From assembly GCA_018304045.1 (NCBI GenBank), contig JAGVWZ010000017.1, positions 1 to 33,196 on the forward strand: DNA of 33,196 bases, given 5' to 3'. Positions 1-33,196 of this stretch are shown in pieces (positions within the stretch are counted from its first letter, which is position 1; each line of letters begins with the position of its first letter). Under the pieces are notes generated by a model that searched no databases, was not told the origin of the DNA, and saw nothing but the letters and a program-made list of their open reading frames with translations. The position numbers and the translations under genes were made by a program. The DNA comes from Candidatus Pacearchaeota archaeon (GTDB lineage Archaea; Nanobdellota; Nanobdellia; Pacearchaeales; GW2011-AR1).

Positions 1-1
1 A

Positions 2-393
2 ATTAAAAGAGAGGTTACTCTTGCAAAATCAAGAATAGATTTTTTAATAAATAACAGAGATTATCTTGAAGTAAAAATGCCATTAAAGGACATAAACTCA
101 GATAATCATCCAAAATATAAAGAAAATACAAATAAATTCAATAGTTTTGATAGAATAATAAAACATTTTAAAGATGTATCCAATTCAATTTCAAAAGATT
201 CACGAGTAATATTTCTTCTATGCTTTATCTTCAAGCACCAATATTTTCACCACCAATAGATAATCCAAAAGAAAAAATAATAAAAGCAGCTAAAAAAGCA
301 AAGGAAAAAGGATTGGAAAATTGGCAAATTAATTTAAAAATTAATAAACAAGGAATAGAACTTCTAGATTATTTTAAACTTAATTTATTTTAA
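2..393 (+). pseudogene. sfsA: SfsA-like protein, 3' portion, truncated by window edge and split by an apparent frameshift near 211-220
   Basis: Frame from base 2 reads IKREVTLAKSRIDFLINNRDYLEVKMPL...SRVIF, and the next frame continues MLYLQAPIFSPPIDNPKEKIIKAAKKAKEKGLENWQINLKINKQGIELLDYFKLNLF*. This matches SfsA-type motifs (EVTLAKSRIDF, LEVK, F.P..D). Dropping one base in ATTTCTTCT restores one reading frame. Confidence 0.65.
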
Positions 394-717
394 AGATTGT
401 AAATATTCTAATAAGTCTACACCTCCACCGGATTTATCAAAAGTAATTAAACCTCTTCTTCGCCCATTATCCAAAATTATATCATCTGCTGAAAATATAA
501 TATAACTAGAATCAGGACAGTCTTCCTTTAATGCATCAATCAATTCAAAACATTTTCCACAAAGTCCGTCTAATTGAATAACTGCTGGATGATTACTTCT
601 AGCAAATGTCATGGAATCATTCGGATCTGCAACAGTGACTTCATAACCAAGTCGCTTTATTCTTACTCTTAATAATGCAACATCAGAAAAACAATCTTCA
701 ATAATTAAGTATTTCAT
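385..717 (-). CDS. stand-alone response-regulator receiver-like domain protein
   Basis: 110 aa; IIEDCFSD acidic pocket, IQLDGL (phospho-acceptor Asp region), FSADD, TFDKSGG (conserved Lys). Confidence 0.7.
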   Translation of the reverse strand: MKYLIIEDCFSDVALLRVRIKRLGYEVTVADPNDSMTFARSNHPAVIQLDGLCGKCFELIDALKEDCPDSSYIIFSADDIILDNGRRRGLITFDKSGGGVDLLEYLQSLK

Positions 718-753
718 ATTAAAATAAAATTTAAAGATTTAATAGTAAGGTAT

Positions 754-1116
754 CTAAAAAGGATGTTTCCTCTGAAACATTGCATGTGAAACATAGCTTG
801 CAACCTTATCATATTTATCAGCTAATTCAGGATTTCCAGGAACTAAAATAACCTGAGCACTTTCATGATAATGATTTACAGCACTTCTTTTCCTTGCACC
901 AAATCTAAGATCACGAACAGCATTTTGTAAAACAGATTCAAGTGAAGCAATTTGATTAATATCTAGGTAATGCAAAGTAAAATCTCTTAGATCTGAAATA
1001 ATTTCTTGAGGATTCATTTCAACCCTTTGTTTAGCATAACTTTTTAATGTTTCAAAATATTTTAAAGCAGCTTCTCTACATTCTTCAATTGTTAATTCTT
1101 TTTTATTAGTACTCAT
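754..1116 (-). CDS. hypothetical protein
   Basis: 120-aa ORF upstream of the receiver gene on the same strand; no recognised motif. Confidence 0.6.
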   Translation of the reverse strand: MSTNKKELTIEECREAALKYFETLKSYAKQRVEMNPQEIISDLRDFTLHYLDINQIASLESVLQNAVRDLRFGARKRSAVNHYHESAQVILVPGNPELADKYDKVASYVSHAMFQRKHPF

Positions 1117-1381
1117 TTTATCTTAATATTTCAATTGATTTTTGCTTTTTAAGATTTATCAATCTCCAAACCATAGTAATGTCACACTACTAACAAATGA
1201 CAAATATCATAAATGAAAAAATATTTTAAAAAATAGATTATACTCTCGACAACCGCAATGTATTTAAACTTCAAACACATAGAATAATTATGAAAATAAA
1301 CAGGAATAGTGTTGCAGCGAGAACGCATTCGACTAAATGGAACTATAAACCAGTTTGTTTTTTTAAATCTAATATTTTTCT

Positions 1382-1419
1382 GGATTAAGTGCGATTAATT
1401 TTTTATTGCGCTTGAATCC
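1382..1419. promoter_or_regulatory. 14-bp hairpin (one G bulge) followed by a T-run, just upstream of the 1432 start codon
   Basis: GGATTAAGTGCGAT (1382-1395) pairs with ATTGCGCTTGAATCC (1405-1419), then GAATTTTTT. Confidence 0.6.
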
Positions 1420-1431
1420 GAATTTTTTATA

Positions 1432-1821
1432 ATGTTAAAACACTTCAACACCCAACCTGAACCGCAAATTTTATGCGATGTTTGCAGCGAAGCAGTTTCT
1501 AATCCAATCTGCCCATCCTGCCTTACAAATGAAATAGAAGCCTGGGCAACACTATACCCTGACTTAATAAAAAATCTAATTCCAAGATTACGTCAATATC
1601 TTAATCAAGCAGATGATAGAATAGTCTTTGAAGCAACTCTTTGTTTAAAATGCAATGAAACAAGAGGAATTGTTTGTCCTTATTGCTTCACAGAATTTGT
1701 ATTCAATGAACTTAAAAGAATGAAAGTAAATAAAATAATACTCAAAGAATTCCTTGAATTTTTCAATTTTGATTTTGATCATAATGGATATTCAAATGAA
1801 GAAAAATTAGGAGTTATTTGA
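1432..1821 (+). CDS. zinc-ribbon / treble-clef-like small protein
   Basis: 129 aa; CDVCSEAVSNPICPSC and CLKCNETRGIVCPYC Cys pairs. Confidence 0.65.
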   Translation: MLKHFNTQPEPQILCDVCSEAVSNPICPSCLTNEIEAWATLYPDLIKNLIPRLRQYLNQADDRIVFEATLCLKCNETRGIVCPYCFTEFVFNELKRMKVNKIILKEFLEFFNFDFDHNGYSNEEKLGVI

Positions 1822-1862
1822 AATAAGAAGAAAGAAAACTTAGGGGTTTTCTAAAAGAAATA

Positions 1863-1917
1863 GGAGGGAAAGGCTCAATGCAACTAACCCACACCAAGGC
1901 GTTGAAGAGCCCCCTTC
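1863..1917. ncRNA. GC-rich structured element (candidate ncRNA or 3' structure)
   Basis: GGG/CCC, GGCTC (1872-1876)/GAGCC (1907-1911) and CAAC (1881-1884)/GTTG (1901-1904) nested stems in an AT-rich intergenic region. Confidence 0.35.
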
Positions 1918-2068
1918 ATAATATAAACATAAAATATAAGGAGAAAAACAATAAACAATCAGTAATAAATAATAAAGAAAATGGGTATTATGAAATCTAA
2001 CAAACTAAGATGTATATCTAACTTATCTTACACACATTACTAATAATAAATCTCGGAGAAAACAAGTA

Positions 2069-2371
2069 ATGGTAATGGAACATTTAAGACAGTATAGCAA
2101 AAAACAATTAGAATCAAAATCCACAAGTGAATTAGAGTGGCATTACATGGATGCCTATAAAATAGCCCATAGTTCTGGAATGATTGAAAATGACTCAAGA
2201 TTAAAAATGATAACTGGAATATTATTTGGAAGAAATGAATTAAGAGAAAAGTTAATTATTAAATGCCAAATCAAGCAAAGATTAGAAGAAGCAGTACGAA
2301 GAGAAGGATATGAAGAAGCAGCCACCTTTAGAGATATGTTAAAACATTATGAACAACACATCATGGGCTAA
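2069..2371 (+). CDS. UVR (UvrB/UvrC) motif-containing small protein
   Basis: 100 aa; C-terminal RLEEAVRREGYEEAATFRDMLKHYE fits the UVR motif. Confidence 0.65.
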   Translation: MVMEHLRQYSKKQLESKSTSELEWHYMDAYKIAHSSGMIENDSRLKMITGILFGRNELREKLIIKCQIKQRLEEAVRREGYEEAATFRDMLKHYEQHIMG

Positions 2372-2412
2372 TATATTAAAAATTGAATTAATATAAATCA
2401 AAAAATAACAAT

Positions 2413-2616
2413 ATGATAGGAATATGTCCACACTGTAAAATAAAACTAAAAGAAAAACCATTTTCAAATAGATTGACAAATGAAATCTTAGTAGTAATGA
2501 GTTACAGGCAAAAAATAGAATCCAAATCTAATTTAAAAGATTTAAAGGACCTAGGCTACTGTGAAGTATGCAATGCAACTTTAGATGACTTGAAAGAACA
2601 GAATATTATAGCATAA
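2413..2616 (+). CDS. small zinc-ribbon protein
   Basis: 67 aa; CPHCKIKL ... CEVCNATL. Confidence 0.55.
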   Translation: MIGICPHCKIKLKEKPFSNRLTNEILVVMSYRQKIESKSNLKDLKDLGYCEVCNATLDDLKEQNIIA

Positions 2617-2621
2617 AAATT

Positions 2622-2647
2622 AAAGATGCTTTTTGCTTCTTTTTTAT
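2622..2647 (+). terminator. hairpin plus T-run
   Basis: AAAGATGC-TTTTT-GCTTCTTT followed by T residues, just after the stop at 2616. Confidence 0.45.
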
Positions 2648-2766
2648 ACACAATTAACTCTTAAAATGTGAATAATACATTTAAAATAAATATTACCATT
2701 AATTATCAGTGTAATTAAATACCTCACCTCCCCAAGTTTTATTAATCCCCAATCTATTGTTTTTTA

Positions 2767-3930
2767 ATGGGAATATTTGATTTTTTTAGAAAAAAACCAC
2801 AGGAACAATCAAAAATTGAATTTGCAAACCTAGAATCATTTATATCAGGAAAAAATAAGGAATTTTCAAAAAATTCAGAACTTATACTAGAGCAAATAAA
2901 ACAAAGAACATATTCCTTAATATCTAATCTAAATCAAGATAAAATAACATTAGAAAACATAAGCATAGAACATAAAAAAGCAGAAGATAAACTAAAGCAA
3001 ATAGTCATAGACAATCTTAAGAAATATATTATAAATCTTAATAATCTAACTGAAAAATTAAAAACTATTGATTATTCAGAATATACAAAAACAACAGAAC
3101 ATATCAATTTTACATTGAATGATTTTAAAAAAAGATCCATGATGCACTATGAAAAAGCAACAATTCTCATTGGAGATGAGCTAGGAAAAGTTAATGATTC
3201 CATATCTGATTTTTCAAAAGATGTGAATAATATAATCAAGGAAAACCAAGAAAAAATAAAATACCATAAAAACATAAATGAAATTGAGAAAGAATATAAT
3301 TCATTTAAATCCACAGATTTATTGATAAAAGATAGTGAGAATCAAATATCTGAAATAAAAAATAGAATATCCTCAAAAGAAAAGGAAATAAATGAATATG
3401 AAAATACAATCTCAAAAATAAAAAAATCAAAAGTATTCAATGAAGAATTAAAAGAAAAAGGAAATATTTATCAATTAAAAATAGAGAATGATAATGATAT
3501 AAATGAATTAAAATCAAAGATTGATTTTAAAAAATTATCACAACTATTTCATTCAGATAATAAAAAAATGAATACAATCAATGAACTAAGAGAGCATTTT
3601 AAAGAAAATATACTTCAAAATAAAGAAAAAATAGAATCGTTGCTTAGAGAATCAGACACAAAGGTTCAAGACTATGAATCTTCAATTAAAAAGATAGAAT
3701 CAAACATATTAACAATAAAAAAGAAAGAAGAATCATTAATAACAAAATCATCAGATGAAATAAAAGATTTAGAGAATAAAATGCATAGAAATAAAAACGA
3801 AATATCCTACTTAAATCAAGATATTGAAAAAGAAGAAAAAAAGAAAATACGCTTCAATGAATTAAAAAAATCAACAATAGACAAAATAAAGGCAATTCTA
3901 ATAAGTATGAATATTGAATTAGTGCAATAG
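2767..3930 (+). CDS. long coiled-coil protein
   Basis: 387 aa, heptad-like Lys/Glu/Ile-rich sequence; N-terminus MGIFDFFRKKP. Confidence 0.7.
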   Translation: MGIFDFFRKKPQEQSKIEFANLESFISGKNKEFSKNSELILEQIKQRTYSLISNLNQDKITLENISIEHKKAEDKLKQIVIDNLKKYIINLNNLTEKLKTIDYSEYTKTTEHINFTLNDFKKRSMMHYEKATILIGDELGKVNDSISDFSKDVNNIIKENQEKIKYHKNINEIEKEYNSFKSTDLLIKDSENQISEIKNRISSKEKEINEYENTISKIKKSKVFNEELKEKGNIYQLKIENDNDINELKSKIDFKKLSQLFHSDNKKMNTINELREHFKENILQNKEKIESLLRESDTKVQDYESSIKKIESNILTIKKKEESLITKSSDEIKDLENKMHRNKNEISYLNQDIEKEEKKKIRFNELKKSTIDKIKAILISMNIELVQ

Positions 3931-4144
3931 AAGAAGAATAGTTAATATCATTTATAGGTAGCACATAGATCAATTAGTTATGCAAAACTTATAACACAAT
4001 TTATAAAAAACTTAAATTAGTATTAGCAAAAATTTATTTGAAAAATATTCTCATGAATGGATAACTTAAAGATATTTAATCTCCATAGTATTGCCTTGTA
4101 TCTCTTCTAAATCGTCATGTAACATTATTAATAAGGGAATGAAT

Positions 4145-7100
4145 CTATTTCTTCCTAGCCTTCTTAACTTTTCTTTTTTCAACAGTTATCTTTTGAGATT
4201 CTGGAGAAACAATTATAAAATCCTGTTCTTCATAATAATCAGTTGCTTCAGATAATCTATCAATTATATTTTTCTTTTTTACCTTAGATTCAATAACAGA
4301 TTTAGAAGATTGTTTATTATCACTAACAACACCCATATCCATGTTCTTAAAATAAGTTAAAAGTAACAACAAAACAGTCATCATTATAACAGACATTATT
4401 CCAACTACAACAAATAATAAATGATTATTTCCTTCATCTGGAGAAAGTACAACTTCTTGATTTCCAGGATTTATTTTTATTGTCTCAAGACTTTTCTGAG
4501 CATTAATCTGATTTTTACAAGCCCCTAATGTTAATTCTTTTTCAAATAAAACATTGTAACCATCAATACCAACTTTTATTGTATAATTGCCTTCCTTTGC
4601 ATCTTCAGGAACAGTTAAGGTAATTGTTTTTTCAGATGGATCTTCATTATATTCCCCAACTCTGAAAGAATCACTTAATTGACTCCATGCAAATTCAGCA
4701 TTTTCAACTCTTACTTTAACATACTGAGCATATTTTCCAAAGTTTTCCAATGTTGCCTTAATATCAACAGAATCACCACAAATAACACCCTCAATTGGTT
4801 CTATTTCAACACTTTGTATCACTAAATTAGAATCTTTTCTTTCTACATTTAATTTTTGATAAGTGTCATTATAGAACTTGCTATGATTGTCATCCTTTCC
4901 AATAGCTCTTACAAATAAGTAATATTCATCACTATCCCTAAGATTCTCTTCAAGATTAAAAGTTATATTCAATTTTTTATTAGAGCCATCATTTATATCA
5001 GCATCTTCACTTGTTTTCCAGATTACTTTTTGTTTTGTTAAATCATATACATAAAATTGTATATCAAAGCTCATATCATCTCCTTTTGAATTTGCAATTT
5101 TCAATACAGAAGTTACATTATCTCCAAAATAAAGTTTATCATCATTGGTTGGACTTTCAATTGTTATTTTTATTTTATCTGTAGAATTTTCAGTAGTAAT
5201 ATTTTTCACATTATTGAATTGAGGAGGTTTTGCAGTACATGCTACAGAACAGCAACTAGCAGAATCATAAACCCCTAATATTTGGCCTTTGCATGTTTGA
5301 TTTTCATTGCATATATATCCCTTTATCTCACTGCAACTAAATTCATTAATATTTCCAACATTAATATTCCAACTACGATTAACTTCATATTCTCCATCAC
5401 TAACACTAACTGAAAGAATATAATTTCCTTTTGTTTTATTAAAATAATAACTTGCATTAGTTCCAACAATTTCATTGCCAATTTTCCAAGTTACATTAAC
5501 CTGGCTGTCAGGATCATAGTTCAATACCATAAACCGATTTTCAATTCCAGACAATAATTTTACTGAATTTTCCTTAGGATAATAATCTTTTATAACAGGT
5601 GCATCATTTACATTTTCCATATTAAATTCAAGTACAGCTTCTCTATGAGAACCTCTAATATCCACAACATTTATTGTGCATAATCCCTTTCCAACCTGGT
5701 CTTTTTCAGAAATATATTTTAAAATATTTCCTTGAATTGTGCAATTGATTCTTGAATTACTTACAACTAAAAATGAAAAACTATCATTCTCAACATCTGT
5801 AGCATTTAATTCACATTCATAGGCAGTATCTTCCTTGATATTTAAAATACAGTTTATTGGAGCAAATACAGGAGCCTCATTGATGTCATTAACATTTATT
5901 CTTAGTGGATTAGAATAAATTGTAAACTCATCATCACTAGCTGAAAAAACAACAGTTTCTGTTCCAAAAAAACCATCTTCAGGATAAAAACTAACTTTTC
6001 CATTATTTATTCCAATATCAATAAAATAATTTCCAGTAACTTCAAAAGATAAATTACTATCAATGTCTAAAAAATAATCTCTTAAATCAATGAAATTTGT
6101 AAGATTACTTCCTTCATCAAATGAAACAGTATTTATATCTCCATTAAATACAGGAGCATCATTGATAGGATTAATTTTCACAAAAGTTTTATTCATTTCA
6201 GTAACTCCAATTCCATCACTTGCATTGAAAACAATCCATTCTTCACCAAAATAATCATCAGCACTTGAAACAACAACAACCCCGTTTTGAATTGAATCTA
6301 ATTTTAAATTTGAACTTAGATTTGCTAATCTAAATGTAATATTATCTCCATCTTCATCATAACAATAATCATTTAAATCAAATTGAACAGCTTCATCCTC
6401 ATTTGTTTCAATCAATGGAACATTACTGCATATTGGTTTTCTGTTTGTTTTTACAATTTCTATATTAACCAATTGAGAAACATTCAATAATCCATCACTA
6501 ACAATAACATTAAATGAATAATTGCCCATATCAGAGTATTCTGTTTGCCATGAAAAAATATTCCTATTAACCAAATCCTGTTCAAAATTTCCATAGTCAA
6601 CAAAATAAGTAATATTATCATTTTCAGAATCACTAGCACTTATATTTAAAATAATTTTATTAGTTTCCATGGCTTTTATATCATTTATTTTTTCTAATAT
6701 AGGTGCATCATTTCTACAATTTTTAAACAGATTACTTGAACCAGCATTAAAACTAGTATCATTATCATCACAATCAGTTCCAGTCAATTCAGTTTCCTTT
6801 GCACATTGTAAAGAATAATTTTGTATTACATATCCTATCTTGCAATAACCATCTTCATCAGAATCTCCAATATCATAACCCCTACATGTTTGATCTATTC
6901 CATCATAAGGTATTTCAATTCCATTTGGATTTACATTAGTATTATTATCATTGCAATCATTATTATTAACAGAATATCCCAAATGCAAGTTAAATCCAGA
7001 GCAAACCTCAAGTTGATTTCCAATTCCAAATCCATCTTTATCACTGTCTAAATAACCAAGAACTAACCTCCAAATATTTGCATCAGAATCATTGCAATCA

Positions 7101-8317
7101 GTTCCAGAATTAGAATAACCTGCAGGCAAAGAATTTCCAGAACAAACCTGAGTTATATTTCCAGAACCTCTTCCATCTTTATCATTATCAGCATATCCAT
7201 TCAAATAACTCCAAACATTTGTATTTGTATCATTGCAATCTCCACCAGACATTGAATATCCAGCAGGTAAATTACTACCAGAACAAACCTGCGAAAGATT
7301 TCCAGTTCCAATTCCATCCCTGTCACTGTCTAAATAACCAGGAAGATTTCTATATAGATTAGCATCACTATCATTGCAATCTCCACTAATTGTAGAATAA
7401 CCATTTGTTAGATTGTCTCCTGAACAAACCTGTAGCAATGAACCAGTACCCTTTCCATCCCTATCATTATCAACATAACCTGAAAAATTCTGATATTTCA
7501 AAGCATCATTATCATTGCAATCTCCACCAATTGTAGAATATCCTGCAGGCAATGAAGTTCCAGAACAAACTTGCAATAATGAGCCTCCACCCTTTCCATC
7601 CCTATCATTATCAACATAACCAGGCAAATTTCTAAATTTCAAAGCATCATTATCATTGCAGTCATTGTCAGAATAATATCCATCATTATCATTGTCAACT
7701 CCAAGTCTTGTCCAGTTCAAAGAATTTTTAAATAATTTTTTTGTATCTCCACTCCAATAATCAATTGAGTAAAATCCAAAAAAGACTTTTCTTATATTAT
7801 TTGAATTTGAATATGCAATAATAGGATAAGTTCCTGTTGCACCTGTTGTTCTTGCAACACTTGTTATCCCAGCAGGATAAACATGTAGATAATATTCTGG
7901 TTTAGCAGTTGTATAAGCATCAAAATTAATAGTAGTGAATCCCTGTGTAAATGGAGTTCCTATTTGATCTAATTTAGCAGAAAATATTTGGCTGCTTCCA
8001 GCAATAACAGTTCCACTTGTCCAAACCAAAGGAGCATAATCCCTATGTATAAAAATTAAATTTTTAGAATTCAATGGCAAATAATTCTTATTAGTTATAC
8101 TATCCTGAATTAAAAGAATAGCATAATTTGAAAAATTTGCACCATGAATATTAGCATCAAGAATTACATCATAACTATAATTCATTTCATTTAAAATACT
8201 TATAATCTGAGGATTTTGAGCTGTTTTTACAACATAGGCAACATCCTTAGCTAAAACATTGTTTACTAAAAAAATCATTAATATAATTACTGAAAAAGCT
8301 AATATGAATTTATTCAT
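4145..8317 (-). CDS. giant anchored surface protein: signal peptide, N-terminal ThuA/GATase-like domain, PMBM-type Asp/Cys repeats, cadherin-like repeats, C-terminal TM and basic tail
   Basis: 1390 aa; N-terminal hydrophobic segment, repeated DNDRDGKGxGSLLQVCSGxxLPAGYSxxGGDCND units, EDEAVQFDLNDYCYDEDGDNITF-type repeats, LLFVVVGIMSVIMMTVLLLLLTYF TM, VKKARKK tail. Confidence 0.8.
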   Translation of the reverse strand: MNKFILAFSVIILMIFLVNNVLAKDVAYVVKTAQNPQIISILNEMNYSYDVILDANIHGANFSNYAILLIQDSITNKNYLPLNSKNLIFIHRDYAPLVWTSGTVIAGSSQIFSAKLDQIGTPFTQGFTTINFDAYTTAKPEYYLHVYPAGITSVARTTGATGTYPIIAYSNSNNIRKVFFGFYSIDYWSGDTKKLFKNSLNWTRLGVDNDNDGYYSDNDCNDNDALKFRNLPGYVDNDRDGKGGGSLLQVCSGTSLPAGYSTIGGDCNDNDALKYQNFSGYVDNDRDGKGTGSLLQVCSGDNLTNGYSTISGDCNDSDANLYRNLPGYLDSDRDGIGTGNLSQVCSGSNLPAGYSMSGGDCNDTNTNVWSYLNGYADNDKDGRGSGNITQVCSGNSLPAGYSNSGTDCNDSDANIWRLVLGYLDSDKDGFGIGNQLEVCSGFNLHLGYSVNNNDCNDNNTNVNPNGIEIPYDGIDQTCRGYDIGDSDEDGYCKIGYVIQNYSLQCAKETELTGTDCDDNDTSFNAGSSNLFKNCRNDAPILEKINDIKAMETNKIILNISASDSENDNITYFVDYGNFEQDLVNRNIFSWQTEYSDMGNYSFNVIVSDGLLNVSQLVNIEIVKTNRKPICSNVPLIETNEDEAVQFDLNDYCYDEDGDNITFRLANLSSNLKLDSIQNGVVVVSSADDYFGEEWIVFNASDGIGVTEMNKTFVKINPINDAPVFNGDINTVSFDEGSNLTNFIDLRDYFLDIDSNLSFEVTGNYFIDIGINNGKVSFYPEDGFFGTETVVFSASDDEFTIYSNPLRINVNDINEAPVFAPINCILNIKEDTAYECELNATDVENDSFSFLVVSNSRINCTIQGNILKYISEKDQVGKGLCTINVVDIRGSHREAVLEFNMENVNDAPVIKDYYPKENSVKLLSGIENRFMVLNYDPDSQVNVTWKIGNEIVGTNASYYFNKTKGNYILSVSVSDGEYEVNRSWNINVGNINEFSCSEIKGYICNENQTCKGQILGVYDSASCCSVACTAKPPQFNNVKNITTENSTDKIKITIESPTNDDKLYFGDNVTSVLKIANSKGDDMSFDIQFYVYDLTKQKVIWKTSEDADINDGSNKKLNITFNLEENLRDSDEYYLFVRAIGKDDNHSKFYNDTYQKLNVERKDSNLVIQSVEIEPIEGVICGDSVDIKATLENFGKYAQYVKVRVENAEFAWSQLSDSFRVGEYNEDPSEKTITLTVPEDAKEGNYTIKVGIDGYNVLFEKELTLGACKNQINAQKSLETIKINPGNQEVVLSPDEGNNHLLFVVVGIMSVIMMTVLLLLLTYFKNMDMGVVSDNKQSSKSVIESKVKKKNIIDRLSEATDYYEEQDFIIVSPESQKITVEKRKVKKARKK
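6900..7690 (-). repeat. tandem PMBM/MopE-like Asp-Cys repeats (about six units)
   Basis: Repeated [L/P]GYxDxDxDGxGxGxxxQVCSGxxLxxGYSxxxxDCNDxxxx units in the translation. Confidence 0.75.
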
Positions 8318-9009
8318 TTCTTAGCCCTCTTTTTTGATTTAATTATATTTCCCTTCCTCCCTTTATCACTTTCTTTTTTATTTTCTTCTTTTACATCACT
8401 ATTATTTTCTTCTTTTTCTTTTTTTCCTGCTTTTGAATAATATACAATCAAAACAACAAAAAATATTAATAATATTATTCCTGTTATTGACAATAATAAA
8501 ACCAAAGGACCTATTGGTTTTATAGTATTTTCTCCAGTATTATCTGTATTATCAGTATTATCTAAACTATCATTGGTATCAGGACTAATTGACTCATTAT
8601 CCTTTAAAACCATCACAACAACATTAGAACTTAATGCAACTCCTTTTCCTTCTGTAAAAGAAGTGAATTTAACATTAATCTTATTTTCAAAAGCACCTTC
8701 TTTAGTTATTTTAATTGTAAACCTAGCATCTTTTTCTTCTCCAGGTTCTAATGTAAAATTACTATCTAAAATTTTTATATCTTTTACAAGATCTCCTGAT
8801 GCAAAAATTTCTATTTTAACTGATTCATTATTTACATTTTTTACAAGAATTGATTTTTCAATAGTATCTCCAACCTGCGCTCTTAAAATCATTCTTGCAT
8901 TTCCAATGCTTGCAGTGACAGCGAGAACATTTCCCATTAATACTACTACAATTATTACAAAAATTCCAATCATACATGATTTTGTAGATGGTTTTAGACC
9001 AGTTTTCAT
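8314..9009 (-). CDS. secreted/anchored protein with Ig-like (NEW3-like) domain and C-terminal TM, translationally coupled to the 4145-8317 gene
   Basis: 231 aa; signal-peptide-like N-terminus, SFTLEPGEEKDARFTIKI-type beta domain, TM LVLLLSITGIILLIFFVVLIVYY, Lys-rich tail; 4-bp overlap with the next gene. Confidence 0.7.
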   Translation of the reverse strand: MKTGLKPSTKSCMIGIFVIIVVVLMGNVLAVTASIGNARMILRAQVGDTIEKSILVKNVNNESVKIEIFASGDLVKDIKILDSNFTLEPGEEKDARFTIKITKEGAFENKINVKFTSFTEGKGVALSSNVVVMVLKDNESISPDTNDSLDNTDNTDNTGENTIKPIGPLVLLLSITGIILLIFFVVLIVYYSKAGKKEKEENNSDVKEENKKESDKGRKGNIIKSKKRAKK

Positions 9010-9029
9010 GTATTACTCGAAAGTAATAC
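9010..9029. promoter_or_regulatory. perfect 8-bp inverted repeat directly abutting the start codon
   Basis: GTATTACT-CGAA-AGTAATAC; the start CAT (minus-strand ATG) is at 9007-9009; TATA-like GTTTAAAAAA (minus strand) lies just beyond at about 9031-9040. Confidence 0.6.
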
Positions 9030-9133
9030 CTTTTTTAAACATTATTAATTTTGAAACATGACTTTTCAATAATAAAGAAAGTATTATAGATATCACTAAG
9101 AATATTAAAAATTAGTACATGTAAGGAGTAAAT

Positions 9134-12100
9134 CTACCAATTAAACGAACAATCTTTGCACAAATCAGCAACAGCCCAACCTACAAGATGATTACAAGAT
9201 CTTCCATCTGCATTATATAAGAATAAATCAGCCTGCAATCTTCCACAAAATTCATTATTATATTGTGTTACAGGTATTTCAATAATCTTTGATTGTTTAG
9301 GTGCAAGTATGGTAGTTACCATGCCAAGTCTTTTACAGTTTTGTTGAAGTGTTTCAGGATCATCTCTTTCTCCATTAAATTGTTTATCAGGATAATATTC
9401 TAAACAAACTCCAGAAGGAGTTCCAGCATGACTAGGACATCTGCAAGCATAGGCTTCATAGGTTATTGTATTAAAATCATCATGATCATCATTAGTAAGC
9501 ATAACTTTGTAAACATAAGTCGCATTAGCATCAATTGTCGTACCAATAGAATGTGCTTCAATATCACATTGTTCATTATCCTGCACAAGTGCTTGAGCAC
9601 ATATATGAAGATTAATACATTTTCCATTTAAATTACATCCATATCCATTTTGACATCCACCACAACTTACTGTTCCACCACATCCATCACTCCAACTACC
9701 GCATTGTTTTTCTAATTGAGAACATGTTTTTGGAACACAACTATCAATGCATTGTCCATTAGTACAAACTTGATTTTGTGTACATGTCTGATTTAACATG
9801 TCTGTAGTTGAATTTGAACAATAACTACTTGCTGTTCCAGGATTATTGCATGTGAAAGTTAAATATTTTTGGAAAACATTATTATTTTGACAGAATAATC
9901 CATTAATCCAGCTATTTGTTCCACAATCTGAATTAATAGTACATGTTATATTTGTAATGCATTGTCCATTTGTACATCCATAAGCACAAGTTTGAACAAG
10001 TGTTTCTTCAACATGACTGCTGCTTACACAAGCATTATTTGAACATCCTTTGTCATAGCAAATTTTTGATTTGTAAACATCACTTCCCTTGCAATAATTT
10101 TCACCATAATTATCACAATAATTTTCACCACAATTATTAATCATTTGCTGAGTTGCATTTACAACACAATAACTATTTGTTGTTCCGGGATTCAAACATT
10201 TAGCAATCTGATAATTCTTGAAAACATCATTAAGCATGCAATATTCGCTTCCAAAAAATCCAGTAAATCCACAATCATTGTCATTGACACAATTTACAAG
10301 AACATTAGAACAATAGCTTTGAGGTGTTGCAGGATTATTACATGTATCAATAGTATAAACATTATTATCATTACAATCTGCATTTGTTGAACAATTTATA
10401 TTAACATTAATACATTGACCATTGCTGCATTGTTGATTAGCCAAACAATCTTGTTTTAATTGTAATTGAGTTGAATTACTGCAAGAACTTAATGCAGTGC
10501 CAGGATTATTACAAGCAAAAGTTATATAATTTTGGAAAACATCATTATTTTGGCAAACAAGATTACCAATCCAACCATTTGTTCCACAATTATCATTACT
10601 CCAACATACAATATTATTACATTGACCATTTTCACATACTTGTCCATTAGCACATTCTTGTTTTAATACATCACTTAAACCATTTGAACATGAACTTAAT
10701 ACAGTGCCAGGATTATTGCAAGTATAAGTTCTGTATTTATCATAAACATCATTATCTTTACAAAATAATTGATTCAAGAAACCATTTGTTCCACATTGAC
10801 TATCTAAATTGCATATAACATCAAGACATTGTCCATTTGTGCATACTTGTCCTGCAGCACAATTTCCATTATTCTCATCAATCAAGCCATCACAATCATC
10901 ATCAATACCATTGCATATTTCAACTGCATTAGGATGTACATTTGGATTATTATCATTGCAATCAAAAGGTTTTCCATCATCACCAGGAGTTCCAGGATTG
11001 CAAGTGTCATAAGTATCTTGATCATTATCAACACAATTATTTTGATTACATACACCATTACTACATCCATAGCTACAAGTTTGTTTTAATTGAGCAACAA
11101 TATTGTTAGTACAACTTGACTGAGAAGTGCCAGGATTATTGCAAGTATAAGTTTTATAATTTTGGAAAACATTATTATTCTGACAGAATAATCCGTCAAT
11201 CCAACCATCTACACCACATTGTGAATTTGAACTGCATGCTATTGGATTATGCTGGCAAGCACTTTGTTGTGTTCCAGGATTTAAGCAAACATCCTGAGTA
11301 TTTGCATTATTGTCATTACAATCACTATTACTACTACAAGCAATATTTATGCAAACTCCACTTGAACATATTTGCCCTGATCCACATGTTTGTTTTAATT
11401 GAGGATTTAATGAACTTGAACAAGAACTACTAGTTGTTCCAGGACTATTGCATGTATAAGTTATGAAATTTTGATAAGCATTTCCATATTGGCAGAATAA
11501 ATCTCCAACAAATCCATTTGTTCCACATTGTGAATTTGTATTGCAATTTATAGCAGTATGCCCACAATAACTAGAAGTTGTTCCAGGATTCAAACATTGA
11601 TCAAAAGTCATTGGATTATTATCATTGCAATCAAAATCATTATTACAAACAATATTTACACATTGCCCATTATTGCATGATTGGCCCTGTCCGCAATTCT
11701 GTTTTAATTGAGGATCTGTTGAGCTTGAACAATAGCTATTAGTTGTTCCAGGGCTATTACATGTATAAGTTCTGTAATTTTGGAAAAGTCCATTATTACT
11801 GCAGAATAAATCTCCAACAAATCCATTTGTTCCACATTGTGAATTTGAACTGCAAGTTATAAAATTATATTGACAAGAACTTGAAGGAGTTCCAGGATTT
11901 AGGCAAACATCTTGGGTATTTGCATTATTGTCATTGCAGTCTGAATTTGATTTGCATTTTACATTAACACATTGCCCATTTGAACATCCATAATTGCATA
12001 CTTCAACAATTTCTTCTTCAAGTGAATTAGTTTCCACACACTGGCCATTTGCACATCCATTATTCTTGCAAGTTCTTAAATGATAAATATTTCCATTCTT

Positions 12101-14488
12101 GCAATAATTTCCTTGCCATTTATCACAATAACTATCTCCACAACCATTTAATAGATTTGAATTTACAAACACAGAACAATAACTATTGCTTGTTCCAGGA
12201 TTAATACATTGAGATTTTTGGAAATTCTTGAAAACACTGCTTCCTACACAGAATTCACTTCCAAAATATCCAGTTATTCCACAATCAGCATTTGCATTGC
12301 AATTTATAGCAGTATGACTGCAATAAGCAGATTGTGTTCCCTGATTATTACATTGATCTTTTGTTAATGTATTTCCATCATCACAATCAATATCATTATT
12401 GCATGAAACTTCTTTGCATTGTCCTTTGAAACAAACACCAGCACATTTTTGAATGAATTTTGAACTAATAGACGACATACAATTGCTTAATGCAGTTCCA
12501 GGATTAGCACAAGAGAATTGCTGGTAATCTTGATAAACATCATTACCAGTACAATATTTATTTCCAATAAATTTGTCAATACCACAACTTAAATTATTAA
12601 AGCAAGATAAACATTCACCACCAACGCATTGGAATTCACAATATTCTGATAATATTGGCATTTTAGTGTTTGTACAAGTACTCTGGCTTGTTCCAGGATT
12701 ATTACAAGTGTATGTAACAAAATCTTCAAAAGAATTTTGATTCATACAATATTTATTTCCATTAAACCCATTTATTCCGCAATCAAGATTTTTAGAACAA
12801 TGTATCACTTTATGTTCACAAGAACTTTGAGGTGTTCCAGGATTCAAACATTTATCCTCTGTATTTGAATTATTATCATTGCATTGAGCATCATTATAGC
12901 AAGTTATATTAACACATTCATTATTAAAACATTTATCAGCGCAATCCTCTATCATTTTATTTTCAGTAGAATTAGAACAACTGCTTATTCCAGTTCCAGG
13001 ATTATTACATTTGAATGTTATATATTTATCAAACAAATTATCACTTTGACAGAATAATTGATTTAAGAAACCATTTTGACCACATTCACCATCAGAATTA
13101 CAATTTACATTAAGACATTGGCCATTTGTGCAAACCTGACTGCCAGCGCATTGCTGTATTAATTGAGGAGAATTAACACTTGTACAGGTTGAATTAGAAG
13201 TTCCAGGATTATTACATGTGAAAACACTTGAATTTTGATAAACACTGTTACCAATACAATATTTATCATTTATCCCATCTATTCCACAATCAAGATTTTT
13301 TTTACATAATATTACTTTATGTTCGCAGGAACTATTTATTGTTCCAGGCAACAAGCATTTATCTTCTGTATTATTATTGCTATCATCACATTGAGAATCA
13401 TTGCTACAGATTATATTAAAGCATTGTCCACCACTACACAATTGATTTGAACTACAATTTGTTTTTACTAAATTAGAAGTTGTATTTGAACAAGAACTTA
13501 AAGAAGTTCCAGGATTATTGCATGTAAAAGTTAAATACTTTTGGAAAACATTATTGTTTTGACAGAATAATCCATCAACCCAGCCATCTACACCACAATC
13601 AGAATTATTATAGCATTTAACACATGCTCCATTAGAACATCCAACATCACATTCAGTTATTTTATTTGCAACAACATTTGCTAAGCATTTAGATTGAATA
13701 GTGCAATTGTTTAAACAACTATAGTCAGTTGTATTTTGATAAACACCTTTTCCAATACAATATTTACTTGAATTAGTAGTAGCTGGACAATCAGAATTAT
13801 TAGAACATACACTTCCAACAAAATTCAAGCAGTTCAAGAACATTTTTTTTGCATCTTCAGTCCAATAATCACTTTCAACAATTCCAAAAAAACAAATATT
13901 TCCATTAGTTAATTTACCATTCACAAGATGGGTTCCTTTTTTAGAATAACTAATAACATCACCAAGATCATAGCTATTTCCACTGTAGGTTCCTGCAATT
14001 TGAGTCATTTCAGAAGATTTATCATTCTTTCCAAGATAATAATAAGGTATTCCAACACTATTATAATCATAAACACCTTGAGTATAAACTTGTATAATAG
14101 AACCATTTTGTTTAACACTCATTGGTTCTGATCTTGCAAGATTTGAAATTCCCTCATTATCTGTCAGGCCCCAAACATAACCATGGTAATAATTAGTTAT
14201 CACAGTTGGATATTTTCCAATTGGAATCATAGAAGGATTTGTAAATCTTTCATCACCAACAAAAATAAATTTGTATTTTGAAAGATTAGTGCTTGCAACC
14301 TTGGATTCCTGTATCAGGTCAATACTTAGATTAAGCTGGTTCAATAAAACTTTTACATTATTGTCAATCTTAAAATTCTTATTGTAAATATAAGCAACAT
14401 CTGCTGCAGAAATCATGGGTATAAGAAAAATACTTAAGAATACCCAAGCTAAAATAAGCTTATTCAGAGCAACAACCTTTTTTCTCAT
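9134..14488 (-). CDS. 1784-aa secreted Cys-rich repeat protein with N-terminal ThuA/GATase-like domain
   Basis: Signal peptide; 13 copies of xCGxxGFxGxxFCxxNxVFQNYxTYTCNNPGTxxSxCS and 7 copies of xCNDNNxxTxDxCLNPGTxxSxCxHxxIxC; one PMBM-like segment (ICNGIDDDCDGLIDE); CGSWSDGCGGTVSCGGC motif near the C-terminus. Confidence 0.8.
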   Translation of the reverse strand: MRKKVVALNKLILAWVFLSIFLIPMISAADVAYIYNKNFKIDNNVKVLLNQLNLSIDLIQESKVASTNLSKYKFIFVGDERFTNPSMIPIGKYPTVITNYYHGYVWGLTDNEGISNLARSEPMSVKQNGSIIQVYTQGVYDYNSVGIPYYYLGKNDKSSEMTQIAGTYSGNSYDLGDVISYSKKGTHLVNGKLTNGNICFFGIVESDYWTEDAKKMFLNCLNFVGSVCSNNSDCPATTNSSKYCIGKGVYQNTTDYSCLNNCTIQSKCLANVVANKITECDVGCSNGACVKCYNNSDCGVDGWVDGLFCQNNNVFQKYLTFTCNNPGTSLSSCSNTTSNLVKTNCSSNQLCSGGQCFNIICSNDSQCDDSNNNTEDKCLLPGTINSSCEHKVILCKKNLDCGIDGINDKYCIGNSVYQNSSVFTCNNPGTSNSTCTSVNSPQLIQQCAGSQVCTNGQCLNVNCNSDGECGQNGFLNQLFCQSDNLFDKYITFKCNNPGTGISSCSNSTENKMIEDCADKCFNNECVNITCYNDAQCNDNNSNTEDKCLNPGTPQSSCEHKVIHCSKNLDCGINGFNGNKYCMNQNSFEDFVTYTCNNPGTSQSTCTNTKMPILSEYCEFQCVGGECLSCFNNLSCGIDKFIGNKYCTGNDVYQDYQQFSCANPGTALSNCMSSISSKFIQKCAGVCFKGQCKEVSCNNDIDCDDGNTLTKDQCNNQGTQSAYCSHTAINCNANADCGITGYFGSEFCVGSSVFKNFQKSQCINPGTSNSYCSVFVNSNLLNGCGDSYCDKWQGNYCKNGNIYHLRTCKNNGCANGQCVETNSLEEEIVEVCNYGCSNGQCVNVKCKSNSDCNDNNANTQDVCLNPGTPSSSCQYNFITCSSNSQCGTNGFVGDLFCSNNGLFQNYRTYTCNSPGTTNSYCSSSTDPQLKQNCGQGQSCNNGQCVNIVCNNDFDCNDNNPMTFDQCLNPGTTSSYCGHTAINCNTNSQCGTNGFVGDLFCQYGNAYQNFITYTCNSPGTTSSSCSSSLNPQLKQTCGSGQICSSGVCINIACSSNSDCNDNNANTQDVCLNPGTQQSACQHNPIACSSNSQCGVDGWIDGLFCQNNNVFQNYKTYTCNNPGTSQSSCTNNIVAQLKQTCSYGCSNGVCNQNNCVDNDQDTYDTCNPGTPGDDGKPFDCNDNNPNVHPNAVEICNGIDDDCDGLIDENNGNCAAGQVCTNGQCLDVICNLDSQCGTNGFLNQLFCKDNDVYDKYRTYTCNNPGTVLSSCSNGLSDVLKQECANGQVCENGQCNNIVCWSNDNCGTNGWIGNLVCQNNDVFQNYITFACNNPGTALSSCSNSTQLQLKQDCLANQQCSNGQCINVNINCSTNADCNDNNVYTIDTCNNPATPQSYCSNVLVNCVNDNDCGFTGFFGSEYCMLNDVFKNYQIAKCLNPGTTNSYCVVNATQQMINNCGENYCDNYGENYCKGSDVYKSKICYDKGCSNNACVSSSHVEETLVQTCAYGCTNGQCITNITCTINSDCGTNSWINGLFCQNNNVFQKYLTFTCNNPGTASSYCSNSTTDMLNQTCTQNQVCTNGQCIDSCVPKTCSQLEKQCGSWSDGCGGTVSCGGCQNGYGCNLNGKCINLHICAQALVQDNEQCDIEAHSIGTTIDANATYVYKVMLTNDDHDDFNTITYEAYACRCPSHAGTPSGVCLEYYPDKQFNGERDDPETLQQNCKRLGMVTTILAPKQSKIIEIPVTQYNNEFCGRLQADLFLYNADGRSCNHLVGWAVADLCKDCSFNW
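9700..13640 (-). repeat. coding Cys-rich tandem repeats (approximate bounds)
   Basis: Alternating long and short Cys repeats in the translation; first and last long repeats nearly identical at DNA level (9838-9900 versus 13510-13570). Confidence 0.75.
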
Positions 14489-14696
14489 AAGAAAATCTTA
14501 TTTACAAATCTTATATAAAAGTATCTTACTACTCAACAACGCAAAAAAATATTTACCTAACAAAATAGATTTTTGTTTTATATAAAACAAATTAATAGCT
14601 ATAAAATAGAACTGTTTCTCAAATATGTAATTGAAAAATATATAAGAAAAGTATATATCCATCTTTTCACGACGAGAAAATAAAAAATATAACTAA

Positions 14697-14980
14697 TCAG
14701 TAATGTCTAATGACAATAAATGCAAATCATTATAGATTAATAACTTAACATGCATAACAAACTAATTTTACAAATATTAATAATGTATTACTAATCTAAT
14801 CTGCATGACTAACTCCTCTTGCAAATATTAATAACATTATTTATTTAATCAGTAATATCTAATAACAATGATAATAAATCCTAAGAATAAAATAAGTGTC
14901 CAATCTAGCAAACATTAACAATATTGTCTACATAACAAACTAATTTTACAAACATTAACAATACATTATAAAAAATAAGA
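14697..14980 (+). repeat. two tandem degenerate copies of the intergenic leader-like repeat
   Basis: AATCAGTAATRTCTAATRACAAT occurs at about 14698 and 14849; CATAACAAACTAATTTTACAAAYATTAAYAAT occurs at about 14752 and 14933. Confidence 0.65.
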
Positions 14981-14996
14981 AAAAAATAAGAAAAAA

Positions 14997-15923
14997 TTAA
15001 GGGTCAACTCTGATATTTTTTATCATTCCATAATCTTCATTTCCAGCAAGATCTTTTGCTATTATTTCTATATCATGGAATCCAGGACAGAAATTTCTAT
15101 ATGCATTGCATCTTGAATTAACATTAAGCTTAGTGCATAATACTCCTTCTTTAACTCCATTTGAATTACATGAACTATAATCTTTGTATATTACTTCCTT
15201 TATGTTTTTTTCATCAATATCAATTGAAAAACTGACTTTTGATCCACGAACAGAATGATCAATATTTTCTATTACTGGTTTAATAGTATCAACAATCAAT
15301 CTTTCTTTTTTAGAATCAACTGAATTTCCAGCATTGTCAGTTAATTTAAACCACATTTCAATTGGTTGGTTTTGACATTGCTCTAAATCAATATCTGAAA
15401 AAACACAGGTTTCTTTTTTACCAGAATCACAATCTTCCCTCAATATTCCATGGATTTCACATCCGAATTCATAAAGCAGTTCTACACTCTTTAAATCAGT
15501 TTCAGCATATGTAACACTAATATCCTTCCCATTAGTATATTTTGTTTTTAATGCAGACATATTTGTCTTTAAAACTTTTGGAAGAGTTGTATCAACAAAA
15601 AATCTTACCTCATCAGAAAAAGTAATATCTCCATCTTCAACAAATTTCACCCAAAAAACATTCTCACCTTCCTTGGCTTTTATTAAACTTCTGCATTCAG
15701 TTGTATCTTTGCACAACACAGTTCCACCTTCCTGAGAATTAGAAGTTCTAGTTAAATAAAAACTTCCCAAATCATCTGAATTAACATATAATGGAACAAG
15801 TCTGGAATTATACATATCATCCAATGGACTTGCTATGCTAATGTCAGCATATGTCAAAGGAATTATCACTAAGACCAATGCGTATAAAACAACAGCTACC
15901 AACAATATTTTTTTTATCACCAC
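14997..15923 (-). CDS. secreted Ig-like protein
   Basis: 308 aa; signal peptide, DTTLPKVLKT/DTIKPVIENI beta-domain boundaries, paired Cys. Confidence 0.7.
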   Translation of the reverse strand: MVIKKILLVAVVLYALVLVIIPLTYADISIASPLDDMYNSRLVPLYVNSDDLGSFYLTRTSNSQEGGTVLCKDTTECRSLIKAKEGENVFWVKFVEDGDITFSDEVRFFVDTTLPKVLKTNMSALKTKYTNGKDISVTYAETDLKSVELLYEFGCEIHGILREDCDSGKKETCVFSDIDLEQCQNQPIEMWFKLTDNAGNSVDSKKERLIVDTIKPVIENIDHSVRGSKVSFSIDIDEKNIKEVIYKDYSSCNSNGVKEGVLCTKLNVNSRCNAYRNFCPGFHDIEIIAKDLAGNEDYGMIKNIRVDP

Positions 15924-16080
15924 TTTTTTATCACCCCCTTACAATCATGTAATTTACATTTATGTAATAAACATTAATGTAATTGCAACATGTAATAACA
16001 AGAATAACATATTTTTCTATATAAATCTAATTTACCACTTAAATCAGATAAAAAAATAAAAATAAATTAAAAGAAAAAAA

Positions 16081-16995
16081 TTAAAAAACAGTAAAGTTTA
16101 GCATAGTCTTATTTATATTTCCAGCTTTGTCACTTACTGTAATGTTAAGTTTATGGTCTCCATTACAAAACTTTTTTACATTAACGCAAATTCCTTGCCG
16201 AATCTCACTGCATAAAATACCAGAAGTTACATTAACTTCACAAGTACTTTCATCTAAATAAGATATCTCATCAAAATTCCTTTCCTGAATTTCAAAAACA
16301 AATCTAACTCTGCTTAATCCCTGTGGATTTGCAGAAGAACTGATTATTTTCGGATGAGTTAGATCAACTTCTACAATTTTCTTGCTTGAAGAAATTGTAT
16401 TTGCCTTATCTGAAATATCATACCAGAAACTAATAGGATAACCATCAAATCCTGACAGATTAAGACTGTTAGTAAAATCACAAACTACCCCAGTTCCATT
16501 AAAACATTCAGTCTTGCTTTTAGAAATATTTTTAATATTCTTTAATCTTCCATAATAAAGAATTATGTTTTCTAAATCACTCTCACTATAGTTTATCAAA
16601 AATTTAGAATTATTAGAAATAATTTTATCCAATTTGTAAAAACTATTGATTTTTGGTTTTGCACTATCAATTGAAATATTAACCTCTTTTTTAGCACTAT
16701 TACCATAAACATCAGAAAACCTAAAGACTAGAACATTAGGCCCATCATTAAATCTTATATTATTAACACATTCTTTTGCTTTATTGCACATTTTAATACT
16801 AGCAAAAGGATTTTCATCATAACTATAAGAAAAATCTCCCTTAAGACTAGAATTATCAGTAGTAATATTAAACATCAATCTAGTTGAGTTAAAAACTTTT
16901 GATGTATTTGGACTATTAATCTTTATATCTAATGAAAAAATAAAGGTCAGATTTAGTAATACTAAAACAAACAACATAAAAAATATCTTTTTCAT
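16081..16995 (-). CDS. secreted Ig-like protein, paralog of the 14997-15923 product
   Basis: 304 aa; same architecture, e.g. YSESDLENIILYYG versus YAETDLKSVELLYEFG and the C-terminal ...C.G.H...I...D.AGN. Confidence 0.7.
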   Translation of the reverse strand: MKKIFFMLFVLVLLNLTFIFSLDIKINSPNTSKVFNSTRLMFNITTDNSSLKGDFSYSYDENPFASIKMCNKAKECVNNIRFNDGPNVLVFRFSDVYGNSAKKEVNISIDSAKPKINSFYKLDKIISNNSKFLINYSESDLENIILYYGRLKNIKNISKSKTECFNGTGVVCDFTNSLNLSGFDGYPISFWYDISDKANTISSSKKIVEVDLTHPKIISSSANPQGLSRVRFVFEIQERNFDEISYLDESTCEVNVTSGILCSEIRQGICVNVKKFCNGDHKLNITVSDKAGNINKTMLNFTVF

Positions 16996-17116
16996 TATAT
17001 TACCCCCTTTCAGCTTTTATATCAAGTATATCCCAATATACTATATCAAAAAACAGCTTTTCCTATATAAACATTGTTTACCACTCAAGTCAAATGAAAA
17101 ATAAGAAAAAACTATT

Positions 17117-17291
17117 AATCACCAAATCCTTCGGATTTGTACCCACACATAATGCTTCAGGAATTTTTAATTCCTGATAGTGCTCAGAAATCCATAAAAG
17201 ATTTCTGACATGTGGGTTTGTAAGTGATTTGGGGAGAACCAGAAAAAATCCAAGTAACTTAAGACCACTACATAAATGTAGTGGATTTTTT
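17117..17291 (+). ncRNA. multi-branched structured RNA candidate with terminal hairpin and T-run
   Basis: Outer stem AATCAC (17117-17122)/GTGATT (17224-17229); hairpin CAAATCC/GGATTTG (17123-17139); ACCCACA (17141-17147)/TGTGGGT (17211-17217) enclosing 9-bp hairpins 17157-17177 and 17184-17208; terminator 17265-17291. Confidence 0.55.
17265..17291 (+). terminator. intrinsic-terminator-like hairpin
   Basis: CCACTACA-TAAA-TGTAGTGG followed by A and T6. Confidence 0.6.
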
Positions 17292-17375
17292 ATGTGTATT
17301 AATAAAGTAATTTATTATAGGCAATTCAAAAAAAAATAATGTACCTATTCCCTATAAAATTAATAATAACAAAAA

Positions 17376-18254
17376 CTAGCAAGCACCCTGATTAAAATTA
17401 ACATCCATATATTCAATCTGAACATTCTTACCAATAACATCCAAACTTCCGGTTCTTTTATCAAGAAGAAGCACTGATTTTTCTTCTATTTCAGACCCAA
17501 GTCCAATTTTATATTTTCCAGAAACAGAAACAGCAGTATGATTAACATCTCTTTCTATAGGTCGGTCTATAACAGTGAACTTATAGCTGAAAGTTGTTCT
17601 TCCTTTTTGCCCAGTAATATAACCTGTACCAGGTCTTGCTCCTTTTTGAGGTATATAAAAATTTATCTTATTAATTTCACCAAAATTAGTTCCACCAACC
17701 TCTGCATCGCCATTCTTTGCCCTTATTGAACAATATTTTGTTTGATTATCATATCCAGGAAACAAAACATTCAATGTTTTGCCAGCAATAGAATTCAATG
17801 CACTGTTTCCAGACATTACAACCAAAGAAGTTTTGTATAAACCCGCAAAATTAACACTAGTGTTATAGGTTATATTATATTTTAAATCACTATTATTTCC
17901 ATAATAACCAGACAAACAATCATTTTCATAACCACTATATAACAAACAATTAGAAATCTTTTGTATGATAATTCCATTGCAACCTTCAATTATTTCACCG
18001 TTTGGTTTGAATTTACAGATTATATCCAAAGGACCCATTAGTTTTAATTGAATTGATGTAATATTTGCTCTGTCCTGCGGTTCAATTTGGATTGAAGCAG
18101 TAAAATTTACTATTTCTCCTTTATTAACATTTTCATCTGAAATATTAAAGCTCAAAATATATGCTTGAGCAGGAGCAGAAATTAGTAATGCAATTAGAAC
18201 ACCGAGGGTGATAATCAATGCGAAAATCTTTGTAACGTTCCTCTTTTGGATCAT
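17376..18254 (-). CDS. secreted protein, paralogous N-terminal domain to the 19961-20926 product
   Basis: 292 aa; signal peptide; LSFNISDENVNKGEIVNFTASI...GCNGI(I) resembles LNFDVKNNNVEKGQKVIFDVSI...GCNGMT. Confidence 0.65.
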   Translation of the reverse strand: MIQKRNVTKIFALIITLGVLIALLISAPAQAYILSFNISDENVNKGEIVNFTASIQIEPQDRANITSIQLKLMGPLDIICKFKPNGEIIEGCNGIIIQKISNCLLYSGYENDCLSGYYGNNSDLKYNITYNTSVNFAGLYKTSLVVMSGNSALNSIAGKTLNVLFPGYDNQTKYCSIRAKNGDAEVGGTNFGEINKINFYIPQKGARPGTGYITGQKGRTTFSYKFTVIDRPIERDVNHTAVSVSGKYKIGLGSEIEEKSVLLLDKRTGSLDVIGKNVQIEYMDVNFNQGAC

Positions 18255-18467
18255 TTTTTGTACCTATTTTTTATACACTTTTATTCTTTTTTAATTAATA
18301 GAAACATGACTTCTATATAAATTCGATTTATTAATCAATAGTAGTAAAAGAAAAAATAAGAAAAAAATAATTTTTAATAACTATCACTATTAAATATTAA
18401 CACAAGTATTATAAACTCACCTCTGAAATTTTTTCACAAAATCTAAAAAAAATTTTATAAAATCAAA

Positions 18468-19163
18468 TCACCCAAATCTTGCCCTAACAGGATTATTTTC
18501 TTTCCAACCAAGCATTCTTGCAGATTCCAATGGCTGTTGAGTTAAAAAATTTCCAGAATAATACCATTCTTTCCTTCTTCTAGAAACAACATCAGCAGCA
18601 GGCTTAAAATGAAGTATTCTCACAGGAGCTGCAGTAGAAACATAACTCTCTGGAAATTTCATTCCCTCATAGCAATCAAGTCCAAACTCCTCATCTTTAA
18701 CATATTCTGCACCATCAACATCAAAAAGCCTCGGATTTAAACCACACTCATCATTATAGCAACTACCATCTGCATAAAAAGTCTTGAACTCAAAATTAAA
18801 TCCATTAACAGGATTTGCTCTAACAAATCTTCTTAATACATCAAAACTTTCATGTTCAATTAACTCATCTGCATCAAGTACAAGTGCTCTTCTAGTCCTA
18901 ACCTGTGAAAGTGCAAAATTTCTAGTTTGAGAAAATCCATTGAATTTATAATCATAAATCCTCAAATGTGCATATTCTCTTTGAAGTCTTTTAAGAATCT
19001 TCAAAGTTCTATCAATACTTCCAGTATCAACAACAACAGCCCCAAGAACATGAGGTAATGTAGCTCTTAACCATTTCTCAATCCCACCTGCAGAATTATG
19101 CTCCTCATCTCTTACAATAGAGCAGAGAGTTGCATTAGGAATTACAGCATCTTGTTTTGCCAT
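18468..19163 (-). CDS. family 2-like glycosyltransferase
   Basis: 231 aa; LCSIVRDEE, VVVDTGSIDRT, FSQTRNFAL, RALVLDADE. Confidence 0.8.
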   Translation of the reverse strand: MAKQDAVIPNATLCSIVRDEEHNSAGGIEKWLRATLPHVLGAVVVDTGSIDRTLKILKRLQREYAHLRIYDYKFNGFSQTRNFALSQVRTRRALVLDADELIEHESFDVLRRFVRANPVNGFNFEFKTFYADGSCYNDECGLNPRLFDVDGAEYVKDEEFGLDCYEGMKFPESYVSTAAPVRILHFKPAADVVSRRRKEWYYSGNFLTQQPLESARMLGWKENNPVRARFG

Positions 19164-19342
19164 TAAAATTCTTAGAGAAATTCATTTAAATAATTAGTGT
19201 ATCGATACATTATCTATTAACCTATCCAACTAAAGTAATATATTTTAATCTTGCCTTACACTAAAAACTAAACAAACTCTTAGAAATCTCATAAATGAGA
19301 TTTAAAATACTTTTACAGATACCAATTTTACAGCTGAATCAA

Positions 19343-19885
19343 TTAAATCCCAGCACCATCAAGAAAAAAAGGATTTCCAAGTTCATAGCAATGTTCTGCA
19401 AATTTTTGGCTTGGCAAAACAATCAGATTGCCCCTATATGTAATTGGAATTACAAAGCCTTCTCTTTCAGCAGTATGAACTCCATAAACATAGCCCTCTC
19501 CTTTTCCAGAGCTATTTTTAATTTTTCCTAAAAATCTACTAAGCCTTCTTAATCCAAAAAATCTAAATAAACTTCTAGAATCTATTTCAGGCTGCCATAT
19601 GCCCCCTGGAATAATAAGTGAACTTTCCACACTTTTAATCAATATATCTCTTAAAACCTGTTCAGCAACATCATCTCCAATACTTCCTTGATAAAACCCC
19701 ATCAAATCATCCAAATGTCCATCCAATATGTGTTCTTTTCTTCCATTAACAACAGTATCAAAAGGATAAACTTGATTTAATCTATAGAGATAAGAATCCA
19801 TGTATATTCCACCAACAAATCTAGAATTCTGTCCTGCCAACTCTATTGGAATTTTCTCAAATGTATACGCAGTCTTTGTTGCCAT
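19343..19885 (-). CDS. hypothetical protein, possibly in one transcription unit with the glycosyltransferase
   Basis: 180-aa ORF, same strand; no recognised family. Confidence 0.6.
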   Translation of the reverse strand: MATKTAYTFEKIPIELAGQNSRFVGGIYMDSYLYRLNQVYPFDTVVNGRKEHILDGHLDDLMGFYQGSIGDDVAEQVLRDILIKSVESSLIIPGGIWQPEIDSRSLFRFFGLRRLSRFLGKIKNSSGKGEGYVYGVHTAEREGFVIPITYRGNLIVLPSQKFAEHCYELGNPFFLDGAGI

Positions 19886-19960
19886 TGTATCACTAACCTC
19901 TAAACACTATCCCCTTAGCAAATTATTAATAATAAATTATAAAAGAACACTTATAAATAT

Positions 19961-20926
19961 TTATCTAACAGGATTATATCTTATATTATTCAACTGTCTT
20001 CTTCTTCCAATAATCCTTCTTCTTCTACCAATTCTTTTTATAAGAATAGCCAATAATATAAGTATCAAAAGAACAATTATTAATACCATTAATATAAAAG
20101 CAATTATAACAAGTTCTTTGTTGCTAAGATTATTAAGATTACCCATCAAAATTCTACCTGAAACTTCAGAACTTTCTTCTCCAGCAGTATTTCTTCCAAG
20201 TTTCAATGTTTCATAGGATGAAACAAGTCTTAATCCATTTGTTTTGTTAGATTCAATGCATATTCTTTCTTCAGCAGGTCTTGATTCAAAATAACAATTT
20301 GGAAGCAATTCACAGATTCTTGTTTGTTTTCCATCAATACAATCACTCCATGCACTGCATGTCCAACCATTCAAGCAAACTTTTCCAAGTGTTTGAACTC
20401 CATCTGGTTCATAGCCATCACTTGAACCTGCATTGATTGTAACTGTTTCCCCTGTTTGAGAATAAGTAGTGTTTCCAATATAAGCTGTTATTTTTGTTTG
20501 ATAATCTCCTGTTTCATAATTCATGGTATCAAGAGTTATTCTATAGCTTAATGTTCCAACAGTATATCCTGTTCCAGTTCCATACCCATAGCCATATCCA
20601 TAACCACTAGATTGTGAAGAATTAATAAAAGGACTTATTGTCATACCATTGCATCCACTTAATATAATTCCATCAACACTAAACTCACAGGTTTTATTTG
20701 ATTTACCTGTTAATTGAAGAACTAACTTAGTAATTGGAAGGTTTTCATTTGCATTTATATCAATTGAAACATCAAAAATAACCTTTTGTCCTTTTTCAAC
20801 ATTATTGTTTTTAACATCAAAATTTAATACAAAAGCCTTAGCAGGAACAGAAGCTATTAATAAAAACAATACCAATGCAGACATTGCAATTGCTAATACT
20901 TTTCCATACTTTTTAAATGAACTCAT
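19961..20926 (-). CDS. membrane-anchored secreted protein with TSP1-like segment
   Basis: 321 aa; signal peptide, GWTCSAWSDCIDGKQTRICELLPNC (TSP1-like), GYGYGYGYGTGTGY tract, C-terminal TM and Arg-rich tail. Confidence 0.7.
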   Translation of the reverse strand: MSSFKKYGKVLAIAMSALVLFLLIASVPAKAFVLNFDVKNNNVEKGQKVIFDVSIDINANENLPITKLVLQLTGKSNKTCEFSVDGIILSGCNGMTISPFINSSQSSGYGYGYGYGTGTGYTVGTLSYRITLDTMNYETGDYQTKITAYIGNTTYSQTGETVTINAGSSDGYEPDGVQTLGKVCLNGWTCSAWSDCIDGKQTRICELLPNCYFESRPAEERICIESNKTNGLRLVSSYETLKLGRNTAGEESSEVSGRILMGNLNNLSNKELVIIAFILMVLIIVLLILILLAILIKRIGRRRRIIGRRRQLNNIRYNPVR

Positions 20927-21240
20927 GCCATATACAAAAATAAACCCTTTTTAAATATTTCTATATTATTACCACTATTAAATTACACCTAAAACATAAC
21001 CTTTATAAGTATATAATCAAATGCTTAATTAACACAAGCATATTAATTAATGCATCAATAAGATAAACATCTTATAAATGTTATCAATATCACAAGCATA
21101 AATTAAAAGCATACAAACTTAAGCTAGTAACAAAAACCAATAATAAGATATCAACAATGTACAATAATAAAGAAAGTAAGCAAATAGGCTAACAATCTAT
21201 CACCTAGATACATTATCAATATACAAAAACAAATAACAAA

Positions 21241-22512
21241 ATGAAAACACAAGAAAAACAAACAAACGAGCATTCAAGCCTAATAAAAGCAGGATTAATA
21301 TTCTTTATATTCGCTGCAATAACTTCAATTTTTAATTATCTCTATCATGTTTCAATGATAAGAATGCTTGGACCAGAAGACTATGGGGTTCTAGGAAGTC
21401 TTTTTGCCATAATCTATCTTGTTACATTTTCATCAAATCCAATAAATCTAGTCATCTCAAAAACAATAGCCCAATTTCATTTAAAAGACAAGGAAAAAAT
21501 AAAATATATTTATTACAATACTCTTAAAAAATTGATTTTCATTGGATTAATAGCCCTATTAATCTACATTCTTCTTAGTCCATTAATAGCATCCTATATG
21601 AACATAGAAGATATTTCAGGAGTAATATTAGTAGGAGTTATTGCCTATTTCTCACTTCTTGCAGTATTATTGACAGGAACATTAAATGGAATGCAAAAAT
21701 TCCTATGGCAAAATTCAGCAGGATTTATATCAACATTCCTAAAATTCAGTTTAGCAGTATTCTTTGTCTGGCTTGGATTTAAAGTAAATGGAGCATTGAC
21801 AGCAATAATAATAGGAATTCTTATTAGCATGTATGTATCCTATATTCCAATAAAAAAAGAACTAAAAAAAATAAGGAAAAAAGTAATTGATCTAAAACCA
21901 ATATATGCCTATGGAATACCGGTTTTTATTTCCTCAATACTATTCATATTAATTATAACAATAGATCAAATATTAGTAAAACATTTCTTTTCATCTGCTG
22001 ATGCTGGAATATATGCAGCAGCAGGAATGATAGCAAAAATAGTCTGGTTTGGCTCCTCATTTTTAATAGGCCCTTTGTTTCCAAAAGTTGTTGCATTAAA
22101 ATCTAAGAACAAAGATACATCAAAATTATTAACAAAATCCCTTGTCTATGTTTCAGTACTAGTTACTCTTGGTTGCATAATTCTGTTCATAGCACCGAGT
22201 TTTTTAGTAAGAGTATTATCAGGCCATCTGTATGATAGTGCAATTCCATTATTAGGATTATTTGGAGTATCATTGGGAATATTCTCTATTCTCCAAATAT
22301 TCATGACCTATAACCTTGCAGTTGAGAAATTTAAATTCATCTACATATTTGCCCTAGGAATATTAATCGAAGTAGTTGGAATTTACCTGTTCCATTCAAG
22401 TCTAATGGATGTAGTAAAAATAGTTCTAATCACAAACATCTTCCTCATAATAGCATTAATTCTTTTTAATAAAAAAGAAATTCTCGGAAAAAACAGCTTT
22501 TTTAGTTTCTAA
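21241..22512 (+). CDS. polysaccharide/oligosaccharide flippase (Wzx/MOP superfamily)
   Basis: 423 aa multi-TM; MIRMLGPEDYGVLGSLFAIIYL N-terminal pattern typical of flippases. Confidence 0.85.
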   Translation: MKTQEKQTNEHSSLIKAGLIFFIFAAITSIFNYLYHVSMIRMLGPEDYGVLGSLFAIIYLVTFSSNPINLVISKTIAQFHLKDKEKIKYIYYNTLKKLIFIGLIALLIYILLSPLIASYMNIEDISGVILVGVIAYFSLLAVLLTGTLNGMQKFLWQNSAGFISTFLKFSLAVFFVWLGFKVNGALTAIIIGILISMYVSYIPIKKELKKIRKKVIDLKPIYAYGIPVFISSILFILIITIDQILVKHFFSSADAGIYAAAGMIAKIVWFGSSFLIGPLFPKVVALKSKNKDTSKLLTKSLVYVSVLVTLGCIILFIAPSFLVRVLSGHLYDSAIPLLGLFGVSLGIFSILQIFMTYNLAVEKFKFIYIFALGILIEVVGIYLFHSSLMDVVKIVLITNIFLIIALILFNKKEILGKNSFFSF

Positions 22513-22549
22513 GAGAATAATTTAAATAAACTTATAACATTACTATATA

Positions 22550-23050
22550 ATGAAATTTGAAATAGATGTGAGTGGGTATGATTTATTTAATGATACATAT
22601 GTTATTTGTATAGCCCGAGAAGATGGAGAAGTTATAAAAGGTTTTAAGTTTAATAAGGATTTAGTTGATTCATTAATTTCTAATTGGAAAAATAATAAGT
22701 ATCGCTATGAATATAATCAATTTGAAACAAAAAAAGGAATATTCAAAGTTAGAATTTACTCAATAATATTATATTATCTATTTAAATCAATAGAAAAACC
22801 AGATTTTCTCTCTTTAACAATCTGTAGAGATTTCAAGGGAAGAACAAATGAAATATCTCAAAACCTTAAACATTTTTTAGAAATAAATCTAGAAATAAAA
22901 ATTGGGAAACCACTCTTCCAAAGATTATCAAATTCATCTCATGCCCATATTTATGCTAATATGATGAGGAGAGATACTAAGAATCAACTTAAAACTTATG
23001 TATCGATTACTTTAGAAGATATAGAAAAATTTCTTAAAAAAAGAAAATAA
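22550..23050 (+). CDS. hypothetical protein
   Basis: 166-aa ORF; N-terminal EIDVSGYDLFNDTYVICIA could be an RNase H-like strand pattern, but this is not established. Confidence 0.55.
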   Translation: MKFEIDVSGYDLFNDTYVICIAREDGEVIKGFKFNKDLVDSLISNWKNNKYRYEYNQFETKKGIFKVRIYSIILYYLFKSIEKPDFLSLTICRDFKGRTNEISQNLKHFLEINLEIKIGKPLFQRLSNSSHAHIYANMMRRDTKNQLKTYVSITLEDIEKFLKKRK

Positions 23051-23135
23051 TGTACACCAAGGGGTCGTTAGACCGCAAATACCCATTCAATCCCCCCAAT
23101 CAGCATTGGACGAATTTCCTGGCGTTTGATGTATT
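23051..23135. ncRNA. GC-rich structured intergenic element (candidate ncRNA)
   Basis: GGTC-GTTA-GACC hairpin (23063-23074); outer pairing TACACCA (23053-23059)/TGATGTA (23127-23133) with one mismatch; high GC against local background. Confidence 0.35.
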
Positions 23136-23206
23136 AAATATAATCACTTATTATTTATAAAGATTTCTATTCAAGTTTTTTTAAATTTTTCAGCTAATTT
23201 TGGGTT

Positions 23207-23446
23207 TCAAACATAAACAACATAACCTTCTTTATCATAGGCAATTTTATTGATTCCCTCAAGATACTCCATTATAACTTGGAATGTTTGCCACATTACT
23301 TTCTTTGGAAGATTATTAAATACCTGTGTTTTTGTAAATTCTCCACTATTTTCATCAATAAACTTCTCAACCATTAAAACAGTCTGAAGTGTTGGACTTC
23401 TAGCTATGTCATTTTTCTCACCATAGTTCATATTATTAGATTCCAT
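23207..23446 (-). CDS. small winged-helix-like protein
   Basis: 79 aa; alpha/beta pattern SPTLQTVLMVEKFIDENSGEFTKTQVFNNLPKKVMWQTFQVIMEYLEGINKIAYDKEGYVVYV. Confidence 0.6.
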   Translation of the reverse strand: MESNNMNYGEKNDIARSPTLQTVLMVEKFIDENSGEFTKTQVFNNLPKKVMWQTFQVIMEYLEGINKIAYDKEGYVVYV

Positions 23447-23448
23447 GA

Positions 23449-23466
23449 TAATATCAATTGATATTA
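23449..23466. promoter_or_regulatory. perfect 18-bp palindrome between TATA box and start codon of the 23207-23446 gene
   Basis: TAATATCAATTGATATTA; minus-strand TATA-like box at about 23467-23475; ATG at 23444-23446. Confidence 0.65.
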
Positions 23467-23502
23467 CTATATAAATTTATCTTTTTTCAAAATAAATTCA
23501 AA

Positions 23503-23706
23503 TTAATTTAGATTCCTTAATCTTTTAATCTTCTCTAAACCTTCAGGAGTTTGAGAGAGTTTTAAATAAAATCTCCAAGCCATTAGTATCTGCCCATCAA
23601 TAAAAGGCTTTAATTGAGATTTCCATTTATCCGGATTATCTTTAACATATCTTGCCCATCTTTCAACCTGCTCATCATGTGTTTTATCTCTCATGTTAAA
23701 TTTCAT
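23503..23706 (-). CDS. small partner of nucleotidyltransferase (putative TA-type module)
   Basis: 67-aa ORF starting 4 nt after the stop of the upstream nucleotidyltransferase gene. Confidence 0.6.
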   Translation of the reverse strand: MKFNMRDKTHDEQVERWARYVKDNPDKWKSQLKPFIDGQILMAWRFYLKLSQTPEGLEKIKRLRNLN

Positions 23707-23710
23707 AAAT

Positions 23711-24388
23711 TTAATTTCCCATTCTAAATCTTCTAATTTTTTCCTTTATATTTTTTATCTTATTCTCGTCTATGCTATCTTCATAGATTATTCTCAGATG
23801 TTTTGCATCTTCCATATCTTTATCAGATTTAAGCCATTCTTCTTTAAATGCAATATTATCTTCAATTGAAGAAAAATAAATATCTAATCCAGTTAAAGGA
23901 AGTTTAGTTCTTGTTCTTAATTGTTCTAAATCAAGTTCATCTTTTGCAAATTTAATTTCCATTTCAGGAGGAAAATATCCTTCCTTATCCCAAACATACC
24001 TAATACTATCCCCTTTATCTAAATATCTAGAATAAATATCTTCGGGATTATCCGATTGTATGCAAATAAATCCATTTTTTATTAAATCTTCATGTAATTT
24101 TATAAATTTCTCCTTAGAAATTACTTCAATAATCATATCTATATCTTCAGTTCCCCTACTTCTACCATGACTAATAGCAACAAATCCTGAGCATACAATA
24201 TATTTTACATGATTATTAATAATATTGCAAAAATCTTCAACAAATTTATCTAAAATTGTTTTGTCATCAATAACTCTTTTGTCGCCAAGTCCTTGTGATT
24301 GAGGACTTGGTGATACAGGGCTAAAATCTAAGTTAGAGTTTATCTTCTTCTGAAATGGATTAGATTTTTGACCTGTATCTTTGTTCAT
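23711..24388 (-). CDS. nucleotidyltransferase-fold protein (AbiEii-like)
   Basis: 225 aa; YIVCSGFVAISHGRSRGTEDIDMII. Confidence 0.65.
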   Translation of the reverse strand: MNKDTGQKSNPFQKKINSNLDFSPVSPSPQSQGLGDKRVIDDKTILDKFVEDFCNIINNHVKYIVCSGFVAISHGRSRGTEDIDMIIEVISKEKFIKLHEDLIKNGFICIQSDNPEDIYSRYLDKGDSIRYVWDKEGYFPPEMEIKFAKDELDLEQLRTRTKLPLTGLDIYFSSIEDNIAFKEEWLKSDKDMEDAKHLRIIYEDSIDENKIKNIKEKIRRFRMGN

Positions 24389-24472
24389 AAGGCATAAAAA
24401 GCTTTATTCTATTTAATATTTTCTATAAAATATCATCTCAATTTTCCCATATAACCTCATATTCCTCACTTA

Positions 24473-24520
24473 TTAACCATTTGAAAGTAACAACAAAACC
24501 ATAAAGTTTAAAAACACATT
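24473..24520 (+). repeat. promoter-containing repeat, copy 1 of 2
   Basis: TTAACCATTTGAAAGTAACAACAAAACCATAAAGTTTAAAAACACATT; 46/48 identical to 27639-27686; contains TATA-like GTTTAAAAA. Confidence 0.85.
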
Positions 24521-24628
24521 TTAGATGATATATGCCATAGGATATGCTAGCAGATAGGAATCAGTATACCAATAGTAACTTACAAATAATAGCATACCCT
24601 TATATAATCAATATAATGGAAACATATC

Positions 24629-24670
24629 ATTAATGTACAAATAACAAGTGAAAACCAATTTTACATTAAT
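24629..24670 (+). repeat. minimal copy of inverted-repeat-bounded intergenic element
   Basis: ATTAATGTA-C-AAAT pairs with ATTTTACATTAAT: 13 bp with a single bulged C and a 15-nt loop. Confidence 0.65.
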
Positions 24671-24809
24671 AATAAAATCAGTAATGTACATAACAAGGCG
24701 AAGTAGCATATGGGCATAACAATACTCTATGCATAACTAACCAATCCTACAAACACTACTAATACAATAATAAAACAAGAGGGAGCAATAAAAAACAAGA
24801 GGATGATAA

Positions 24810-25643
24810 ATGATAAACAAAATAACTCAAGAAAGAATGAAAACAAAAAAAATATCACTAATCGTCCCAATATACAAAGCAGAATCTTTTATCAGAAAAA
24901 ATCTTGAAGAAATAAAAAAATCAGTTTCTAAAATATTTCCAAACTATGAAATAATAGCTGTTATAGACGGAGAACTTGACAACAGTAAAAAAGAAGCAGA
25001 AAAAGTAGAGGGAATAACAGTTCTTTCCTATAAAGAAAATATGGGAAAAGGTTATGCATTAACCCATGGATTTAATCATTCAACAGGAGACTACATAACT
25101 TTTATTGATTGTGACATGGATATTCATCCCGATCAATTAAGAAATTTCCTTCCATACATGACAACAGCAGATTTAGTAATAGGATCTAAGCGTCATCCTT
25201 TTTCAAAACTTCATTACCCTATGTTAAGAAGAATCCTAAGCATAGGTTTTAGATTATACTCCTGGACAATCCTCGGTGTTAAGTTAAGAGATACTCAATC
25301 AGGTCTTAAACTAATCAAAAGAGAAGTTCTTGAAGTAATAATGCCATTAATGCTAGTTAAAAGATATGCCATGGATATTGAGCTTTGCTTTCTTGCACAA
25401 AAACATGGCTTCAGAACAGTAGAAGCTCCATTACATATTGATTTCCAACATTTCAATGGAAAAACAAGTGCAGGCAGTCTTTCAACAATTAAAGGAATGT
25501 TCATGGATGTTCTTGCAATCAGATATAGATACTCTTTTCTCAGATACTATCAAAGAGCCTTCCATAAAAACATGGGCTGGATAAATGGAGATAATTACAG
25601 CGACATCATAATCCCAGAAATTAAACCTAATGAAAAGAAATAA
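24810..25643 (+). CDS. family 2 glycosyltransferase (dolichyl-phosphate sugar synthase-like)
   Basis: 277 aa; LIVPIYKAESFI, GKGYALTHGF, YITFIDCDMDIHP, DTQSGLKLIKRE. Confidence 0.85.
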   Translation: MINKITQERMKTKKISLIVPIYKAESFIRKNLEEIKKSVSKIFPNYEIIAVIDGELDNSKKEAEKVEGITVLSYKENMGKGYALTHGFNHSTGDYITFIDCDMDIHPDQLRNFLPYMTTADLVIGSKRHPFSKLHYPMLRRILSIGFRLYSWTILGVKLRDTQSGLKLIKREVLEVIMPLMLVKRYAMDIELCFLAQKHGFRTVEAPLHIDFQHFNGKTSAGSLSTIKGMFMDVLAIRYRYSFLRYYQRAFHKNMGWINGDNYSDIIIPEIKPNEKK

Positions 25644-25660
25644 GCCATAAATTTTTCAGA

Positions 25661-26269
25661 CTATACAAAAACTTCAATAGCTTTTGATTCAACCTCATAC
25701 TCTTTTATTAATTTTAAAACATCATCCTTATACTGTATAGGTATCATAACACAACTCTTTCCCAATTTTTTTCCAGAATATTTTTGGATTAGGCCAAGAT
25801 AAGACTTTTCTTTCACCTTAAACCCATACATCCTATTCAAAAAAGCACCCCTATTTTTTCCGATTTTATCCCAAAAAAATATAATATGATGTTTTGTTTG
25901 AAAAGGAAGTTCTTTTGTTTCATATCTGGAATAAAGTATAATTCCTGTAGACATGATACTCCGTTCCAGATCTTTCCAATCATTTAATTTTCCTATTTTT
26001 ATGCTAAATTTATTAGTTATCCCTTTTATCTTAAAGAGCGAGGCTTCTCGGCTCAAATAAAAATTTGCTTCAATTTTTCTTATTTTATCTGAAAACTTAT
26101 CTGATTTTTTCCTAGTATCAATGAATAAATCAACATCGCTTTCTTTCGTAGCTTCCTGTTTTGCAAAACTTCCAAATAAGATTATTTTTTCTATATTTTC
26201 ATTTTCATCTTTAAGATTATCAAATAAATAAGAAACAAAATACATTGGATAACTGTCTAACATTTGCAA
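25661..26269 (-). CDS. MNT-type nucleotidyltransferase with C-terminal extension
   Basis: 202 aa; IILFGSFAKQEATKESDVDLFID (GS...DxD). Confidence 0.8.
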   Translation of the reverse strand: MQMLDSYPMYFVSYLFDNLKDENENIEKIILFGSFAKQEATKESDVDLFIDTRKKSDKFSDKIRKIEANFYLSREASLFKIKGITNKFSIKIGKLNDWKDLERSIMSTGIILYSRYETKELPFQTKHHIIFFWDKIGKNRGAFLNRMYGFKVKEKSYLGLIQKYSGKKLGKSCVMIPIQYKDDVLKLIKEYEVESKAIEVFV

Positions 26270-26676
26270 ATCCTCCTTAAATCTAAAAATAGATTTATTT
26301 TTTCCTGTAAAATATTTTCACTAACCTGAACCCCATAGACTAAATCATCTCTTTTTTCCTCTATTTTTATTGCAATCTCAACAATTTTGTCTATATCATT
26401 TATAGATTTGATGGGGGGAATTATCTGGTTTTGTATCATCTCTAGAACATTTTCTTTTCTTTTTTTAAACCACAAGTGATTTATTTTTGATCCTTCTTTA
26501 ATAACATCAAGTCTATGTAAGTATAATTCTATAACATTAGTCATTCCAAGTGAAATTATAAAAGCAAGTCTTCTTTGATGAGGAACAAGTCCCCGAGAAT
26601 CTTTTAATGAGGATTCCATCTCTTCTTCAACTTCCTTTAAACTTTCTTCATGTTTTTCAGCCTTCATCTTTACCAA
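26257..26676 (-). CDS. partner protein of the nucleotidyltransferase (HEPN-like position, no clear RX4-6H motif)
   Basis: 139-aa mostly helical ORF overlapping the nucleotidyltransferase start by 13 bp. Confidence 0.65.
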   Translation of the reverse strand: MVKMKAEKHEESLKEVEEEMESSLKDSRGLVPHQRRLAFIISLGMTNVIELYLHRLDVIKEGSKINHLWFKKRKENVLEMIQNQIIPPIKSINDIDKIVEIAIKIEEKRDDLVYGVQVSENILQEKINLFLDLRRICKC

Positions 26677-26684
26677 TTAATAAT

Positions 26685-26782
26685 TTAAGTCATTTATCTT
26701 AATAGTTTTTAAGACATATGACTTTATAAACATTATTACTATTAAGACTTATGTCTTAATGTTCTTAAGACACATGACTTAA
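26685..26782. promoter_or_regulatory. four-box operator array (18-bp palindromic boxes)
   Basis: TTAAGTCATTTATCTTAA (26685), TTAAGACATATGACTTTA (26709), TTAAGACTTATGTCTTAA (26742), TTAAGACACATGACTTAA (26765), around minus-strand TATA-like TTTATAAA (about 26724-26731). Confidence 0.8.
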
Positions 26783-26844
26783 TAAAAAAAGAATTGTTTA
26801 ATTCTCTATCTTGCTATCAGACCAAAGATCATAAGATTTAACTA

Positions 26845-27468
26845 CTATTTTTCATACTCAAAAATAATATTAATCTTAACAGAAATTTTAAATCTATGAA
26901 ACTCTTTAATAAACAAATTTAAATGTTCAGAGGGAATTATAATAACATTTGCACCAAGTTTTTTCCCATTATAAACTTCCAATAATCCCTTATATCTCTT
27001 CCCATAATAATTATATCCAAAAATAGTTTTATTAAGCATTACTCTTAAAGAATTATTTTTATTAGAATCCCAACTTAAAACAACACGATTACTTCCTTTT
27101 TCAAGTTTTGGTGAATATTTTTGATATAAAATAATAGAATTTCCCGGCATTGAATTTTTAAGTTTCCAGTCATTAAGTTTTCCACTAATAACCTGAAACT
27201 CGTTTTTAATTCCCATCAAGGACCAATATTTAGTGAATTTTATAGAATCAAAAAACTTTTCAGAAATTTTGTTAATCTGTTCTTCAAAAGGTTTATTATC
27301 TGAAATTAAATCCACAAAGATATCAACATCACTTTCTCTTCCACTTTCCCCCCTAGCAACACTCCCAAATAGAATTATTGACTTTATCTTTTCAATGTTC
27401 TTTTGATTTAAATTTTGAATCAAAAAAGATGTAAAGTCCATAGAATAACTTATCATATTCACTTCCAT
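26845..27468 (-). CDS. MNT-type nucleotidyltransferase, paralog of 25661-26269
   Basis: 207 aa; IILFGSVARGESGRESDVDIFVD; shares GKLNDWK and YxGKKLGxxVxIIP C-terminal segments with the paralog. Confidence 0.8.
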   Translation of the reverse strand: MEVNMISYSMDFTSFLIQNLNQKNIEKIKSIILFGSVARGESGRESDVDIFVDLISDNKPFEEQINKISEKFFDSIKFTKYWSLMGIKNEFQVISGKLNDWKLKNSMPGNSIILYQKYSPKLEKGSNRVVLSWDSNKNNSLRVMLNKTIFGYNYYGKRYKGLLEVYNGKKLGANVIIIPSEHLNLFIKEFHRFKISVKINIIFEYEK

Positions 27469-27508
27469 ATTTCATATATAAAAAATGGAAAAAGACTATT
27501 TAAATCTT

Positions 27509-27606
27509 AGTTTCAAGTGTAGCTATTTAATAGTTTCAGTTGTAGCTATAAAAATCATAAAAAGTATAGTTTCAAATGTAACTATTATTTGGTTTCAATT
27601 GAAACC
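27509..27606. promoter_or_regulatory. four-box operator array (16-bp boxes)
   Basis: AGTTTCAAGTGTAGCT (27509), AGTTTCAGTTGTAGCT (27532), AGTTTCAAATGTAACT (27568), GGTTTCAATTGAAACC (27591). Confidence 0.8.
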
Positions 27607-27638
27607 AAATGAACATTAATACACAACTTATATGATAT

Positions 27639-27686
27639 TTAACCATTTGAAAGTAACAACAAAACCATAAGGTTTAAAAACATATT
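27639..27686 (+). repeat. promoter-containing repeat, copy 2 of 2
   Basis: TTAACCATTTGAAAGTAACAACAAAACCATAAGGTTTAAAAACATATT; 46/48 identical to 24473-24520. Confidence 0.85.
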
Positions 27687-27762
27687 ATAACAAAATACAA
27701 TAAGATAATTATATAAAATAAGCATATAATATCTGTAACCGAATGGGAAGAAAAATTATCAC

Positions 27763-27904
27763 ACTAAAAATTAAATCAAGGAGTAAATCAAAATATCATT
27801 AATGTACAAACAAAAAAGCAATGCACAGCAAACATCCCAATTAACCCAACTTGCCTGCATAACCCATTCGTTTTACATTAGCTAACAATAAAAATGAAAA
27901 ACAA
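27763..27904 (+). repeat. intergenic leader repeat copy A
   Basis: ATCATTAATGTACAAA...ACAGCAAACATCC...CCTGCATAAC...TTTTACATTAGCTAACAATAAAAATGAAAAA. Confidence 0.85.
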
Positions 27905-27910
27905 AAACAA

Positions 27911-28270
27911 TCAACCTCTAATACTAAATTGGTCTGGAGATAATAATATTACCTTACCTTTAATGTCATTCGAAGATTCTAATAATTTTAAAATAGATGA
28001 CTTCTGTGATTCTAAATCCTCAGCAGAAATTCTTATAACAATGATTCCAGAATGTTTATCAGAAAATAACTTATTTTTTACAAAATCAGAATCTCTTGTT
28101 ATTAATGCTCTTTCTTCATTTAATGAAAGCCTAAAAACCTCCCCATTCATAATACCTTTTGGACAAAGCTTCACATCATATCCTTTATCCTTTAGAAAGA
28201 AAAATAAGCCTTTATGTACATTTTCATCAATTAAAAATTTCATTTTAAGCAGGAATAATTTTAGAAGCAT
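27911..28270 (-). CDS. DUF5615-like PIN-fold toxin candidate
   Basis: 119 aa; MKFLIDENVHKGLFFFLKDKGYDV...RALITRDSDFV. The internal Met at MKFLIDEN may be the true start. Confidence 0.75.
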   Translation of the reverse strand: MLLKLFLLKMKFLIDENVHKGLFFFLKDKGYDVKLCPKGIMNGEVFRLSLNEERALITRDSDFVKNKLFSDKHSGIIVIRISAEDLESQKSSILKLLESSNDIKGKVILLSPDQFSIRG

Positions 28271-28457
28271 ATCTAAGTGCAGCCAAAATATGCTCAGAGC
28301 TAATAGAAGGATAAGCTTCGATTACATCTTTAATACTAGCCCCTGCCCCAAGCATCTCAAGGATAGTATGAACCATTACCCTTGTACCATTAAAAGTTGG
28401 CTTTCCATGACAAATTTCACTGTCAATAACAATATAATTATCAATTTCAGTTCTCAT
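28245..28457 (-). CDS. DUF433-family antitoxin
   Basis: 70 aa; IVIDSEICHGKPTFNGTRVMVHTILEMLGAGASIKDVIEAYPSISSEHILAALRYA. Confidence 0.9.
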   Translation of the reverse strand: MRTEIDNYIVIDSEICHGKPTFNGTRVMVHTILEMLGAGASIKDVIEAYPSISSEHILAALRYASKIIPA

Positions 28458-28499
28458 AATTTTGATAGTAATCTAAATTATTTAAATGTTGCGAATAAA

Positions 28500-28646
28500 A
28501 CTAAATTAAATATCCAAGGAGTAAATATCATTAATGTACAAAACAAAAAAAAGTAATACACAGCAAACATCCAAATTAACCCGATTAACCCAACTTGCCT
28601 GCATAACTCACTTGTTTTACATTAGCTAATAATAAAAAATGAAAAA
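28500..28646 (+). repeat. intergenic leader repeat copy B
   Basis: Same sequence as copy A with small indels, ending TTTTACATTAGCTAATAATAAAAAATGAAAAA. Confidence 0.85.
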
Positions 28647-28889
28647 TAATATTAATAAAAAAAATAAGAATGCCACAAAAAATGTAGCCTCAATAATAAT
28701 GCATAAAGTCTCCACAAACTATAATTATCATAATAAGATTAAGTATATAAAGTTTAACAAAAAAAATAAGGGTTCAAACAGAGCGGAACCCAATCAACTG
28801 TCAATCAATTATGATAATCATAACAAACCGAAATATTTAAATCTTTTTAATATATATAAAATAAATAAAAAAAAGAAAGAGGGTATGAT

Positions 28890-28918
28890 CCCTCAAAGGT
28901 CAGAACGTGTCTTCCAAG
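28890..28918 (+). pseudogene. truncated tRNA-like copy lacking the anticodon arm
   Basis: CTCAAAGGTCAGA and GTCTTCCAAG shared exactly with the tRNA at 28984-29065, in the same order; the intervening anticodon arm is missing. Confidence 0.6.
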
Positions 28919-28983
28919 TTAATAAGTATAATATAGGCAATTATATAAATCTTTCTGTTCTCCATAGTCTTGGTGCAGAGAGT

Positions 28984-29065
28984 GCCCTGGTCGCTCAAAG
29001 GTCAGAGCACTTGTCTGAAAAACAAGGTCTTCCAAGACATCTGGGTTCGAGCCCCAGCCAGGGCG
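28984..29065 (+). tRNA. tRNA with GAA anticodon (Phe by anticodon), long class-II-like variable arm and G73
   Basis: Acceptor GCCCTGG/CCAGGGC; D-stem GCTC/GAGC; anticodon stem CTTGT/ACAAG with loop CTGAAAA; variable GTCT-TCCA-AGAC; T-arm CTGGG-TTCGAGC-CCCAG. TATA-like TTATATAAAT at 28941-28950. Confidence 0.85.
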
Positions 29066-29099
29066 GCTCTGCATCTTTTTTCTCTAAAAAATCAATTAT

Positions 29100-29219
29100 A
29101 AATTCAAATGGGGGAAATATCAATAATGTTCAAAAACAAAGTAACAAGCAACAGCAAATCTAATCAAGCTGCCTGCATAACTCAATTGTTTTACATTAGC
29201 TAACAATAAAAATGAAAAA
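29100..29219 (+). repeat. intergenic leader repeat copy C
   Basis: ATCAATAATGTTCAAAAACAA...CTGCCTGCATAACTCAATTGTTTTACATTAGCTAACAATAAAAATGAAAAA. Confidence 0.85.
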
Positions 29220-29760
29220 TCCCATAAGATCAATAGATGATGCATTAACATCAGAAGCAAATGCAGCTGTTCATACATGGAACTTTACAACAGGAAGAAC
29301 TCGTTCTGATCTTTCAACATTACTAATGGCAGTAGGTTCTTCAGTACTTATTGCAAATTCTATTGCAAATTCTATGGCCTACCCAAATAATCTGCCAGAA
29401 CTTGTAATTCCAGTGTATTCTGCCTGGACAGCTGGTAAAGCAATTTTAGATCCAAGAATAGAAAAACAGGAAGTAGCTGCAGCAGATAGACAAATGAAAG
29501 ACTTCAATGTAGAATCTTACAAAATAGGGCAAAAAATATGTGGCTATGCAGTAGGATATATCGCAGCATCAATTCTATTTCTATCAACCCAAGATTCAAA
29601 TCCCGACACCTCTCAATCATCACTATTAAAATCAATAGGAGATGGTCTGATTGCTGCAAGTCTATTAATAACATCAGCAGATTCTCTTCCTCCCAAAAAA
29701 AACATCTTAAGCAGAGCTTATGATAAATTAAATGATCTCATAAAAAGCTACATAAGATGA
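29212..29760 (+). CDS. membrane protein, first gene of a glycosyltransferase operon
   Basis: 182 aa with several hydrophobic segments; ATGA overlap with the next gene. Confidence 0.65.
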   Translation: MKNPIRSIDDALTSEANAAVHTWNFTTGRTRSDLSTLLMAVGSSVLIANSIANSMAYPNNLPELVIPVYSAWTAGKAILDPRIEKQEVAAADRQMKDFNVESYKIGQKICGYAVGYIAASILFLSTQDSNPDTSQSSLLKSIGDGLIAASLLITSADSLPPKKNILSRAYDKLNDLIKSYIR

Positions 29761-30617
29761 AAAATAAATCAAATTCAAACCAAAAATCAAAATTACAATC
29801 AAAAACACCATTGGTCTCAGTTGTAATGCCTGCATATAATGCAGAGAATTACATAGCAGAAGCAATAGAATCAATCCTTAATCAAACCTACAAGAAATTC
29901 GAGTTCATCATTGTCAATGATGGTAGCACAGATAATACCTTGCAAATAATAAAAGAATATGCTAAAAAAGATAAGAGAATAAAAGTGATTGAAAATGAAC
30001 AAAATCTAGGCATAGCAAATTCAAGAAATGTTTATTTGAATCTTGTAAAAGGAAAATACATAGCAACACAAGATGCAGATGATATTTCTATATCCACTAG
30101 ATTAAGCGAACAAGTAAACTATTTAGAAAATAACAAAGAAGTAGGAGTTGTTGGAGCATTCATAGAAATATTTGATGATGTAACAGGAAAAACAATAAGA
30201 GTAAGAAAATATCCAGAATCAGACAATGAATTAAGAAAAATGGTATTCTATTGTTCCCCAATAGCTCAACCAGTTTCAATGATTAGAAAAGAAGCAATAA
30301 ATCAAGTTGGCAAATACAATCCAGAATATCCTCCTGCAGAGGATTTAGACCTTTGGTTCAGAATAGGTTCAAAATACAAACTAGCAAACATACAAAAAAT
30401 ACTTTTAAAATACAGGGATAGCAAAAGTTCTGCAACAGGAAGCAAAACACGATTAATGGAAAAATTAACCCTAACAATAAGAAAAAAGAACTACAACAAT
30501 CAATCCTACAGATTTACAATCAAGGCAAGAATATTCAACCTATTTCATGAAATAAGTCTATATCTTATCCCATCTAAATTTAAATTATGGTTGTTTAATC
30601 AAGTGAGGGACAATTAA
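29757..30617 (+). CDS. family 2 glycosyltransferase
   Basis: 286 aa; VSVVMPAYNAENYIAEAIESILNQTYKKFEFIIVNDGSTDNT, QDADD. Confidence 0.92.
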   Translation: MKNKSNSNQKSKLQSKTPLVSVVMPAYNAENYIAEAIESILNQTYKKFEFIIVNDGSTDNTLQIIKEYAKKDKRIKVIENEQNLGIANSRNVYLNLVKGKYIATQDADDISISTRLSEQVNYLENNKEVGVVGAFIEIFDDVTGKTIRVRKYPESDNELRKMVFYCSPIAQPVSMIRKEAINQVGKYNPEYPPAEDLDLWFRIGSKYKLANIQKILLKYRDSKSSATGSKTRLMEKLTLTIRKKNYNNQSYRFTIKARIFNLFHEISLYLIPSKFKLWLFNQVRDN

Positions 30618-31760
30618 ATGAAAATAGGAATATTTGTAGATGAACTCTTTACAGGAGGATTTCAAAAAGTAGCTTTAGAAGAGGCAATAGAATTAAAAAA
30701 AGAAGGAAAAGATGTTTATTTTTATATATTAAAAAGATCTAAAGAATCAGAATATGAAAAAATATTAAATAAAAACAACATAAAAATAATTTATTTATCA
30801 GATAGAGTACCAAATTACTTAAACATAAATTTTAAATTCCCATTATTTGCATTTTTCTCTTTGTTTCATGTAACATATCCATTCATATTACCAAATTACT
30901 TTAAAGAAGATTTAAACCTAATAATCTCCCATGGAACTTATACTTGCTTTTCAGCAATAAGAATAGCAAAAAAGAAAAATATCAAAATAATAAATTTCGT
31001 TCATGATCCAGTACAATTTATATTAGAGCAAAAATACAATAAGAATTTCATTAAAAGAACAATATTCAAAATTTTATCAAAATTTGGATGGATCGCGGAT
31101 AGATACATACTAAAGAATTCAGATTCAATAGTTGCATTCCCAGAGATGATAGAATTTTTAAAAGAAAAACATAATATATATGTCAATTATCATATAATTA
31201 GTAATGGTGTAGAATTAGGTAAGAAATGTAACAAAAAACAGAATTATGTAATTGCATTTACTAAATGGGATCAAGGAAAAAATGTGGAATTCTTAATAGA
31301 GATTTGGAAAAATTTAGCCAAAAAGATCCAATTAAAAATAATTGGAAAGTGGGCTAAAGAATCAGAAATGAACGAGTTTATTAAAAAAATAAGTTCGAAT
31401 GATCTAAAAGAGTATATATCTGTAGAAGGACAAATGACAACAGATAAGACTAGAAAGTATCTAAGGAATGCTAGATTTTTGGTACATCCATGTAGGGAAC
31501 CTTTCGGAATGACTATCTTTGAAGCAGCAGCAGAAGGAACTCCATGTATAATGACTGATAACTCAGGAGTTGCAAGATTTTTTAATAAATCCAATTCAGT
31601 AAGAGTTAAAGAAAATTCATTAAAAGAATATCTTGAAGCTATTAATTACTTAATAAAAAATTCAAATAAAACAATTAAATTAGGAAATGAAGCATATAAA
31701 GTTGCAGAAAAAAACTCTTGGAAAAATCACAATAAAATACTTTTAGGGGCAATAAAATGA
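30618..31760 (+). CDS. family 4 glycosyltransferase
   Basis: 380 aa; IFVDELFTGGFQKVALE; HPCREPFGMTIFEAAAEGTPCI. Confidence 0.88.
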   Translation: MKIGIFVDELFTGGFQKVALEEAIELKKEGKDVYFYILKRSKESEYEKILNKNNIKIIYLSDRVPNYLNINFKFPLFAFFSLFHVTYPFILPNYFKEDLNLIISHGTYTCFSAIRIAKKKNIKIINFVHDPVQFILEQKYNKNFIKRTIFKILSKFGWIADRYILKNSDSIVAFPEMIEFLKEKHNIYVNYHIISNGVELGKKCNKKQNYVIAFTKWDQGKNVEFLIEIWKNLAKKIQLKIIGKWAKESEMNEFIKKISSNDLKEYISVEGQMTTDKTRKYLRNARFLVHPCREPFGMTIFEAAAEGTPCIMTDNSGVARFFNKSNSVRVKENSLKEYLEAINYLIKNSNKTIKLGNEAYKVAEKNSWKNHNKILLGAIK

Positions 31761-32941
31761 AAATACTAACAATAATCGCAAACCCATTAGGATGGTTAAA
31801 TCCTAATAACTATGGGGGAGGAGAAATAAATACAGTAACTTCTATAAATGAATGGAAAAATCAAGGTAACGAAATAACAACCATAGAACCATTATCATGT
31901 AGCCCATCAATAAAATTAAATAAAAAATATGAAATAAAACTGATTAAATTGCCATTTGAAAAAAATAATTCATTTACAAGCGTTTTAACAACTTTTATAT
32001 GGACATTTAAAACAGTTTTAGCTAGTAAAAATATAGATTGTGATATTATTTATGCATCAACAAGTAACATAAGTGATATTTTGCCAGGATATATTATATC
32101 AAAGTTAAAGAGAAAACCATTAGTTTCTTCAGTAAGAGTTTCAATCTACGATAAAGATACAAAAAAGATTTTTAAAAAATTAAGAGAAGAGGGAAGTTCT
32201 TTTTTTAGTTCATTTGCAAGAGCAGTTGGGGCTAGAATGGCAATTTGGATATTAAAAAGATCAGACTTAGTATTAACTCCGTGCAGTTTAATTAAAGATA
32301 CCTTATCAATCTTAGGAGTTAAAAAAGAAAAAATAACTGTTTTGGATCATGGCATAGAAACTGAAAAAATAATGAATGGAAAAGACTTTAAAAAAGAATT
32401 TCATATTTGCTATTTTTCAAGAGTTGAAACAAATAAGGGAATAGATGATTTTTTAAGAATATGTAAAACACTATCGGAAAAAAATCCTAAATTTAAAGCA
32501 ATAATAATTGGCAATGGATCTAGAAGTAAAGATGTTGAAGAATACATAAAAAAAGAAAAACTTGAAAAAAATATTTTTTTACCAGGATTTATTATAGGGG
32601 ATAAAAAATTTGATCTTATAAAAAAATCAAAAGTAGTCCTTTATCCAACATATGCTAGGGAAGGTTGGGGATTAATAGTTCCGGAAACACTATGTTGTGG
32701 AACTCCCCTAATATCCTATGACAATGAAATAACAAAAAATGTTTTTGGAAAACTAAAATCCGTTTTCTTTGTAAAAACAGGAGATATAAACAATCTTTTA
32801 GAAACAACAAAGAAAATAGTAGATATGGGCAATAAAAGTTATGAAAAGCTTAAACATCTTTGTATAAAAGAAGGGTCCGATTATGATATTAAAAAAATGG
32901 CTAAAATGGAAATAAATACATTTAATGAGGTGTTAAAATGA
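31757..32941 (+). CDS. family 4 glycosyltransferase
   Basis: 394 aa; ICYFSRVETNKGIDDFLRIC; PTYAREGWGLIVPETLCCGTPLI. Confidence 0.88.
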   Translation: MKILTIIANPLGWLNPNNYGGGEINTVTSINEWKNQGNEITTIEPLSCSPSIKLNKKYEIKLIKLPFEKNNSFTSVLTTFIWTFKTVLASKNIDCDIIYASTSNISDILPGYIISKLKRKPLVSSVRVSIYDKDTKKIFKKLREEGSSFFSSFARAVGARMAIWILKRSDLVLTPCSLIKDTLSILGVKKEKITVLDHGIETEKIMNGKDFKKEFHICYFSRVETNKGIDDFLRICKTLSEKNPKFKAIIIGNGSRSKDVEEYIKKEKLEKNIFLPGFIIGDKKFDLIKKSKVVLYPTYAREGWGLIVPETLCCGTPLISYDNEITKNVFGKLKSVFFVKTGDINNLLETTKKIVDMGNKSYEKLKHLCIKEGSDYDIKKMAKMEINTFNEVLK

Positions 32942-33196
32942 TGAAAAAGATTTTTTTAAATCAGTGGAAAAAAGCAAAGCAAAAAAATGATAATAATATA
33001 TTAAATCTCTGTAATAAAGATCATAATGCAAAAATATTAGATCTTGGATGTGATGATGGAACTTGGACATTAAAGCTAGGAGAAAAAGTAAATACCAAAA
33101 ACTTATTTGGCATAGAAATAAATAACATTGCAGTTGAAATTGCAAGAAATAAAGGAATTAATGTAAAAAAAGGAAATTTAAACAAGAAATTTCCAT
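32938..33196 (+). CDS. SAM-dependent methyltransferase, N-terminal part (runs off window)
   Basis: MMKKIFLNQWKKAKQKNDNNILNLCNKDHNAKILDLGCDDGTWTLKLGEKV...FGIEINNIAVEIA; ATGA overlap with the preceding gene. Confidence 0.8.
   Translation, partial: MMKKIFLNQWKKAKQKNDNNILNLCNKDHNAKILDLGCDDGTWTLKLGEKVNTKNLFGIEINNIAVEIARNKGINVKKGNLNKKFP

Follow-up and report, generated by a model that had tools for sequence, protein, structure and literature searches.

The bacterial allo-tRNAs are serine isoacceptors by their identity elements and carry highly diverse non-serine anticodons, with GUC among the commonest (Mukai et al. 2017, reviewed in PMC7609411). One group of them overlaps a transposon-related reading frame, a tie to transposons or toxin-antitoxin systems has been suggested, and it is stated for allo-tRNAs that SerRS does not read the anticodon (PMC7609411). 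The tRNA-Ser(CAG) of Candida is a serine tRNA that reads a hydrophobic (leucine) codon, for which ambiguity has been described (PMC4300185). The nematode nev-tRNAs are leucine-type class-II tRNAs with the anticodon of another amino acid that exist beside the normal cognate tRNAs, and they are reported as weakly expressed and matured, with misincorporation not detected. The Rickettsia palindromic elements are small structured repeats that are inserted in frame in protein genes; they are not tRNAs and occur in many copies per genome.

The window analyzed here, a 33,196-nt stretch of a Pacearchaeota genome (contig JAGVWZ010000017.1), contains a tRNA gene with the following features:

28984 to 29065, + strand: serine-type class-II tRNA gene (ARAGORN, Rfam RF00005, fold, and membership in a family of 20 loci)
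29017 to 29019, + strand: its anticodon, GAA
29027 to 29040, + strand: its V arm of 14 nt, GTCT-TCCA-AGAC
29065, + strand: its discriminator base, G73

ARAGORN called a tRNA-Phe(gaa) at 28983-29067, and Rfam RF00005 matched exactly 28984-29065 with 58.6 bits. The predicted fold (-33 kcal/mol, z = -3.6) comprised all five helices, namely the cloverleaf and a fifth helix. When read by hand, the acceptor stem has 7 bp (GCCCTGG/CCAGGGC), the D stem is GCTC/GAGC, the anticodon stem is CTTGT/ACAAG with the loop CTGAAAA, and the T arm is CTGGG/CCCAG with TTC and a 5-bp stem; U8, A14, A15-U48, and G18G19 are present. The earlier note had described arms that all close around a loop giving GAA, which both programs, the fold, and the sequence bear out, and its reading of the long GTCT/AGAC V arm, G73, and the tertiary positions (U8, A14, A15-U48, G18G19, TTC) agrees with the sequence. 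The gene thus shares the GAA anticodon with archaeal tRNA-Phe but is not of class I and has neither the short variable loop nor A73. It has the class-II V arm, G73, and G1:C72 of tRNA-Ser, but reads GAA where a serine tRNA would have NGA or GCU. The possibility that an intron conceals a normal class-I tRNA was rejected, since a variable region of 14 nt leaves too little room and its stem shows covariation.

A tRNA inventory of the host genome (1.16 Mb, 55 contigs, 86% complete), a check proposed in the earlier note, identified a normal class-I tRNA-Phe(GAA) with A73 elsewhere (L009, C20:43550-43621), so the window gene is not the sole tRNA-Phe(GAA). The four tRNA-Leu genes (CAA, TAA, TAG, AAG) all have A73, while the serine set includes an intron-bearing Ser(GCT) and, at C51:15965, a Ser(TGA); the latter was omitted by the Rfam tRNA scan, and the inventory is therefore incomplete. 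The combination of a V arm and G73 is otherwise confined to tRNA-Ser in this genome, and similarity of the window tRNA to tRNA-Phe is low. The suggestion of a Ser-like tRNA reading Phe codons is consequently supported as to the body of the molecule. By plain similarity the nearest ordinary isotype is Ser for 17 of the 20 family members, in a comparison that included more Ser reference sequences than those of other isotypes; for the window copy the Thr score equals that of Ser. As a separate observation, the host tRNA-Leu(AAG) at L025:1501-1584 (C8:59124-59207 of its genome) is an A34 tRNA, and so is a tRNA-Pro(AGG) of another genome (L050 of G042). An A34 tRNA is unusual for archaea.

A plain nucleotide search of relatives returned short matches only, among which the locus L044 of a congeneric genome opened the family. 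It encodes a homologous tRNA with the anticodon CAA and has the same flanks as the window tRNA: GATGCAGAGGATT upstream and CCTCTGCA past G73. Covariance models built from these two tRNAs (R1) and then from 17 (R2) were searched against the order of about 200 genomes. This gave 20 loci, spread over 17 of the genomes and 11 genera of a single Pacearchaeota family, including two loci added by inspection (G162 and G195). The distribution is patchy, with members in only four of the 18 genomes of the window's own genus. Matches to R2 at 65 to 82 bits were mostly ordinary tRNA-Ser, with G162 and G195 the only members among those inspected, and a few low scorers may be missed. Beyond this Pacearchaeota family, a phylum-wide search revealed no member among the matches inspected; four loci from outside it (L134, L135, L143, and L147) were rejected as ordinary tRNA-Ser lacking the leader-trailer stem described below. 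In viral contigs, a pattern of the T arm and trailer had no match, and a pattern spanning the TATA box to the trailer had two, neither holding a tRNA, which were set aside as chance. Phage and plasmid records had no match.

All 20 members retain G1:C72, G73, the V arm, U33, a purine at 37, G18G19, and TTCRA, while their anticodons include CAA (four), AAT (four), GAT (three), CAT (three), GAA (two), TAA (two), and GTC (two). No member has a serine anticodon. A35 is present in 18 of the 20, a bias that looks like a change of the middle base of NGA or GCU serine anticodons. Among 17 aligned members, 96.5% of cells in paired positions form a base pair, compared with 34-45% in slid controls; 26 of the 32 pairs vary on both sides, and covariation extends to all helices. 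In a tree with the anticodon masked, a single branch separated all 20 members from Ser, Leu, and Phe, with one label change (support 83/78), although the few columns leave the deep forks without resolution. Sister pairs with good support carry different anticodons (TAA/CAT, 100/98; GTC/CAT, 99/80), which indicates that anticodons were swapped within the family. Not every member has a canonical tertiary core: base 8 is A in three of the 20, and many siblings have C or U at base 14. Additionally, the T loop has inserts of about 54 nt in G192b (L100:1501-1658) and about 17 nt in G195 (L206:1949-2068). Like the window genome, G130, whose member has the anticodon CAA, also encodes a cognate tRNA for the same codon, a normal Leu(CAA). 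The GTC anticodon together with G73 in the G125 member could suit AspRS.

Besides the tRNA itself, members share a promoter-like sequence and a stem that joins the leader to the trailer. The corresponding features in the window are:

28942 to 28949, + strand: TATA box TATATAAA, the probable promoter of the tRNA unit
28974 to 28980, + strand: 5' strand of the leader-trailer stem, TGCAGAG, pairing with 29067-29073
29067 to 29073, + strand: 3' strand of the leader-trailer stem, CTCTGCA, pairing with 28974-28980
29076 to 29081, + strand: T run directly 3' of the trailer stem, a probable terminator

The motif TAT[AT]TAA[AG] occurs in all 20 members and starts 33-42 nt (usually 39) upstream of tRNA base 1, usually 28 nt upstream of the stem region, a spacing that would place an archaeal start site near the leader stem. 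The leader-trailer helix is paired in 94% of cells among the 17 aligned members, and six of its seven pairs change on both sides. A T-rich stretch lies at the corresponding place in most other members. The stem, the promoter, and the mini-copy and in-frame nesting described below are additions to what the earlier note had recorded. Taken from the sequence, the transcript probably begins and ends with the two stem strands. The leader-trailer loop was also considered as a bulge-helix-bulge splice motif, a reading rejected for its wrong geometry.

Upstream of the promoter, the window contains an array of partial copies:

28879 to 28918, + strand: mini-copy of the window tRNA, consisting of a hairpin (GAGGG/CCCTC), the D-loop piece CTCAAAGGTCAGA, and the V-arm piece GTCTTCCAAG (repeats; match of mini to tRNA)
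28660 to 28720, + strand: older mini-copy of a different tRNA identity, GTAGCCTCAATAATAATGCATAAAGTCTCCACAAAC, which matches the mini of G090 and not the window tRNA
28754 to 28803, + strand: third mini-like hairpin, GGGTTC..GAACCC followed by AATCAACTG, with a homologous peptide and hairpin in the G195 array

The window mini-copy has neither an anticodon arm nor a T arm, and the two further minis are copies of other identities. The array is common to G195, also GAA-bearing, where the counterpart of the third hairpin reads GSNRVVEPNQLTQDYDNYNKQKYLKLL (L206) against GSNRAEPNQLSINYDNHNKPKYLNLF in the window. A mini was found about 60-110 nt upstream at every one of the 20 loci, with D-loop and V-arm pieces and without an anticodon or T arm; a counter-case is G125b, whose mini retains remains of the anticodon arm. 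Each mini tends to resemble its own tRNA: the mean longest match was 11.7 compared with 6.3 for the D piece and 9.5 compared with 4.8 for the V piece. None of 20,000 permutations was as good for either piece, and the match holds in nearly all loci. Many minis fold into a hairpin and carry a V stem of their own (ATCT/AGAT), which gives them the look of maintained rather than simply decaying sequences; they align poorly in MAFFT. No tRNA without a mini was found among the 20 loci, while G002 has a mini and TATA box without a tRNA on contig C57 (L217:1450-1620), possibly a relic or a solitary functional mini. Antisense restraint of the tRNA by the mini was rejected, as the hairpin is matched to itself and not to the tRNA.

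The whole array lies within an open frame, and a toxin-type gene lies at lower coordinates:

28639 to 29163, + strand: 174-codon open frame running through the minis, promoter, stem, and tRNA, with no Pfam family
27911 to 28270, - strand: DUF5615 PIN-like toxin-type gene (Pfam PF18480, E=3.8e-13)

This 174-codon frame is the same frame as in members located inside long open reading frames. Surface-protein open frames of 951 to 3382 codons contain at least six members in frame. Pfam matches of the unit-bearing surface proteins included Laminin_G_3, along with intein-splicing and Hint matches under the curated cut-offs. The G130 unit is located in an intein, between its block-B region and C-terminal block, where endonucleases usually sit. 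The units of G011 and G192c are placed after the peptide CYDNETEILT, and the G195 intein is uninterrupted at both sites where G130, G011, and G192c hold a unit. Open frames, unrelated sites, and empty sites, the marks of an in-frame mobile palindromic element, were therefore found in the family, but not for all copies. Several are intergenic, such as that of G106, which by eye lies between rpoB-like and rpoA1-like genes, and those of G063 and G123, both TAA, are syntenic and vertical in appearance. The patchy, non-syntenic sites suggest that the units are mobile; no transposase or integrase tied to them was found.

The DUF5615 gene is antisense to an open frame at 27894-28556 (+ strand), and surface-protein loci with other members show nesting of a similar kind. 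Toxin-antitoxin-like genes often lie there antisense within open frames of surface proteins or inteins, and the sense frame stays open through them; those identified by eye were VapBC-like in G011 (L105) and RelE-like in G195 (L206:853-1485). Several copies have no toxin gene nearby. A 66-nt repeat ending in ATGAAAAA occurs in the window at 27836-27901, 28580-28645, and 29154-29219, each just 5' of an open frame, and these repeats bracket the toxin-like gene and the tRNA array. Elsewhere in the window, positions 4145-14488 (- strand) encode two very large secreted or membrane proteins of 1390 and 1784 aa with repeats, which are probably surface proteins.

We regard it as probable, though well short of certain, that the window gene belongs to a family of serine-type missense tRNA units that spreads horizontally and was found here in a single Pacearchaeota family. 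Such a unit would yield a serine-type tRNA (G1:C72, G73, V arm) with an anticodon moved off serine, mostly to NAA or NAU, which would read codons with a middle U. The primary transcript would start at the leader stem, about 28 nt past the TATA box, and end in the T run that follows the trailer; with both ends paired, 5' and 3' maturation could be restrained. Since SerRS ignores the anticodon, a class-II body with G73 is expected to be serylated once matured, and U33 with a purine at 37 in every copy favors decoding. The serylated window tRNA might then compete with the normal tRNA-Phe(GAA) for UUU and UUC, with Ser replacing Phe at a low or conditional level. The units would persist by spreading among genomes and by being tolerated in frame where giant surface proteins and inteins have expendable parts. 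The family, its structure, the swapping of anticodons, the promoter position, the matching mini-copy, the nesting, and the normal tRNA-Phe of the host genome are observed; serylation, decoding, and any benefit of the unit are proposed, and candidate purposes include a toxin or addiction unit, a regulated mistranslator, a nuclease decoy, and a non-decoding RNA.

The last two candidates belong to an explanation that we consider possible without expecting it: a tRNA-like RNA or selfish element that does not decode, whose fold is kept for spread, for stability, or as a decoy of PIN/VapC-type nucleases with the anticodon loop as bait. Maturation could be blocked by the leader-trailer stem, several copies have antisense toxin-antitoxin genes as neighbors, the D and V pieces are paired with a mini, nesting is in frame with an empty site, and comparable proposals exist for allo-tRNA(UAU) pseudogenes (PMC7609411). 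However, U33, the purine at 37, G18G19, TTCRA, and G73 stay constant amid divergence, as for a tRNA that is charged and used, and the copies without a toxin gene nearby also argue against it. If serine misincorporation instead poisoned translation and the cognate mini restrained the tRNA, the unit would be a missense-tRNA toxin with an RNA antitoxin. The match of each mini to its own tRNA, the survival of a mini and TATA box without a tRNA (G002, L217), with no tRNA found to lack a mini, and the neighboring toxin-antitoxin genes are as this would predict. The mini is nevertheless sense and not antisense, the window hairpin self-pairs and pairs poorly with the tRNA, and no restraint mechanism is known, which makes this account distinctly unlikely.

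Two further explanations were weighed. The earlier note had raised a tRNA-Phe with an acquired V arm; a genuine Phe tRNA of the lineage that acquired the arm together with G73, with PheRS charging it by way of GAA, would account for the anticodon and its competent loop. We consider this highly improbable, as an ordinary class-I A73 tRNA-Phe(GAA) is present in the genome, similarity to tRNA-Phe is little, and the closest relatives carry CAA, AAT, GAT, CAT, TAA, and GTC, seven anticodons in all with GAA, so that the body is untied to Phe. That an ordinary tRNA-Ser was duplicated, acquired a chance anticodon mutation, and is now decaying is hardly credible. GGA to GAA is a single base change and degraded partial copies do lie upstream, but 20 covarying relatives in 11 genera, with a conserved promoter and stem and not one serine anticodon, are contrary to decay. 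Returning to the missense tRNA family, we offer as speculation, rather unlikely in its full form, that these are selfish or addiction missense tRNAs of DPANN archaea, charged with Ser, directed at hydrophobic codons, restrained by the stem and mini, and carried in inteins and surface genes with toxin-antitoxin cargo.

As far as we found, a family with a serine-type body, swapped anticodons, and small transcription units of its own has not been described before, and no archaeal counterpart was found in the open-paper literature. Natural serine tRNAs with foreign anticodons were previously known from bacteria, as allo-tRNAs. If charged and decoded, the archaeal set would represent natural, evolving mistranslation in archaea with tiny genomes, and its many anticodon variants on one body could be used to test how cells restrain missense tRNAs. 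If not decoded, it would be a selfish RNA in the shape of a tRNA, accompanied by a matched mini-copy, and no less unusual. That tRNA units and antisense toxin-antitoxin genes are nested in inteins that remain open also bears on the cargo capacity of protein genes.

Compared with the known systems, the family resembles the Rickettsia palindromic elements in lying in frame in protein genes, but has one to three copies per genome, each a full tRNA with a promoter. The change in the Candida tRNA-Ser(CAG) is genomically fixed at one codon, while the present family is patchy and supernumerary and has many anticodons. The comparison with nematode tRNAs made in the earlier note is apt in kind, a V-arm tRNA with a non-cognate anticodon, but the nematode tRNAs are eukaryotic and leucine-type, and neither a leader-trailer stem nor a mini-copy is among the features given in the account of them used here; the window tRNA has G73 and lies apart from the Leu group in the tree. 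With the bacterial allo-tRNAs, the family shares serine identity elements and diverse non-serine anticodons. It differs from them in its 7/5 acceptor branch, in contrast to 8/4 or 9/3 (12 bp), and in its archaeal hosts. Further differences are the stem joining leader to trailer, the TATA promoter at a fixed place, the mini-copy upstream, a predominance of A35 anticodons, and units nested in frames of surface proteins and inteins. The closest known kind is the serine-type allo-tRNAs of bacteria, which are nearer than the V-arm tRNAs of nematodes.
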